Source: Aliarcobacter cryaerophilus ATCC 43158 (GTDB lineage Bacteria; Campylobacterota; Campylobacteria; Campylobacterales; Arcobacteraceae). From it: a DNA stretch of 64,000 nt. Numbering within the stretch: the first letter of the stretch is position 1; each line of letters starts with the position of its first letter. The notes under the pieces are model-generated. The model was given only the letters and a program-made list of their open reading frames with translations. It ran no database searches and had not been told where the DNA came from. The stretch covers positions 558,001 to 622,000 of the forward strand of contig NZ_CP032823.1 in the NCBI RefSeq assembly GCF_003660105.1, written 5' to 3'. Shown one piece after another: positions 1-64,000 of this stretch. Position numbers and translations under genes: made by a program.

Positions 1-426
1 AGTTGCTGCACTAGATGCATAAATCATATTTGCTTTGTGTTTTATTGCAATTTTTAACAAATCTTCATAAGCGTTTACATTTGTTTTTATCATAATATCT
101 TGCTCAATTGCAGTTGTATCAGAAATTGCTGCTTGATGAAAGATATAGTCGAATTTATAGTTATTTTCTAGAGATTTTAACAATTTTTTATCATTTATAT
201 CACCACTAATAACAACTCCATTAAATCCCAAAAGATTTTTAAAGTGACCAAAACTTTTTAAATTTCCATTTGAAAAAGTTTCTCCACTTCTAAAACAATC
301 TAAAACTACTACTTTTGATTCTGGAAAGTTTTTTTGAAAATAAAAAGCTAGATTTGAACCTATAAATCCAGCACCACCAGTTATTAAAATCGTTTTTTTA
401 TTAAAATTTATATTGTTGTATTTCAT
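1..426 (-). CDS. hldD: ADP-L-glycero-D-manno-heptose 6-epimerase, partial (C-terminus beyond window)
   Basis: Reads leftward from an ATG at 426 and runs off the window, leaving about 142 N-terminal residues. The N-terminus carries the Rossmann NAD(P)-binding motif TGGAGFIGSN of extended short-chain dehydrogenases, followed by an HQAA segment and a YASSAA segment typical of the HldD/RfaD family. The family epimerises ADP-D-glycero-manno-heptose to the L form for the LPS inner core. It begins 6 bp after gmhB, which supplies an earlier step of the same pathway, and an AGGAAA ribosome-binding site lies just before the ATG. Family identity is firm from motif plus neighbour; the catalytic Tyr-Lys pair is outside the visible part. 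Confidence 0.9.
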   Translation of the reverse strand, partial: MKYNNINFNKKTILITGGAGFIGSNLAFYFQKNFPESKVVVLDCFRSGETFSNGNLKSFGHFKNLLGFNGVVISGDINDKKLLKSLENNYKFDYIFHQAAISDTTAIEQDIMIKTNVNAYEDLLKIAIKHKANMIYASSAAT

Positions 427-432
427 ATTTTC

Positions 433-948
433 CTACTTTTTTATATATTTTACTGAATCTAGCAATGATTTTGCAAGCAAAAAATCTTTACTATCTACAA
501 TATTTTCACTTATTAAAATTCTATTTGGTATATTACCATTTTTTGCACACTCAATATCACTTATTTTATCACCAATTAGCCATGAATTATTTAAGTCTAT
601 TTCAAAATCGTTTAAAGATTGTAAAATCATTCCAGCTTTTGGTTTTCTGCAAGAGCAATCTTCATCTGGATTATGTGGACAATAATATACATTTAAAATA
701 TCTATATCTTCTTTTTTAAACTCATTTTTCATATATTTAGTAAGTTCTAAAAATTCATCTTCGCTATAATAATTTCTTCCAATACCAGATTGATTTGTAA
801 CAACAATAATCTCATATCCAAGAGTTAAAAATTCTTTACAAGCTTCAAAAACTCCATCTACAAAATTAAAATCCTCAATTTTACTAACATATCCAAAATC
901 TTCATTTATAACTCCATCTCTGTCAAGATAGATAATCTTTTTTTGCAT
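433..948 (-). CDS. gmhB: D-glycero-beta-D-manno-heptose-1,7-bisphosphate 7-phosphatase
   Basis: 171-residue HAD-superfamily phosphatase. Visible motifs are DRDGVIN (nucleophile Asp9, acid/base Asp11), TNQSGIGR (motif II) and the zinc-binding loop CPHNPDEDCSCRKPK, which separates GmhB from other HAD enzymes. It removes the 7-phosphate of heptose bisphosphate in ADP-heptose synthesis. It is slightly shorter than the usual 180-190 residues but all motifs are present. The ATG at 948 is preceded by AAGGAT about 8 bp upstream. It forms an operon with hldD, 6 bp downstream, so the lipopolysaccharide core role is well supported. Confidence 0.95.
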   Translation of the reverse strand: MQKKIIYLDRDGVINEDFGYVSKIEDFNFVDGVFEACKEFLTLGYEIIVVTNQSGIGRNYYSEDEFLELTKYMKNEFKKEDIDILNVYYCPHNPDEDCSCRKPKAGMILQSLNDFEIDLNNSWLIGDKISDIECAKNGNIPNRILISENIVDSKDFLLAKSLLDSVKYIKK

Positions 949-976
949 ATAACATATCCTTACAATTTAAGTTTAA

Positions 977-1006
977 ATAATATCATAAAGCACTTTTAAC
1001 TATAAT
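977..1006. promoter_or_regulatory. Divergent -10 elements between gmhB and the glycosyltransferase gene
   Basis: On the + strand a perfect TATAAT lies at 1001-1006, 29 bp before the ATG at 1036. On the - strand a TATTAT, preceded by TGA as in an extended -10, lies at 982-977, 28 bp before the gmhB ATG. No convincing -35 is visible for either, which is common for the housekeeping sigma factor in this phylum. Inferred from sequence only. Confidence 0.5.
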
Positions 1007-1035
1007 TACAACTTTAAAAATAGGAAAACTAAATT

Positions 1036-1908
1036 ATGAAACAAACAACTATCTACTATAAAACAAGTAATACTCTAATAAATAAACTAAAAGTTAGAGA
1101 TGATATAAAAATTTTAAAAAAATCATCTTTTATTACAAAGTTTTTTTCAAAAAAAAGATATCCAGATATATATTTTCATAGTGGAGAATTAGATGAAAAT
1201 TCAATAGATTTTATAAAAAATTCCAAATTTGTAGTTACAAACTCATTTTCAAATCTAAATCTAATTTTAGCAAAAACAAAAATAAGCCATGAAAAAATAA
1301 AAGTTATTTATCCAAGTGTTGATTTAAAATATCAAAAAGCAAAAGAGTTAAAAGAAAAATATAAAGAGAGATTTTCTCTTACAGTAAACACAAAAATTAT
1401 ATTTTTTACAGCAAAAAATTTTAAAACAAGTGGAATAAAAGAGTTTTTACAAATAGTTTCAAATCTTTCATTTATTGATTTTAAAGTTATTATTGCAGGA
1501 ACAAAACAACAATTGGCAGCTTTGGAATTTACATTACCAAAATATTCAAAATTAGAACCAAAAATTATATTGCTAGATGAAAGTAAAGAGAGATTAGATG
1601 AAATCTATCTCATAAGTGATGTTTTTTTACTTCCAAGCTATAACAAGAATATTGCGAGTAGTGTTATAAAAGCTATGTTTTGTAAATGTGTAGTTTTTTC
1701 TACTATGAATAATGATGCAAAAGAGATATTAGATGTTTATGCGACAATGGAAAATCCAAGTGACCCTAGTACATCTTTTAAAATAGATGCTATTTTATTT
1801 GATGAAAATGAACTTAAAAAAATTAAAAAACAAAATAGAAATATTGCACTTGAAATGAGTTTAGATAAAAATATTGACAAATTTAATGATATTTTAACAA
1901 AAATTTAA
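1036..1908 (+). CDS. Glycosyltransferase family 4-like protein, short and motif-poor
   Basis: 290 residues. The second half resembles the C-terminal Rossmann domain of GT-B glycosyltransferases: a strand-turn IIFFTAKNF near residues 121-129, an IIAG segment near 152-155, and DVFLLPSYNKNIASSVIKAM near 195-214, which corresponds to the GT4 donor-site loop. The two glutamates of the usual E-x7-E motif are not conserved there. The N-terminal acceptor domain is short. Its position beside hldD and gmhB suggests an LPS-core or surface-glycan role, but donor and acceptor cannot be told. It may be a degenerate or non-canonical enzyme. It has its own -10 and no close downstream partner except rpmB. Confidence 0.65.
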   Translation: MKQTTIYYKTSNTLINKLKVRDDIKILKKSSFITKFFSKKRYPDIYFHSGELDENSIDFIKNSKFVVTNSFSNLNLILAKTKISHEKIKVIYPSVDLKYQKAKELKEKYKERFSLTVNTKIIFFTAKNFKTSGIKEFLQIVSNLSFIDFKVIIAGTKQQLAALEFTLPKYSKLEPKIILLDESKERLDEIYLISDVFLLPSYNKNIASSVIKAMFCKCVVFSTMNNDAKEILDVYATMENPSDPSTSFKIDAILFDENELKKIKKQNRNIALEMSLDKNIDKFNDILTKI

Positions 1909-1973
1909 CTCTAACTTAAGAATTTTAAGATAGAATTCTGAATTATTTTTCACTATAAAAAAGGAATACCAAA

Positions 1974-2162
1974 ATGGCAAGAAGATGTGCAATTTCTGGA
2001 AAAGGACCTATGGTTGGAAACAACGTAAGTCATGCTAAAAACAGAACTAAAAGAAGATTTTTACCAAATATTAGAACAGTTAGAGTTACATTAGAAGATG
2101 GAACAACAACTAAGTTAAAAATTTCTGCAAAAGAGTTAAGAACTCTTAAAAAACACTCATAA
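1974..2162 (+). CDS. rpmB: 50S ribosomal protein L28
   Basis: 62-residue basic protein beginning [29 protein letters not shown], the signature start of bacterial L28, a structural component of the large ribosomal subunit. Full family length. An AAGGAA ribosome-binding site lies about 9 bp before the ATG. L33, often adjacent in other bacteria, is not here. A perfect 9-bp inverted repeat begins right after the stop codon. Confidence 0.98.
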
Positions 2163-2186
2163 TTAAGCACTAGAATAAGTGCTTAA
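2163..2186 (+). repeat. 9-bp perfect hairpin filling the rpmB to K+ channel gap
   Basis: Arms TTAAGCACT (2163-2171) and AGTGCTTAA (2178-2186) with a 6-nt loop. The right arm ends directly against the ATG at 2187, and no Shine-Dalgarno is visible for that gene. It has no T-tract, so it is not a classical terminator; it may protect the rpmB 3' end or modulate translation of the downstream gene. Confidence 0.6.
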
Positions 2187-3314
2187 ATGAGCATTTTCAT
2201 AAAACTCAAAAAATATTTCAAATGGGAATATAATTCAAATATTCCACAATATGATCTAAATCCTATTATATACTCAAAACTAAAACCAATTAGATCGCCT
2301 TTGATTTTAATTCAAATCCTTATGATGGTTGGTACTTTGGCTTATGTTTATTTAGAAGACTATACCATCATGCAAGCTATTTTTCAAACATCTTATACTA
2401 TTACAAATACTGGTTTTGGTGCTTTAAATGAATCAAATTTTAAAAATGAGACAATATTATTTACTGTATTTTTAATGTTAGCTGGGTTTATGAGTTTAAT
2501 CTTTGCAGTTGGAGTTGTAATTGATGTTTTTACAAATGGTAATTTAAGAGAACTTTTAAGGGAGAGAAGAATGCTTTACAAAATAGCAAGATTAAGAAGA
2601 CACTTTGTTTTGTGTTATCACAATGAATATACTGCACAAGTTGCAAAACAGTTTAGAGAAAATCAAATTCCTTTTGTGGTTGTTGATTCAAGTGATGATA
2701 TTGAAGCTATTGCAAAAGAGCATGGTTATCCATATTTTGTAAAAGAAGAACCATATAAAGAAGAAGCTTTCTTAAAATCTCATTTAAGTTCGGCAAAAGG
2801 AGTTATTACTTTATCAAAAAATATCTCTGATAATATTACGCTTATAGCATCTGTAAGACTTTATGAAAAAGAGTTAGAAAGAAATCCATATTTGATTATA
2901 GCAAATGCTGAAACTCACAATGAAAAAGTAAGACTTAAAAAACTAGGAGCGAATAAAGTTGTTGCACCTCCTTCTTTAATGGCAAAAAGAGTAAGTGCTA
3001 TGGCAATAAGCCCTGATATGGAAAATATTTTAGATGAATTTTTATACAAAAAAGATAGTCCAATAACAATGGAAGATCTTTTAATAAAAGAGAATTCTTG
3101 GATAGTTGGAAAAGAGTTACGAGAACTAAATTTAAGAGATACTCTTAGAATATCTATTATTGGAATAACTGAATCAAGTGGAGCTTTTGTTCAACTTCCA
3201 AATGGAGACAAAGTTATAAATAAAAACTCTAAACTTTTAATTGTTGGTTCACAAAAAGGTCTTTTTAAAGCAAAAAGAGTTTTAAATTTAACAAATCAAC
3301 CGAAGGAATTATAA
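2187..3314 (+). CDS. Two-TM potassium channel with C-terminal RCK/TrkA domains
   Basis: 375 residues. A membrane segment at about 38-56, a re-entrant pore loop with selectivity-filter-like TNTGFG at residues 73-78, and a second membrane segment at about 90-115 give the 2TM K+ channel layout. From about 138 a TrkA-N/RCK domain follows, then a TrkA-C-like domain at about 300-370. The Rossmann loop that normally reads GxGxxG is CYHNEYTAQ here (143-151), so classical nucleotide binding may be lost. The family passes K+ across the inner membrane under ligand control. The gene starts immediately after a hairpin without an obvious ribosome-binding site, and argJ follows after 2 bp. Confidence 0.85.
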   Translation: MSIFIKLKKYFKWEYNSNIPQYDLNPIIYSKLKPIRSPLILIQILMMVGTLAYVYLEDYTIMQAIFQTSYTITNTGFGALNESNFKNETILFTVFLMLAGFMSLIFAVGVVIDVFTNGNLRELLRERRMLYKIARLRRHFVLCYHNEYTAQVAKQFRENQIPFVVVDSSDDIEAIAKEHGYPYFVKEEPYKEEAFLKSHLSSAKGVITLSKNISDNITLIASVRLYEKELERNPYLIIANAETHNEKVRLKKLGANKVVAPPSLMAKRVSAMAISPDMENILDEFLYKKDSPITMEDLLIKENSWIVGKELRELNLRDTLRISIIGITESSGAFVQLPNGDKVINKNSKLLIVGSQKGLFKAKRVLNLTNQPKEL

Positions 3315-3316
3315 TA

Positions 3317-4507
3317 ATGTTTACAATTTTACCAATAAAAGGTTACATTGATCAAATAAATGGATTTTGTTGTGATGGAATCCATGCTGGACTTAAACCA
3401 AATGGAAATAATGATTTAGGATTTATATATACAAAAGAGGCTTGTACAGTTGCAGCAATTTTTACAGAAAATAAATTTCAAGCAGCACCATTAAAACATT
3501 TTTTGCAATATGGTGAAAATTTTAAAACAAATTTTGTTTTAATTAATTCAAAAAATGCAAATGCCTTGACTGGAAGAAAAGGAATAGAAGATATAAATAC
3601 TCTTTTTTCTAAATTAGACTTTGCTAATGAAAAATTGATAAACCCACTTATGAGCAGTACAGGAGTTATAGGGAATCCATTACCAATTGAAAAATTAGTA
3701 GCTGGTTCTCAAAAGTTTGATTTAACAGCTAAAAATGGTGAAAATTTATCTAAAGCAATTATGACAACAGATGCATATCCTAAAACTTGCCTTTATGAAG
3801 TTAGACTTGAAGATGGAAGCTCATTTAAAATAGGAGCTGTTGCAAAAGGTGCTGGAATGATAAATCCAAATTTAGCAACTATGCTTTGTTTTATTTGTAC
3901 GGATGCGGCTGCTTCTTATGAAGATATAAAAGAGGCATTAAATAAAAATAAAGAGACAACTTTTAATGCAATTTCTGTTGATGGAGATACTTCAACAAAT
4001 GATACTGTAATGGTATTAGCAAATGGAAAATCAAATGCTTATGATAAAGAAGCATTTAGTGAAGCTTTAAGATTAGTAATGCATGATATGGCAATGTTAA
4101 TGGTAGCTGATGGGGAGGGTGCAAAAAAAGTTGCAGCTTTTGAAGTAAAAAATGCAGCAACGAAAGAAGATGCAATAAAAGCAGCAAAAGCTTTATCAAA
4201 TTCACTTTTAGTTAAAACAGCACTTTTTGGTGAAGACCCAAACTTTGGAAGAATTGCTTCAACAATTGGAGCTTCTCAAATAGCTTGTGATGATGAAAAA
4301 CTAGTAATTTCATATAATGATGTTGTAGTATTTAATAAAGGAGAAATCTGTTTTGACTCTATTATTGAGCAAAAAGCAGCAGATGTTTTAAAAAAAGACC
4401 AATACAAAATTATTTGTGATATTGGTTTAGGAGATGAGAGTTTTACAGCTTATGGTTGTGATTTAGGATACAAGTATGTAGAAATTAATGCTGATTATAG
4501 AAGTTAA
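3317..4507 (+). CDS. argJ: Bifunctional ornithine acetyltransferase / N-acetylglutamate synthase
   Basis: 396 residues, the normal ArgJ length. The self-cleavage site is visible as ATML with nucleophile Thr188, preceded by KGAGMINPN, and the conserved STNDT segment follows. The enzyme recycles the acetyl group from N-acetylornithine to glutamate in arginine synthesis. It starts 2 bp after the channel gene, with a GAAGGAATT ribosome-binding site overlapping that gene's end, so the two are translationally close although functionally unrelated. argH is also in this window, at 55.6 kb, but is unlinked. Confidence 0.97.
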   Translation: MFTILPIKGYIDQINGFCCDGIHAGLKPNGNNDLGFIYTKEACTVAAIFTENKFQAAPLKHFLQYGENFKTNFVLINSKNANALTGRKGIEDINTLFSKLDFANEKLINPLMSSTGVIGNPLPIEKLVAGSQKFDLTAKNGENLSKAIMTTDAYPKTCLYEVRLEDGSSFKIGAVAKGAGMINPNLATMLCFICTDAAASYEDIKEALNKNKETTFNAISVDGDTSTNDTVMVLANGKSNAYDKEAFSEALRLVMHDMAMLMVADGEGAKKVAAFEVKNAATKEDAIKAAKALSNSLLVKTALFGEDPNFGRIASTIGASQIACDDEKLVISYNDVVVFNKGEICFDSIIEQKAADVLKKDQYKIICDIGLGDESFTAYGCDLGYKYVEINADYRS

Positions 4508-4525
4508 TATTAAGAACTTTTTATA

Positions 4526-4531
4526 TATAAT
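4526..4531 (+). promoter_or_regulatory. -10 element of the DUF465 gene
   Basis: Perfect TATAAT 30 bp upstream of the ATG at 4562, in AT-rich DNA; a weak TTAATA lies 16 bp further upstream. Followed by the ribosome-binding site AAGGAT. Confidence 0.5.
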
Positions 4532-4561
4532 CTCGATTAAAATTTTAAACAAGGATAGATA

Positions 4562-4777
4562 ATGCTTCACGAACACAGAGATGTAATTGCAGAATTAAGA
4601 CAAAAAGATGCACACTTTACTAAAGTTTTTGATAAACATAATGACTTAGATCATGAAATCACAAACTTAGAAAATTCACATGCTGACCAATTTACTATTG
4701 AGGCAAAGAAAAAAGAAAAATTAAAACTTAAAGATGAAATTTACTCTATGATAGTAAAATATAAAGCTGAAAAATAG
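4562..4777 (+). CDS. YdcH family (DUF465) small coiled-coil protein
   Basis: 71 residues, highly charged and helical, beginning MLHEHRDVIAELRQ with an HxxLDxEI-type centre (NDLDHEITNLE) and a lysine-rich second helix. This is the DUF465/YdcH fold, a small alpha-helical hairpin of unknown function that is widespread in proteobacteria. It has its own -10 and ribosome-binding site upstream and a strong terminator just downstream, so it is probably monocistronic and well expressed. Confidence 0.85.
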   Translation: MLHEHRDVIAELRQKDAHFTKVFDKHNDLDHEITNLENSHADQFTIEAKKKEKLKLKDEIYSMIVKYKAEK

Positions 4778-4806
4778 TTTTAAAAGCATATTTAATATTT
4801 AAAAAA

Positions 4807-4838
4807 GGAAGTAGAGTTTTCTCTGCTTCCTTTTTTTT
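4807..4838 (+). terminator. Rho-independent terminator after the DUF465 gene
   Basis: Stem GGAAGTAGAG (4807-4816) with CTCTGCTTCC (4821-4830), one G-T wobble and a TTTT loop, followed by eight Ts. Confidence 0.93.
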
Positions 4839-4919
4839 ATAAAAAACTATTCCTAAGTATAAATTAGCTAAAATAAAAACAATTTTTTTAAGAAAACTTT
4901 ATATTAAAGGCCTTATTTT

Positions 4920-7484
4920 ATGGAAAACCTTTTTGAGAACCAAGATATTGTAGATATAAATATTGAAGATAGTGTAAAAGCTTCATATTTAGATTACTCT
5001 ATGAGTGTTATTATTGGACGTGCATTACCAGATGCAAAAGATGGATTAAAACCAGTTCATAGAAGAATTTTGTATGCAATGCATGATTTAAATTTAACTT
5101 CAAAAGTTGCATATAAAAAATCTGCAAGGATTGTTGGAGATGTTATAGGAAAGTACCATCCTCATGGTGATACTTCTGTTTACGATGCACTTGTAAGAAT
5201 GGCTCAAAGTTTCTCTATGAGAGCACCTTTGGTTGATGGGCAAGGAAACTTCGGTTCTGTTGATGGTGATAGTGCAGCTGCAATGAGATATACAGAAGCT
5301 AGAATGACTAGAATTGCAGAAGAAGTTTTAAGAGATTTAGATAAAGATACTGTAAATTTTGTACCAAACTATGATGATACGATGAAAGAACCAGCAGTTC
5401 TTCCTACACGTGTTCCAACTCTTTTATTAAATGGAAGTGAAGGTATAGCTGTAGGAATGGCAACAAAAATTCCACCTCATAATCTTGGCGAACTTTTAGA
5501 TGCAATTTTACATTTAATTGATAATCCAAGTTCTGAAGCAATAGATTTAATGGAATTTATTCAAGGTCCAGATTTCCCAACTGGTGGAACAATCTTTGGA
5601 AGAAGAGGAATCATTGATGCTTATAACACTGGACGAGGACGTGTTAGAATTAGAGCAAAACATCATATAGAATCAAAAGCAAAAAAAGATGTTGTTGTTA
5701 TTGATGAGTTACCATATCAAGTCAATAAAGCAAGATTAATTGAACTTATTGCAAATTTAGCAAAAGATAAGCAAATCGAAGGAATTGCAGAAGTTAGAGA
5801 TGAATCTGATAGAGATGGAATTAGAGTTGTAATTGAGCTAAAAAAAGATGCAATGGCTGAAATTGTATTAAACAATCTTTATAAATCAACTCCTATGGAG
5901 ACAACATTTGGAATTATATTGCTTGCAGTTTACAATAAAGAGCCAAAAGTATTTAATCTTCCAGAAATTTTAAATATTTTCTTATCACATAGAAAAACTG
6001 TAATTATTAGAAGAACAATATTTGATTTAGAAAAAGCAAAAGCAAGAGCACATATCTTAGAAGGTTTAAAAATTGCTTTAGATAATATTGATGAAGTTGT
6101 AAAAATTATTAGAGCTAGTGCAAATGATACTGAAGCAAAAGATAATTTATCTTCAAGATTTGGTCTAAGTTCAATTCAATCTCAAGCAATATTAGATATG
6201 AGATTAGGAAGATTAACAGGTCTTCAAAGAGATAAACTTGAAGCTGAATATGCTGAACTTATGTTATTAATAGCAGAATTAGAGGCAATTTTAAGAAGTG
6301 AAGAAAAATTAAACGAAATTATAAAAGAGGAGTTAAATGAGATAAAAGAAAAATTCTCAACTCCAAGAAAAACAGAAATAGAAGACTCTTATGATGAAAT
6401 TGATATTGAAGATTTAATTCCAAATGAGCCAATGGTAGTTACTATTACTCATAATGGTTATGTGAAAAGAGTTCCTATCAAATCTTATGAAAGACAAAAA
6501 AGAGGTGGAAAAGGTAAAGTTGCAGTTACAACTCATGATGATGATTTCATCGAGAGATTCTTTGTAAGTAATACTCATGATACATTAATGTTTGTTACAA
6601 ATATGGGACAACTTTATTGGTTAAAAGTTTATAAAATTCCAGAGGGAAGTAGAACGGCAAAAGGAAAAGCTGTTGTAAATTTAATTAATCTAAGAGCTGA
6701 TGAAAAAATTATGGCAATTATTCCAACTCCAGATTTTGATGAATCTAAATCTTTAGTATTCTTTACAAGAAATGGAGTTATAAAAAGAACATCATTAAAT
6801 GAGTTCTCTAATATCAGAAGTAATGGAGTAAGAGCAATAGTTCTTGATGATACAGATGAGATTGTGACAGCTAAAATTGCAGATGTACAAACTCAATATA
6901 TTATGATATTTACAAGCCTTGGTCAATGTATTAGATTTGAACTTGAAAAAACAAGAGATCAAGGAAGAAGTACAAGAGGAGTTAGAGGTATTAAGTTTAA
7001 AATTGATACAGATATTGTTGTTGATGCAGATGTAATTGATAATGAAGAACAAGAGATTCTTACAGTTTCTGAAAAAGGAATTGGAAAACGAACAACAATA
7101 GAAGAGTATAGACTTACAAATAGAGCAGGTTCAGGTGTTATTGCTATGAAATTATCACCAAAAACTGGAAATATTGTTGGTGAAGTTTTAGTTGATGATA
7201 CTCAAGATTTAATGCTTTTAACTTCAATTGGAAAAATGATTAGAGTTGATATGCAGACAATTAGAAAAGCTGGAAGAAATACAAGTGGTGTAATAATTGT
7301 AAATATGGATAAAGATGATAAAGTTGTATCTATAGCAAAATGTCCAAAAGAAGATGAAGAGATAGAACTTGATGAAAATGGAAATATTATTAGATATAAC
7401 GAAGATGGTGAAATAATAGAGTCTTCAAAAGATGAAGAAGAAAATTTATTAGATATTATTATAGATAACAAAGAAGAGGAATAG
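4920..7484 (+). CDS. gyrA: DNA gyrase subunit A
   Basis: 854-residue gyrase A subunit. Visible features are the winged-helix region with catalytic Tyr124 in [12 protein letters not shown], the quinolone-determining region [11 protein letters not shown] with Thr85 and Asp89, and a C-terminal beta-pinwheel containing the GyrA box as QKRGGKGK. The tail is strongly acidic. Gyrase introduces negative supercoils with GyrB, which is not in the window. Thr85 is the residue whose replacement by Ile is known in Arcobacter to give ciprofloxacin resistance; the codon here is ACT, so the allele looks wild type. asd follows after 4 bp. Confidence 0.99.
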
Positions 7485-7488
7485 CAAA

Positions 7489-8526
7489 ATGAGAAAGTTT
7501 AATGTTGCAGTTGTAGGAGCAACTGGGGCTGTTGGAGAAGAAGTATTTAGAGTTATGGAAGAGTTAAAGTTTCCAGTTAATAAAGTAATTCCACTAGCAA
7601 GCGCTAGAAGTGCTGGTTCTACAATTGAATTTTTAAATAAAGATGTTACAGTTTTAGAACTTACAGAAACTGTTTTTGAAGAACAAGAAGTTGAAATTGC
7701 ATTTTTTTGTGCAGGTGGAAGTGTCTCTGAGAAATTTGCAAAACATGCTGTAAAAGCAGGAGCTGTTGTAATTGATAACACAAGTCATTTTAGAATGGAT
7801 CCAAAAGTTCCACTTGTTGTTCCTGAAGTTAACCCTCAAGATATAGCACTTTGGAGAGAAACTGGAATTATTGCAAATCCAAATTGTTCAACAATTCAAA
7901 TGGTTCAAAGCTTAAAACCGCTTGATGATTTATATGGTATTAAAAGAGTAGATGTTTCAACTTATCAAGCAGTTTCTGGTGCTGGAAAATCTGGAATGGA
8001 AGAGCTTGTAAAACAGATGCAAGATTTTTTTGCATTTAGATTAGATGAAACAGAAATTAAAGCATTTGCACACCAAATAGCTTTAAATGTAATTCCACAA
8101 ATAGATGTTGCAATGGAAAATGGATTTACAAAAGAAGAGATGAAAATGGTAAATGAAACTCAAAAAATTATGCATAAAAACTTTCAAGTTGCAGCAACTT
8201 GTGTAAGAGTTCCAGTATTAAGATCTCATAGTGAATCTTTAACAGTTACATTTAATGATGACGTTGATGTTGATGTTAATGAAGTTAGAAATGCACTAGA
8301 TAATTTTGAAAATGTAAAAGTAATAGATGATTTAGAAAATAAAAAATACCCAATGCCAATAATCTCAACTGATACAGATTACACTTATGTAGGAAGAATT
8401 AGAAAAGATGTTTATGCTTCAAATATTGTTCACTACTTTAATGTTGCAGATCAAGTAAGGGTTGGAGCTGCTACAAATGCAGTTAGAATCGGTTTGAAAT
8501 GGATTGAGTTAGAAAGCAATATGTAA
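7489..8526 (+). CDS. asd: Aspartate-semialdehyde dehydrogenase
   Basis: 345 residues. An N-terminal NADP-binding loop GATGAVGEE, the active-site segment NPNCSTIQM with nucleophile Cys133, and the RVPVLRSHSE segment with the substrate-activating His are all present. The enzyme reduces aspartyl phosphate to aspartate semialdehyde, the branch point to lysine/diaminopimelate, threonine and methionine. It lies 4 bp behind gyrA and directly abuts the next gene, whose ATG follows the stop codon with no gap. Confidence 0.98.
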   Translation: MRKFNVAVVGATGAVGEEVFRVMEELKFPVNKVIPLASARSAGSTIEFLNKDVTVLELTETVFEEQEVEIAFFCAGGSVSEKFAKHAVKAGAVVIDNTSHFRMDPKVPLVVPEVNPQDIALWRETGIIANPNCSTIQMVQSLKPLDDLYGIKRVDVSTYQAVSGAGKSGMEELVKQMQDFFAFRLDETEIKAFAHQIALNVIPQIDVAMENGFTKEEMKMVNETQKIMHKNFQVAATCVRVPVLRSHSESLTVTFNDDVDVDVNEVRNALDNFENVKVIDDLENKKYPMPIISTDTDYTYVGRIRKDVYASNIVHYFNVADQVRVGAATNAVRIGLKWIELESNM

Positions 8527-9039
8527 ATGTTTGAAAAATTTTTTGAAAATGCTCTTTGGAAAAGTAGATTTATAGTAATTCTTGCTGTAATTTTTGGCTT
8601 TTTTGGATCAGTAATTTTATTTATTGTTGCAAGTGTTGATGTAATTAATGTAGCAAAATTTATTTTTACAACATTTATAAATGGAACTCATCCTGAACAT
8701 TTTCATGAAGATATTGTTGCTGGAATTATTGGTGCAGTTGATCTATATTTAATAGCTGTTGTTTTATTAATATTCTCTTTTGGAATTTATGAACTATTTA
8801 TTTCAAAAATAGATGCAGCTTGCACTCCAGAAGATTGTAACTCTATTTTAAATATTAGCTCACTTGATCAGCTAAAAGATAAAATAGCAAAAGTTATTAT
8901 TATGGTTTTAGTAGTAAATTACTTTCAAAGAGTTTTACATACAAAATATGAAACACCACTTGAGTTACTATATTTTGCATTAGCAATAGTAGCACTTGCT
9001 GTTGGACTTTACTTCACGGGTAAAGTTGGGAAAAAATAA
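8527..9039 (+). CDS. UPF0114 (YqhA) family membrane protein
   Basis: 170 residues with about four hydrophobic helices (roughly 15-40, 65-95, 118-137 and 147-165). The N-terminal pattern LWKSRFIVILAVIFGFFGS and the central DLYLIAVVLLIFSFGIYELF are typical of the UPF0114/YqhA family of inner-membrane proteins of unknown function. The ATG directly follows the asd stop codon. Sandwiched between asd and hemE, it gives no functional hint by context. Confidence 0.85.
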   Translation: MFEKFFENALWKSRFIVILAVIFGFFGSVILFIVASVDVINVAKFIFTTFINGTHPEHFHEDIVAGIIGAVDLYLIAVVLLIFSFGIYELFISKIDAACTPEDCNSILNISSLDQLKDKIAKVIIMVLVVNYFQRVLHTKYETPLELLYFALAIVALAVGLYFTGKVGKK

Positions 9040-9054
9040 AAAAAGGAATTAATT

Positions 9055-10092
9055 ATGTCAAAAATTTTTGTAGATGCATGTTTTAGAAGACCAACTCCTT
9101 ATACTCCAGTTTGGATGATGAGACAAGCAGGAAGATATCTAAAAGAGTATATGGAAGTTCGATCAAAAGCTGGAAATTTTTTAAATCTTTGCCATAATCC
9201 AAAACTTGCTGCTGAAGTTACTATTCAGCCTCTTGATATTGTAGGAGTTGATGCTGCAATTTTATTTAGTGATATTTTAGTAATTCCAAATGAGATGGGA
9301 ATGCACCTTGAATTTTTACAAGGAGAAGGTCCTGTTTTTAAAGATCCAATTAAAACTGAAGCTGATTTGGATAAATTAATTGGTGGTGAAGAAGCTGCTA
9401 ATAAATTAACTTATGTTTATGAAACTATAAAACTTTTAAAAGAACAATTGCCACAAGATAAAGCTTTAATAGGATTTACAGGAGCACCTTGGACATTAGC
9501 AACTTATATGATTGAAGGTCAAGGAACAAAAACATATAATCTTTGTAAAAAAATAATGTATTCTAATCCAGAATTTTTACATAAAATTTTAAGAAAAGTA
9601 ACAGATGTTATTAAATTTTATTTAGAAAAACAAATCCAAGCTGGTGCTGATGTTGTTCAAATATTTGATTCTTGGGCATCTGCTATAGAGCCAGGTCGTT
9701 ATGATGAGTTTTCTTGGAAATATATGGTTGAAATAGCTGAATATATAAAAGATAAATATCCTCATATCCCAGTTATTATGTTTCCAAAAGGAGTTGCTTC
9801 TTTTATTGAAAGAGGGCTAGTTTATGGTAACTTTGATGTATTTGGAGTAGATTGGGGAACACCAATGGCACTAGCAAAAGAGAAACTTGGAAGCAAATAT
9901 GTGCTTCAAGGCAATATGGAGCCATGTAGATTATATTCAAAAGAAGAGACAACAAAATGTGTTGAAGCGATTCAGAATGTAATGTGTGGAGAAGGACATA
10001 TATTTAATTTAGGACATGGTATTTTACCTGATGTTCCAGTTGAAAATGCAATTCATTTCGTAAAAGAGTGTCAAAAGGTGAGTAAAAAGTAG
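9055..10092 (+). CDS. hemE: Uroporphyrinogen decarboxylase
   Basis: 345 residues, full length. Both family signatures are visible: [12 protein letters not shown] near the N-terminus and [16 protein letters not shown] near residues 139-154, plus LFSDILVIP with the catalytic Asp. The enzyme decarboxylates the four acetate groups of uroporphyrinogen III in heme synthesis, in the cytoplasm. AAGGAA precedes the ATG. Its stop codon lies inside the left arm of a small terminator-like hairpin, ahead of the rRNA region. Confidence 0.98.
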
Positions 10093-10109
10093 TAGTTGTT
10101 GCTACTTTT
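10085..10109 (+). terminator. Probable terminator overlapping the hemE stop
   Basis: AAAAGTAG (10085-10092) pairs with CTACTTTT (10102-10109) around a 9-nt loop; the right arm supplies four Ts and a T-rich stretch follows. Moderate strength. Confidence 0.6.
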
Positions 10110-10115
10110 AATCTT

Positions 10116-10156
10116 ATTTGTAATAAATTTTATAAAATTCTAAATTTATTACAAAT
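10116..10156. repeat. 15-bp perfect AT-rich inverted repeat upstream of the rrn promoter
   Basis: ATTTGTAATAAATTT (10116-10130) and its exact complement AAATTTATTACAAAT (10142-10156) flank an 11-nt spacer and end 4 bp before a consensus -35. There is no T-tract, so it may be a regulatory site or an upstream AT-rich activating element rather than a terminator. Confidence 0.6.
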
Positions 10157-10160
10157 ACTC

Positions 10161-10189
10161 TTGACAATAAATTTTATTTTTACTATAAT
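10161..10189 (+). promoter_or_regulatory. Consensus sigma-70 promoter of the tRNA-Asn/rRNA operon
   Basis: Perfect TTGACA (10161-10166), 17-bp spacer, perfect TATAAT (10184-10189), followed by a C-rich discriminator TCCACCCC, the feature associated with stringent control of stable-RNA promoters. It is the best promoter in the window and lies 27 bp before the first tRNA-Asn. No terminator or comparable promoter is seen between the tRNAs and 16S, so it may drive the whole operon. Confidence 0.88.
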
Positions 10190-10216
10190 TCCACCCCATT
10201 AACGATAAAGAAAGAT

Positions 10217-10291
10217 TCCGGCATAGCTCAGCGGTAGAGTAGATGACTGTTAATCATTTGGTCCCTGGTTCGATCCCAGGTGCCGGAGCCA
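10217..10291 (+). tRNA. tRNA-Asn (GTT), copy 1
   Basis: 75 nt with a 7-bp acceptor TCCGGCA/TGCCGGA, the D-arm, anticodon loop CTGTTAA (anticodon GTT), T-loop GGTTCGATCC and an encoded CCA end. Identical in sequence to the copy at 10318-10392. Confidence 0.98.
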
Positions 10292-10317
10292 TTTTTTCTT
10301 TTTAATGATTTTTAATT

Positions 10318-10392
10318 TCCGGCATAGCTCAGCGGTAGAGTAGATGACTGTTAATCATTTGGTCCCTGGTTCGATCCCAGGTGCCGGAGCCA
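10318..10392 (+). tRNA. tRNA-Asn (GTT), copy 2
   Basis: 75 nt, base-for-base identical to the first copy, 26 nt downstream of it, with encoded CCA. Only a weak AT-rich hairpin and no clear T-tract terminator follow, consistent with read-through into the rRNA leader. Confidence 0.98.
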
Positions 10393-10416
10393 TTTTATAA
10401 TTTTATTAAAATTAGA

Positions 10417-10427
10417 GTTCTTTAAAA
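10417..10427 (+). promoter_or_regulatory. boxA-like antitermination site in the rRNA leader
   Basis: GTTCTTTAAAA resembles the boxA core (CTTTAA) used by NusB/S10 antitermination. A near copy, GTCTTTAAAA, lies upstream of 23S at 12562-12571, the expected second position. Confidence 0.6.
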
Positions 10428-10447
10428 TAGATATGAAGTTTAAGAAG

Positions 10448-10485
10448 TAATCTTTGTAAACTAAATATAATGATTGTTAAAAGTA
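10448..10485 (+). other. 16S precursor processing stem, 5' arm
   Basis: About 38 nt that pair with 12198-12233 downstream of 16S; the only interruptions are two G-T wobbles and a small bulge. This is the double-stranded substrate expected for RNase III release of pre-16S. Confidence 0.8.
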
Positions 10486-10626
10486 AAAAAAATGAAACAA
10501 GATATAAATAGTAAAATATTTATTACTTGTCTATAAATTTGAGTGATAATTTTGTAATTAAGTAATTAAAAACAAAAATGTCAGTTTCAACACTACATAA
10601 AGATTAGAGTAAGATTTAATCAAAAA

Positions 10627-12144
<1,518 letters not shown>

Positions 12145-12197
12145 CAAAGAAAAAGTATTAAGATTTGTTTCTTAATATAAATAAAAAAGAAAAAAAC

Positions 12198-12233
12198 TAC
12201 TTTTAACAACATATATTTAGTTTGTAAAGATTA
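12198..12233 (+). other. 16S precursor processing stem, 3' arm
   Basis: Complementary to 10448-10485; lies between the 16S 3' end and tRNA-Ile. Confidence 0.8.
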
Positions 12234-12268
12234 TTTGGAAGAACAACAGATAATTTATAGGTAAATAT

Positions 12269-12345
12269 GGGCCTATAGCTCAGCTGGCTAGAGCGCTCGA
12301 CTGATAATCGTGAGGTCTCAGGTTCAAGTCCTGATAGGCCCACCA
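12269..12345 (+). tRNA. tRNA-Ile (GAT)
   Basis: 77 nt in the 16S-23S spacer: acceptor GGGCCTA/TAGGCCC, anticodon GAT in loop CTGATAA, T-loop GGTTCAAGTCC, encoded CCA. Confidence 0.98.
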
Positions 12346-12349
12346 TTAT

Positions 12350-12425
12350 GGGGAATTAGCTCAGCTGGGAGAGCGCCTGCTTTGCACGCAGGAGGTCAGC
12401 GGTTCGATCCCGCTATTCTCCACCA
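12350..12425 (+). tRNA. tRNA-Ala (TGC)
   Basis: 76 nt starting 4 nt after tRNA-Ile: acceptor GGGGAAT/ATTCTCC with wobble, anticodon TGC, T-loop GGTTCGATCCC, encoded CCA. Ile-Ala order is the standard spacer arrangement. Confidence 0.98.
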
Positions 12426-12783
12426 TATGTATATAAAGAATAAGAGATTAGATATAAGCTTTTAAATAAATAAGAGTTTATATCTGGTTTTAATCAGAAA
12501 CGTTACGTTGAATAACTTTAGTTATTTAAAGTAGTATGATATTTAAAAATATAATGTTAAAGTCTTTAAAATTTTTTCGTAAAGTTAAATAGAAATATTT
12601 AATTTTAAATAAAAAATTTCATATCTAAAATTTAATAGAGATATTAAAAACTATAGATAACACAACTATATTGTTAAACTATATGTTTAATAAGATAGTA
12701 GCCAAAGAATATTATCAAATTTAGAGTAATTTTAATTAATTACTCTAGGCAAAAAAAGTAGATCTAAATTTATTTAGATTTAA
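12426..12783 (+). other. Spacer between tRNA-Ala and 23S (358 bp, no gene)
   Basis: Contains a boxA-like GTCTTTAAAA at 12562-12571, the 5' arm of the 23S processing stem at 12681-12713, a perfect 10-bp hairpin TAGAGTAATT/AATTACTCTA at 12722-12747, and an 8-bp hairpin ATCTAAAT/ATTTAGAT close to the 23S 5' end. No further tRNA or reading frame is apparent. Confidence 0.8.
12681..12713 (+). other. 23S precursor processing stem, 5' arm
   Basis: 33 nt that pair with 15701-15734 after 23S, with one bulge and a few mismatches; the expected RNase III substrate enclosing pre-23S. Confidence 0.8.
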
Positions 12784-15696
<2,913 letters not shown>

Positions 15697-15700
15697 TAAC

Positions 15701-15734
15701 AATTTTCTTTGGTTTACTATCTTATTAAGCATAT
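15701..15734 (+). other. 23S precursor processing stem, 3' arm
   Basis: Complementary to 12681-12713; directly follows the mature 23S end. Confidence 0.8.
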
Positions 15735-15877
15735 TTACTTATGTTTAATTTGTGTTGATTATATATAGTTATACAAATATGAAATTAGCTTTTTTAGCTA
15801 TAAAGACTTTAGCATTAAATTTCTCAAATCACAATTTGAGTGTTAAGAGTTTATTACAAGCTTTTATCACTCAAATT

Positions 15878-15994
15878 TGCTGGTGGTCAAAGAGAAGTGG
15901 AAATACCCAGCCCCATTCCGAACCTGGTAGTCAAGCACTTCATCGCCGATAATACTGCAGGGTCCCCTTGTGGAAACGTAGGTCGCTGCCAGCT
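15878..15994 (+). rRNA. 5S ribosomal RNA
   Basis: About 117 nt with GCTGGTGG at the 5' end pairing with CTGCCAGC at the 3' end, and the conserved CCCATTCCGAACCTGG loop and GGTCCCC segment. Flanked by short complementary sequences (ACTCAA/TTGAGT) that extend helix I in the precursor. Confidence 0.96.
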
Positions 15995-16026
15995 CATTGA
16001 GTTTTTTAAACACCCAACCCACCAAG

Positions 16027-16074
16027 AGCTTATCTTGTCTTACTCTATTTAAGTAGGTCAAGGTAAGCTTTTTT
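16027..16074 (+). terminator. rRNA operon terminator
   Basis: Long stem: AGCTTATCTTG (16027-16037) pairs with CAAGGTAAGCT (16059-16069), then across a T-T mismatch CTTACT pairs with AGTAGG; a run of Ts follows. Confidence 0.9.
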
Positions 16075-16166
16075 ATTGCTTTTTTATTCCAATACAAATA
16101 AATCTTTTATACACCCTTCCTTTTTTTTAACAGATAATTTAATATATATTTTTGTTTTTTTTATGA

Positions 16167-16172
16167 TATAAT
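16167..16172 (+). promoter_or_regulatory. -10 element of the ComEA-like gene
   Basis: TATAAT, preceded by TGA, within a T-rich stretch 29 bp before the ATG at 16202. The ribosome-binding site AAGGAGG is at 16191-16197. Confidence 0.6.
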
Positions 16173-16201
16173 TTTTTACACTACAATTTCAAGGAGGGAA
16201 C

Positions 16202-16525
16202 ATGAAAAAATTTGTTGCTATTTTAGCTATTTTTACTGCTTTATTTTTAGGGGCTATAGATCTTCAAACTGCTTCAAAAAGTGAGTTAATGCAAATTAAG
16301 GGAGTAGGAGATAAAAAAGCTGATGCTATTATTGAGTATAGAAAAACAAACACTATAAACTCTGCTGAGGACTTAAAAAACATAAAAGGGTTTGGCGATA
16401 CTATTATAGACAATGTAAAAAAGGATATAAAAGAAAAGCCTATTTCATCTAAAAAAGATGAAAAATCAAAGAGTGATGACATAAAAGATTCAAAGAAAAC
16501 TAAAAACTCTAAATCTGACAATTAA
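16202..16525 (+). CDS. ComEA-like secreted helix-hairpin-helix DNA-binding protein
   Basis: 107 residues. A signal peptide (about 1-18, ending LGAID) is followed by paired helix-hairpin-helix motifs, LMQIKGVGDKKADAIIEYR and LKNIKGFGDTIIDNV (about 30-75), as in ComEA and related uptake proteins. The last 30 residues are a lysine/serine/aspartate-rich, probably disordered tail. ComEA-type proteins bind incoming DNA in the periplasm during natural transformation. It stands alone between the rRNA operon and an unrelated operon, with its own promoter, a strong ribosome-binding site and a hairpin after it. Competence is inferred from family only. Confidence 0.85.
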   Translation: MKKFVAILAIFTALFLGAIDLQTASKSELMQIKGVGDKKADAIIEYRKTNTINSAEDLKNIKGFGDTIIDNVKKDIKEKPISSKKDEKSKSDDIKDSKKTKNSKSDN

Positions 16526-16551
16526 AATTCTGTACTCTTTCTATAACTTAT

Positions 16552-16574
16552 GAAGAGCCTTATTATGGCTCTTC
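16552..16574 (+). terminator. Hairpin after the ComEA-like gene
   Basis: Perfect 8-bp stem GAAGAGCC/GGCTCTTC with a 7-nt loop; the following T-tract is weak, so termination strength is uncertain. Confidence 0.6.
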
Positions 16575-16635
16575 TTAATCTCTGTTTACATTTAATATAT
16601 CATTATTAATAATTTTTTTAAACCATCTTTCTTTT

Positions 16636-16678
16636 ATGAATAAATATTCATATTTAATTCATTAAAAATTCATATTCA
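16636..16678 (+). promoter_or_regulatory. Tandem ATTCAT repeats, candidate OmpR-family operator
   Basis: ATTCAT occurs at 16646, 16657 and 16668, exactly 11 bp apart, and an inverted copy ATGAAT at 16636 makes a 16-bp palindrome with the first. Direct repeats at one helical turn are what OmpR/PhoB-type regulators bind. The array lies 35-67 bp before the start of an operon whose eighth gene encodes such a regulator, so autoregulation is an attractive inference. Confidence 0.6.
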
Positions 16679-16712
16679 AAGATTAAACTTGCCAAAATTA
16701 AAAGGAGAGTCT

Positions 16713-17795
16713 TTGATATTACATGCTTATAAAGCACTGATTGCAAATAAATTAAAAACATTTTTAATCATAATAAGTCTTATATTTTCTATTGTTTCAA
16801 TATTTTTAATTAGTTCTATTTCAAATGGTGTTATCTCTATGTACTCTTCAATGTTAAAAAGTGATGGAGATATAATAGTTACTCAAGCTAAAATTTCTGA
16901 TACATTTTTTTCAAATGTTGATATAAATTTGATTAAAGAAATAGAATCTTTAAAAAATGTAAAAGAAGCTGGGGCAATTATAGTTGGTGCAAGTCCTGTT
17001 GAGAAACTTCCTATTGTAGCTATTTATGGAGCAAGTCAAAATAGATTTAAAAATTATCAATTAGAAATAGGAAACTATCCTTTTGATAATCAGGCTATTG
17101 TTGGTGAATCAATTTTTAAGCAACTTGAAAATAAAAAAGAAGTTCAAATTGGAAATAAAACTTTTAAAATTTCTGGTGTTTTTAAAAGTGAAATAGGATT
17201 TGAAAATGGTGGAATAGTTTTAAATATAGTAGATGCTGGAGAGATTTTCAATAAATCTGCTTCAATTATTTTAGTAAATGCAGCTTTGAATTCAGATATT
17301 GAAGAGATTATAAAAGAGATAAAAACTTTATCAAAAGAGATTGATGTTAAATCTACACAAAATTTTGTGGATAATTATAATCAATTTAAAATAATAAAAA
17401 CATCATCAAATGTTATTTCATTTATAGCTTTTTTTCTTGGATTACTTGGAATTGTAAGCCTTATGAGTATAACTGTAAATCAAAGAAAAAGTGAATTTGG
17501 AATTAAAAGAGCTTTAGGTATAAAAACTTATAAAATTGTTTATTCAATAATAATTGAAAGCTTTTTTATTGGATTATTTAGTTTTATTTGTGCATTTATT
17601 TTTTCAAATATTGTTCTATTTTTTATAAAAAATGTAAAAACTTTACAAGGGTATGTAAATGGTGAAATTAGTTTTGATTTAACTATTTATGTTTTTATAA
17701 CATCTATTTTAATGGTAATTATTGGTTCAATAATACCTGCACTAAATGCAGCAAAAACAGATCCAGTTCTTTTAATCCAAGGAAATAAAATATGA
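16713..17795 (+). CDS. ABC transporter permease, FtsX/MacB type
   Basis: About 360 residues. A membrane helix near the N-terminus (LKTFLIIISLIFSIVSIFLI), a periplasmic MacB-PCD-like region of roughly 200 residues, then three C-terminal helices with the FtsX-like ISFIAFFLGLLGIVSLMSITVNQRKSEFGIKRALG segment: the four-TM FtsX/LolC/MacB topology. I place the start at the TTG at 16713 because AAAGGAG sits 7 bp upstream; the longer frame from TTG 16689 has no ribosome-binding site. It overlaps the ATPase gene by 4 bp (ATGA). Such pumps move lipoproteins, peptides or act mechanically on envelope enzymes; the substrate is unknown. Confidence 0.88.
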   Translation: MILHAYKALIANKLKTFLIIISLIFSIVSIFLISSISNGVISMYSSMLKSDGDIIVTQAKISDTFFSNVDINLIKEIESLKNVKEAGAIIVGASPVEKLPIVAIYGASQNRFKNYQLEIGNYPFDNQAIVGESIFKQLENKKEVQIGNKTFKISGVFKSEIGFENGGIVLNIVDAGEIFNKSASIILVNAALNSDIEEIIKEIKTLSKEIDVKSTQNFVDNYNQFKIIKTSSNVISFIAFFLGLLGIVSLMSITVNQRKSEFGIKRALGIKTYKIVYSIIIESFFIGLFSFICAFIFSNIVLFFIKNVKTLQGYVNGEISFDLTIYVFITSILMVIIGSIIPALNAAKTDPVLLIQGNKI

Positions 17796-18415
17796 TAAAA
17801 ATTAAAAACTTAAGTCATTATTATAATAATGACAAAGCTTTGGAAAATATAAATTTAGAGATAAATAAAGGTGATTTTATATGTTTAGTTGGGGAAAGTG
17901 GAAGTGGAAAATCTACTCTTTTATCAATAATCTCAACTCTATTAAAACCAACGAAAGGTGAACTATTTTTTGAAGATTTAAATTATAAACATATTAAAGA
18001 TATTGATGATTTTAGAAGAATAAATATTGGTTTTATCTTTCAATTTCACTATTTAATAAACTATTTAACAGTTATAGAAAATATAAAACTAGCAAATGAA
18101 AAATCAACTACTGATGAAATTTATAACTTACTAAAAATTTTAGGAATAGATAATTTAGCAAATAAATATCCAAATGAAATTTCAGGAGGACAAAGACAAA
18201 GAGTTGCAATTGCTAGGGCTTTAATAAATAAACCAAAAGTAATTATTGCCGATGAACCAACTGGAAACTTAGATTCAAAAAACTCTTTAAATGTTTTTGA
18301 AATATTTAAAAAATTAAGTCAAGAGAAAGTTACTGTAATAGTAGCAACTCACGATAAAAATTTAGCACAAATTGCAAATAAAATTTATGAGGTAAAAGAT
18401 GGAAAAATCAATTAA
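17792..18415 (+). CDS. ABC transporter ATP-binding protein, LolD/MacB type
   Basis: 207 residues with Walker A GESGSGKST, Q-loop FIFQFHYL, signature SGGQRQRVAIARAL, Walker B VIIADEPTGNLD and the switch histidine in ATHD. The PTGNLDS segment is typical of the LolD/FtsE/MacB clade. It overlaps the permease by 4 bp and forms the transporter with it. Its last 17 bp overlap the start of the heme-copper-oxidase-like gene, indicating translational coupling to that unrelated membrane protein. Confidence 0.93.
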   Translation: MIKIKNLSHYYNNDKALENINLEINKGDFICLVGESGSGKSTLLSIISTLLKPTKGELFFEDLNYKHIKDIDDFRRINIGFIFQFHYLINYLTVIENIKLANEKSTTDEIYNLLKILGIDNLANKYPNEISGGQRQRVAIARALINKPKVIIADEPTGNLDSKNSLNVFEIFKKLSQEKVTVIVATHDKNLAQIANKIYEVKDGKIN

Positions 18416-19970
18416 TTTTGAGAATTTTATAAACAAGAATTTTAAAATATCTATTGTGTTTTTTGCAATTGGACTATTTTTTGGAATTGGATATTCATTA
18501 AATTTAATAGGATTTATTATTGATTCACAAACATTAAATCCTGCAAATTTAAGAGCTGTACATATTAGTTTGATGCTTTATGGATTTGTTCCTTTAATGC
18601 TTTCATATTTACCTTTTTTACTTATTAATAAAGAGGTTGGTATCTGTAAAGAAGGATTAAAATATCTAAATATTTACACTCAAATTTGGTATATATTTCT
18701 AATTTTTATGATATTTTCACTACTTTTAGGAAAAAATAGAGGTTTAGCATTTTATGATTTTGCATATGAATTAAATTTTTTACTAGCATTTGCAGGATTA
18801 TTTTATATTCTAGCTTTATATAAATTTATAAAACTTTATAAAGTTATTCCTTTGTGGATAAAAGTATGTTTGAAAATAGTAGTTATTGCTCCTATTGCCC
18901 TTTTGATTTTAATGAATCCAACTATTGGTCAAGTTGAAAGTACAGTAAGTGGTCCTCATGGAGATAACACTTTAGGAATGAGTTTGGCTTTAATTCCTAT
19001 TTACTATTTAATCATAAAACTTTTAAATATTACAGAATTTAAAGCTAGATGGAATATTTTATGGATTATTCCAACACTCTTTTATCTTGGAACAGTATTG
19101 TATAGAATATTTTTTGAACCTTTAACATACAATCAAGAGTTGTTTGCTCAATATTTAACTCTTTTATATATTCCACTTTTATACAGATGGTATAAAGATA
19201 GCAATATTTTAGCTCCTGCTAAAAAAGCTCTTCTAATTTCAATATTAGCTTTCTTATTTGTTGATATTGAAGGAAATATTTTATTTATTCCTGAAATTAG
19301 ATGGTTATTTCATAGAAATGATTTAATAGTAGCACATGCACATGTTGCAATGGGAATTGGAGTGTTTTTTATGGTTATAGCTATGTTTATAAATCATATA
19401 AAGGAGCTTCACGTAGCAAAATATCTAAATATATATTTAGTTGGAATTTTAGGAATATTTTTTTCTCTTAGTATTTCAGGTTTTTCACAAGCTGGATTTA
19501 TTTCAATATCTACTTATAATTTATGGATATTTAGAACAATATTTGGTCTTGTTGCTTTTGGATTTATATTTGCTTTTATCAAATTAAAAACATCTTATTC
19601 AAACTTAAGTTTTTATAATTTAATGGGTGTTTTAAGTGATGGATTAGGTGGAGTTTTTTTAATACTACTTGCTAGCTTTTTATATCCAATTTTAGGATTT
19701 AGTTTTAGTGGAATTTATGAATATGTTGTTTTTACTTTTGTAAGTATGACGGGAGTTATTCACTACTTTGCTTTAAAATACGAAGCTTATGAAACTATTC
19801 TAACAAAAATTAGTTTAGTTATTAGAATATTTGTTAGTTCTATGTTTTTTGCTTTGTATGCTTCAGGAAAACTTGGAATTGAAGCTCTTTTAATTTCACT
19901 TTTTGACCTAACATTTATTTTCGTTTACTTAATCTTTTTTCAATCAAAGGAGTATTTATGCAAAGATTAA
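18399..19970 (+). CDS. Heme-copper oxidase subunit I-like membrane protein lacking part of the copper site
   Basis: 523 residues with about 12 membrane helices. The pattern follows cbb3/NOR subunit I: His55 in RAVHISLMLYGF (helix II, low-spin heme ligand), His187 in GPHGDNTLGMSLALIPIYYL (matches cbb3 helix VI WYGHNAVGF, a copper ligand) and His313/His315 in HRNDLIVAHAHVAMG (helix X, matches TDWTIGHVHSGALG). The helix VII region (about 215-260) contains no histidine, so the two other copper/iron ligands are absent. Heme binding is plausible, O2 or NO reduction is not. No other oxidase subunit is nearby. It overlaps both neighbours (17 and 13 bp). Homology is inferred from motif alignment by eye. 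Confidence 0.7.
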   Translation: MEKSINFENFINKNFKISIVFFAIGLFFGIGYSLNLIGFIIDSQTLNPANLRAVHISLMLYGFVPLMLSYLPFLLINKEVGICKEGLKYLNIYTQIWYIFLIFMIFSLLLGKNRGLAFYDFAYELNFLLAFAGLFYILALYKFIKLYKVIPLWIKVCLKIVVIAPIALLILMNPTIGQVESTVSGPHGDNTLGMSLALIPIYYLIIKLLNITEFKARWNILWIIPTLFYLGTVLYRIFFEPLTYNQELFAQYLTLLYIPLLYRWYKDSNILAPAKKALLISILAFLFVDIEGNILFIPEIRWLFHRNDLIVAHAHVAMGIGVFFMVIAMFINHIKELHVAKYLNIYLVGILGIFFSLSISGFSQAGFISISTYNLWIFRTIFGLVAFGFIFAFIKLKTSYSNLSFYNLMGVLSDGLGGVFLILLASFLYPILGFSFSGIYEYVVFTFVSMTGVIHYFALKYEAYETILTKISLVIRIFVSSMFFALYASGKLGIEALLISLFDLTFIFVYLIFFQSKEYLCKD

Positions 19971-20923
19971 TATTAATCTTTTTTATAGCTAGCGAGTTGT
20001 GCTATTATCTACTTATAGCACAAACAGGAATTGTTGAATATTTTTCATCAGATTTATTTTTAATTGCACCACTTCCTATTGGAGGAGTTATTGGTTCTTT
20101 ATTAATTTCATATATAAAATTAGATAATAAAATAACACTATTTTTAATAGCTCAATTAATTGTAAGTTTTTTATATCCAAATTATAATTTTTTAACACTT
20201 TTCTTTTTAGGTTTTATAGTTGGTAGTATCGCTCCCATGGTAATAAATGAAATTAAAAAAACTTCACTTATAGAACTTGGTTTTGCTTTAAGTTTATCTT
20301 ATGTTACAGGAACTATTTTATTTAATTATGAAGTATCTCAAAGAGAAATTATTGCTGTTGTACTTACAACTATTACTTTATTTTGTTCTTTATTTTTACC
20401 TAAAAATAAAGAAGAACAAAGTTTAAATAAAGTAAATCACTCTTTAATCATAATGGTTTTATGGGTATTTTTAGATTCTTCTTTATTTGAATCTCTTTCA
20501 AGAGATTTAGCTGTTTCTATTTGGAGAGGTGGTTTTACTTTTGAAATAGCTTTATTTCATATTATTGGTTTAGTTTGTGCTTTATACTTTAAAATTGAGA
20601 AAAATCAAAATGAGTTGTTTATATTGATACTTTTTGCTCTTTCATATCTTTTATATTTTTTAAGAGAGGGGTTTATATTATCAATGATTTATCCATTTGT
20701 AATATCTTATTACAATGTTGTTATTCTTCAATCAATTAGAAATAAAGATTTTAGAACTATCTCATTTTTTATGATATTAATTGGATGGATGGCTTCTGGT
20801 TCTGGACTTTTTGTAGCGTTAACAAATATGATATTTATTGTTCCAATTGTAATTTTATTAGCAATATTTAAAGTACTTAGCAAAGAATATCCACTAAATA
20901 ATAAGGAGATTAAATATGTTTAA
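19958..20923 (+). CDS. Uncharacterised polytopic membrane protein (about 10 TM)
   Basis: 321 residues, almost entirely hydrophobic, with about ten predicted helices in two groups of five separated by a hydrophilic stretch near residues 148-157 (LPKNKEEQSLNKVN). The GGVIGSLLISY and FLGFIVGSIAPM segments resemble MFS-type helices, but no transporter signature is recognisable. AAAGGAG precedes its ATG within the upstream gene; it overlaps the oxidase-like gene by 13 bp and the next gene by 8 bp. Function unknown; strict linkage to the oxidase-like protein suggests a partner or transporter for it. Confidence 0.75.
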   Translation: MQRLILIFFIASELCYYLLIAQTGIVEYFSSDLFLIAPLPIGGVIGSLLISYIKLDNKITLFLIAQLIVSFLYPNYNFLTLFFLGFIVGSIAPMVINEIKKTSLIELGFALSLSYVTGTILFNYEVSQREIIAVVLTTITLFCSLFLPKNKEEQSLNKVNHSLIIMVLWVFLDSSLFESLSRDLAVSIWRGGFTFEIALFHIIGLVCALYFKIEKNQNELFILILFALSYLLYFLREGFILSMIYPFVISYYNVVILQSIRNKDFRTISFFMILIGWMASGSGLFVALTNMIFIVPIVILLAIFKVLSKEYPLNNKEIKYV

Positions 20924-21440
20924 AAAATTATTTTTTACTTTGGCTTTAGGTCTTAGTTTATATGCAAGTAATTTATCAGTATCAAATAGTGCTATTATGG
21001 CTCAAACTGAAGTTTTTGGAGATAGTCAAATTACTCCAATAACAAGGGATATAAAAGGTGAGCTAACTATTGAAAATAGTTTAGAATCAATAAGAGGTAA
21101 TATTTATTTTAAAACAATTACTCTTATTAGTGATAAAAAAGATAGAGATGAGAATATGTATAAACTTTTAAGAGTTGATAAATTTGAAACAATATCTTTT
21201 GATATAAAAAATATCATAAAAAATGAAATTAACTATGACATAAGTGGTGTTTTAACATTAAATGGTATTTCTAAAGATATTATTGTTAAAAGTGATATAA
21301 GTGAAGAGAAGAGTAATATCTTACTTAATGGAAAATTTTCTTTTAATCTAACAGATTTTAATTTAGAACCACCTTCAATGCTATTTTTTAAAGTTAGAAA
21401 TCAAATAGATATTACTTACAAAATTTATTTGAAAAGATAA
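20916..21440 (+). CDS. YceI-like periplasmic protein
   Basis: 174 residues with a signal peptide (about 1-18, ending SLYAS). The rest is beta-rich and follows the YceI lipocalin-like pattern: an N-terminal strand with FGDSQITPITRDIKGELTI, the central VDKFETISFDIKNI, GVLTLNGISKDIIV (typical LTLHGVTKPV-like segment) and a C-terminal FKVRNQIDITYKIYLKR strand. YceI proteins bind isoprenoids or quinone-like lipids in the periplasm. AAGGAGATT precedes the ATG. In this operon it could carry a lipophilic ligand or cofactor. Confidence 0.75.
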   Translation: MFKKLFFTLALGLSLYASNLSVSNSAIMAQTEVFGDSQITPITRDIKGELTIENSLESIRGNIYFKTITLISDKKDRDENMYKLLRVDKFETISFDIKNIIKNEINYDISGVLTLNGISKDIIVKSDISEEKSNILLNGKFSFNLTDFNLEPPSMLFFKVRNQIDITYKIYLKR

Positions 21441-21443
21441 GAA

Positions 21444-21899
21444 ATGATAAAAAAAGTTCTATTATTGGTAATTATTACAAACTTTATGTTTGCGGGGAAT
21501 TTAAAACTTGGTGCTAAAGTAAATAATTTTTCACTTGTAGATCAATTTGATGAAATCCATACTATTACTAGTGATATTGAAACTATAATTGTAACTTTCC
21601 AAAAAGAGACTCTTATGATGGTAAATGATTTTTTATCATCGAAGAGCTCACTATTTTTAAAAGAGCATCACGCAATTTTTATAAATAATCTCTCATCAAC
21701 TCCAACAATTATTACAAAAATGTTTATAATTCCTAAATTAAGAGATTATAAATATAGTATTTTATTAATTTATGATGAAAGTAATACAAGATTTGCAAAA
21801 CAAAACGATAAAATAACTACTTATTCTTTTGAAAATGGAGTAGTAAAAGATATAAAATTTATATCTTCTGCAAATGAACTAAGTAATTTATTAAAATGA
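21444..21899 (+). CDS. Secreted thioredoxin-fold-like protein without cysteines
   Basis: 151 residues with a signal peptide (1-17, ending FAG). The mature part starts LKLGAKVNNFSLVDQFDEIHTI, as in AhpC/TSA/SCO-type proteins, followed by a strand IIVTFQKE where the redox Cys would lie, and a later strand ILLIYDES. There is not one cysteine in the protein, so it cannot do thiol redox or SCO-like copper transfer through cysteines. It starts 3 bp after the YceI gene and overlaps the next gene by 4 bp (ATGA). Fold assignment is by pattern only; role unknown. Confidence 0.65.
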   Translation: MIKKVLLLVIITNFMFAGNLKLGAKVNNFSLVDQFDEIHTITSDIETIIVTFQKETLMMVNDFLSSKSSLFLKEHHAIFINNLSSTPTIITKMFIIPKLRDYKYSILLIYDESNTRFAKQNDKITTYSFENGVVKDIKFISSANELSNLLK

Positions 21900-22627
21900 A
21901 TTTAGAAAATATTTTTCAAACTATAGAAATAAATGTTGAAAATAAAAAATTAAATGATTTGAGAATTCTTCATTTAAGTGATTTACACATAAATAAAAAA
22001 ACTTCAAATGAAAAAATTATTAACTTAGTAGAATTTTGCAACACTTTAGATTTTGATTTTTGTGTAATAACTGGGGACATAATAGATACAAAAGTAAAAT
22101 TTATAAAAGAACAACTTTGTGTTTTAAATAAGTTAAAAAATAGAGTTTTTTACATAAGTGGAAATCATGACCTATTTTATGGATTAGAAGATTTAAAAAA
22201 AGAGTTACAAAATTTTATTTTTATGGATAATAAAACATTTATGATTAATCATAAAAATGAGAATATTTATATTTCTGGACTTCCAGATAGATTTTCAAAA
22301 TTTTTTAAAATCAAAAGAGAAGATGAAAAAATAAAAGATTATTTAAAACAATCGCCTTCTATTTTTATTTCTCATCAACCAAAAGATTATAAAATTGCTA
22401 CAAAATCAAATGCCTCTCTTTTTCTATGTGGACACACTCACGGTGGGCAAATTTATCCATTTCACTATTTTGTAAAGCTTGTTCAACCCTTTTTAGCTGG
22501 ACTTTTTTACAGAAAAAATACAGCTATTTATGTAAACAAAGGAGTTGGAACTTGGGGTATAAATTTTAGATATAAAGCAAATGCAGAGATAACTATATTG
22601 AAATTAATTTCAAAAACAGTAGAATAG
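21896..22627 (+). CDS. Metallophosphoesterase, YaeI/YkuE-like
   Basis: 243 residues with all calcineurin-type motifs: LSDLHI (Asp29, His31), GDIIDT (Asp61), GNHD (Asn90, His91), an SHQP segment and GHTHGGQIYP near 179-188. The GHTHGGQ form is typical of the YaeI/YkuE group, some of which act on lipid phosphates. No signal peptide or membrane helix is clear. It overlaps the previous gene by 4 bp and ends 4 bp before the response regulator. Substrate unknown. Confidence 0.88.
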   Translation: MNLENIFQTIEINVENKKLNDLRILHLSDLHINKKTSNEKIINLVEFCNTLDFDFCVITGDIIDTKVKFIKEQLCVLNKLKNRVFYISGNHDLFYGLEDLKKELQNFIFMDNKTFMINHKNENIYISGLPDRFSKFFKIKREDEKIKDYLKQSPSIFISHQPKDYKIATKSNASLFLCGHTHGGQIYPFHYFVKLVQPFLAGLFYRKNTAIYVNKGVGTWGINFRYKANAEITILKLISKTVE

Positions 22628-22631
22628 CTTT

Positions 22632-23300
22632 ATGAAGATATTAATAATAGAAGATGACTTAAAAATAATAAACTTTTTGAAAAAAGGTTTAGAAGAAGAG
22701 TGTTATGTAGTTGATTTTGCTACAAATGGAGATGAAGGTCTTTATCTTGCTAGTGTAAATGAATATGACCTAATCTTACTTGATATAATGATTCCAATTA
22801 AAGATGGAATAGAAGTTTGTAAAAGCTTAAGAGGTTCAAATATTCAAACACCAATTATTATGTTAACAGCAAAAGATTCAATTGAAGATAAAGTAAAAGG
22901 TTTGGATATTGGAGCAAATGATTATTTAGCGAAACCTTTTTCTTTTGCTGAATTATTAGCAAGAATTAGAGTTCAACTAAGAACTATAAACTCTTCATCA
23001 ACAAAACTTTCAATAGCAGATTTAGAAGTTGATTTATTAAACAAAACAGCAGTTAGAGCTAATAAAAATATAACTCTAACTGCAAAAGAGTTTTCACTTT
23101 TAGAATATTTAATTAAAAATAAAAATAGAGTTTTAAGTGAAACAACAATAAATGAGGCTTTATCATCTTTTGAAGATTCAAATATAAGTAATATCGTAAA
23201 TGTATATATTTATAGATTAAGAAATAAAATAGATAAAGATTTCGAAAAGAAACTTATTAAAACCATAAGAGGAATAGGATTTAAAATTAGTGAAGATTAA
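22632..23300 (+). CDS. OmpR/PhoB-family response regulator
   Basis: 222 residues: receiver domain with acidic pair Glu7-Asp8-Asp9, phospho-acceptor Asp51 in LILLDIMIP, Thr in LTAKD and the conserved Lys in AKPF; then a winged-helix DNA-binding domain (about 125-220) with YIYRLRNKID and a terminal TIRGIGFKI. It is the partner of the following kinase, whose GTG start lies inside it. The 11-bp-spaced repeats before the operon are a plausible binding site. Confidence 0.95.
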   Translation: MKILIIEDDLKIINFLKKGLEEECYVVDFATNGDEGLYLASVNEYDLILLDIMIPIKDGIEVCKSLRGSNIQTPIIMLTAKDSIEDKVKGLDIGANDYLAKPFSFAELLARIRVQLRTINSSSTKLSIADLEVDLLNKTAVRANKNITLTAKEFSLLEYLIKNKNRVLSETTINEALSSFEDSNISNIVNVYIYRLRNKIDKDFEKKLIKTIRGIGFKISED

Positions 23301-24666
23301 TTTATCAATAAAAAAAAGGCTTTTAGTCTATCATTTTTTCATACAAATTATTGTTTTGGTAATTTTTTCATTCTCTTTGTATAAAGCTGTAGAAATTTCA
23401 ACTATAGATAAACTTGAAGCAACTCTAAAAGTTATAATCCTTGATATTACGGATGATTTACAAGAAAAAGATAAAATTACAGAAACTCTTTTAGATGAAG
23501 AAAAAGAGTATAAATATGAGCCACTTTTTATTAGAATTTTAAATGATAAAAACTTTGAAAAAATAATTCAAACAGATAATTTTCCAAAAGATATTATAAA
23601 AAATGAAAAATATTTATCTAATTTAAAACTAAATACTATAAATTTTGAAGAACAAAATAACTATTTTATTAGTAGAATAAAGATTAATTTTCATGGAGAA
23701 CAAACTGTAATTATAGAAGCTATTACAACAAAAGATGTTATAACAACAACTCTAGAAAATCTCCTTTATATATTGTATTTTATTCTTCCAATAATCTTAG
23801 TTTTTGCAGTTATTGGTGGAAATTTTATAATTTATAAATCATTTTTTCCTTTTCAAAATATTTTAGAAGAGTTAAAACAGATAAATGCAAATGATTTATC
23901 ATCAAGATTAAAAATAAGTGATACTAAAGATGAAATTTCTGAATTAGTAAATGAAATAAACAATCTTTTAAGTAGACTTGAAAACTCATTTGAAAAAATT
24001 TCTCAGTTTAGTTCAGATGCTTCTCATGAATTAAAAACTCCACTTACTATAATAAAAGGCGAATTAGAAATTTCATTAAGAAAAGATAGAAATATAGATG
24101 AATATAAAGATACTATAAATAGATCTTTGTGCGAACTTTCAGGAATAGAGCAGACAATAAATGATCTGTTGTTTTTAGCTAAAAATGAAAATGAGATTAT
24201 TACAGATAAAAAAGAGTTTTTTTATTTAGATGAAATTGTAGATGAATCAATAAATGAACTAAAAAATTTTGCAAAACTTCATAAAGTTCAGATAGTTTTT
24301 GAAGTTCAAGATAATTTAGAGTTTTTTGGTTTTCCAAATTTATTAAAAATTGCAATAAAAAATGTTTTGAAAAATGCTATTCAATTTAGTTTTGAAAATT
24401 CAAAAGTGATAGTGAAAATATTTAAAAAAGATAATTTATTAAATGTTTCAATTAAAGATTTTGGAATAGGAATTCCATTAAATGAACAAGAAAAAATATT
24501 TGATAAATTTTATAGAACAGATAAAAGTAGAAATAAAAACTCTGGAGGAACTGGACTTGGTATGTCAATTTTAAAGAAAATAGTAGATATTCACAAAGGA
24601 GAAATAACTATAAAAAGTGAAGAGAATAAAGAAACGACAATAACTTTATCTTTTAATTCTAAATAA
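23290..24666 (+). CDS. Sensor histidine kinase, EnvZ/QseC type
   Basis: 458 residues, GTG start overlapping the regulator by 11 bp. Two membrane helices (about 12-32 and 157-182) enclose a periplasmic sensor of about 125 residues; a HAMP region, a dimerisation helix with His246 in SSDASHELKTPL, and a HATPase with N-box (IKNVLKNAIQFS), G1 (DFGIGIP), F-box and G2 (SGGTGLGMSI) follow. The signal is unknown; linkage to an envelope ABC pump and a YceI protein suggests sensing of the envelope, a metal or a lipophilic ligand. It is the last gene of the run. Confidence 0.94.
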   Translation: MKINLSIKKRLLVYHFFIQIIVLVIFSFSLYKAVEISTIDKLEATLKVIILDITDDLQEKDKITETLLDEEKEYKYEPLFIRILNDKNFEKIIQTDNFPKDIIKNEKYLSNLKLNTINFEEQNNYFISRIKINFHGEQTVIIEAITTKDVITTTLENLLYILYFILPIILVFAVIGGNFIIYKSFFPFQNILEELKQINANDLSSRLKISDTKDEISELVNEINNLLSRLENSFEKISQFSSDASHELKTPLTIIKGELEISLRKDRNIDEYKDTINRSLCELSGIEQTINDLLFLAKNENEIITDKKEFFYLDEIVDESINELKNFAKLHKVQIVFEVQDNLEFFGFPNLLKIAIKNVLKNAIQFSFENSKVIVKIFKKDNLLNVSIKDFGIGIPLNEQEKIFDKFYRTDKSRNKNSGGTGLGMSILKKIVDIHKGEITIKSEENKETTITLSFNSK

Positions 24667-24731
24667 AGAGCTACTATTTTTAAGTATTAAAATTTATGTA
24701 TAAATAGATATTAATTCATATTTAGGTAATA

Positions 24732-24748
24732 TTGCAACCAAGTTGCAA
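24732..24748 (+). promoter_or_regulatory. Candidate metalloregulator operator upstream of znuC
   Basis: TTGCAACCAAGTTGCAA: perfect 7-bp inverted repeat with a 3-bp spacer, ending 12 bp before the znuC-like ATG and overlapping the likely leader. A Zur/Fur-type repressor would fit the genes behind it, but the binding protein is inferred only. Confidence 0.5.
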
Positions 24749-24760
24749 ATAAAGGTTAAT

Positions 24761-25501
24761 ATGAATTTAATACAAATAGAGAACTTATCTTACTCGTATT
24801 CTAATACAAAAGCTTTAGATAACATAAATCTTGAAATTAAAAGTGATGATTTTTTAGCTATTATTGGACCAAATGGTGGTGGAAAATCTACACTTTTTAA
24901 ACTTATATTAGAGTTACTTCCTCTTCAAAGTGGAAAATTAATAAAAAATATAAAAAATAGTCAAGTTGGTTATGTCCCACAAAATACAAATTTAAATATT
25001 GATTTTCCAATTACTTCTTTGGAAGTAGTTTTAATGGGTCATATAAGTTCTAAAAAAAGATTATTTGGTTATTCAAAAGATGAAATTTCTTGTGCATTGG
25101 AGTCTTTAAATCAAGTTGGGATGAAAGATTTTGCAAATAAAAAAATAGGTGATTTAAGTGGTGGTCAGCGACAAAGAGTCTTCATTGCAAGGGCACTTTG
25201 CTCAAATCCAAAAATTATGCTTTTGGATGAACCAACGGCAAGTATTGATGTAAAAGGGCAGCAAGAGATTTATGAACTTTTAAGAGAGTTAAATAAAACT
25301 ATTTGTATTGTTGTTGTAAGTCATGATTTATCAATTCTTTTAAATTATGCAAAAAATGTAGCTCATATTAATAGAGGTTTGGTTTATCACAGTCTTGCTG
25401 AGGTTCAAAAAAATGTTACTTTAGCTGATGATCATTTGTGTGAGGTTGAACTTTTATCAGCTTTAGGTAAAACACAAATTTGTTGTAACCATGTACATTA
25501 A
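24761..25501 (+). CDS. znuC: Metal ABC transporter ATP-binding protein (ZnuC-like)
   Basis: About 246 residues. Walker A GPNGGGKST, Q-loop VPQNT, signature LSGGQRQRVFIARAL, Walker B IMLLDEPTASID and switch His in VVSHD are intact. Overall pattern and the NLDIDFPITSLEVVLMGH-type region match the zinc/manganese (ZnuC/MntB) group. The C-terminus ends ICCNHVH, a Cys/His cluster that could bind metal. I use the ATG at 24761 with AAAGGT upstream; the TTG at 24743 would lie inside the inverted repeat. ZnuB follows after 15 bp. No periplasmic binding protein (ZnuA) is adjacent. Zn versus Mn or Fe cannot be settled from sequence. Confidence 0.87.
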   Translation: MNLIQIENLSYSYSNTKALDNINLEIKSDDFLAIIGPNGGGKSTLFKLILELLPLQSGKLIKNIKNSQVGYVPQNTNLNIDFPITSLEVVLMGHISSKKRLFGYSKDEISCALESLNQVGMKDFANKKIGDLSGGQRQRVFIARALCSNPKIMLLDEPTASIDVKGQQEIYELLRELNKTICIVVVSHDLSILLNYAKNVAHINRGLVYHSLAEVQKNVTLADDHLCEVELLSALGKTQICCNHVH

Positions 25502-25516
25502 AAAGGTAAAAATATA

Positions 25517-26317
25517 ATGTTTGAAATTTTACAATATGATTTTATTCAAAATGCTTTGATAGCTGGAGTTTTAATCTCAATAGCAGCTGGAATAATTGGA
25601 ACTTTGGTTGTGGTAAATAAGATTACTTTTCTTACAGGTGGAATAGCTCATAGTGCTTATGGAGGAATAGGAATAGCGATATTTTTAGGAATCCCAGTTT
25701 TATTTGGAGCAACTATTTTTGCAGTTCTAACTGCAATTTTAATCGCTATTATTACTTTGAAAAATAGAAGCCGAATAGATGCAATAATAGGTATGATGTG
25801 GGCAAGTGGTATGGCAATTGGAATTATATTTGTAGATTTAACTCCAGGATACAATGTAGATTTAATGAGTTATTTATTTGGAAGTATCATTGCTGTTTCA
25901 AGCGAAGATATTATTTATATGACGCTTTTAGATATTTTTATTATTGCAATTGTTGTATATTTTTATAAAGAGATTTTATCTGTATCTTATGATAGTGAAT
26001 TTGCAAGTTTACGAGGTATAAATGTAAAATTCTTTTATACACTAATTCTTATATTATCTGCTTTATGTGTAGTTGCTGCTATAAAAGCTGTAGGACTTAT
26101 TTTGGTAATTGCACTTCTTACAATTCCAACATATTTAGCTGAAACTTTTGCTACAAAATTATCTTCAATGATGATTATTAGCTCAATTTTAGCTACAATG
26201 TTTACAATATCTGGTCTTGTAGTTTCATATCTTTATGATATAAGTTCAGGGGCAAGTATAATAATGGTCGCAGTTGTTGCTTTAGGAGTTGTAAAGCTAA
26301 TAAAATATAAAAAATAA
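25517..26317 (+). CDS. znuB: Metal ABC transporter permease (ZnuB-like)
   Basis: 266 residues with about eight membrane helices. The N-terminal segment LIAGVLISIAAGIIGTLVVVNKITFLTGGIAHSAYGGIGIAIFLGIP is the hallmark of the ZnuB/MntC-type ABC-3 permease family, and the C-terminal half has the expected VGLILVIALLTIPTYLA. It forms the membrane channel with the upstream ATPase. Its stop is followed 22 bp later by the S1-domain gene, so the operon may continue. Confidence 0.92.
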   Translation: MFEILQYDFIQNALIAGVLISIAAGIIGTLVVVNKITFLTGGIAHSAYGGIGIAIFLGIPVLFGATIFAVLTAILIAIITLKNRSRIDAIIGMMWASGMAIGIIFVDLTPGYNVDLMSYLFGSIIAVSSEDIIYMTLLDIFIIAIVVYFYKEILSVSYDSEFASLRGINVKFFYTLILILSALCVVAAIKAVGLILVIALLTIPTYLAETFATKLSSMMIISSILATMFTISGLVVSYLYDISSGASIIMVAVVALGVVKLIKYKK

Positions 26318-26339
26318 AAAAGAAAGAACGGAAAAACCA

Positions 26340-27173
26340 ATGAAAAAAATAGATGAAAAAATAAAACAAGGTGTTGTAAATACTTTAAAAGTAAATAGAG
26401 TTAGTGAACCTGGAATTTATCTGATTAGTGGAGATGAAACAGAAGTTTTATTACCAAATGCTTATGTAAAAAAAGATATGACAGTAGATAGTTTACTAGA
26501 TGTTTTTATTTACACAGATAGTGAAGATAGACTTGTAGCAACAACTTTAAAACCATATTTGTACTTAAATGAATTTGCAAATTTAAAGATTGTTGATAGT
26601 GCAAAATTTGGTTATTTTGTAGATATTGGTTTACCAAAAGATTTATTAGTTCCTAAAAATAGACAAAAAGGAACTTACAATATTGGTTCATATAAAGTTT
26701 TACAAATGCAATTTGATGAAAGAACAAGTAGATTAATAGCAAGTGAAAAATATATACTAGAAGAAGAGCCAAAAAATCTAAAACAAGGTGATGAAGTAGA
26801 GATTATTTTATATTCAAAAACGCCACTAGGATTTAAAGTAATAGTAAATAATCTTTTTGAAGGTATGATTTTCCATTCTGAAATTTTTGAAAATTTAAAA
26901 ATAGGGGATAAAAAAAGAGCCTATATAAAAAATCTAAGAGAAGATAAAAAGCTAGATATTTCATTACAAAAAATAGGTGAGAAAGTAGATTCTAATAAAG
27001 TTTTAGAGATTTTAAAAGCAAATGGTGGAGTTTTGAATTTCACATATAAAAGTGATGCTGAAGATATAAAGAATCTATTTGCTATGAGTAAAAAAGCTTT
27101 TAAAGCGACTTTGACAAAGCTAATTGATGAGAAAAAAATAAACTTGGAAGATGATAGAATTTGTTTGATTTAA
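26340..27173 (+). CDS. S1-like RNA-binding protein, CvfB family
   Basis: 277 residues. Three S1/OB-like units are readable: residues about 10-60, 68-130 (FGYFVDIGLPKDLLVPKNRQ) and 145-205 (LGFKVIVNNLFEGMIFHSEIFENLKIGD), followed by a C-terminal winged-helix segment (about 220-277). This is the CvfB/YitL architecture, proteins that bind RNA and influence virulence-factor expression in firmicutes. A GAACGGAAAAACC leader with weak ribosome-binding potential precedes it. Physiological role here unknown. Confidence 0.85.
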   Translation: MKKIDEKIKQGVVNTLKVNRVSEPGIYLISGDETEVLLPNAYVKKDMTVDSLLDVFIYTDSEDRLVATTLKPYLYLNEFANLKIVDSAKFGYFVDIGLPKDLLVPKNRQKGTYNIGSYKVLQMQFDERTSRLIASEKYILEEEPKNLKQGDEVEIILYSKTPLGFKVIVNNLFEGMIFHSEIFENLKIGDKKRAYIKNLREDKKLDISLQKIGEKVDSNKVLEILKANGGVLNFTYKSDAEDIKNLFAMSKKAFKATLTKLIDEKKINLEDDRICLI

Positions 27174-27200
27174 ATTAAGACAAATCTTATCCTAATTGAA

Positions 27201-27206
27201 TATAAT
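27201..27206 (+). promoter_or_regulatory. -10 element of tpx
   Basis: TATAAT in AT-rich DNA, 63 bp before the tpx ATG, giving a long leader; no clear -35. Confidence 0.45.
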
Positions 27207-27269
27207 TTCAGTTAAATATCTTAAATAAGATTTTTTAATTGATTGAAATTTATATAAAAAGGAAATAAA

Positions 27270-27809
27270 ATGGCAACAGTAAAATTTAAAAGTGAATTAG
27301 AAGTAAATTTAAGCGGAACAGAGTTAAATGTTGGAGATATAGCTCCTGTTGTAACTGGTGTTGGAGCAGATTTAAGTGATATTACAATAGGTGGACAACG
27401 TGGAATGGCTCAAGTTATTATTGCAGTTCCATCTCTTGATACTGGTGTTTGTGCTGCAGAAGCAAGAAGATTTAATATTGAAGCTTCAAAATTAGATCAC
27501 GTAGAGGTTGTTATTGTATCTATGGATTTACCATTTGCTATGAAAAGATTTTGTACAACAGAAGGGATTGAAAACCTAAAAGTTGCATCTGATTTTAGAG
27601 CAAAAGCATTTGCAAAATCTTATGGTGTTTTACAAGCAAATGGTCCCTTAGCTGGCTTGATGGCACGAGCTGTATTTATAGTAAATCCATCTGGAAAAAT
27701 TACATATAAACAGATTGTTCCTGAAATAACTCAAGAGCCAAATTATGATGCTGTTTTAGCAGCAATAACTGAAGCATCTTCTACTTCTTGTTGTGGAAGT
27801 TGTCACTAA
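27270..27809 (+). CDS. tpx: Thiol peroxidase (Tpx), with Cys-rich tail
   Basis: 179 residues, atypical 2-Cys peroxiredoxin. Peroxidatic Cys61 is in LDTGVCAAEARRFN and resolving Cys95 in FAMKRFCTTEGIENL, both at the positions usual for Tpx. The enzyme reduces lipid and hydrogen peroxides using thioredoxin. The last residues CCGSCH form an added cysteine/histidine cluster not needed for the Tpx reaction. AAAGGAAAT precedes the ATG. A hairpin terminator lies shortly after the stop, so it appears monocistronic. Confidence 0.96.
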   Translation: MATVKFKSELEVNLSGTELNVGDIAPVVTGVGADLSDITIGGQRGMAQVIIAVPSLDTGVCAAEARRFNIEASKLDHVEVVIVSMDLPFAMKRFCTTEGIENLKVASDFRAKAFAKSYGVLQANGPLAGLMARAVFIVNPSGKITYKQIVPEITQEPNYDAVLAAITEASSTSCCGSCH

Positions 27810-27819
27810 AAATAAAAAA

Positions 27820-27849
27820 ATTTAAAGTAAGATTCTTCTTGCTTTAAAT
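27820..27849 (+). terminator. Probable tpx terminator
   Basis: ATTTAAAGTAAGA (27820-27832) pairs with TCTTGCTTTAAAT (27837-27849), one wobble, 4-nt loop; a T-rich stretch follows. Confidence 0.65.
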
Positions 27850-27912
27850 AATATTTTGTTTACTATTAACCAAAAAATTGTAATATTTTAAATACTAAAA
27901 AAAGGTTACTCT

Positions 27913-28527
27913 ATGAAAAAAATAATTAAAACTATCTTTGTATTAATGTTAAGTTACTCTTTTTCAAATGCTTCATTAGTAGAAGATGGTTATATTGAGC
28001 TTGAAAAAGGAAATGTTTTAGAAGCTGCAAATATATTTAAAGTTTCATGTGAAAAAGGTGCATTTGCTGGATGTTATAATTTAGGTTTAATGTATTTTAA
28101 AGGTGAACATATCGCCAAAAACTATACAAAAGCAGAAGAGTATTTTTCAAAAGCTTGTAACCAAGGACATCAAAATGCTTGTTACAATTTAGCAAATATG
28201 TATGAAAAAGGTTTAGGTGTAGAAAAAGATAACTTTAAAGCTGTTGATTTATATATAAAAACTTGTAAAAATGGCGTAAGCTCTTCTTGTTTTAATTTAG
28301 CAATTATGTATAAAAATGGAAATGGAGTAGAAAAAGATGATTTTAGAGCAGTTGATTTTTATACAAAAGCTTGTGAAATGAATCATCAAAAAGCTTGTTA
28401 TAACATTGGAGTTATGTATCTTGAAGGTGATTTTTTGGCTATAAATAAAATAAAAGCAAAAGAGTATTTTGAAAAATCTTGCAACCTTGGCTATAGCAAT
28501 GCTTGCAAAGAGCTAGGAAAACTTTGA
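27913..28527 (+). CDS. Secreted Sel1-repeat cysteine-rich protein (Hcp-like)
   Basis: 204 residues with a signal peptide (1-20, ending FSNAS) and five Sel1-like TPR repeats. Each repeat has a Cys pair about eight residues apart (for example CEKGAFAGC and CNQGHQNAC), the pattern of the Helicobacter cysteine-rich proteins, in which each pair forms a disulfide. HcpA-type proteins are exported and have been described as penicillin-binding or immune-active. Repeat units carry YxKGxGVEKD motifs. AAAGGTT precedes the ATG. The gene stands alone between tpx and nnrS; specific function unknown. Confidence 0.9.
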   Translation: MKKIIKTIFVLMLSYSFSNASLVEDGYIELEKGNVLEAANIFKVSCEKGAFAGCYNLGLMYFKGEHIAKNYTKAEEYFSKACNQGHQNACYNLANMYEKGLGVEKDNFKAVDLYIKTCKNGVSSSCFNLAIMYKNGNGVEKDDFRAVDFYTKACEMNHQKACYNIGVMYLEGDFLAINKIKAKEYFEKSCNLGYSNACKELGKL

Positions 28528-28599
28528 ATTATTGTTTAAAATCAAGCTGATTTATAAAAAAAATAGTTAAAATCTCTTAATTTATATTAGGAGATTTTA

Positions 28600-29862
28600 A
28601 TGACTTCGTGGTACAAAAAGTTTGCTTCGCAACCACATCAACCATTTTTTACAAATGGTATAATATTTTTTATACTTTTTATAACTCTATTTGCTTTTGC
28701 TTATTCAAATAGTATAAAATTAGATACAACACTTTTGAAATATCATGCATATGCTCTTATTTTTGTAGTATTTATTCAGTTTTTTTTGGGATTTTTATTT
28801 GTTGTTTTTCCAAAATTTTTGATGCAAAGTGAAATAGCTTCAAAAGATTATATGGGACAATTTTTTCTATATTTTATATCTAGTTTAGGTATTTTTCTTT
28901 CGCTTATTTTTTACTCTAAAATTACAATTTTATTCCAACTTCTAATGCTTTTTGCTCAAATTTTGAGTTTTAGACTTCTTTATAGTATTCATAAAAAAAG
29001 TATTATGAAAGATAAAAATGATACAAAATGGGTTTTAATGGCATTTAGTACAGGAATCGTTTCTCATTTTTTATATATAGTTTCAGAATTTGATTTTAAT
29101 TTATCTTATTTGGTTTCAAAAATTGCTATAAATAGTGGATTTTATCTATTTTTATTTATGATTATTTTTGTAATTTCTCAAAGAATGATTCCTTTTTTTA
29201 CAAGAGTTATGGTTCCTACATATATTATAAATAAGAGTCCAAAGCTTTTGGATACTATATTTTTTCTACTTCTTTTAAAAGTGATTTTACTATCTTTTGA
29301 TAATCCAAAGCTAAATCTTTTTGCAGATGTTCCTATCTTCTTATTTATCGTAAAAGAGTTAGTTCGTTGGAAAATGCCAACATTTAGAACACCACCAATA
29401 GTTTGGATTTTACACCTTGGTTTATATTGGATTGTTGTAGCATTTTTTATATCTATTATTGAAGGTATTTTTTCTTTTATTTATCCAAATTTTTACTTTG
29501 AAAAAGTTGTAATTCATACTTTGGCTATTGGATATTTTGTTACTGTTTTGATAGGGTTTGGTACTAGAGTAGTGCTTGGTCACTCTGGAAGAAAAATAGA
29601 GACAAAACTTTTTGCACTTTCTATATTTATAAGTGTTCAGATTTTAGCTATAGTTAGAATATTTGCATCTATTTGTGTAAATTTTGGATTAAACTATATC
29701 TTTTTTATAGAGTTAAGTGCTATTTTATTAATAGTTGCACTAATTATTTGGTCTTATAAGTATGTTTCTATTTTATTAGAAAATGATAAAAAACCAGAAA
29801 TAGTAGTTCAAAAAATAGATGAAAATAAAAAAGAGGAATTTAAGCCAAAATGGAAAGTATAA
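28600..29862 (+). CDS. nnrS: NnrS family membrane protein
   Basis: 420 residues with about 12 membrane helices. It begins FASQPHQPFFTNGIIF and has the RMIPFFTR, AIGYFVTVLIGFGTRVVLGHSGR and other His/Arg-bearing segments typical of NnrS, a heme- and copper-containing inner-membrane protein that helps cells resist nitrosative stress. The H-x2-PFF start and HSGR are the main identifiers. TTAGGAGATT precedes the ATG. It converges on the rhodanese gene with a shared hairpin terminator between. Confidence 0.9.
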   Translation: MTSWYKKFASQPHQPFFTNGIIFFILFITLFAFAYSNSIKLDTTLLKYHAYALIFVVFIQFFLGFLFVVFPKFLMQSEIASKDYMGQFFLYFISSLGIFLSLIFYSKITILFQLLMLFAQILSFRLLYSIHKKSIMKDKNDTKWVLMAFSTGIVSHFLYIVSEFDFNLSYLVSKIAINSGFYLFLFMIIFVISQRMIPFFTRVMVPTYIINKSPKLLDTIFFLLLLKVILLSFDNPKLNLFADVPIFLFIVKELVRWKMPTFRTPPIVWILHLGLYWIVVAFFISIIEGIFSFIYPNFYFEKVVIHTLAIGYFVTVLIGFGTRVVLGHSGRKIETKLFALSIFISVQILAIVRIFASICVNFGLNYIFFIELSAILLIVALIIWSYKYVSILLENDKKPEIVVQKIDENKKEEFKPKWKV

Positions 29863-29906
29863 ATATTTTAGTTTTCAAGGCTTTTGCCTCGAAAACAATA
29901 TTTTTT
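29862..29906. terminator. Bidirectional terminator between nnrS and the rhodanese gene
   Basis: Interrupted hairpin: AATATT, GTTTTC and AGGC pair in order with GCCT, GAAAAC and ATATT around a TTTT loop; Ts follow on the + side and an A-rich/T-rich edge serves the other strand. Confidence 0.75.
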
Positions 29907-30570
29907 ATGGTTTAATCGTTGATAATCCAACACTTAACCAAGATTGCATACCACCTCTATACCATTTCATTTTTTCTTGAGGATAACCAATAGCTATTAG
30001 TTCTTTCATAGCTTCAGGAGATTGTCCACACCAAATTGCATTACAAAACATCAAAAGAGTTTTTGCATTTGTAAAGTCATATTTTCCATTTTTTTCAACT
30101 ACTCCAAAAGTTTCTAAAGCCTCAGCAAACTCATCTGGATATTGAGATTTTTTTGTATAAACATATGGAACATTTATCGCTGTTGCAATAGTTTCGTGGT
30201 TGTACCAATTTTCAGTTCTACTATCAATTAAAAGAAGATTTTTATCTGTTTTTGATTTTTCTATAAACTCTAAAACTTCTAATTCCCCATAAGTCTCTAT
30301 TTTATCTGATGCTTTTATTGGTGCAATTTTTCCAAAATATGTAACAAAACTTCTTTTGCAATTTTCATCTACAGTTGAAGATGCTTCGTGTTTCCCACCA
30401 AAAATATCTTTTGGGTCAAATGCAACACTTTCACACTCTTTTGGTTTTGCCTCTCTTTTTATAATTGCTTTTTTCCCATTTTCTAAAGTTACTTCAACTC
30501 CAGAACTTTGTAAATCAGCGCTAAATAGGGAAGTTGCTACAAGTAAACTTCCTAAAATTATTTTAAACAT
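29905..30570 (-). CDS. Periplasmic rhodanese-like protein
   Basis: 221 residues with a signal peptide (1-18, ending SLFSA). The C-terminal two-thirds form a rhodanese domain: LLLIDSRTENWYNHETIATAINVPY, then LLMFCNAIWCGQSPEAMKELIAIGYP with Cys176 at the usual catalytic position and a second Cys181, and a terminal WYRGGMQSW. Rhodanese-type domains transfer sulfane sulfur or act as redox modules. The N-terminal 80 residues with Cys46 and Cys71 are not recognised. It is read toward nnrS and shares its terminator, with AAGGAGA upstream of the ATG. Confidence 0.88.
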   Translation of the reverse strand: MFKIILGSLLVATSLFSADLQSSGVEVTLENGKKAIIKREAKPKECESVAFDPKDIFGGKHEASSTVDENCKRSFVTYFGKIAPIKASDKIETYGELEVLEFIEKSKTDKNLLLIDSRTENWYNHETIATAINVPYVYTKKSQYPDEFAEALETFGVVEKNGKYDFTNAKTLLMFCNAIWCGQSPEAMKELIAIGYPQEKMKWYRGGMQSWLSVGLSTIKP

Positions 30571-30701
30571 AAACTCTCCTTGTTTTAAAATTGTATCGAA
30601 TTTGATTCTATCAAAAACTTTTTAAAATGGCAAACTATCAGGGACTTAAGTGAAATTTAGGTAAAATCTAAGCTATTTTAGTAACACAATTAGGATTATT
30701 T

Positions 30702-33317
30702 ATGAGTGAAAAGTACGAGCCATCAAAGGTAGAAGATAGTTTTTATAAGATTTGGGAAGATAGAGGTTACTTTGAGATTGATGGAAACAGATCAATTCAA
30801 GAGCCAAATAAAAATTTTGCAATTATGATGCCACCTCCAAATGTAACAGGAAGTTTACATATTGGTCATGCACTTACATTTACTTTGCAAGATATAATTA
30901 CAAGATACAAAAGAATGGATGGATTTAAAACTCTTTGGCAACCAGGAACTGACCACGCTGGAATTGCAACTCAAAATGTAGTTGAAAAACAACTTTTAAA
31001 AGAAGGGACTACAAAAGAAGAGTTAGGAAGAGAAGCTTTTTTGCAAAGAGTTTGGAAATGGAAAGAGTTTAGTGGTGGAACAATAGTTCACCAAATGAGA
31101 AAACTAGGAGTTAGTCCAGCTTGGTCAAGAGAGCGATTTACTATGGATGAGGGTTTAAAAGAGGCTGTAAAAGAGGCTTTTGTTAAACTTTATGATGAGG
31201 GAATGATTTCTCAAAATAACTATATGGTAAATTGGTGTACTCACGATGGTGCTTTAAGTGATATTGAAGTTGAGCATGAAGAGGTAAATGGTAAATTCTA
31301 TCATATGAATTACCATTTTGTTGATGGTTGCGGATTTGTAACAGTTGCAACAACAAGACCTGAGACATATTTTGGAGATAGTGCTGTTATGGTACATCCA
31401 GATGATGAAAGATACAAAAATATAATTGGAAAAGAAGTTTTTTTACCGCTAATTAATAGAAAAATAAAAATTATTGCTGATTCTCATGTTGATATGGAGT
31501 TTGGAACAGGAGTTGTAAAAGTAACTCCAGCCCATGATACAAATGACTATGAAGTAGGGCTTAGACACAATTTAGATTTTATAAAATGCTTTGATGAAAA
31601 AGGTATTTTAAACGAAGAGTGTGGAGAGTTCAAAGGAGTTGAAAGACTAAAAGCTAGACCAATAATTGTTAAAAAACTTCAAGATGAAGGTTTTATTGTA
31701 AAGATTGAAGACCATAATCACCAAGTAGGGCACTGTTATAGATGTAAAAATATCGTTGAGCCCTATATTTCAAAACAGTGGTTTGTAAAAAAAGAGGTTG
31801 CAGCTGAGTCTATTAGAAAAACTTATGAAGGTGAAGCTAAGTTTCATCCTTCTCATTGGCTAAACTCATATAGAGCTTGGATGGACGAGTTAAGACCTTG
31901 GTGTATTTCTAGGCAACTTTGGTGGGGACATAGAATTCCAGTATTCTATTGCGATAGTTGCAATCATCAATGGGCTACAAAAGAAGATGAGCCAAAGGCG
32001 TGTCCAAAATGTGGTAAAAATCATATTCATCAAGATCCAGATGTTCTTGATACTTGGTTTAGTAGTGCTTTATGGGCATTTTCACCACTTGGTTGGGGAA
32101 ATAATGGTCAAATGAAAGATACTTTTAATGATAGTGATTTAAAAGATTTTTATCCAAACTCACTATTAATTACTGGCTTTGATATTATGTTTTTCTGGGT
32201 TGCTAGAATGATGATGATGGGTGAACACTTTATGGGTCAACTTCCATTTAAAGATATTTATATGCATGCTCTTGTAAGAGATGAACATGGTGCTAAGATG
32301 TCAAAATCAAAAGGAAATGTAATTGACCCTCTTGATATGGTTGAAACACATAGTGCTGATATTATTAGATTTACTCTTGCATATTTAGCAGTTCAAGGAA
32401 GAGATATAAAACTTGGTGAAAATAATCTTGAACAGTTTAGAAACTTTACAAATAAACTTTATAATGCTTCAAACTTTTTAACTTTAAATGTTGATACATT
32501 CCCTGATTTAAAAGATATAACTATTAAAACGCCTCTTGGTCTTTATATGCAAAGCAGACTTAGTCATGCTGTTGATGAGGTAAGAAATTCACTTGAAACT
32601 TATAAATTCAATGAAGCAGCAAGCGCTTTATATAGATTTGTTTGGATGGAGTTTTGTGATTGGGGAATTGAGTACTCTAAAGCTAGTAAAGAAAGTATAG
32701 TTGAACTTGGAGCTATTTTTAAAGAGACTTTAAAGTTAGTTAGTCCATTTATGCCATTTATTTCTGACTACTTATATCATAAACTTAGTGGAACTACACT
32801 TGAAAATGGTGACTCTTTAATGATTATGAACTTCCCAAAAGATATTAAAAAAGATGAAAATATTGAAAATATGTTCTCTATAATTGAAGAGTCAATTATT
32901 GCTATACGAAGAGCAAAAACTCTAATAGATATGGGTAACTCTAAAATTGAAAAAGCATATTTGAAACTTGATGCTAAAATTGATATCAATGTTGCAAAAC
33001 CATTTATAGAAAAACTTGCTAAAGTTGAAAATGTAGAGTTTGTAACTAGCAAAGTTGAAAATAGTATAACAGATGTTTCAAACAATCTTGAGGTTTATAT
33101 TCCAACTTCACAAATTGATATGAAACCAATTGTTGAAAAACTAGAGAAACAAAAAGAGAAAGCTTTAAAAGAGTTTGATAAATTAAATGGAATGTTATCA
33201 AATGAAAGATTCGTTGCAAATGCACCTGCAAATGTAATAGAGGAAAATACAAAAGCTCTTGAAGATGTTAAATCTAGACTTGAAAAAATAGAGGCTGAGC
33301 TTAAAAGTTTAAGCTAA
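30702..33317 (+). CDS. valS: Valyl-tRNA synthetase
   Basis: 871 residues of a class I synthetase. The HIGH motif is in PPPNVTGSLHIGHAL (about 44-58) and KMSKS in GAKMSKSKGNVIDP; the editing domain has TTRPETYFGD; a zinc-knuckle-like CDSC/CPKC pair is present; the C-terminus is a coiled coil. It charges tRNA-Val. The weak GGATTATTT leader precedes ATG. A strong inverted repeat follows its stop and serves the convergent receptor gene too. Confidence 0.99.
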   Translation: MSEKYEPSKVEDSFYKIWEDRGYFEIDGNRSIQEPNKNFAIMMPPPNVTGSLHIGHALTFTLQDIITRYKRMDGFKTLWQPGTDHAGIATQNVVEKQLLKEGTTKEELGREAFLQRVWKWKEFSGGTIVHQMRKLGVSPAWSRERFTMDEGLKEAVKEAFVKLYDEGMISQNNYMVNWCTHDGALSDIEVEHEEVNGKFYHMNYHFVDGCGFVTVATTRPETYFGDSAVMVHPDDERYKNIIGKEVFLPLINRKIKIIADSHVDMEFGTGVVKVTPAHDTNDYEVGLRHNLDFIKCFDEKGILNEECGEFKGVERLKARPIIVKKLQDEGFIVKIEDHNHQVGHCYRCKNIVEPYISKQWFVKKEVAAESIRKTYEGEAKFHPSHWLNSYRAWMDELRPWCISRQLWWGHRIPVFYCDSCNHQWATKEDEPKACPKCGKNHIHQDPDVLDTWFSSALWAFSPLGWGNNGQMKDTFNDSDLKDFYPNSLLITGFDIMFFWVARMMMMGEHFMGQLPFKDIYMHALVRDEHGAKMSKSKGNVIDPLDMVETHSADIIRFTLAYLAVQGRDIKLGENNLEQFRNFTNKLYNASNFLTLNVDTFPDLKDITIKTPLGLYMQSRLSHAVDEVRNSLETYKFNEAASALYRFVWMEFCDWGIEYSKASKESIVELGAIFKETLKLVSPFMPFISDYLYHKLSGTTLENGDSLMIMNFPKDIKKDENIENMFSIIEESIIAIRRAKTLIDMGNSKIEKAYLKLDAKIDINVAKPFIEKLAKVENVEFVTSKVENSITDVSNNLEVYIPTSQIDMKPIVEKLEKQKEKALKEFDKLNGMLSNERFVANAPANVIEENTKALEDVKSRLEKIEAELKSLS

Positions 33318-33328
33318 AAAAATACTTA

Positions 33329-33356
33329 AATAATCTTCCAATTTTGGAAGATTATT
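33329..33356. terminator. Bidirectional terminator between valS and the chemoreceptor gene
   Basis: Perfect palindromic hairpin with arms AATAATCTTCCAA and TTGGAAGATTATT; the sequence on the left flank is T-rich for the - strand. Confidence 0.8.
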
Positions 33357-33363
33357 CTAGGTC

Positions 33364-34899
33364 TTATTTTAGCTCTTGTAGAGTTTTTATAAGTTTATTT
33401 GAAATATCAACTAAAGAGTTTGAGCTATCTTGTGTTTTTTGTGCTTCAATTAGAGTATTTTCAGTACTTAAAACAACATCTTGCATATTTTTTGTAACTT
33501 CATTTAAACTTTTAGAACCATCTTTTGCATTTTGTGAAACTATAGAAGAGTTTTGTTTTTGTTCACTCATCGATACTGAAATCTCTTTTGAAATAGTGCT
33601 AATATCAGATATTGTTTCATCTATTTCATGAATTGAATCAAGAGAATTTTTAACCAAATTTTGAATAAGTGCAATTCTTTCTGTTATATTTTTTGCAGCA
33701 TCATCTGATCTTGAAGCCAAATTTCTTACTTCTTGAGCAACTACTGCAAACCCTTTTCCAGCTTCTCCTGCTGTTGCTGCTTCAACTGCTGCATTTAGAC
33801 TTAAAATATTTGTTTGAAATGCTATTTGAGAAATTATATTTACTGTTTCACCTATTTTTTGGCTCTCTTCATTTAATTTTATCATTGCAGTTGCCGTATG
33901 TTTTGATTGAATATTAGCTTCTTGTGCTATTTGCTCATTTTTAGAAGTTTTTGAAGCAATATCGACTATTGCTTGTTGCATCTCATCTATTTTATTTGAT
34001 AAATCTTGAATTAAAGAGTTTATATTTTGTGAAGAGTTAGTAGCATTTTGAGAATTTTCGTTTGAAAATTTTGCATCTTTTAACATATTTATTGAAGTAC
34101 TTAAAAGAGTATTTAAAGAGTTTGAAAACTCTTTTATCTCTTTTTCAACTTCAAACATTGTATTTTTTCTATGTGTAATATCTGTTGCATATTTTACAAC
34201 TCTAAAAGCTTTACCATCCATATCAAATATTGGATTGTAGCTTGCTTGTATCCAAATATGGTTACCATTTTTTCCAATTCTTAGGTATTCTCCACTATCA
34301 AACTCTCCACGATTTAGTTTTTTCCAAAACTCTTTGTACTCATTTGAATTTTTGTAACTCTCTTCACAAAAAATAGAGTGATGTTTCCCTATAATATCCT
34401 CTTTTTTATATCCTAAAGTATTTAAGAAGTTATCATTTGCATTTAAAATGTTTCCATTCATATCAAATTCTATAACCGCATTAGACTTATTTATAGCTTT
34501 TACTTGTCCTATAAAAAATAGATTTTTTAATCTATTTTTTGTAATATCTTGAGCCAATTTTATAACTTCTAAAACTTTGCCATTTTCTATAACTGGCATA
34601 TATGAAGCTCTTAAAAATATTAAGCTTTTATCTTTTTTTACTCTTTGAAACTCTGCTGTTAAAGTTTTTCCTGCTCTTAAATTATTCCAGCCATCTTTAT
34701 ACTCTTGAGTATTTGTGAATTTATCTTCACAAAATATAGAGTGATGTTTTCCTACAATTTCCTCTAAAGAGTATCCCATAGTTTTCAAAAAAATTTCATT
34801 TGCTTTGATTACTGTACCATCTGGTTTAAAATAAATAACTGCATAATTATTATTTATAGCTTCACTTAAAATCTTGTCATTTTTGTTGTTAAAAAACAT
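33364..34899 (-). CDS. Soluble chemoreceptor with two PAS domains (BdlA-like)
   Basis: 511 residues, no membrane helix or signal peptide. PAS1 (about 8-118) and PAS2 (about 130-240) both carry the same GKHHSIFCE segment, showing an internal duplication; the MCP signalling domain follows with the hairpin tip [36 protein letters not shown]. Two PAS plus MCP without transmembrane segments is the layout of BdlA, which links redox or nutrient cues to biofilm dispersal. The histidines and cysteine suggest heme or other cofactor binding, not shown. No CheR-tethering pentapeptide is visible at the C-terminus. Confidence 0.92.
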
Positions 34900-34962
34900 T
34901 TGTTAATCTCCCCTTCAAAATTTAATTATACATCAAAAAAACTTTTTATTGTTATTAAAATC

Positions 34963-35817
34963 CTAAGATTTTGATTTTATAACTCTATATAAAATATCAA
35001 CAAATAATATAGATATAAAAGATATAAAAAACCAGAAAAAGTAGTTAAGAAACTCATTTTTTGCTTCTTTAAACAGTTCAAAATATATTTTTTCAATATT
35101 TGTATTTATATAAAATATTGCATCATTTTGTAAACTATTATTTACTTTACTTGCTTCTTCATTAAAATATATAGGAACTAATTGTTTAAACCATTTTGGG
35201 GCAATGTTTTCATTTTGATTATTTGTAAAAGAGCTAATATCTTTTTCAAAACTTATAATCGCACTTGAACTTTTTGTTTCATCAAATTGGTTTGTTGCAT
35301 CAAAGTTTATTATTAAAGTCGATAAATTTCTGAAATTTTTGCTAGGAACAAATGTATAAATATCAATACTAGGAGTAATGTTTTTATTTATCTCATTTGG
35401 AATAGAACCTTCAATAGTCAAAAGCTCTTTTTGTAAATCATCACTTTGAGTAGATAGAATAATTTGTCCAAAATTATCATCTATTTTTAGATTTGATATC
35501 TCCCAAGATAAAGATTTATCTAAGTTATTTGTAAGATCTATAAGCTCTTTTTCTTTTATTGAGAAAAGAGCTTTTTGAATAGATATTGATGAAAAATTGT
35601 TATTAAAAACAGAATTTATTGTGTTTAATATCTCAATATCTTTAGTTTGTAGATATTTTTTTAAATTCTCTTGAATAAAAAGAGATGTAGTTTTTGTCTC
35701 TAATTGGTATTTTGTAAGAATTTGCTCTTTTTGTTTTTCAAAGTTGTTTAAAAATGAAAATCCAAATCCTATTAGTAAAATAGATATTAAAAAAAAGTAA
35801 ACTACAAATCTTATCAT
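34963..35817 (-). CDS. Hypothetical bitopic membrane protein
   Basis: 284 residues with one hydrophobic helix at each end (about 3-24 and 255-277) and a roughly 230-residue hydrophilic region between them, probably periplasmic. The layout resembles a sensory ligand domain without an output module. No motif is recognised. The gene ends 63 bp before the chemoreceptor start and begins 6 bp after the MFS transporter gene, in the same orientation, so it may be cotranscribed with the transporter. Function unknown. Confidence 0.7.
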   Translation of the reverse strand: MIRFVVYFFLISILLIGFGFSFLNNFEKQKEQILTKYQLETKTTSLFIQENLKKYLQTKDIEILNTINSVFNNNFSSISIQKALFSIKEKELIDLTNNLDKSLSWEISNLKIDDNFGQIILSTQSDDLQKELLTIEGSIPNEINKNITPSIDIYTFVPSKNFRNLSTLIINFDATNQFDETKSSSAIISFEKDISSFTNNQNENIAPKWFKQLVPIYFNEEASKVNNSLQNDAIFYINTNIEKIYFELFKEAKNEFLNYFFWFFISFISILFVDILYRVIKSKS

Positions 35818-35823
35818 TCTAAA

Positions 35824-37146
35824 TCACTTTAAAATTGATTTAATATCATCTTCATTTATCTTATCTTGGCTATATTTTACTACTAAAATATTTTCTGTAT
35901 TGTTTATATACCATTCCTCGATATTTGAATTATCGTTTAGTTTTCCACTATTTTCAAGCTTGTACTCATCTAAACTTAGATATAGATTTTTTGTTTTTGA
36001 TGGATTTTTCATTAAAATTATTAAAATAGCCCACAAAATACAAATAACAGCAACTCCTAAAGTGAAACTTTCTATCTCATAAGAGTCTAGATTATCCAAT
36101 AAAATACCACCAAAAACTCCACCAACAAATGTTCCTAAATATCCAAAAGAGTTAAATACTCCCAAAACACTTCCTCTTTGGTGAACCTTTGCAAATTTAG
36201 ATGTAAGAGATTGCATAATTGGTTCATGCATATTAAACCCTATAAAAAATAGAACAACTCCAATACAGAATATTATAGAACTACTGCTAAATCCCATCAA
36301 TAAATAAGAGATTATAAATAATAAAATTCCTATAACTAATACTTCTCTATATTTTCCTTTTTTCTCTGCTAAAATTGAAGCTGGTCCCATTGCAAGAAGC
36401 CCTAAAATCATAGATGGAATATATACTTGCCATAAATCTTTTATATCCCAGTTATATATTTTTGTAAGAATTATTGGAATAACTAAAAATGCAAAAGTCA
36501 TCAACGCTTTTTGTAAAAAGTTTGTAATGTGCATTTTATTTATATTTGCATTTCCTAAAACATCTTTTATATTTAGTTTATCATTATAAGTATGAGTTAT
36601 TTTTGGTGGATTTGGAACTTTTTTAATTAATACAAAAATAGCAATTAAAGATAAAACCATAGTAATATAAAAAAGTGTTGGAACCCCTGCATATCCACCA
36701 ATAATTGGACCCAATCCCATAGCAAGAGCAAATGAAATACCAATAAATCCACCCATAATTGCCATAGCTTTTGATCTTTGTTCTTCTTTTACAACATCAC
36801 TAATCATAGCAGTTACAACTGCTCCAATAGCTCCTGCACCTTGTAAAAGTCTTCCCAAAAGAAGAGCAAAAATATCTGTTGCTAAGGCACAAATAAGTGA
36901 ACCAATAGCAAAAAGTAAAAGACCAGTTACGATTGTTCCTTTTCTTCCTAATTTGTCACTCATAATTCCAAAAGGAGTTTGAAAAATTACTTGAGTTAAG
37001 GCATAACCACCAACAACAATTCCTACAAGTGTAGCATTTGCACCTTCTAGGCTAAAAGCATAGACAGAAATAACAGGAAGAACTATAAAAAGTCCAAAAA
37101 ATCTTAAAGATATAATAAAACTCAAAGGTAAAACTGATTTAATCAT
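35824..37146 (-). CDS. MFS transporter, YajR-like with C-terminal domain
   Basis: 440 residues: 12 membrane helices (to about residue 390) with motif A GIMSDKLGRKGTIVTG between TM2 and TM3 and the motif C region MAIMGGFIGISFALAMGLGPIIGGYAG. The last 50 residues, IEEWYINNTENILVVKYSQDKINEDDIKSIL, look like the small ferredoxin-like YAM domain of E. coli YajR, which is 454 residues long. Drug/proton antiport is the usual inference; the substrate is unknown. It starts 83 bp from the divergent rdgB gene. Confidence 0.88.
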   Translation of the reverse strand: MIKSVLPLSFIISLRFFGLFIVLPVISVYAFSLEGANATLVGIVVGGYALTQVIFQTPFGIMSDKLGRKGTIVTGLLLFAIGSLICALATDIFALLLGRLLQGAGAIGAVVTAMISDVVKEEQRSKAMAIMGGFIGISFALAMGLGPIIGGYAGVPTLFYITMVLSLIAIFVLIKKVPNPPKITHTYNDKLNIKDVLGNANINKMHITNFLQKALMTFAFLVIPIILTKIYNWDIKDLWQVYIPSMILGLLAMGPASILAEKKGKYREVLVIGILLFIISYLLMGFSSSSIIFCIGVVLFFIGFNMHEPIMQSLTSKFAKVHQRGSVLGVFNSFGYLGTFVGGVFGGILLDNLDSYEIESFTLGVAVICILWAILIILMKNPSKTKNLYLSLDEYKLENSGKLNDNSNIEEWYINNTENILVVKYSQDKINEDDIKSILK

Positions 37147-37193
37147 ACATAATCCTAAATATATTATAATTTGAGTATTGATTATATACTAAG

Positions 37194-37223
37194 GTTCCTT
37201 TTAAATAGGAACTATTTAAAAGG
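37194..37223 (+). promoter_or_regulatory. Leader hairpins covering the rdgB ribosome-binding site
   Basis: CCTTTTAAATA (37197-37207) and TATTTAAAAGG (37213-37223) form a perfect 11-bp stem whose right arm contains the AAAAGG ribosome-binding site of rdgB. An alternative 5-bp stem, GTTCC (37194-37198) with GGAAC (37208-37212), would exclude it. A translational switch is inferred. Confidence 0.55.
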
Positions 37224-37229
37224 CAAAAA

Positions 37230-37829
37230 ATGAATATTATTTTAGCAAGTGCAAATAGAGGTAAAATAGAAGAGTTTAAAAAACTTCTTCCTAATAGTAA
37301 TGTCTTTGCATATAGCGATATTTTAGGAAAATTTGATATAGATGAAACTGGAACTAGTTTTAAAGAAAATGCAATAATAAAAGCTAGTGAGGTAAATGAA
37401 AAATTAAAACAAATAGGAGAAAAAAATTTTATAGTAATCTCCGATGATAGTGGAATTTCTCTTCCTATTTTACAAAATGCTCCTGGGATTTTTAGTGCAA
37501 GATATGCTAAAGTTGGTGCAAGTGATAAAGAGAATAATACAAAACTAATATCAAAATTAGATGAGTTAAATTTAGAGAGAACACCAGCTTTTTATACAGC
37601 TTGCATAGCAATAATATATAATAATTTAATATATACAGTTCACGGTTTTATGCATGGAATGGCTATAAATAAAGAGTTAGGAACAAATGGTTTTGGATAT
37701 GACCCACTTTTTATTCCAGATGGTTTTGATAAAACTTTAGGAGAGTTAGATTTTGAAATAAAGCAAGAGTTTTCACATAGAAATAGGGCATTAAAATTGG
37801 CAAAAAAAGTTTTAGAAGTTATTCTTTAA
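37230..37829 (+). CDS. rdgB: Non-canonical purine NTP pyrophosphatase (HAM1/RdgB)
   Basis: 199 residues with the family features ASANRGKIEEF at the N-terminus, ISDDSGISLPILQNAPGIFSARYA (acidic metal site), NGFGYDPLFIP and SHRNRALKLAKKVL. It hydrolyses dITP, XTP and ITP to prevent incorporation of deaminated purines. Its 3' end overlaps that of the convergent small gene by 11 bp, with no terminator between them. The leader hairpin in front is unusual. Confidence 0.97.
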   Translation: MNIILASANRGKIEEFKKLLPNSNVFAYSDILGKFDIDETGTSFKENAIIKASEVNEKLKQIGEKNFIVISDDSGISLPILQNAPGIFSARYAKVGASDKENNTKLISKLDELNLERTPAFYTACIAIIYNNLIYTVHGFMHGMAINKELGTNGFGYDPLFIPDGFDKTLGELDFEIKQEFSHRNRALKLAKKVLEVIL

Positions 37830-38145
37830 TAATTTGTTTGGTTAATCTTATTGCAAACTTTTTATTTTGGACACTCAAAAAAAAGAGTTTGCTTTTTTCC
37901 TCTCCATATTTTGTTGCTATTATCTCAAATAAATCATTATCAATTTTGATTCTTTTTGTATCTTCTAAATCGGTCTTTAAAATATACTCTTCTAGAAATG
38001 AAATATGATTTTTTGCTTGTAAATATAGGTATTTTTGTGTAAATACCTCATTTTTTAGAGAATTTGTCTCCAACATAAAATTTGCTAAAACAGAAAAAAC
38101 AACTACTAGAATCAAAGTTATAAAAAGTACATAGGATTTTTTCAT
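37819..38145 (-). CDS. Small single-TM protein of a pilin-like cluster
   Basis: About 108 residues from the ATG at 38145, which overlaps the upstream stop as ATGA; a longer frame from 38160 is less likely. One N-terminal membrane helix (SYVLFITLILVVVFSVLANFML) is followed by an alpha/beta soluble part. There is no clear prepilin-peptidase site, but size, anchor and operon position fit a minor pseudopilin or assembly factor. It is the last of four co-directional genes starting at proC and overlaps the 3' end of rdgB. Confidence 0.65.
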   Translation of the reverse strand: MKKSYVLFITLILVVVFSVLANFMLETNSLKNEVFTQKYLYLQAKNHISFLEEYILKTDLEDTKRIKIDNDLFEIIATKYGEEKSKLFFLSVQNKKFAIRLTKQIIKE

Positions 38146-38483
38146 AATCCAATTTTCCATACTTGTTTAGAGCTATTTTCTAAAGATATATTAATAGTTG
38201 CTACTTCATCGCTTATGTAAATATTAAATTCATTTACATTTTTTAGTAAAATATTGTTATCAAAATAGAGTATTTTATTATTTAAACCAAATTTATTTAA
38301 CTCATTTTTGTTTTTTTCAATAAATATTTTTGTAGAGTTTAATTCAAGTCTTGCTAATTCTTTTGAAAGTGATGTTTTATTTAAAATAACTAAATCTTTT
38401 ACAAGTAAAGTTGAGTAGATGATTATAGTTGTTGAAATTGCTAGAGTTAATATTAGTTCAAATAAAGAGAAGCTATTTTTCAT
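38142..38483 (-). CDS. Type IV pilin-like (pseudopilin) protein 1
   Basis: About 113 residues from the ATG at 38483 (a frame from 38495 also exists). The N-terminus MKNSFSLFELILTLAISTTIIIYSTLLV fits a class III prepilin signal: a short positive leader, cleavage before Phe and Glu at mature position 5, then a hydrophobic helix. A beta-rich C-terminal part follows. Such proteins act in type II secretion or DNA-uptake pseudopili. The start overlaps the end of the previous pilin-like gene, implying coupling. Confidence 0.72.
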   Translation of the reverse strand: MKNSFSLFELILTLAISTTIIIYSTLLVKDLVILNKTSLSKELARLELNSTKIFIEKNKNELNKFGLNNKILYFDNNILLKNVNEFNIYISDEVATINISLENSSKQVWKIGL

Positions 38484-38757
38484 ATTTAAAAACATTTATT
38501 TTCTCATTTTTGAAGCTATATTTATCTACTTTTACAATTTCTTCTTTTCCATCTTTTATAATTTTTAAAAACTCTTCTTGTTTTAAAAAATATCGATAAT
38601 CTTTTGTAGCAAAACTATTTTCAAGTTCATTTAATCTATTAAAAAGCTCTTCATCTTCATAGTTATTATATGGAATTTTCAAAAATCCACCTACAATTAC
38701 CATGAGGATTAAAAGACTAACTATTGTCTCAAAAAGAGTTATACTACTTTTCAGCAA
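38473..38757 (-). CDS. Type IV pilin-like (pseudopilin) protein 2
   Basis: About 94 residues if translated from the TTG at 38757, which lies in the last codons of proC; the frame stays open further upstream but there it reads through the other frame of proC. The N-terminus LLKSSITLFETIVSLLILMVIVGGFL has the prepilin pattern with Glu five residues after the likely cleavage site. No good ribosome-binding site is seen, so coupling to proC is likely. Same comments on function as for the neighbouring pilin-like gene. Confidence 0.65.
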   Translation of the reverse strand: MLKSSITLFETIVSLLILMVIVGGFLKIPYNNYEDEELFNRLNELENSFATKDYRYFLKQEEFLKIIKDGKEEIVKVDKYSFKNEKINVFKYEK

Positions 38758-39508
38758 TATTTTTTGATTTTTGAAATGAGCCTTCAATAGCTTTAATAAA
38801 AGCATCTCTAACTCTTCCTTCTTCAAGTTTTGCATATCCAGCTGCTGTTGTTCCACCTGGACTCATTACACTATCTTTTATAATAGCTGAGTGAGAGTGT
38901 TTTAAAAGCGAAGAAGTTCCACTAAAAAGCCCTTGTACTAAATGTTGAGCTAAATGTCTTTCAAGTCCAACTTTAACAGCTCCATCTGCTATAGCTTCTG
39001 CAACTAAAGCTAAAAAAGCAGGTCCAGAAGCTGTAATTGCACTAGCGATATCTAGTTGATTCTCATTATTCACCCAAATAGCTTCACCAATAGCTCCAAA
39101 AGCTTCAAGAGTTAAATCTTTTATCTCAATATCACCTGTAGCTGTTGTCATAGAGTTTTGTACACTTGCTGCTATATTTGGCATTGTTCTTGCGTAGTGT
39201 TTTGCACTAATTTGCTTTCTTAAATAATCTAATTTTGTACCAGCTAAAATGGAGATTAAAGAATTTGCAGTACCTACTAGTCTTATTGAAACACTCTCTA
39301 GTGCATAAGGTTTTACACAAAAGATTATGTTTTTTCCACTAATATCTTCTTTGTCACTTAACTCTTTTATTTGTAATTCTGGGATTTTTTCTTTGATAAG
39401 TTTTAATTTCTCTATCTCTCTTCCTATCATCTCAACTTCATGCTTTTTTACAAGCCCAATAGCTAAAGATTGAGCCATAATTCCATTTCCAATAAGTGTT
39501 AATTTCAT
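38744..39508 (-). CDS. proC: Pyrroline-5-carboxylate reductase
   Basis: 254 residues. N-terminal NAD(P)-binding GNGIMAQSLAIGL and the family signature region SGPAFLALVAEAIADGAVKVGL followed by MSPGGTTAAGY are clear. It makes proline from pyrroline-5-carboxylate. Slightly shorter than the 269 residues of E. coli. A pilin-like gene starts inside its last codons, so a biosynthetic gene heads what looks like a surface or competence operon. AGGTGAAC precedes the ATG. Confidence 0.96.
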   Translation of the reverse strand: MKLTLIGNGIMAQSLAIGLVKKHEVEMIGREIEKLKLIKEKIPELQIKELSDKEDISGKNIIFCVKPYALESVSIRLVGTANSLISILAGTKLDYLRKQISAKHYARTMPNIAASVQNSMTTATGDIEIKDLTLEAFGAIGEAIWVNNENQLDIASAITASGPAFLALVAEAIADGAVKVGLERHLAQHLVQGLFSGTSSLLKHSHSAIIKDSVMSPGGTTAAGYAKLEEGRVRDAFIKAIEGSFQKSKNIAEK

Positions 39509-39691
39509 AGTTCACCTTAAATATTTTTTTAGATTATAGCCATTTTTAATTTATAAATATAAGTATTACTTTAAAATATTATAAAAAACACTATTTTTTC
39601 TATTACAAAGCATAATCTTAAATTCTTTTAATTCAAAAATAAAGTATTTTTTAGGTAACATATTACTTTATGCTAGATAATGGAGACAAAA

Positions 39692-40345
39692 ATGTTAAAA
39701 AACCTAAAAATCAAAAACCTTTTACTGATTTTTACAGCAGCTATTGTATTCGGTGCTTGTGCATCTAAAAGTGAGCAAGAGTACAACAAACCAGCACTTT
39801 ATTGGTACAATAAAATGATGATGCAAATAGGAATGAATGATTTAGATGAAGCAGATGATACTTATACATCTCTAGAGAGTGAACATAGAAATTCACCATA
39901 TATTCCAACAGCTATACTTATACTTGTAAATGCACACATGGCTGATGAGCAGTATGCTTTGGCAAATTTTTATTTAGATGAATATATTAAAAGATTTAGC
40001 TTAAGCAAAGATATTGATTATGCAAGATATATGAAAATTAAAGCAAATTTTATGGGATTCAAGCAACAATTTAGAGATCAACAGCTAATAGATGATACTT
40101 TATCACATATTATAGATTTTAAATACAAATATCCAAATTCACCATATATGCCACTTGTTGATACTATGAATGCAAGATTGTTTATGGCAAAAGCTTCTAT
40201 GGATAAAGAAATAGCTGGCTTGTACGAGAGAAGAGATAAGCCAAAAGCAGCAGAGCTTTATATGGACAAAGCAAAAAATTCTTGGGTAGATCCAAGTGAA
40301 ATAAAACCAGTAGAAGTACCATTCTACAGAGCAATTTTTGAATAA
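39692..40345 (+). CDS. bamD: Outer-membrane assembly lipoprotein BamD
   Basis: About 217 residues. The leader MLKNLKIKNLLLIFTAAIVFGAC ends in a lipobox with Cys about 23, followed by TPR-like repeats: ALYWYNKMM, ADDTYTSLESEHRNSPYIPTAILI, ANFYLDEYIKRF and IDFKYKYPNSPYMPLVDTM. These are the BamD/YfiO TPRs that dock on BamA to insert outer-membrane proteins. I use the ATG at 39692 because GGAGAC lies 6 bp before it; the 39680 ATG has no such site. lon follows after 44 bp. Confidence 0.92.
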   Translation: MLKNLKIKNLLLIFTAAIVFGACASKSEQEYNKPALYWYNKMMMQIGMNDLDEADDTYTSLESEHRNSPYIPTAILILVNAHMADEQYALANFYLDEYIKRFSLSKDIDYARYMKIKANFMGFKQQFRDQQLIDDTLSHIIDFKYKYPNSPYMPLVDTMNARLFMAKASMDKEIAGLYERRDKPKAAELYMDKAKNSWVDPSEIKPVEVPFYRAIFE

Positions 40346-40389
40346 AAATTATATAAAAAATGTATAAAATAAGGGAGTTAGAGTAAGAT

Positions 40390-42807
40390 ATGCAATTAGA
40401 AAATTATGGTAATTTTCCACAAACAATACCATTGATTATAGAAGATGAGATTTTTTTATATCCATTTATGATTACACCTTTGTTTTTAGAAAATCAAGAG
40501 AATATAAAAGCAGTTGAAAATGCAATAGAGTTCAATAAACTTGTTATGATAGCAGTTTCTAAAGCAGGAAAAGAGGGTTCTAGAGAAAAAGATAGTTTTT
40601 ATGATGTTGGAGTGGTTGGAAATGTTATGCGAAAAATATCTTTGCCAGATGGTAAGGTAAAAGTTCTTTTTCAAGGTGTTTCAAAGGCAAAAATCATAGA
40701 TTTTGAACCAACTTCTAGTATATTTGCTACTGTTGATATTCTTGCTGAAGAGACGCAAAATGATATTGAATTGAAATCATTAATAAATATTTTGATTGAC
40801 AATATCAAAAAATTATCAAGACTAAATAACAAATTCCCAAGCGATTTAATAAAAGCAATAGAAGAAAACGATGTACCAAGTAGAGTTGCTGATTTGGTAT
40901 CTTCTGTTTTAAAAATAAAAAAAGATGAAGCATATAAGATTTTTTCAAATACGAATTTGGAACAAAGAATTATAGGTATTATTGAAATTGTAAAAAATGA
41001 GATAGAGTCATATAAAATACAAAAAGAGATAACTCAAAAAGTAAATTCAAAAATAGAAAAAAGTCATAAAGATTATTTTTTAAAAGAGCAAATTAAGGCT
41101 ATTCAAAAAGAGTTAGGAGCTGATAATCAAAAAGAGGAAGATATAAAATCTTTCAAAAAGAGGTTAAAAGAGAAAAAGTGTTTTATGGGTAAAGAAGCTT
41201 ATAAAGAGACAAAAAAGCAAGTAGAAAAGCTAAGCCGAATGAATACAGACTCTCCAGATGCTTCACTTCTTCAAACTTATGTTGAGATGGTTTTGGATAT
41301 TCCTTTTGGAGAGTTTGCAAATTCTAAATTTTCAGTTTCTAGTGTTGAGAAACAACTAAATAAAGACCATTATTGTTTAGAAAAAGCAAAAGAGAGAATA
41401 GCAGAGTATTTTGCAGTAAAACAACTTTTAGAACAAAGAAATATTGAAGATTTAAAAGCAAAAGGTACAGTTCTTTGTTTTGTAGGACCTCCAGGAGTTG
41501 GTAAAACTTCACTAGCAAATTCAATAGCAAAAGCTCTTGCTAGACCACTTGTAAGAGTTGCTTTGGGTGGAATGGAAGATGTAAATGAATTAAGAGGTCA
41601 TAGACGAACTTATGTTGGAGCAATGCCAGGAAGATTAATCAAAGGTTTGATTGATGCAAAAAAAATGAATCCAGTTATTGTTCTTGATGAGATTGATAAA
41701 TTAGGAAGTAACCACAGAGGTGACCCTTCTGCTGTTATGCTAGAAATTTTAGACCCTGAACAAAACCATGAGTTTAGAGATTTATATCTTAATTTTCCAG
41801 TTGATTTGTCACAAGTTATTTTTGTTTCAACTGCAAATGATATTAGAAAAATTCCAGCACCACTTAAAGATAGAATGGAGTTTATAGAGCTAAATTCTTA
41901 TACTCCAAATGAAAAATATCATATTGCAAAAGATTATTTAATTCCTCAAGAACTTGAAAAACATGGACTTAAAAAAGATGAGGTTAGTATAAATAAAGCA
42001 ACTATTGAGCTAATAATTGCAAAATATACAAGAGAAGCAGGAGTTCGAAATTTACGAAGAGTATTTTCTAAAATATTTAGAAAAGTTGTAAAAAAGATAT
42101 TAGAAGATGAGACTATTACAAAAGTAACAATTGGTACAAAAGATTTAAAAGAATATTTAGATAATCCAATTTTTGAGATAGAACCAGCCGATAAAATAGA
42201 TGTTGTTGGAGTTTCAAATGGTTTGGCTTGGACAGCTGTTGGTGGAGATATATTAAAAATAGAAGCAATAAAACTAAAAGGAAAAGGTGACTTAAAAGTA
42301 ACTGGAAACTTAGGAGATGTTATGAAAGAGTCTTCAATTATCTCATATTCTGTTGTAAAACATCTAATAGACAACAAAATTCTAAAAATAGATGAAAAAG
42401 ATATTCCAAAAACTTTTAAAGAAAAAGATGAAAAAGAGTTAGTTGATTGCAGTGAAATTTATAAAAGATATGATATTCATTTACATATTCCTGAAGGTGC
42501 AACACCAAAAGATGGACCAAGTGCAGGTATAACAATGGCTTTGGCTTTGGCTTCAGTTTTAAGTAATAGAAAAATAAAAGCAGATGTTGCAATGACAGGT
42601 GAGCTTACTTTAAGTGGAAAAGTTCTTCCAATTGGTGGTTTAAAAGAGAAACTAATAGCTGCTTATAAAGCAAAAATCAAAAAAGTTTTAATCCCTAAAA
42701 AGAATTATGAGAGAGATTTGGATGATATTCCACAAGAGGTAAAAGAGTCTTTAGAAATCAAAGTAGTAGAAAAAATCGAAGATGTTTTAAAAGAGGCACT
42801 ACTTTAA
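40390..42807 (+). CDS. lon: ATP-dependent protease Lon
   Basis: 805 residues: an N-terminal LON substrate-binding domain, a coiled-coil region, AAA+ domain with Walker A GPPGVGKTSLAN and Walker B VIVLDEIDKLG, and the protease domain with the Ser-Lys dyad Ser711 (KDGPSAGIT) and Lys754 (GGLKEK). It degrades misfolded and regulatory proteins. Its stop codon overlaps the start of the rhomboid gene (TAATG), so the two proteases are translationally coupled. Confidence 0.99.
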   Translation: MQLENYGNFPQTIPLIIEDEIFLYPFMITPLFLENQENIKAVENAIEFNKLVMIAVSKAGKEGSREKDSFYDVGVVGNVMRKISLPDGKVKVLFQGVSKAKIIDFEPTSSIFATVDILAEETQNDIELKSLINILIDNIKKLSRLNNKFPSDLIKAIEENDVPSRVADLVSSVLKIKKDEAYKIFSNTNLEQRIIGIIEIVKNEIESYKIQKEITQKVNSKIEKSHKDYFLKEQIKAIQKELGADNQKEEDIKSFKKRLKEKKCFMGKEAYKETKKQVEKLSRMNTDSPDASLLQTYVEMVLDIPFGEFANSKFSVSSVEKQLNKDHYCLEKAKERIAEYFAVKQLLEQRNIEDLKAKGTVLCFVGPPGVGKTSLANSIAKALARPLVRVALGGMEDVNELRGHRRTYVGAMPGRLIKGLIDAKKMNPVIVLDEIDKLGSNHRGDPSAVMLEILDPEQNHEFRDLYLNFPVDLSQVIFVSTANDIRKIPAPLKDRMEFIELNSYTPNEKYHIAKDYLIPQELEKHGLKKDEVSINKATIELIIAKYTREAGVRNLRRVFSKIFRKVVKKILEDETITKVTIGTKDLKEYLDNPIFEIEPADKIDVVGVSNGLAWTAVGGDILKIEAIKLKGKGDLKVTGNLGDVMKESSIISYSVVKHLIDNKILKIDEKDIPKTFKEKDEKELVDCSEIYKRYDIHLHIPEGATPKDGPSAGITMALALASVLSNRKIKADVAMTGELTLSGKVLPIGGLKEKLIAAYKAKIKKVLIPKKNYERDLDDIPQEVKESLEIKVVEKIEDVLKEALL

Positions 42808-43370
42808 TGAGTTTTGTATCTAAAAAAGATTTGAGTGCTACAAATGTGATAATTTTTATCACGCTTGTAGCTTATATTATTCAAATAAATATACAAAATG
42901 GCTCACTTCTTATGGGATTAAACCTATATTTTTTAGTTGGTGGATTTTATTGGCAACCACTTACATCAATATTTTCTCACGGTGGAATTGCTCATCTTGG
43001 AATGAATATGTTTGTTTTATGGCAATTTGGAAACTTTATAGAAAAAGTTAGAGGTAAAAAAAGATTTATAATACTATATTTATTTACAGGTATTTTAACT
43101 TCGCTTTTATCGTTTTTATATATTTTTTATATTGATATTCAAGTAAATTTAGTTGGAGCTAGTGGTGCTATATGCGCTATTTTAGGTTATATTGCATACT
43201 TTGATAAGTATCAAAGAAATGGAATAATAACTTGGATTTTATTAATCTCAGTTGCACCTCTTTTAATAGGGCTTCCAATTGCTTGGTATGCTCACTTTAT
43301 AGGTCTTTTTATTGGTTTTGTATATGCAATTATTGAAAAAAGATTTTTCCCTTTAATATCTTATAGATAA
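42807..43370 (+). CDS. Rhomboid family intramembrane serine protease
   Basis: 187 residues with six membrane helices. HLGMNMFVLWQFG carries the helix-2 HxxxN motif, GASGAICAILGY gives nucleophile Ser119, and AHFIGLFIGFVYA gives His163; these form the catalytic dyad. Rhomboids cleave membrane proteins near helix tops. The start overlaps the lon stop by one base, an unusual protease pair in one transcript. Substrates unknown. Confidence 0.93.
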   Translation: MSFVSKKDLSATNVIIFITLVAYIIQINIQNGSLLMGLNLYFLVGGFYWQPLTSIFSHGGIAHLGMNMFVLWQFGNFIEKVRGKKRFIILYLFTGILTSLLSFLYIFYIDIQVNLVGASGAICAILGYIAYFDKYQRNGIITWILLISVAPLLIGLPIAWYAHFIGLFIGFVYAIIEKRFFPLISYR

Positions 43371-43442
43371 AAAATAAATAAAAGTGATATGTTTTAAAAT
43401 AGCATAAAATGAGTTTATAGATGTATTATATGAAGGTTAAAA

Positions 43443-43664
43443 ATGATAGATAAAAAGTACGAAAGATATGTTTTTGCAGTTATTATGGGTACAATTATGA
43501 GTTTTATAATGAGCTTTATAATCTCATTTATAAATTTAGGATTTATTGATGGATTTTTCCTAAAGTGGATGGAAGCTTTTTTTAAAGCAGCTGTTTGTGC
43601 AATTCCAATAATATCTGTTGTTGCGCCATTAGTAAAAAGGGTTGTTGCAAAAGTAATAAAATAG
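43443..43664 (+). CDS. DUF2798 small membrane protein
   Basis: 73 residues with two membrane helices (about 10-30 and 42-62). The MxxxMSFIMSFIISFINLG and WMEAFFKAAVCAIPIISVVAPLVKRVV pattern matches DUF2798, a family of small inner-membrane proteins of unknown function. AAGGTT precedes the ATG. It lies alone between the rhomboid and a DMT permease. Confidence 0.85.
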   Translation: MIDKKYERYVFAVIMGTIMSFIMSFIISFINLGFIDGFFLKWMEAFFKAAVCAIPIISVVAPLVKRVVAKVIK

Positions 43665-43703
43665 TAGATAAATTTTAAATATAATTAAATTTAGAGGTAA
43701 GCT

Positions 43704-44579
43704 ATGAAAATTTTGAGTTTTGATTTAAAACTTATAGGATTAGTTTTTATAGTTTTACTATTTTTTGCTTCAAATTCTATTTTAGCTAGAATGGCTATTT
43801 TCACACAAAATATTGATGCTTTTTCTTTTACTTTTGTAAGAATTATATCTGCTATGTTTGTTCTTTTAATTATATACTTTTATAAAAATAAAAATCTAAA
43901 AATAGATTTAAAAACTAACTATCTTAGCGGATTTATGTTTTTTTTATATGCAATTTGTTTTTCATACTCATATATAAATATGGCTGCTGGTATTGGAACT
44001 TTGATTTTATTTGCAGTTGTACAATTATCTATGATTATTTTAGCTCTATTTTTAAATGAAAAATTAACTTTAAATAAAATTATCGGAATAACTATAGCTT
44101 TTGGTGGATTAATATATCTTTTGTATCCAAAAAGTGATTTTGCAATATCATACTTCCATACTTTTTTGATGTTTTTATCAGGAATTGGTTGGGCAATTTT
44201 TAGTGTTCTTGGAAAAAAATCAAACAATGCAACTTTAAATGCAACTGATAGTTTTGTTAAAGCTTTTATTTTTACAATAATATTTGTTATTTTTTATCTT
44301 TTCTTTTTTGGAAATAATCTTAAAATAGATTTTTATACTTTTATTTTATCAACTCTTTCAGGCTCAATAACAACTGCTTTTGGGGTATTTATTTGGTATG
44401 CAATTTTACCAAAAATGCAGATTATGACTGCAAGTATAGTTCAGTTAATAGTACCAATAATAGCCATAGTTTTAAGTATTGTTTTTCTTAATGAAACTTT
44501 TACTTTTGAACTTTTTATTTCTACTATTATTATACTTTTAGGAATTTTTATAGCTTTATATAAAAAAAGAAAAACTTAA
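43704..44579 (+). CDS. DMT-superfamily (EamA) transporter
   Basis: 291 residues, ten predicted helices in two five-helix EamA repeats. SFTFVRIISAMFVLLII in the first repeat and LSGSITTAFGVFIWYAILPKMQIMTASIVQLIVPIIAIVLSIVFLNE in the second are typical. Members export amino acids or other metabolites; substrate not predictable. Its 3' end overlaps that of the convergent AEC transporter by 4 bp. Confidence 0.9.
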   Translation: MKILSFDLKLIGLVFIVLLFFASNSILARMAIFTQNIDAFSFTFVRIISAMFVLLIIYFYKNKNLKIDLKTNYLSGFMFFLYAICFSYSYINMAAGIGTLILFAVVQLSMIILALFLNEKLTLNKIIGITIAFGGLIYLLYPKSDFAISYFHTFLMFLSGIGWAIFSVLGKKSNNATLNATDSFVKAFIFTIIFVIFYLFFFGNNLKIDFYTFILSTLSGSITTAFGVFIWYAILPKMQIMTASIVQLIVPIIAIVLSIVFLNETFTFELFISTIIILLGIFIALYKKRKT

Positions 44580-45499
44580 TTCATATAAAAATATAAAACT
44601 AATGGAATATAAAAGAGTGATATAACAGTTGAGATAAACAAAGCCACGCTCATAATTTGTGGTTTTACATTTAATAAAGTTGCTACTGTTACGGTATTTC
44701 CAGCAAGTGGTACAATAGAAAATAAAAACATGACAGTGTATAAACCATCATTTAAAAATTGAATATAGTTTTTGTCTATAAATATAAAGATTAATATACA
44801 AACAGGCCACACAACAAATTTTATAAACATAGCATAAGATATAAATTTTATATCAAAAGAGCTATCAAATCTAACTTTTTCAAGTCCCATTCCTACAATC
44901 ATCATACCTAAAATAGTATAAGCACCTTTTATATATTCATTATAGTTCACAAATATCTCAGGTAGTTTTATCTCACATAAATTAAATATAACTCCTAAAA
45001 TAAAAGCATATAAAACTGGAAGTTTAAGCATTTTTAAGAGGCTTTGTTTTGCACTAAAATTCCCTTTAGCAGTAATATAGTATCCAACAGAATTTTGATA
45101 CAAAAGTGAAGCTAAAACAGTAAATATAAAAACATCAACCATATTTGGTTCTAAAAATAGTATTGCAAGTGGAATTCCTATATTCCCTGTATTTCCTGTT
45201 GAAGTGCTAAAAGCTAGTAAATTCGCACTGTTATCGTTATAAACTCTTTTAAAATATGCTAAAAGAGTAAAACTCAAAATTGAGCTAAAAATAAAGAAAA
45301 ATAGTGGTAAAGATAAAGTTGCAGCACTTAAATTTATATTTATAGTTGCTGTAAAAATTATTAATGGAGATAATAAAAAAAGTAAGATTTTTGCAACAGT
45401 TTCTTTATCGCATTTAAGTAGATATGTGCTTAAAAATCCTAAAACAATACTTATGTATAAAGGGATTATTTTTCCTAATAGAGTAAAAAAGATCGACAA
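44576..45499 (-). CDS. AEC family transporter
   Basis: 307 residues, about ten helices. IPLYISIVLGFLSTYLL, STGNTGNIGIPLAILFLEP and the C-terminal SIVPLAGNTVTVATLLN segments match the auxin-efflux-carrier family of permeases. The start is a TTG at 45499 with GAGG 8 bp upstream. Bacterial members move organic acids or other metabolites. Convergent with the DMT permease. Confidence 0.9.
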   Translation of the reverse strand: MSIFFTLLGKIIPLYISIVLGFLSTYLLKCDKETVAKILLFLLSPLIIFTATININLSAATLSLPLFFFIFSSILSFTLLAYFKRVYNDNSANLLAFSTSTGNTGNIGIPLAILFLEPNMVDVFIFTVLASLLYQNSVGYYITAKGNFSAKQSLLKMLKLPVLYAFILGVIFNLCEIKLPEIFVNYNEYIKGAYTILGMMIVGMGLEKVRFDSSFDIKFISYAMFIKFVVWPVCILIFIFIDKNYIQFLNDGLYTVMFLFSIVPLAGNTVTVATLLNVKPQIMSVALFISTVISLFYIPLVLYFYMN

Positions 45500-45594
45500 A
45501 ACAATAGCCTCAAAATTAATTTTTGGAATTATATATTATTGAAGCTTTAAATGTATATAGCAAGAAGCTAAAACTTCTTACTATATTTAAGTTT

Positions 45595-47046
45595 TTAGTG
45601 TCTTGTTGCTATATTTTTTGAGTTAATTGTAGCTATTAATTTTTTAAGATTTTCAATTTTTCCCTCTTCTTCATGAATATTATCTTTACTATTTAAAGTA
45701 AAAATATCCATTTTTTTATCAAGGTAATTTGTTGTAAATTTACCATCTTTAAAATCTTGATCTCTAACTATTTCTCTATGAAGTGGAATATTTGTTGGGA
45801 AACCTTCAATATAGAACTCATCTAAAGCTCTTTTTGCTTTTTTTACACAACCTTCCCAGTCTAAAGCCCAAACGATTAGTTTTCCAACCATTGAATCATA
45901 ATTTGGTGGAACTTTATATCCTGTATAAAGTGCAGAATCTAGTCTAACTCCTGGACCATTTGGAGTAAGATACTTTTCAACTGTTCCAACAGATGGCATA
46001 AATCCTTTTAGAGGATTTTCAGCATTTATTCTAAATTCAATAGAGTAACCTCTAAAATTAATCTCTTCTTGTAAGAAAATCATTTTACTACCTTCTGCAA
46101 TTTGAATCATTCTTTGAATAATATCAACTCCAGTAATAGTTTCAGTTACAGGATGCTCAACCTGAACTCTTGTATTCATCTCAATAAAGTAGATGTTGTC
46201 ATCTGGATCAAGTAAGAACTCAACAGTTCCAACACTTTCATATCCTAGTTTGAACATAGCTTTTGTAGCAATTCTATATAACTCTTTTCTAGCTTCATTG
46301 TTTAATAGTGGTGATGGAGCAATTTCAATAACTTTTTGGTGTCTTCTTTGAATAGAACAATCTCTTTCACCTAGGTGCAAAACATTTCCATATTTATCAG
46401 CAATAACCTGAATTTCTATATGTCTTGGATTTTCAACATATTTTTCAATAAATGCTTCTCCTCGACCAAAATATTTTTTTGCTTCATTTGAGGCACTTTC
46501 AAATAGTTCTTTGAACTCTTTTTCTTCTCTTACTATTCTCATTCCTCTTCCACCACCACCAAATGCAGCTTTGATAATTACAGGAAAACCAATCTCTTTT
46601 GCAATTCTAGCACCCTCTTCAATATCAGTAATTGGTTCATCAGTACCTTCAAGAACTGGAACACCAACTTTTTTCATAGCTACTTTAGATGCCATTTTAT
46701 CACCAAAAAGTTCTATATGTTCTGGTTTTGGACCAATAAAGATAAGTCCATTTTCTTCACAAGCTCTAGCAAAATCAGCATTTTCACTTAAAAATCCATA
46801 TCCAGGGTGAATAGCATCACAATCAGATTTTTTAGCTATTGATATGATTTTTTCATAATCTAAATATGCTTGAACAACATCTCCCATAATTGGATAACAC
46901 TCATCTGCTTTTCTTACCCAAATACCTTCAATATCTACTTCAGAAAATATTGCAACACTTTTAATCTCAAGCTCTTTACAGGCTCTTATTATTCGTAGTG
47001 CAATCTCTCCTCTATTTGCAATAAGTACTTTATTAATCTTTTTCAT
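45595..47046 (-). CDS. Biotin carboxylase subunit (acetyl-CoA or pyruvate carboxylase subunit A)
   Basis: 483 residues. LIANRGEIALRIIRACKELEI at the start, the glycine-rich ATP loop GGGGRGMRIV, ERDCSIQRRHQKVIEIAPSP and EMNTRVQVEHPVTE are the biotin carboxylase hallmarks. It carboxylates biotin on a carrier protein using ATP and bicarbonate. The length, with about 35 residues beyond a typical AccC of 449, fits the PycA-type subunit of two-subunit pyruvate carboxylase in this phylum; AccC is the alternative. No biotin carrier gene is adjacent. Confidence 0.85.
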   Translation of the reverse strand: MKKINKVLIANRGEIALRIIRACKELEIKSVAIFSEVDIEGIWVRKADECYPIMGDVVQAYLDYEKIISIAKKSDCDAIHPGYGFLSENADFARACEENGLIFIGPKPEHIELFGDKMASKVAMKKVGVPVLEGTDEPITDIEEGARIAKEIGFPVIIKAAFGGGGRGMRIVREEKEFKELFESASNEAKKYFGRGEAFIEKYVENPRHIEIQVIADKYGNVLHLGERDCSIQRRHQKVIEIAPSPLLNNEARKELYRIATKAMFKLGYESVGTVEFLLDPDDNIYFIEMNTRVQVEHPVTETITGVDIIQRMIQIAEGSKMIFLQEEINFRGYSIEFRINAENPLKGFMPSVGTVEKYLTPNGPGVRLDSALYTGYKVPPNYDSMVGKLIVWALDWEGCVKKAKRALDEFYIEGFPTNIPLHREIVRDQDFKDGKFTTNYLDKKMDIFTLNSKDNIHEEEGKIENLKKLIATINSKNIATRH

Positions 47047-47154
47047 ATACTCACCTTATTAAAATTTTATATCGTGATTTTAGGGTATTTTTTTGATTTA
47101 TTCTTCTTAATTTTTGTTAATTTAATAGTTGGATATTGCTAATATTATTGAATA

Positions 47155-47190
47155 AAAAAATCTTTAGCTAACAAAACTAAAGATTTTTTA
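47155..47190. terminator. Terminator after the suf operon
   Basis: AAATCTTTAG pairs with CTAAAGATTT around a short loop, with A/T runs on both sides; likely ends transcription of the suf genes on the - strand. Confidence 0.75.
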
Positions 47191-47208
47191 TTTAATTGTG
47201 AATTTATA

Positions 47209-47559
47209 TTACCAAGAAATAGCAGCTCCACTAGCTCCCATAACTTCTTTTGCCTCTTCACTCATCATATGCATTTCCCAAACAGGTTCGAAAACTAAAT
47301 TTACTTTTGCTTCATCAACTTCATCAACAGCCATAGCAACATATCTTACTTGCTCAAGCAGACTATCAGCAACTGGGCAAGCTGGGCTTGTAAGAGTCAT
47401 ATCTATTTCACAAAACAGATAGTTTTCTCTCTCTTCTAGTTCTATATTGTAAATTAGCCCTAAACTATAAATATCCACAGGGATTTCAGGGTCATAAACT
47501 TTTTTTAAATTCTCTATAATTTTCTCTTTTATTGCATCTTTATTAAAATTTCCACTCAT
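47209..47559 (-). CDS. DUF59/MIP18-family Fe-S assembly protein (SufT-like)
   Basis: 116 residues. VYDPEIPVDIYSLGLIYNIEL near the N-terminus and MTLTSPACPVADSLLEQV with a single conserved Cys are the MIP18/SufT family signature. These proteins help mature Fe-S proteins. It is the last gene of the suf operon, 15 bp after sufE, which supports the assignment. Confidence 0.92.
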   Translation of the reverse strand: MSGNFNKDAIKEKIIENLKKVYDPEIPVDIYSLGLIYNIELEERENYLFCEIDMTLTSPACPVADSLLEQVRYVAMAVDEVDEAKVNLVFEPVWEMHMMSEEAKEVMGASGAAISW

Positions 47560-47574
47560 AATTTATCCTTTTGC

Positions 47575-47982
47575 TTAAGCTTTTAAAGCATACTCTTTTA
47601 TTTTTTTAATCATTCCAATAACTCCACTTTGTCTATTTGGAGTTATAACTTCGCTTAGTCCTAGTTCTCTTACTATATCCATATCAACATTTTTTAACTC
47701 TTCTATTGTAGAGTTTGAGAAAATCTCTAAAATAATGTAAACCAAACCTTTTACAATTATCGCATCACTTGTTCCATAAAAAAAGAGCTTATCATCTTTT
47801 TTCTCACAAATTAACCAAACTTGCGAAGTACAACCATGAACTAAATTTTCAGGAATTTGGTTTTTCTCATCAAAAGATGGTAGTTTTTTACCTAAATCAA
47901 TAATATATTCATATTTTGCTAACTCTTCATCAAAAAATTCTAAATCCTCTTTTATAATCTCTAATCTTTTTTCTATACTCAT
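47575..47982 (-). CDS. sufE: Cysteine desulfuration protein SufE
   Basis: 135 residues. The active site NLVHGCTSQVWL contains Cys51, which accepts persulfide sulfur from SufS. Family fold is otherwise typical. Begins 2 bp after sufS and precedes the DUF59 gene. Confidence 0.95.
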   Translation of the reverse strand: MSIEKRLEIIKEDLEFFDEELAKYEYIIDLGKKLPSFDEKNQIPENLVHGCTSQVWLICEKKDDKLFFYGTSDAIIVKGLVYIILEIFSNSTIEELKNVDMDIVRELGLSEVITPNRQSGVIGMIKKIKEYALKA

Positions 47983-47984
47983 TT

Positions 47985-49172
47985 TTAATCCTTCAACATA
48001 CTTAATGCTTTTTTTAGTGCAACAATAAGCTTATTTATATCTTCAAAATCATTGTAAAGTGCAAGGCTTACTCTAATAGTTCCTTTTATTCCAAGTTTTT
48101 TCATAATTGGTTGAGCACAGTGATGCCCAACTCTAAGGGCAACTTGTAATTTATCAAGAAGTATTGAAATATCATCATGCATAATACCTTTAAAATTAAA
48201 GCTTCGAGTTCCACTACAATCTTTTAAATCATTATAAAAAATTATATCAGGAAATTTTTTTAACTCATCATCTAGATATTTCAAAAGCTCATTTTTTTTC
48301 TTTGATATTTCTTCATATCCAATATTTTCAATATATTTTAATGCCTCTTTAAAAGCTATAACTCCAGCAATATTTTGTGTTCCTGCTTCAAACTTATATG
48401 GAGAGTTCAAAAAAGTAGTTCCCTCTTTAAAATCAACACTGTTTATAACAGCTCCCCCTGTTTGATAAGGTTTTACACTTTCAAAAAACTTCTCTTTTAT
48501 ATAAATAGCTCCAACTCCTGTTGGACCAAAAGTTTTATGTCCTGAGATTGCAAAAAAATCACAATCAAGTTCTTGTACATCTATTTTAAAACTACTTAAA
48601 CTTTGAGCTCCATCAATTAGGACAACACATCCATAATCATGAGCTAAAGAGATTATTTTTTTTATATCATGAACTTTTCCAAAAGCATTTGTAACATGAG
48701 CAACACTTACAAAAGAGTTTGGGTTCTTTTTTAAAATCTCTTCAAAATGATTAAAATCAAAATCTAAGTTAAGAGTACAATTTACAACTTCAAGTCCAGA
48801 GTTTAAGAATCTTCCTTGCATATGCCAAGGTACAATATTTGCATGATGTTCAAGGCTAGAGATAATAATTGTTTTAAACATATATGCAAAAGATGAAGCT
48901 ATGAAATTTATACTTTCAGTTACCCCTTTTGTAAAAATTATCTCCTCTTTTTTTTTCGCATTTATAAATTTTTGTAAAACTTCTCTTGTATTTTCAAACT
49001 CAGTTGTGGCTTTATTTGCATCTCCGAAACTACTTCTATGAGTATTTGAACAATATTTTGTGTAGTATTCAACTGTTGCATCAATTACACTTTGTGGTTT
49101 TTGAGTTGTAGCTCCACTATCCAAATATACAGTTTTTGAATTTGTAAAGTATGGAAAATCTTTTTTATACAT
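47985..49172 (-). CDS. sufS: Cysteine desulfurase SufS
   Basis: 395 residues, class V aminotransferase fold. PLP-binding Lys213 is in ISGHKTFGPTG and the active-site Cys352 in RVGHHCAQPIM, the SufS type. N-terminal YLDSGATTQKP and GDANKATTEFE segments fit. It delivers sulfur from cysteine to SufE. It overlaps nothing and follows sufD by 1 bp. Confidence 0.97.
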   Translation of the reverse strand: MYKKDFPYFTNSKTVYLDSGATTQKPQSVIDATVEYYTKYCSNTHRSSFGDANKATTEFENTREVLQKFINAKKKEEIIFTKGVTESINFIASSFAYMFKTIIISSLEHHANIVPWHMQGRFLNSGLEVVNCTLNLDFDFNHFEEILKKNPNSFVSVAHVTNAFGKVHDIKKIISLAHDYGCVVLIDGAQSLSSFKIDVQELDCDFFAISGHKTFGPTGVGAIYIKEKFFESVKPYQTGGAVINSVDFKEGTTFLNSPYKFEAGTQNIAGVIAFKEALKYIENIGYEEISKKKNELLKYLDDELKKFPDIIFYNDLKDCSGTRSFNFKGIMHDDISILLDKLQVALRVGHHCAQPIMKKLGIKGTIRVSLALYNDFEDINKLIVALKKALSMLKD

Positions 49173-49173
49173 A

Positions 49174-50202
49174 TTAAATAAAACTCTCTTTTTTATACTC
49201 TTCTAAGAACTCTTTTATTTTTTCATCTTTGATATTATTTTTTATTGAGTTTTCAAAAGCTTCAAGTAACATTTCATATGATTTCTCTTTGCTTATTCCT
49301 CTTGCTTGAAGATATAAAAGTTGCTCTTTATTTAAAGTTCCTGTTGTTGTTCCATGACTAGCTTCAAGTTCATCTATAAATATTTCAAGAAATGGTTGAG
49401 CAAAAATAACTGCATCATCACTTAGAAGTATTGAGTTACAGTTTTGGAAAGCTTTTGAATAAAGTCCAGTTTGTGTAACTATTGATCTTATTTTTACAAC
49501 TGCTCGGCTTTTGTTAAGAAGTGAATTTTTATAATTTATATTACTTCTTGAGCTTTGATTGTTGTGAGTTGTTTTTACCAAAGTTGATATATTTGCACTA
49601 TTTCTTAGTTTATTTAAACCATTTAACTCATAGTTTACTTCTAAACTATCAATTTTATTTTCAAAACTATTTACACAAAATCCATCTCCAAACTCAAAGT
49701 TTGATATTTCTAAATTTGATTTATCATCTTGTTTTACTTTACAAGCGAAAATTAAAGAGTTAGAAAGACTCATATCTTGAATTTTTACGTATTCTAAAGA
49801 GCCATTTTTTTCAACTTCTATTGTTCTATTTGCTAAAATTGTTGAATTGTTTAAGCTAGAAGTAAAAATTTCAATAATAGTTGCTTTTACTCCAGATTTT
49901 ACATTTATTAAAAGATTATTTGTATATAAAATTTCACTATTTTTTGTATTATTTATAATAATTAAAGGCTTTTCTAAATCTTTTGATATTGTTAAAACCT
50001 TTTTATTGTTATCAAAACTATTTGCTATAGAAAATAGTTTTGAATCGTAAATTTCATCATCTTTTATAGATTCTAAATCAAGAGCAAAATCTAAAGTTTT
50101 ATGCTCTTTAAAATCAAAATCAAAAAGTGAAGTAAAATCTATTTTTAAAAACTCTTCTTCTTTTTTTTGTGGAAGATTTATATTTAGATTAGCTATTTGC
50201 AT
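49174..50202 (-). CDS. sufD: Fe-S cluster assembly protein SufD
   Basis: 342 residues, shorter than the E. coli 423 because the N-terminal region is reduced. The conserved SufB/D core is clear: ASHGTTTGTLNKEQLLYLQARGI (the SHGATxGxLD-type His segment) near the C-terminus and beta-helix repeats before it. Partner of SufB and SufC in the scaffold. It overlaps sufC by 14 bp. Confidence 0.93.
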   Translation of the reverse strand: MQIANLNINLPQKKEEEFLKIDFTSLFDFDFKEHKTLDFALDLESIKDDEIYDSKLFSIANSFDNNKKVLTISKDLEKPLIIINNTKNSEILYTNNLLINVKSGVKATIIEIFTSSLNNSTILANRTIEVEKNGSLEYVKIQDMSLSNSLIFACKVKQDDKSNLEISNFEFGDGFCVNSFENKIDSLEVNYELNGLNKLRNSANISTLVKTTHNNQSSRSNINYKNSLLNKSRAVVKIRSIVTQTGLYSKAFQNCNSILLSDDAVIFAQPFLEIFIDELEASHGTTTGTLNKEQLLYLQARGISKEKSYEMLLEAFENSIKNNIKDEKIKEFLEEYKKESFI

Positions 50203-50962
50203 TATTTATTCCTAATGCTTCAAAACCTTTCTCATCTAGTTCTAAAGCTAAACTATAATCTCCAGTTTTAGCTATTTTCCCATCACTTAAAATATGTACA
50301 AAATCTGGTTTTATAAGCTCTAAAAGTCTGTCATAGTGAGTTATCATTAAAATAGATTTTTTACCATCAAGCATTGAGTTTATAACATTTGCAACAATTT
50401 TGATAGCATCAACATCAAGTCCACTATCTATCTCATCTAGCATTATTAAATCTGGATTTAACATTAGAAGTTGTACAAGTTCATTTCTTTTTTTCTCTCC
50501 ACCACTAAATCCATCATTTAAATCTCTTTGTAATAGTTTTCTATCAATATCAAATTTATTTGTCTCTTCTTTTACAAGTTTTAAAAACTCCATTGCATCT
50601 AGTTCATCTTTACCTTCATATGCTCTTTTTGCGTTCATAGCAGTTCTTAAAAAGTAGCTATTGTTTACTCCAGCAACTTCAACAGGGCTTTGAAAACTCA
50701 TAAAAATACCTTCATTTGCTCTTGTTGTTACATCCATTTGTAGTAAATCTTTCTTTTTAAATGTAACTTTTCCGCTTACGACTTCACAGTCATAATGAGC
50801 TGCAAGTGTTTTAACTAAAGTAGATTTTCCAGCTCCATTTACACCCATAAGTGCATGAATTTCACCTTCTTTAATCTCTAAATTTAATCCTTTTAAAATC
50901 TCATTCTCATTTATACTAACTTTTAAATCTTCAATTTTTAATAATGTATTTTTTGTACTCAT
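50189..50962 (-). CDS. sufC: Fe-S cluster assembly ATPase SufC
   Basis: 257 residues with Walker A GVNGAGKST, the unusual SufC signature FSGGEKKRNELVQLL, Walker B LIMLDEIDSGLD and a switch His in MITHYDR. It powers the SufBCD scaffold. Starts 2 bp after sufB and overlaps sufD. Confidence 0.98.
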   Translation of the reverse strand: MSTKNTLLKIEDLKVSINENEILKGLNLEIKEGEIHALMGVNGAGKSTLVKTLAAHYDCEVVSGKVTFKKKDLLQMDVTTRANEGIFMSFQSPVEVAGVNNSYFLRTAMNAKRAYEGKDELDAMEFLKLVKEETNKFDIDRKLLQRDLNDGFSGGEKKRNELVQLLMLNPDLIMLDEIDSGLDVDAIKIVANVINSMLDGKKSILMITHYDRLLELIKPDFVHILSDGKIAKTGDYSLALELDEKGFEALGINNANS

Positions 50963-50964
50963 AA

Positions 50965-52401
50965 TTAACCCACACTTCCTTCTAATGAAATATTTAATAA
51001 CTCTTTTGCTTCAGCAGCAAACTCCATTGGTAGTTCTTTTAAAACCTCTTTACAAAAACCATTTACAATCATAGCAATTGCATCTTCTTCATCTATTCCT
51101 CTTTGATTTAAATAAAATAGTTGTTCATCTGAAATTTTTGAAGTTGTTGCTTCGTGTTCTATGTTCGCACTACTATTTCTAATCTCATGATATGGATATG
51201 TATGTGCTTGACATTTATGACCAATCAAAAGAGAATCACACTCAGAGATATTTCTTGCGTTTATAGCATTTTTACCAACTCTAACTAATCCTCTATAGGC
51301 ATTTATACCTTTCATAGCAGAGATACCTTTTGATATAATTGTTGATTTTGTATTTTTACCCAAATGTATCATTTTTGTACCAGTATCTGCTTGTTGTGCT
51401 CTTGATGTTAAGGCAACAGAGTAAAACTCTCCTACACTATTATCACCTTGAAGCACACAAGATGGATATTTCCAAGTGATACTTGAACCAGTTTCTACTT
51501 GCGTCCAAGATACTTTTGAGTTATCACCTTTACATAAGGCTCTTTTCGTAACAAAATTTAAGATTCCACCTTTTCCAGTTTCATCTCCTGGATACCAGTT
51601 TTGAATAGTTGAATATTTTATATGAGCATTTTTAAGTGCAACTAATTCAACAACTGCTGCATGAAGTTGTCTATCATCCCTGCTTGGAGCTGAACATCCT
51701 TCATTGTATGAAACATAGCTTCCTTCATCACAAATTATTAAAGTTCTTTCAAACTGTCCTGTATTTAAAGCATTTATTCTAAAATATGTTGAAAGCTCCA
51801 TTGGGCATCTTGTATTTTTTGGAATATAAACAAAACTTCCATCTGTAAAAACAGCACTATTTAAACAAGCAAAATAGTTATCAGTTACAGGAACAACGCT
51901 TGCTAAATACTCTTTTACAAGTTCTGGAAATCTATGTGCTGCTTCGCTAATTGAGCAAAATATAATTCCTAGTTTTTCAAGTTCATCTTGATATGTAGTT
52001 TTTATTGAAACTGAATCAAAAACAGCATCAACTGCAACACCAGCAAGCATTTTTTGTTCTTCAAGTGGAATTCCAAGTTTTTCATAAGTTTTCAAAATCT
52101 CAGGATCAACTTCATCTAAAGAGTTTAAAGCCTTTTTTGGTGCTGAATAGTATGCATAATCTTGATAATCTATTTTTGGATATTGTAAATTTGTCCATGT
52201 TGGCTCTTCCATTTTTAACCATTTTTCATATGCTTTTAACCTGAAATCTAGTAAAAATTGAGGCTCATCTTTTTTTGCACTAATTGCTCTTATAACATCT
52301 TCATTTAAACCTTTTGCAAAGGTATCGCTTTGAACCAAAGTTTCAAAACCTAATTTATAATCTGTGTTTATAATGTCATGTATTTGTTGATTTTCACTCA
52401 T
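50965..52401 (-). CDS. sufB: Fe-S cluster assembly scaffold SufB
   Basis: 478 residues. The C-terminal core contains [21 protein letters not shown] and the [22 protein letters not shown] segment, both diagnostic for SufB, plus the beta-helix repeats. It is the main scaffold on which clusters form with SufC and SufD. TGGAGAAG precedes the ATG. It is first in sufBCDSE-DUF59. Confidence 0.98.
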
Positions 52402-52433
52402 GACTTCTCCATAAAATTTATTTGTTTAATTAA

Positions 52434-52446
52434 GACTAATATTGTC
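52434..52446 (-). promoter_or_regulatory. IscR-like box over the suf promoter
   Basis: GACTAATATTGTC matches the E. coli IscR type 1 consensus GACTRWWWYAGTC at 12 of 13 positions and overlaps the -10 of the suf promoter. Repression by an Rrf2-family regulator is inferred; no such gene is in this window. Confidence 0.55.
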
Positions 52447-52464
52447 CGATTTGAATAATATCAA
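52436..52464 (-). promoter_or_regulatory. suf operon promoter
   Basis: On the - strand TTGATA (52464-52459), 17-bp spacer and TATTAG (52441-52436), 34 bp before the sufB ATG. Confidence 0.6.
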
Positions 52465-52640
52465 AATAAGTATATAATGTAAAGACATAAATACTAATAA
52501 AGTAAAAGTATTTAGTAAAAAAAGTAATTTATTGCCTATTAAATCGCATTTAAAATTAAGATAAAATTTATCCTATTTTAAATAAAATACAAGAAAATTT
52601 ATTATAAAAATAAAAAAATATTATAAAGTATGGAATACAA

Positions 52641-53573
52641 ATGAAAAATTATTCAAAAAAAATAGATGAAAGAGTTAACAATCCAAAGAATTTTGGAGAG
52701 ATAACAAAACAAGAGGCACAAAGTTTGGGCTGTAAACTAGTTGTTGCAGACTTTGAATCAAATGCAAATGATACTTTAAGAGTATATTTTGCTATTACTA
52801 AAGATAAAACAGTTTTTAATGCAAAATTTAAATCATTTGCAACTGGTTTAATAGTTGCTTTAAACGATATGATGATTGAGTTATGTATTGGAAAGAGTAT
52901 TGAAAAAGTAGCAAATTTGTTTAAAACTGATGTTGAATTTGCTTTAAGAGATGAGCCACAAATACCAGCTCTTAGTATTGAAGAGTTACATAATAGTTTT
53001 TTAAATTTTGTGATATTAAAAAAAGTTGCATTAAATTTTGAAAAAAGAGATATGAACGATTTTGATGATGATTATGTTGTTTGCGATTGTGCAAGAACAA
53101 ACTTAAAAACTATAAAAGATGCTATTAGAAATCTTGATTTACTAACTATTGAGGATATTGGAAATGTTACAAAAGCTGGAATATTTTGTAAATCTTGTCA
53201 AAAAGAGGGTGGACTTGAAGAAAAAGAGATATATTTAAGTGATATTTTGGAACAAACCAGAGCTCAAATAGAAGATGAAAAACAAAAAGATGAACCATCG
53301 TATATTAATACAAGTTTTGAAGCTATGACAAAAGAGCAAAAAATAGAGTTGATAGAAGATGTTTTAGATGATGATATAAGACCAATGCTTGTTATGGACG
53401 GTGGGAATATGGAAATTTTAGATATTGTAGAATCACCACCACATCATGATTTATATATTAGATATTTAGGTGCTTGTAGTGGGTGTAGTTCTGGAAGTAT
53501 GGGAACTTTATATGCTATTGAGTCTATTTTACAAAGTAAAGTAAATGAAAATATTAGAGTTTTACCAATTTAA
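52641..53573 (+). CDS. nifU: NifU-like protein with a degenerate scaffold domain
   Basis: 310 residues in three parts. The N-terminal IscU-like domain (1-130) aligns with NifU (NNPKNFGEIT, VADF, KFKSF-G, DVEFALRD) but the three cluster cysteines are replaced: Ala42 where CGD would be, Thr68 in SFATG and Asn118 in ELHNS. The central BFD-type [2Fe-2S] domain keeps Cys148, Cys150, Cys183 and Cys186. The C-terminal Nfu domain keeps CSGC (Cys279, Cys282). It cannot act as an ordinary NifU scaffold and may serve as a carrier for clusters made by SUF, whose genes start 239 bp away in the opposite direction. Confidence 0.92.
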   Translation: MKNYSKKIDERVNNPKNFGEITKQEAQSLGCKLVVADFESNANDTLRVYFAITKDKTVFNAKFKSFATGLIVALNDMMIELCIGKSIEKVANLFKTDVEFALRDEPQIPALSIEELHNSFLNFVILKKVALNFEKRDMNDFDDDYVVCDCARTNLKTIKDAIRNLDLLTIEDIGNVTKAGIFCKSCQKEGGLEEKEIYLSDILEQTRAQIEDEKQKDEPSYINTSFEAMTKEQKIELIEDVLDDDIRPMLVMDGGNMEILDIVESPPHHDLYIRYLGACSGCSSGSMGTLYAIESILQSKVNENIRVLPI

Positions 53574-53626
53574 GATAAAAGATTAGTTATTTTGATACAA
53601 TAAAATAAACTTTTTTAGGAATATTG

Positions 53627-54250
53627 ATGTTTGCTATATACAATAATGGAACAGTAGGATTTAGAAGTACAAGTGACAATTTATATGCTTTGAAAAATGT
53701 TGAGGAATTAGAATCTGCTAGGTTTGAGCCAAAAGAGGGATTGATTCAAAATTTTTCAAATGAATTAAATAAAGAGAAAAAAGATCAATTTTTAAACTCT
53801 TATAAAAAAGTTGCAACTTTAGATAATCTTGAACCAGTTTATAAAGCAAGAGATATTATGACACATGATGTGATATATGCTAGAAATGACTCTACAATTG
53901 AAGATATATACTATTTAATAAAAGAAAAAAAAGTATCACAAGTCCCAATTACTGGCTTTGGAAAAAAGATAATTGGTATTGTAAACAAAAAAATAATTTT
54001 AACTTTACTTATGAATCATTTAGATGATACACAAACTATTTTAAAAAGAAAAATCGATGATGTTTATTTACCAGAAGTTTTAACAGCTGATCCAGATTCA
54101 GATGTTAGAGATGTTGTTAAAGTAATGTTAGATTTAAAGCTAGATGCAATTCCAATAGTTGATGATAGTGATATTTTGATGGGAATTATATCAAAAACAG
54201 ATATTTTAAAAGCCGTTGCAAATTTACCAAAGCTTCAGCTTTGGTCTTGA
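53627..54250 (+). CDS. CBS-domain pair protein
   Basis: About 207 residues. Two CBS domains are visible, at about 78-133 (ARDIMTHDVIYARNDSTIEDIYYLI ... KKIIGIVNKK) and 145-205 (LTADPDSDVRDVVKVMLDLKLDAIPIVDDSDILMGIISKTDIL), a pair that usually binds adenine nucleotides. The first 75 residues are unassigned. I use the ATG at 53627, 6 bp after AGGA. A hairpin CCAAAGC/GCTTTGG lies at the 3' end. No neighbour suggests the regulated partner. Confidence 0.85.
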   Translation: MFAIYNNGTVGFRSTSDNLYALKNVEELESARFEPKEGLIQNFSNELNKEKKDQFLNSYKKVATLDNLEPVYKARDIMTHDVIYARNDSTIEDIYYLIKEKKVSQVPITGFGKKIIGIVNKKIILTLLMNHLDDTQTILKRKIDDVYLPEVLTADPDSDVRDVVKVMLDLKLDAIPIVDDSDILMGIISKTDILKAVANLPKLQLWS

Positions 54251-54267
54251 AAGATATAACTTTTTAT

Positions 54268-55518
54268 TTATAAAACTGTTCCATCATCAAAAATAACTTT
54301 ATCTCTACCTTGATTTTTTGCTTCATAAAGTAGTTCATCTGCTTTTGTTTGTGCATCTGCAATACAGTTGTAATTATTTCTAAAAGTAACACCAGCTGAA
54401 AAAGCAATATTTATTTTATTCTCTTTGTATATAAAAGTACTATTTAAAAAAGCATTTTTTACTCTTTTTATGTATCTTATTACTTCTATTTTATCTCTAA
54501 AGTTTATTAATGCAACAAACTCTTCTCCTCCATATCTAGCAACAATATCTTCTTTTCTTGTAAGTTCTTTTAAGATTTTTGCAAAAGATTTTAAAATTTC
54601 ATCACCACAAGCATGACCATAACTATCATTTATCTTTTTAAAGTGGTCAATATCAAAAAAAACAATTGCAAAATTTGTTTCAAATATAAAGAATTGTTTT
54701 TCAGTCTTTTTTGCTTCAACTTCATAAGCTCTTCTATTTAATACAGAAGTTAAAAAGTCAAATAAATAATCCTCTTTTGTCATTTGAAGCTCTCTTTCAA
54801 GCTCTTCAATTTGCTTATTTAACTGTTTAAATCTATCAATATTTGAGGACAAAATTCTATTGTTTTCAAGTAAAGAGTCCTCAAGTTTGTAAATAGTATT
54901 AATCAATCTTTTTTGAACCGCAGTTAGCTCTCTTTGTGAAAAATCAGAAATTTCTAAAGATTCTAAATCCTTTTTTATTTTTTTTATATCTTCATTTGAA
55001 CTATTGCTATCATTTAGTGTTTTATCATAATATCTACTCATTAAAGAAGTTAGTTTTATAATATCGTTTGTTTTCTCTTTTAAAACTCTTCTATCAGCTT
55101 CAATTCTATTTTTTGCAAAGTTTTTTATTTTTAATATAGACTCTTTTGATGTTACATTTATTGGATTTTTAAGACAATCAAGAATAAAATCTTCAATTTC
55201 TTCTTTTAGCTCAAAATTTACTGAAGGTGCCAAAAGATCACTAAAAGTACCAATGAGTGATTTTAATTCATCATTATTTGCTCTTTTTAATAAAATAGGT
55301 ATTATTTCAAAGATTGACTCTGTGTGTAGAACTTTTTTTTCATCATTTGTTAGATTTGTTAATGCTTCATTTAGTATTGTTACATCACTATATTCAGTTT
55401 TAAAAATCTTAGCTTGTTCTTTAAACTCTAAAAAGTAGTTTTCAGGGGTCGTTGGAAGGTTCTTTTGTCTTAATTTCTCTAAAGTATTTTTTGTAATCTC
55501 TTTTAGATTTTCATTCAT
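54268..55518 (-). CDS. Diguanylate cyclase (GGDEF domain)
   Basis: 416 residues without membrane helices. The C-terminal GGDEF domain has the active-site form GGEEF (ARYGGEEFVALI) and an intact inhibitory RxxD (RKED) five residues upstream; FDIDHFKKINDSYGHACGDEILK is also typical. The N-terminal 240 residues are mostly helical, with long heptad-like stretches, and are an uncharacterised sensor or dimerisation part. It makes cyclic di-GMP from GTP. Transcribed divergently from argH from a symmetrical promoter. Confidence 0.93.
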   Translation of the reverse strand: MNENLKEITKNTLEKLRQKNLPTTPENYFLEFKEQAKIFKTEYSDVTILNEALTNLTNDEKKVLHTESIFEIIPILLKRANNDELKSLIGTFSDLLAPSVNFELKEEIEDFILDCLKNPINVTSKESILKIKNFAKNRIEADRRVLKEKTNDIIKLTSLMSRYYDKTLNDSNSSNEDIKKIKKDLESLEISDFSQRELTAVQKRLINTIYKLEDSLLENNRILSSNIDRFKQLNKQIEELERELQMTKEDYLFDFLTSVLNRRAYEVEAKKTEKQFFIFETNFAIVFFDIDHFKKINDSYGHACGDEILKSFAKILKELTRKEDIVARYGGEEFVALINFRDKIEVIRYIKRVKNAFLNSTFIYKENKINIAFSAGVTFRNNYNCIADAQTKADELLYEAKNQGRDKVIFDDGTVL

Positions 55519-55543
55519 AAAAGTGCCTTAAATTTTTTGTAAC

Positions 55544-55567
55544 TATTATATCACTTATGATATAATA
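55544..55567. promoter_or_regulatory. Symmetrical divergent promoters of the cyclase gene and argH
   Basis: A perfect 10-bp inverted repeat, TATTATATCA and TGATATAATA with a CTTA spacer, contains TATAAT on the + strand (55561-55566, 28 bp before argH) and on the - strand (55550-55545, 26 bp before the cyclase). Each -10 is preceded by TGA in extended form. Confidence 0.65.
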
Positions 55568-55594
55568 AATACTTAATCTTTAAAGGAAAATTTT

Positions 55595-56986
55595 ATGCCA
55601 AATACAAATAATCAGATTTTAAAAAATACAAATTCAAAGCTACTTGATTTGTTTAATGCTTCTATAATGTTTGATAAAAAACTCTATTCTCAAGATATAA
55701 AAGGCTCAATTGCACACTCTAAAATGTTAGCTTTACAAAATATTATTACAAATGATGAACAAAAAAGTATAGAAAAAGGTCTTTTACAAGTTTTAGAAGA
55801 GATACAAAGTGGTAAATTTGAATTTTCTTTAGAGTATGAAGATATTCATATGGCAGTTGAAAATAGACTTACTCAAATTATTGGAGAAGCTGGAAAAAAA
55901 GTTCATACAGCAAGAAGTAGAAATGACCAAGTTTGTACAGATTTTACTCTTTATGTGCAAGAAAAAACAAAATCTATTCAACTACAAATAAAAGAGTTAA
56001 TCTCTACTTTTGTTGAAATTGCTTCAAAACATACATCAACAATAATGCCTGGAATGACACACTTGCAACATGCCCAACCAATTAATTTTGGTTTTCACAT
56101 GATGGCATATGCAAATATGTTTAAAAGAGATTTTGAAAGATTTGAGAGCTCATATATAAGAAATAATTACTCACCTCTTGGAAGTGCTGCAATGGCAGGA
56201 ACTCCACATAATATTGATAGATTTAAAACAGCAGAACTTTTAGGATTTTTTGCACCAACACAAAATGCTATGGATAGTGTTTCAAATAGAGATTTTGCTT
56301 TGGAATTGCTATTTAATATTTCTACATCAATGATGCATGTTAGCCGTATTTCAGAAGAACTTGTTTTATGGAGTTCTTATGAGTTTAGATTTATACAAAT
56401 GAGTGATGAGTATGCAACAACAAGTTCAATTATGCCTCAAAAGAAAAATCCAGATGTTCCAGAACTTTTAAGAGGAAAAACAGGTCGTGTTTATGGAAAT
56501 TTAATCTCACTTTTAACAATTATGAAATCACTTCCACTAGCATATAACAAAGATACTCAAGAGGATAAAGAGGGAGTTTTTGATTCTGTTGAAACTATTG
56601 AAATCTCACTTAATATTTTAAATGAAGTTATAAAAACTATGATTGTAAAAGAAGAAAATATGGAAAACGCTTCTAAAATAGGACATTTAACAGCTACTGA
56701 TTTGGCTGATTATTTAGTTGCAAAGCAAAATATGCCATTTAGAACAGCTTACTATATTACAAAAGAAGTTGTACAAAAAGCAAATAGTCTAAACAAAGAT
56801 ATAAGTCAGTTAAATATATTTGAGATTAGAAGTTCTACAAAAGAGCTTGAAAATATAGATGAAGAGATAGTTTCTTATTTAAGCTTAGAAAACTCTATGA
56901 ATAGTAGAAACTCATTTGGTGGAACATCTACAAAGCAGACGAAATTTCAAATTGATTATTTTAAAGAGTGGTTATCAAAAGTTTGA
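55595..56986 (+). CDS. argH: Argininosuccinate lyase
   Basis: 463 residues, the usual length. The fumarase/lyase signature [15 protein letters not shown], with [13 protein letters not shown] and [10 protein letters not shown] near the active site, is complete. It cleaves argininosuccinate to arginine and fumarate. AAAGGAAAA precedes the ATG. A long hairpin terminator follows. argJ is in the same window but not linked. Confidence 0.98.
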
Positions 56987-56988
56987 TA

Positions 56989-57020
56989 AAAAAGTGTAGT
57001 TAATTAAGACTACACTTTTT
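56989..57020. terminator. Bidirectional terminator between argH and uvrB
   Basis: AAAAAGTGTAGT (56989-57000) pairs perfectly with ACTACACTTTTT (57009-57020), giving T-runs at both ends for convergent genes. Confidence 0.9.
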
Positions 57021-57025
57021 ATTGA

Positions 57026-58999
57026 TTATATCTCTTTAATTTTTGCAATCTCATCCCTAAGTCTTATAGCCTCTTCAAAGTTTAAATCACTTGCAGCTTT
57101 TTTCATCTGTTTATTTAATTCTATTAAGATTTTTTTTCTCTCTCCTGCTGGCATTTTTTCAAGTCGCTGTTTTTTTAGAGCAACCGTATCGTACTCTTCA
57201 ACTTTTAAATTCTGGTCTAGTTTTCTTGTAGTTGATTTTGGAGTTATATTATTTTCAATATTATGTTTTTTTTGAATTTCTCTTCTTCTATTTGTTTCAT
57301 CTATTGCAAACTGCATAGAAGCTGTAACTCTTTTTGCAAATAATATAACTCTTCCTTCTTCATTTCTTGCAGCTCTTCCAATAGTTTGAATAAGTGAAGT
57401 TTTACTTCTTAAAAACCCCTCTTTATCTGCATCTAAAATAGCAACAAGTGAAGTTTCTGGAATATCAAGCCCTTCTCTTAAAAGATTTATTCCAATTAAA
57501 ACATCAAAAGTTCCAAGTCTTAGTTCCCTTATTATTTGGTTTCGCTCAATTGCATCAATTTCACTATGCATATATTTCACTTTTATTCCTAAATCAGCAT
57601 AATAACTTGCCAACTCTTCAGCCATCTTTTTAGTTAGTACTGTGACTAAAACTCTTTGATTTTTTGCAGTCACTTTTTTAATTTCGTCATGAAGTTTTTC
57701 TACTTGAAATTCACTATCTATAATATCAATAACAGGGTCAAGTAGACCTGTTGGTCGAATAATTTGTTCTGCAACAGCAGAGCTAAGTTCAAGTTCAAGC
57801 TCATTTGGAGTAGCACTTACAAATACATAATTTGGAGCTTTTTTTATAAATTCATCAAATTTTAAAGGTCTATTATCAAGTGCACTTGGAAGCCTAAATC
57901 CATACTCTACTAAAACCTCTTTTCTACTTCTATCCGCTGCATGCATTCCTCTAAATTGTGGTAATGAAACATGTGATTCATCAACAACTAGTAAAAAATC
58001 TTTGTCCATTTGAGCAAAATAATCTAGTAAAGAATATGGAGTTTCTCCTGGTTTTTGTCCTGTTAAGTGCCTTGCATAGTTCTCAATACCCTTGCACATT
58101 CCAGTTGCTTCAATCATCTCTAAATCAAATTCAACTCGCTGTTTAAGTCTTTGATACTCCACAAGTTTATTTTCACTTTTAAAATAGTTTAATCTTTTTT
58201 CAAGATCTTCTTCTATCTCTTTAACGGCACGTGCAAGATTATCTTGTGTTACAACAAAGGGATTAACAGAGTATATAATTACCTCTTTTAATTCTTTGAT
58301 TTTATCATTTGTTAAATATTCGTGCTTTGATATAGTTTCAACTTCATCTCCAAAAAACTCAACTCTTATAAATTCATCTTCATAATATGCAGGAAAAATA
58401 TCTATAACATCACCATTTACTCTAAAATCAGCCCTATCAAAAAATTTATCATTTCTTTTGTAACCCATCTCTATAAGTTTTAATAAAAACTCTTTTTGAG
58501 AATATGAAAAACCAACTTCAACTCTTTGCACCATTGCCTTATACTCAGTTGGGTTTCCTAAACCATAATTGGCTGAAACTGATGCAATAACTATAACATC
58601 ATCAAAAGATAGTAAAGAAGCAGTTGCACTTAGTCTTAGTCTCTCTAGTTCTTCATTAATTGAGCTATCTTTTTCAATAAACAGATCGCTTCTTGGAATA
58701 TAAGCTTCTGGTTGATAGTAGTCATAATAAGATATAAAATATTCAACATGATTATTTGGAAAAAATTGTTTGAATTCACTATATAATTGAGCAGCTAATG
58801 TTTTATTGTGCGTCATTATTAAGGTTGGTTTTTGAACTTTTTCAATCACTTTTGCAATAGTAAAAGTCTTTCCACTTCCAGTAACCCCTAAAAGTGTATT
58901 GTACTGGTTACCTTCTTCTATACTTTTACATAAAATTTCAATAGCCTTTGGCTGGTCTCCACTTGGAGAATATTCACTTACTACTTCAAATTTTGCCAT
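57026..58999 (-). CDS. uvrB: Excinuclease ABC subunit B
   Basis: 657 residues. Walker [11 protein letters not shown], the beta-hairpin region [21 protein letters not shown], the DEAD-like DESHVSLPQ, motif QTIGRAARN and a C-terminal UvrC-binding UVR domain ([17 protein letters not shown]) are all present. It verifies DNA damage in nucleotide excision repair with UvrA and UvrC. Separated from the LpxH-like gene by 8 bp. Confidence 0.99.
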
Positions 59000-59007
59000 T
59001 TTTTTTC

Positions 59008-59706
59008 CTATAAATTTTCATTTAAAAAAGTTTTATTTTTAAATCTTGTAAAACTTTTTTGACAACACAAAGATGGAATATTTATATATTCTTGCTTTCC
59101 TATTTTATAAGATTTTGCCTGATGATAGTGCCCTTCAATAACAATATCTTCACTATAATTCTTAACTCTTTTATTTACAAGTTCTTCAAAGTAAGTTAAA
59201 TTGTGACAAATTTTTTTATTCTCTAAAGCTTTTTCTATTTTTTTACTTATAAAAAAATTTATATCTAAAAGATTTAGAAAATAAAGAAAATAGCTATTTC
59301 TTATAATCTTACAATATAGATTATAGTGCCAATTTATAAAATTATCACCATGAGATAAAGCTATTTTTTTATCTTCATATTCCAAAAGTAAAGGTTGTTT
59401 TTCTCTTTTTATAACTTTAATATTTGGAAATATTTTTGAAAGGTTGTAGTCATGATTTCCTTCTAAATAGAAAATCTCAAAACTATTTGAAAGAGTATTT
59501 AAAAGTTCTATAATATTCTTATTTCTATATTTAAAATATTTTATTTCATAAGATAAAAAGTCAAAATTATCACCCATTAAAAAAATTTGACTACAAAATA
59601 TTTCACTATTTTTTATTTTCTCTAAGATAATTTTAAACTCTTGATTTTTCTTATTGTAGTGAGAATCGGCTATAAAAATAGCCTCATCTTTTAAAATAAA
59701 ACTCAA
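59008..59706 (-). CDS. LpxH-like metallophosphoesterase
   Basis: 232 residues with metal motifs Asp14 and His16 (IADSHYN), Asp46 (MGDNFDF), Asn84 and His85 (EGNHDYN), His119 (LSHGDNF) and EGHYHQA near 195-201. The GDNFDF and LSHGD patterns resemble UDP-2,3-diacylglucosamine hydrolase LpxH of lipid A synthesis. Cys/Phe-rich stretches in the middle are typical of a membrane-associated helical insert. The lpx assignment is likely but not proven; a different phosphodiesterase is possible. It overlaps nothing and follows greA by 2 bp. Confidence 0.8.
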
Positions 59707-59708
59707 AT

Positions 59709-60194
59709 TTATAGCTCTAACTCTTTGTAATACACTTTTAAAATTTCAAAAGTTTTAGTCCCACCTGGAAGTGTTGCAATGAATTCATCTCCTTCAACTT
59801 TTCCCATAAGCTGTTTTGCTAAAGGTGAGTTAAAAGAAATTAGCCCTTTTTCTACATTTGACTCAACTCCACCAACTATTGTATAAGTAAATTCATCATC
59901 TGTTTCAACATCTACTAGCTTTATAGTTGAACCAAAACTTACTCTATCGTGTGATAAAGATGATGGATCAACTATAACTGCTTTTGAAATTGTGTTACTT
60001 AATTCTGCTATTTGAACATCTATAAGTTTTAATTTTTCTTTTGCACTGTGATACTCAGCATTCTCTTTTAAATCACCTAGTTGTCTTGCTTCATCTAGTG
60101 CAATTACAGTTTCTGGTCGCTCAACGCTTTTTAAAAACTCTAAATCATTTGTTACTTTATTGTAACCTACAAGTGTCATTGGTTCTTTGTCCAT
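59709..60194 (-). CDS. greA: Transcription elongation factor GreA
   Basis: About 161 residues using the ATG at 60194 with GGGAG 6 bp upstream; a frame from 60206 would put that site inside the coding region. The N-terminal coiled coil has the acidic tip ARQLGDLKENAEYHSAKEK and the C-terminal domain has SFNSPLAKQLMGKVEGDE. It rescues backtracked RNA polymerase by transcript cleavage. It heads a three-gene group with the LpxH-like gene and uvrB. Confidence 0.97.
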   Translation of the reverse strand: MDKEPMTLVGYNKVTNDLEFLKSVERPETVIALDEARQLGDLKENAEYHSAKEKLKLIDVQIAELSNTISKAVIVDPSSLSHDRVSFGSTIKLVDVETDDEFTYTIVGGVESNVEKGLISFNSPLAKQLMGKVEGDEFIATLPGGTKTFEILKVYYKELEL

Positions 60195-60217
60195 AACATC
60201 TCCCATAAATATTTTTG

Positions 60218-60226
60218 TGTTATAAT
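60218..60226 (+). promoter_or_regulatory. Extended -10 promoter of tcdA
   Basis: TGTTATAAT: extended -10 (TGn) plus consensus TATAAT, 29 bp before the ATG at 60256. Confidence 0.55.
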
Positions 60227-60255
60227 ATCCAAAAATTTGTAAAGAAGATGTAAAT

Positions 60256-60924
60256 ATGCAATACAGTAGGACTAAAATACTTTTTGGAGAAGATGCTTTT
60301 AAAAAGTTTCAAGATACAAAAATAATACTTTTTGGAGTTGGTGGAATAGGAAGCTTTGCCCTAGATGCTTTGTATAACACAGGCGTTACAAATATCACAA
60401 TAGTTGATTTTGATGAATATGAAGCTTCAAATCAAAATAGACAATTAGGAAGTCATGGGAATATTGGAAGAAAAAAGGTTGAAGTTTTAAAAGAAAGATA
60501 TCCAAATGTAACACCAATTTGTGTCAAAATAACACCTGAATGGATTGATAATTTTGATTTTTCATCTTATGATTATATTTTAGATGCAATAGACGATGTA
60601 AAACCAAAAGTTCATCTTATAAAAAAACACTTCACAAAAATAATAAGCACAGGAGGAGGAGCAAAAAGAATTGATCCTTTACAAATAAAATATAGTTCTA
60701 TTTGGGAAACTTACAATGATAAATTTATTAAAAAAGTAAGAGAAGAGCTAAAAAAACAAGGTTTTAAAAAGAAATTTAAAGTTATATATTCAAGTGAAGC
60801 TCCTCTTTGTATAGACAAAGGTAGTTTTGAAGGAGTAACTGCAAGTTTTGGGCTTATGATGGCATCTGTGACTATTCAAAAAATTGTAAAAAAGCTAAGT
60901 TTAGTTAAAGATAGTCAAAGTTAA
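60256..60924 (+). CDS. tcdA: tRNA threonylcarbamoyladenosine dehydratase
   Basis: 222 residues of the ThiF/E1-like fold. GVGGIGSFALDALYNTGVTNITIVDFDEYEASNQNRQLG is the ATP-binding signature with the conserved Arg and Asp. The C-terminal SEAPLC segment and overall size fit TcdA (CsdL), which cyclises t6A37 in tRNA to ct6A. Somewhat shorter than E. coli (268). ThiF/MoeB would be alternatives, but the C-terminal part favours TcdA. Confidence 0.88.
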   Translation: MQYSRTKILFGEDAFKKFQDTKIILFGVGGIGSFALDALYNTGVTNITIVDFDEYEASNQNRQLGSHGNIGRKKVEVLKERYPNVTPICVKITPEWIDNFDFSSYDYILDAIDDVKPKVHLIKKHFTKIISTGGGAKRIDPLQIKYSSIWETYNDKFIKKVREELKKQGFKKKFKVIYSSEAPLCIDKGSFEGVTASFGLMMASVTIQKIVKKLSLVKDSQS

Positions 60925-60932
60925 AAAGATAT

Positions 60933-60938
60933 ATAATA
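60933..60938 (+). promoter_or_regulatory. -10 element of cheV
   Basis: TATAAT 28 bp before the cheV ATG; no clear -35. Confidence 0.45.
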
Positions 60939-60966
60939 ATTGACTTTACACTAAAAAAGGATTTTC

Positions 60967-61875
60967 ATGAGCGGTATTGGTGGTAGTGTTGAACAAATGA
61001 CACAGGGACATTTACGAAATGTTCAACAGTTAGCAGTATTTTACACTGGTCATAATAATATTTATGCAATAAACATAGCTAAAGTTAAAGCTTTTATAAT
61101 AACTGAAGAGGTTGCTATAAATGATACTCCAAAAGATACAAATATAATTGCAGGAATTGCTACAATAAGAGGGGAACCAGTTACTTTAATAAATCTTGAT
61201 GCATGGTTAGGGCTTAAACCATTTGATACTCAAGACTATAAGCTTATTATTTTTTGTGAATTTAATCATAAAAAAATAGGTTTTTTAGTAAAAGATATGC
61301 TTGATATTGTTGAAAAAACAACTCAAGAGTTAAGACATACAGAAGAAACAAACTCAAAAATAACTTACACAACATATGTAAAAGTGAACAACAAAGATGA
61401 GCTTTGTACAGTTTTTAATGCTGAGCAACTTTTAAGAGATATTAAGTGGACGGATGATGGTGGAAGAGATATTAAAAAATATGTTGAGGGGAAAATCCAC
61501 TCTTCTAAAAAGATACTTGCAGCTGAAGATTCAGCAGTTGCAAGAGAAGTTTTACACAAATTTTTTAGTCAAATAGAAGTTGAGTATGAAATATATCCAA
61601 ATGGTGGAGAGCTTATAGATAGAATCGAAGAGCTTGATCCTGAAAAAATAGGTTTGGTAATAACAGATATAGAAATGCCAGGAACTGATGGATATCAGGT
61701 TGCCTCTTTTATAAAAAGTAATAGTAAATATGAGCATATTCCAGTTGTTGTAAATTCTTCAATGACAACAGATGCAGTAAAAGGTAAAATGACTCAAATA
61801 GGAATAGATGGATTTGTTGGAAAAACTGATATTAATGCATTATACACTATTACAAACAAACTTCTTATTAGATAA
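60967..61875 (+). CDS. cheV: Chemotaxis coupling protein CheV
   Basis: 302 residues: a CheW domain (about 18-165: FYTGHNNIYAINIAKVKAFI, IIAGIATIRGEPVTLINLDAWLG) and a receiver domain (about 178-300) with phospho-acceptor Asp in LVITDIEMPGTDGY. CheV couples receptors to CheA and its receiver tunes the signal. AAAAAGG precedes ATG. It stands alone with a terminator after it, and could serve receptors such as the PAS chemoreceptor at 33.4 kb. Confidence 0.97.
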   Translation: MSGIGGSVEQMTQGHLRNVQQLAVFYTGHNNIYAINIAKVKAFIITEEVAINDTPKDTNIIAGIATIRGEPVTLINLDAWLGLKPFDTQDYKLIIFCEFNHKKIGFLVKDMLDIVEKTTQELRHTEETNSKITYTTYVKVNNKDELCTVFNAEQLLRDIKWTDDGGRDIKKYVEGKIHSSKKILAAEDSAVAREVLHKFFSQIEVEYEIYPNGGELIDRIEELDPEKIGLVITDIEMPGTDGYQVASFIKSNSKYEHIPVVVNSSMTTDAVKGKMTQIGIDGFVGKTDINALYTITNKLLIR

Positions 61876-61890
61876 TCAAAACTCTATCAA

Positions 61891-61917
61891 AAAAAGCTAG
61901 AATTTCTAGCTTTTTTA
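61891..61917. terminator. Bidirectional terminator between cheV and the copper receptor gene
   Basis: AAAAAGCTAG (61891-61900) pairs with CTAGCTTTTT (61906-61915) around AATTT, followed by Ts. Confidence 0.9.
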
Positions 61918-61925
61918 TTATTTAA

Positions 61926-63926
61926 TTAAAAACTATACTTTATATTAACATATCCATATCTCCCTGGATCATTAAATAGTATTTGTTCACCACCAACTTC
62001 AACATATCTAACATCTTGATAAGTATTTGTAGAGTTATAAACTTTATCAAAAAGATTATCAACTCCTAAAGTTAGTTCAAAATGTTTAAATAACTCTTGA
62101 GTATATTTTAAGTTTGTAACAGCATATCCAGCTATTTCTTGCTCTTTTGCACTATTATCAAATTTACTCCATTTATCAACTGCTACAACTTCTGCTTTAA
62201 ATTTAGATTTTTCATATTCATAACTTAAACCCAAATTTGCTTTTAAAGGCGGAATTTCAGCTAAATCTTTATCTTCAAAGTTTCCATCTTTTTTACCTCT
62301 TTGGTAAGCAACTCCATAATCAAAGGCAAAATTATCTGTAAAATAGTAGTGACCACTTATATCAAATCCATAAATTTTTGCATCAATATTTTGAAATTGT
62401 GTTCTATTAGTTCCAATTGTACTATTATAGATATAATCTTTTAAAACAGAGTAGAAAATTTTTGGTTTTATATAAAAATTACCAATAGTTTTTTCAAACC
62501 CTAAATCTACTTCATAGTTTTTTGTTTGATCTAAATTTGGATTTGAAGTAGCATTTGTTACACCAGTTGCTCCTAATTGATAAAGTTCTCTAGCATCTGG
62601 AACTCTTGAAGATTTACCAACTCCTGCAAAAACTTTACTTTGCTCATCAAAATTATAAGCTGTGAAAATATATCCATTTAAGCTATTATATTTTTTATCA
62701 TCTACATTTGGTCTTTGCGTATCTATATTTGTATTGTCATATCTTAAACCAGCTTCTAAATCTAAGTTTCCAAAAGATTTTTCAACTTTTGTAAAAATTG
62801 CTTTGTTTGTAGTATCAGTATCATACATTCTATTCATTGTAGCATTTGGAGTAACTACACCTGTAGCTATGATTGTAGAGTGCATTTGACCTCTCCAGTT
62901 TCTAACACTTGTATCAAGCCCAACTGTTACTAAAGAATCTGCAACTTCTAAAGAGTTTTTAACTGTTGTTCCCCAAATAGAAGTTTTTAAATGGTTTGTC
63001 ATGTATGAAGTTCCATTTCCATTTCTTAGTTTCCCACTCATAGGATGATCAACTTTTGAGTAGTAGTAATCTAAATCTAGCTGTTTTGAAAAAGCACCTA
63101 AATCTCTTATTGTATAACCTAGTGTATAAATATCACTATCATCCCAATCAGCATCCATTGGACCAGCTGGATATAAAATACCATCACTTCTATTTGCAGT
63201 GTAAGATAGTCTTAAATCTTGATCATCTGTAATATTAAATTGAAGTTTTGTTAAAACACTATTTTTTTCAAATGCATCACTGTTACTACCTCTATATTGA
63301 GTTGCAAGAGGAACTCCTCTTTTTCTTTGTTGTTCTAAAAAGTTATCACCATTTCCATCTTTATATGCTTTGCTCTCTTCTGTTGAAGCTGATATTAATG
63401 CTTTTACTTTGTCATTTCCACCTTCAATTGTTGCACTTGCTTTTTTATAGTTAAAACTTCCAGCATTTAAATTTAATTCACCATGAAATCCCTCTTTTGG
63501 ATCTTTTGTTTCAACTTTTACAAGACCACTTAGAGTTCCAAAATTTTCAACATCAAAAGGTCCTTCTATAATCTTTACACTTTTAATATTATTTGTAACC
63601 ACATGAGAAGTTGGTGGATCCATTCTATTTGGACAAGCTCCATATATTTTTGCATTATCTATTAAGATATTAATATTATCTTTTTTTTGACCTCGTAAAA
63701 TAATATCATTTGCAATTCCATTTCTTCTTACAACTGAAATGTTAGCAGAGTTTTTAGTTAAAGCTTCAGCTAAATCAGCACTTTTTAGCTCTTCACTATT
63801 TATATCTTTTATAAGTTTTGAGTTTGATTTTTCTACTATAGTTATCTCGTTTAAAGTTGTTGCTTCATTTGCATTTAAAACTGTAGCAACAACAAATGAT
63901 AATAGAGTAATTTTTTTTACATTCAT
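61926..63926 (-). CDS. TonB-dependent copper receptor (OprC/NosA-like)
   Basis: 666 residues with a signal peptide (1-19, ending LNANE), a TonB-box-like NEITIVEK, a plug domain and a 22-stranded barrel ending in aromatic Phe (YVNIKYSF). The plug has ACPNRMDPPTSHV with a CxxxM pair (Cys98, Met102) and the barrel has VDHPMSG with HxM (His294, Met296). In OprC these two motifs together bind copper. The PxxMDPPTSH signature is typical of the OprC/NosA family. It would import copper through the outer membrane. AAGGGA lies upstream. Cargo is inferred from motif conservation. Confidence 0.88.
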   Translation of the reverse strand: MNVKKITLLSFVVATVLNANEATTLNEITIVEKSNSKLIKDINSEELKSADLAEALTKNSANISVVRRNGIANDIILRGQKKDNINILIDNAKIYGACPNRMDPPTSHVVTNNIKSVKIIEGPFDVENFGTLSGLVKVETKDPKEGFHGELNLNAGSFNYKKASATIEGGNDKVKALISASTEESKAYKDGNGDNFLEQQRKRGVPLATQYRGSNSDAFEKNSVLTKLQFNITDDQDLRLSYTANRSDGILYPAGPMDADWDDSDIYTLGYTIRDLGAFSKQLDLDYYYSKVDHPMSGKLRNGNGTSYMTNHLKTSIWGTTVKNSLEVADSLVTVGLDTSVRNWRGQMHSTIIATGVVTPNATMNRMYDTDTTNKAIFTKVEKSFGNLDLEAGLRYDNTNIDTQRPNVDDKKYNSLNGYIFTAYNFDEQSKVFAGVGKSSRVPDARELYQLGATGVTNATSNPNLDQTKNYEVDLGFEKTIGNFYIKPKIFYSVLKDYIYNSTIGTNRTQFQNIDAKIYGFDISGHYYFTDNFAFDYGVAYQRGKKDGNFEDKDLAEIPPLKANLGLSYEYEKSKFKAEVVAVDKWSKFDNSAKEQEIAGYAVTNLKYTQELFKHFELTLGVDNLFDKVYNSTNTYQDVRYVEVGGEQILFNDPGRYGYVNIKYSF

Positions 63927-64000
63927 AATTTTTCCCTTTTTAAAAATTTTAGAAGTATTGCAAAGATGTGTTAATTTTTTATTAATTATTTATAAATTTT

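What the first reader, a model, noticed from the sequence alone, without database searches (positions are those of the whole stretch)
16713..24666. Nine-gene run joining an envelope ABC pump, a degenerate oxidase-like protein and a two-component system
Seen directly: nine co-directional genes with overlaps or gaps of a few bp. Gene order is FtsX-type permease, LolD-like ATPase, oxidase-like membrane protein, ~10-TM protein, YceI-like protein, cysteine-free Trx-like protein, metallophosphoesterase, response regulator, kinase. Known: each family alone is common, but the YceI family binds lipids/quinones and FtsX/LolD-type pumps act on envelope substrates. Inference: two members look like redox proteins stripped of catalytic residues, so the system may sense or handle a heme, quinone or lipid ligand at the membrane, with the kinase as its reporter. 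I know of no described system with this composition.
Basis: partly seen in the sequence, partly recalled or inferred. Interest (0 to 1): 0.72.

Follow-up and report, generated by a model that had tools for sequence, protein, structure and literature searches.

The report
Conserved lipocalin and heme-protein envelope operon
Many Arcobacter-like bacteria and their relatives carry the same tightly packed set of cell-envelope genes, including a relative of respiratory oxidases that has lost its copper site but kept its heme sites, under what looks like its own dedicated switch; it probably maintains membrane lipids or quinones, but its function has yet to be tested.

Summary
The nine-gene run is real and inherited as a unit. 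Its order recurs in nearly all of 40 Arcobacteraceae loci, and the oxidase-like and MFS-like genes co-occur in 49 of 49 carriers among 104 genomes. In other Campylobacterota the core persists in shuffled orders. A TTCAT tandem repeat with 11-bp spacing precedes the operon in 39 of 40 upstream regions. Its first three units match exactly once in the 2.1-Mb genome, so the two-component system looks like a dedicated switch.

Corrections: the oxidase-like protein keeps all three aligned heme-ligand histidines (87 of 87 sequences). Only the copper site is gone, with invariant Asp189 and Arg236 there. The ~10-TM protein has an MFS fold. The kinase pair is mostly lost or different outside Arcobacteraceae, so it is not core.

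The hydrolase slot holds either a YaeI/LpxG-like phosphodiesterase or an enzyme nearest NAPE phospholipase D, never both (65 and 12 of 88 loci; 11 have neither). Best reading: a stress-switched system for handling or redox repair of envelope lipids or quinones. It works like the YceI-cytochrome b561 pair and resembles FetABCDEF in layout, but is a member of neither. Function is inferred, not shown.

The parts
16636..16673 (+). Conserved tandem repeat ATGAA-N6-TTCAT-N6-TTCAT-N6-TTCAT (11-bp spacing), putative response-regulator box, 77 bases before the permease TTG start
16713..17795 (+). FtsX/MacB-type permease (ORF list starts at TTG 16689; RBS favours TTG 16713)
17792..18415 (+). LolD-like ABC ATPase
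   Evidence: Walker A and signature residues invariant or nearly so
18399..19970 (+). relative of heme-copper-oxidase subunit I without the CuB site but with all three aligned heme-ligand histidines
19958..20923 (+). MFS-fold membrane protein (the '~10-TM protein')
20916..21440 (+). YceI-family lipocalin, predicted periplasmic
21444..21899 (+). thioredoxin-fold protein without cysteines, with an N-terminal hydrophobic stretch (probably secreted)
21896..22627 (+). calcineurin-like phosphodiesterase (nearest YaeI and LpxG), Asp/Asn/His of the metal site conserved
22632..23300 (+). OmpR/PhoB-type response regulator (best NCBIfam matches: heavy-metal response regulators and HprR, below cut-off)
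23290..24666 (+). HAMP sensor histidine kinase (best NCBIfam match: heavy-metal sensor kinases, below cut-off)

Best explanation
A stress-switched envelope machine that moves and redox-maintains a membrane lipid or isoprenoid quinone. Shown by sequence: a conserved, co-inherited gene set; a conserved promoter box unique to it; heme ligands kept and the copper site replaced; a lipid-type hydrolase slot filled by either of two unrelated enzyme folds. Inferred: the kinase senses an envelope disturbance, and the regulator binds the tandem TTCAT box and raises its own operon. The HCO-derived b-heme protein passes electrons, probably from menaquinol, to a lipid or quinone ligand. The YceI lipocalin carries that ligand through the periplasm. 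The FtsX/LolD-type ABC pump does the mechanical work of loading or unloading it at the inner membrane. The cysteine-less Trx-fold protein acts as a docking or assembly factor. The MFS-like protein and the cytoplasmic phosphodiesterase take in and break down the phosphodiester-linked product.
For: Linkage: 40-locus order; 49 of 49 co-occurrence of oxidase-like and MFS-like genes in 104 genomes; core genes within 6.5 kb and on one strand in 81-87 of 88 loci, with orders shuffled outside Arcobacteraceae. Lipid chemistry: YceI family with solved relatives E. coli YceI and a C. jejuni polyisoprenoid-binding protein; permease nearest MacB, YtrF, LolF and LolE; hydrolase slot YaeI/LpxG-like or nearest NAPE-PLD (4qn9, E 7e-40), 65 and 12 of 88 loci with no overlap and 11 with neither; MBL motif HxHxDH intact in 12 of 12. 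Redox: H55, H313 and H315 align with CcoN heme ligands by two MAFFT modes and by hhalign and are invariant in 87 of 87; a cytochrome b561 gene joins the end of the operon in 6 loci (L048, L066, L069, L070, L074, L117; Pfam checked for L048 and L117). Precedent: YceI lipocalin plus cytochrome b561 protect against lipid peroxyl radicals (PMC9113575; abstract and passages seen). Switch: box in 39 of 40 upstream regions; three of its four units match exactly once in the genome, reversed control 0.
Against: No ligand, electron donor or phenotype is known. The cytochromes b561 near the operon are not close to E. coli YceJ (best E 5e-4), so the parallel with LcoA is by Pfam family and setting only. 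The kinase and regulator resemble heavy-metal systems, which would fit metal handling instead. Trx fold matches include FetE of an iron system. trx is not detected in 27 of 88 loci and neither hydrolase in 11 of 88, some of them cut contigs. Kinship of the oxidase-like protein to the oxidases is remote (below the Pfam cut-off; not listed by the genome-wide PF00115 search; local hhalign probability 33%). In 22 of 87 sequences a His stands at 235, so one copper-ligand position may survive there. No structure of it was predicted, so site geometry rests on alignment. MPE and MBL carriers are phylogenetically clustered, so their exclusion is not 88 independent events; in 5 of 12 MBL loci the gene is on the opposite strand.
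Confidence: 0.38

Rival explanations
1. Fet-like redox-assisted metal system: the ABC pump, membrane redox protein, Trx-fold protein and periplasmic beta-protein support uptake or safe handling of iron or copper, with the kinase sensing metal.
For: Similar layout to FetABCDEF (a polytopic redox-type protein, an ABC transporter, Trx proteins; PMC10783030 passages); Trx fold aligned to FetE 8t4c at 18% identity, Z 9.5; RR/HK best matches are heavy-metal subfamilies.
Against: No Ftr1-like permease or P19 family among Pfam matches of the nine proteins; DUF2318 (FetA; PF10080) matches 12 of 104 family genomes at E<=0.001, only 1 over the cut-off and that one with stops, none in this genome; no CxxC in 23 Trx rows; the kinase sensor has no conserved His, Met or Cys; lipid-type hydrolases and a lipocalin are unexplained.
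Confidence: 0.15
2. Synthesis, remodelling or export of a special envelope lipid (no redox repair): the phosphodiesterase or NAPE-PLD-like enzyme makes a lipid product, the MFS-like protein flips it, and the ABC pump and lipocalin deliver it to the outer membrane.
For: Two exchangeable lipid-type hydrolases; LolCDE/MacB-type pump; lipocalin; MFS matches include EfpA (one entry complexed with lipids) and MFSD2A, although MFS rows score alike, Z 22-24.5.
Against: Leaves the 87-of-87 invariant heme ligands of the oxidase-like protein and the recruited cytochrome b561 without a role unless the lipid is oxidised.
Confidence: 0.22
3. HrtBA/HssRS-like heme tolerance: the permease and ATPase extrude heme, the two-component system senses heme, and the oxidase-like protein is a heme buffer.
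For: FtsX-type permease plus ATPase plus TCS in one operon resembles HssRS-HrtBA (recalled); b-heme protein predicted.
Against: The TCS is mostly not conserved with the pump outside Arcobacteraceae; lipocalin, hydrolase and MFS protein are unexplained. HrtB did not appear among the permease's solved-structure matches at E<=0.001, which does not exclude kinship.
Confidence: 0.1
4. Neighbouring independent genes with no joint function.
For: Each family is common on its own.
Against: 49 of 49 co-occurrence, recurrent overlaps between the genes, shuffled but intact sets in other families, a single conserved upstream box.
Confidence: 0.02

Closest known systems
BcnA-LcoA (YceI lipocalin plus cytochrome b561) lipid peroxyl radical detoxification, Burkholderia cenocepacia (PMC9113575)
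   Same: YceI-family lipocalin beside a membrane b-heme protein; linked genes in many Gram-negatives
   Different: Here the core b-heme protein is an oxidase relative, not cytochrome b561; it adds an ABC pump, MFS-like protein, Trx-fold protein, lipid-type hydrolase and a TCS; a PsrA counterpart was not looked for
FetMP-FetABCDEF iron uptake system of Campylobacter jejuni (PMC10783030)
   Same: Operon with an ABC pump, polytopic redox-type membrane protein, Trx-fold proteins and a periplasmic protein
   Different: No FetM, FetP or FetA (DUF2318) family in the set; Trx without CxxC; one permease, not two; lipocalin and phosphodiesterase instead
cbb3 oxidase subunit I (CcoN) and the heme-copper oxidase superfamily
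   Same: H55, H313, H315 and the nearby H305 align with CcoN H61, H357, H359, H349 of the same genome; ligand roles recalled
   Different: D189 in place of the TM6 copper-ligand His and no HH pair in TM7 (R236 invariant; His at 235 in 22 of 87); no CcoO/CcoP genes beside it
MacB / LolCDE / HrtBA type mechanotransmission ABC transporters
   Same: FtsX-type permease with MacB_PCD-like periplasmic domain and LolD-like ATPase
   Different: Below the curated cut-off of every NCBIfam match listed (the best 25 of 202 shown for the ATPase); no MacA or TolC partner in the set

Membership tests
Heme-copper oxidase superfamily, subunit I | Recognisable COX1 core | tested here: inconclusive
   Pfam COX1 7.8e-6 but 25.4 bits against a cut-off of 34.8; not listed by the genome-wide PF00115 search at E<=10; profile hits only cbb3 CcoN among solved structures, 3.7e-4; hhalign to CcoN global 1e-5 (probability 62%), local 4e-4 (33%)
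Heme-copper oxidase superfamily, subunit I | Heme-ligand histidines in TM2 and TM10 | tested here: met
   H55, H313, H315 aligned with CcoN and NorB, 87 of 87 invariant
Heme-copper oxidase superfamily, subunit I | Three CuB/FeB histidines (oxygen or NO reduction) | tested here: not met
   TM6 His aligned to Asp189, 87 of 87; no HH pair in TM7 (236 is Arg in 87 of 87; 235 is Tyr in 49 and His in 22); TM7 register uncertain
BcnA-LcoA detoxification pair | YceI lipocalin | tested here: met
   Pfam YceI 6e-15, over the cut-off
BcnA-LcoA detoxification pair | Cytochrome b561 as linked partner | tested here: not met
   No PF01292 match among the nine proteins; a cytochrome b561 gene lies beside the set in a minority of loci and is not close to YceJ
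FetMP-FetABCDEF | FetA DUF2318 protein | tested here: not met
   12 of 104 genomes at E<=0.001, 1 over the cut-off, none in this genome
FetMP-FetABCDEF | Trx proteins with CxxC | tested here: not met
   0 of 23 rows
LolCDE lipoprotein exporter | lolCE / LolD equivalog scores | tested here: not met
   39.7 of 362 bits and 202 of 308 bits
MFS transporters (the ~10-TM protein) | MFS fold | tested here: met
   Predicted model pLDDT 91, Foldseek 4.5e-5, Z 24.5 over 298 residues, rmsd 3.2; no Pfam family matches by sequence
HssRS-HrtBA heme tolerance | Heme-inducible operon | not testable with these tools
   needs expression data
Copper/silver CusRS-type TCS | Metal-binding His/Met in the periplasmic sensor (rule recalled) | tested here: not met
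   In residues 26-150 of the window kinase one His (H135, His in 15 of 41 rows), no Met or Cys; no conserved one

The most novel reading that the evidence does not exclude
The oxidase-like protein is a heme-copper oxidase turned peroxidase. It kept both b-hemes but exchanged the copper site for invariant His187, Asp189 and Arg236, a set reminiscent of the distal His and Arg of heme peroxidases (recalled). In this reading it uses menaquinol electrons to reduce lipid hydroperoxides that the ABC pump and lipocalin bring to it, with the hydrolase and MFS-like protein recycling the product. This would be a membrane lipid-repair complex with no counterpart that I know of.
Probability: 0.12. Interest if true: 0.88.

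Novelty: new variant of a known kind. Interest (0 to 1): 0.64.

Why it matters
How Gram-negative bacteria repair or recycle damaged envelope lipids and quinones is largely open. This set recurs across Campylobacterota, has a conserved box of its own, and contains a heme-copper oxidase relative under strong constraint after losing its copper site. It gives a compact, testable system for ATP-driven lipid or quinone handling, and a natural example of a respiratory core put to another use.

Tried and rejected
Ideas rejected. (a) Link to NO respiration: NorB is present in 25 of 49 carriers and 34 of 55 non-carriers (counted by hand from the lists), so there is no positive association. (b) Plasmid spread: no match to the oxidase-like or MFS-like protein in 72,556 plasmid records at E 0.01. 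(c) Housekeeping LpxG role for the phosphodiesterase: the set is patchy (49 of 104) and this genome has a second homologue, 40% identical, at 1979493-1980200. (d) Phage defence: PADLOC hits fall only on the ATPase, phosphoesterase and kinase and look generic. (e) Kinship of the MFS-like and oxidase-like proteins: hhalign probability 2.5%. (f) Generic sigma-70 scan: 65 sites found against 67.4 expected, uninformative.

Limits. Phyla other than Campylobacterota could not be searched with the profile. The genome-contig scan used two family-specific peptides, so remote relatives elsewhere are not excluded. HrtB was absent from the permease's solved-structure matches; that does not exclude kinship. 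In one search, 67 of 397 genomes matched, but 7 are weak partial matches (E 5e-5 to 8e-4), six of them in frames of about 500 residues as for CcoN, and one more (G444) is in pieces. In one search, one of the 34 matches of 298 (G294) is weak and partial. For one search, I dropped 21 of 109 loci as re-fetched or very short contigs, by my own list; a few near-duplicates may remain, and in L103 the counted MPE is an upstream paralogue because the contig cuts the set's own copy. The box pattern was written from the same upstream sequences in which it was then counted; the shuffles keep base composition only.
Full report
Observation. The nine genes are present as described. Six of eight junctions overlap by 4-17 bases and two are gaps of 3-4 bases. 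A 187-base gap precedes the operon (ComEA-like gene ends at 16525) and a 76-base gap follows it (an ABC ATPase and ABC-3 permease pair from 24743; families, the name znu is recalled). HMM searches confirm the families.

Linkage. The oxidase-like gene occurs in 49 of 104 family genomes and the MFS-like gene in 50 of 104. All 49 are shared. The extra genome (G098, 85% complete) lacks the oxidase-like gene and has MFS-like and Trx-like genes about 2 kb apart, with no pump gene in the 17 kb fetched. In the 40 loci fetched, the order permease-ATPase-oxidase-like-MFS-YceI-Trx-MPE-RR-HK is kept with few exceptions: L054 has its TCS upstream, L050 starts inside the oxidase-like gene, five loci lack a trx hit, and in L041 the MFS-like gene is in two pieces. 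No flanking family recurs in more than 15 of 88 loci. In the phylum sample, 60 of 397 genomes carry the gene after I set aside 7 weak partial matches of 67; one of the 60 (G444) has it in pieces. Of 52 loci with record titles, 49 bear names of Campylobacterota groups (name-to-phylum reading recalled) and three say only 'bacterium' or 'Proteobacteria'.

Core and accessories. In 88 loci (109 minus 21 re-fetched or very short ones) permease, ATPase, oxidase-like, MFS-like and YceI genes are found within 6.5 kb of the oxidase-like gene in 82, 82, 87, 85 and 81, each time with a same-strand copy; trx in 61. Order is shuffled in Sulfurovum- and Sulfurimonas-type loci, which makes joint function more likely than passive inheritance. 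The hydrolase slot holds the metallophosphoesterase in 65 loci or an MBL-fold hydrolase in 12, never both; 11 have neither, some cut by contig ends. The MBL protein of L082 is nearest NAPE phospholipase D among solved structures (E 7e-40; Pfam Lactamase_B_2 in the three tested), and the metal motif is intact in 12 of 12. In 5 of these 12 loci it lies on the opposite strand. Of the 18 loci from other families fetched, only L079 and L080 have an RR-HK pair on the same strand right after the set. In Sulfurospirillum (L122) the kinase gene is a 228-residue HAMP-HisKA protein without an ATPase domain.

Oxidase-like protein. Pfam COX1 matches below its cut-off, the genome-wide PF00115 search listed CcoN and NorB but not this gene, and the family profile finds only cbb3 CcoN among solved structures (3.7e-4). 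So kinship is probable but remote. Aligned with CcoN (L145) and NorB (L146) of the same genome, H55 falls on the TM2 heme ligand and H313/H315 on the TM10 pair (ligand roles recalled). The TM6 copper ligand is Asp189 by two MAFFT modes and by hhalign. The TM7 HH pair is absent. There R236 falls on or next to the second His in the two MAFFT alignments, while hhalign places a gap, so the register is uncertain. H55, H187, D189, R236, E247, H305, H313 and H315 are invariant in 87 of 87 sequences; position 235 is Tyr in 49 and His in 22 (related sequences, not independent). The protein most likely binds two b-hemes but cannot hold a three-His CuB. That is strong constraint after loss of the classic site, not decay.

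Other proteins. The ~10-TM protein has an MFS fold (pLDDT 91; Z 24.5) though Pfam has no family for it. The Trx-like protein has a thioredoxin/peroxiredoxin fold (pLDDT 89, Z 11.1 to 4nmu), no CxxC in 23 rows, and Cys beyond residue 22 in only 2. The permease is nearest MacB, YtrF, LolF and LolE. YceI matches E. coli YceI and a C. jejuni polyisoprenoid-binding protein. The metallophosphoesterase keeps the usual metal-site residues (motif recalled); it had no solved relative at E 0.001.

Switch. Upstream of the permease lies ATGAA-N6-TTCAT-N6-TTCAT-N6-TTCAT, at 16636-16673 here. A strict pattern is found in 29 of 40 upstream regions (the window and 39 loci; L050 lacks the region) and nowhere else in the 704 kb of those sequences (mean 0.0 in 20 base shuffles). 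A looser one is found in 39 of 40, missing only in L054, whose TCS has moved and diverged. The first three units match exactly once in the genome, here, and once more with one mismatch; the reversed control gives 0. Direct repeats at 11-bp spacing are the usual site of OmpR/PhoB regulators (recalled). The box also occurs in the S. arcachonense locus (L079/L113), whose nine genes are of the Arcobacteraceae type, which suggests transfer of the whole unit (inference, no tree made). RR and HK active-site residues tested are invariant in 41 rows, save one Ser for Thr at RR 79. The kinase sensor has conserved Asp/Glu and no conserved His, Met or Cys.

Mechanism. Lipid or quinone handling is the common denominator of pump, lipocalin and both hydrolase types. 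The heme ligands, and the cytochrome b561 gene that extends the operon in six loci, add redox. The nearest tested precedent is BcnA-LcoA in B. cenocepacia, whose mutants show more membrane lipid peroxidation (PMC9113575: abstract and passages). The nearest layout is FetABCDEF (PMC10783030: passages). Neither membership test is passed. I commit to a stress-switched lipid/quinone maintenance machine at 0.38. A lipid-remodelling system without redox (0.22) and a metal system (0.15) are the main rivals.

Literature. Full-text searches (PMC open-licence papers only) showed no paper describing this set. Apart from the two papers named, I saw only listings and abstract starts, and of the 315 papers only 10 were listed, none of which holds 'YceI'.

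Verdict. A real, conserved, probably co-regulated envelope system for which I found no description; components known, combination and the oxidase-derived member new; function inferred.

Noticed in passing
L122:12858-13544: In Sulfurospirillum the operon ends with a 228-residue kinase-like protein with HAMP and HisKA but no ATPase domain; similar short HK matches (144-148 residues) occur in the other Sulfurospirillum-type loci.
   Followed up: partly
G444 (L193:7653-9182): In this Sulfurospirillum-type genome the oxidase-like gene matches in three pieces with two changes of frame (8 stops counted): decay or sequencing error.
   Followed up: partly
L192:4605-8210: G098 keeps MFS-like and Trx-like genes about 2 kb apart without the oxidase-like gene, so these two may act together.
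   Followed up: partly
L048:13688-14353, L117:5916-6680 and L066, L069, L070, L074: A cytochrome b561 gene continues the operon after the kinase; in several other loci DUF1924 (SHP-like, recalled) and DHC-type cytochrome genes lie nearby.
   Followed up: partly
L041: The MFS-like gene is split into two overlapping pieces in this genome (G023).
   Followed up: no
window 24743-26317: znuC/znuB-like metal ABC genes start 76 bases after the kinase; found there only in L035 of the 40 loci fetched, so not part of the unit.
   Followed up: partly
window 16202-16525: Small helix-hairpin-helix (ComEA-like) protein with an N-terminal hydrophobic stretch upstream of the operon; found there only in L035 of the 40 loci fetched.
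   Followed up: partly
G000:C1:1979493-1980200 (L178): Second homologue of the metallophosphoesterase (40% identity) elsewhere in the genome, about 5 kb from one of three further YceI genes (1974293).
   Followed up: no
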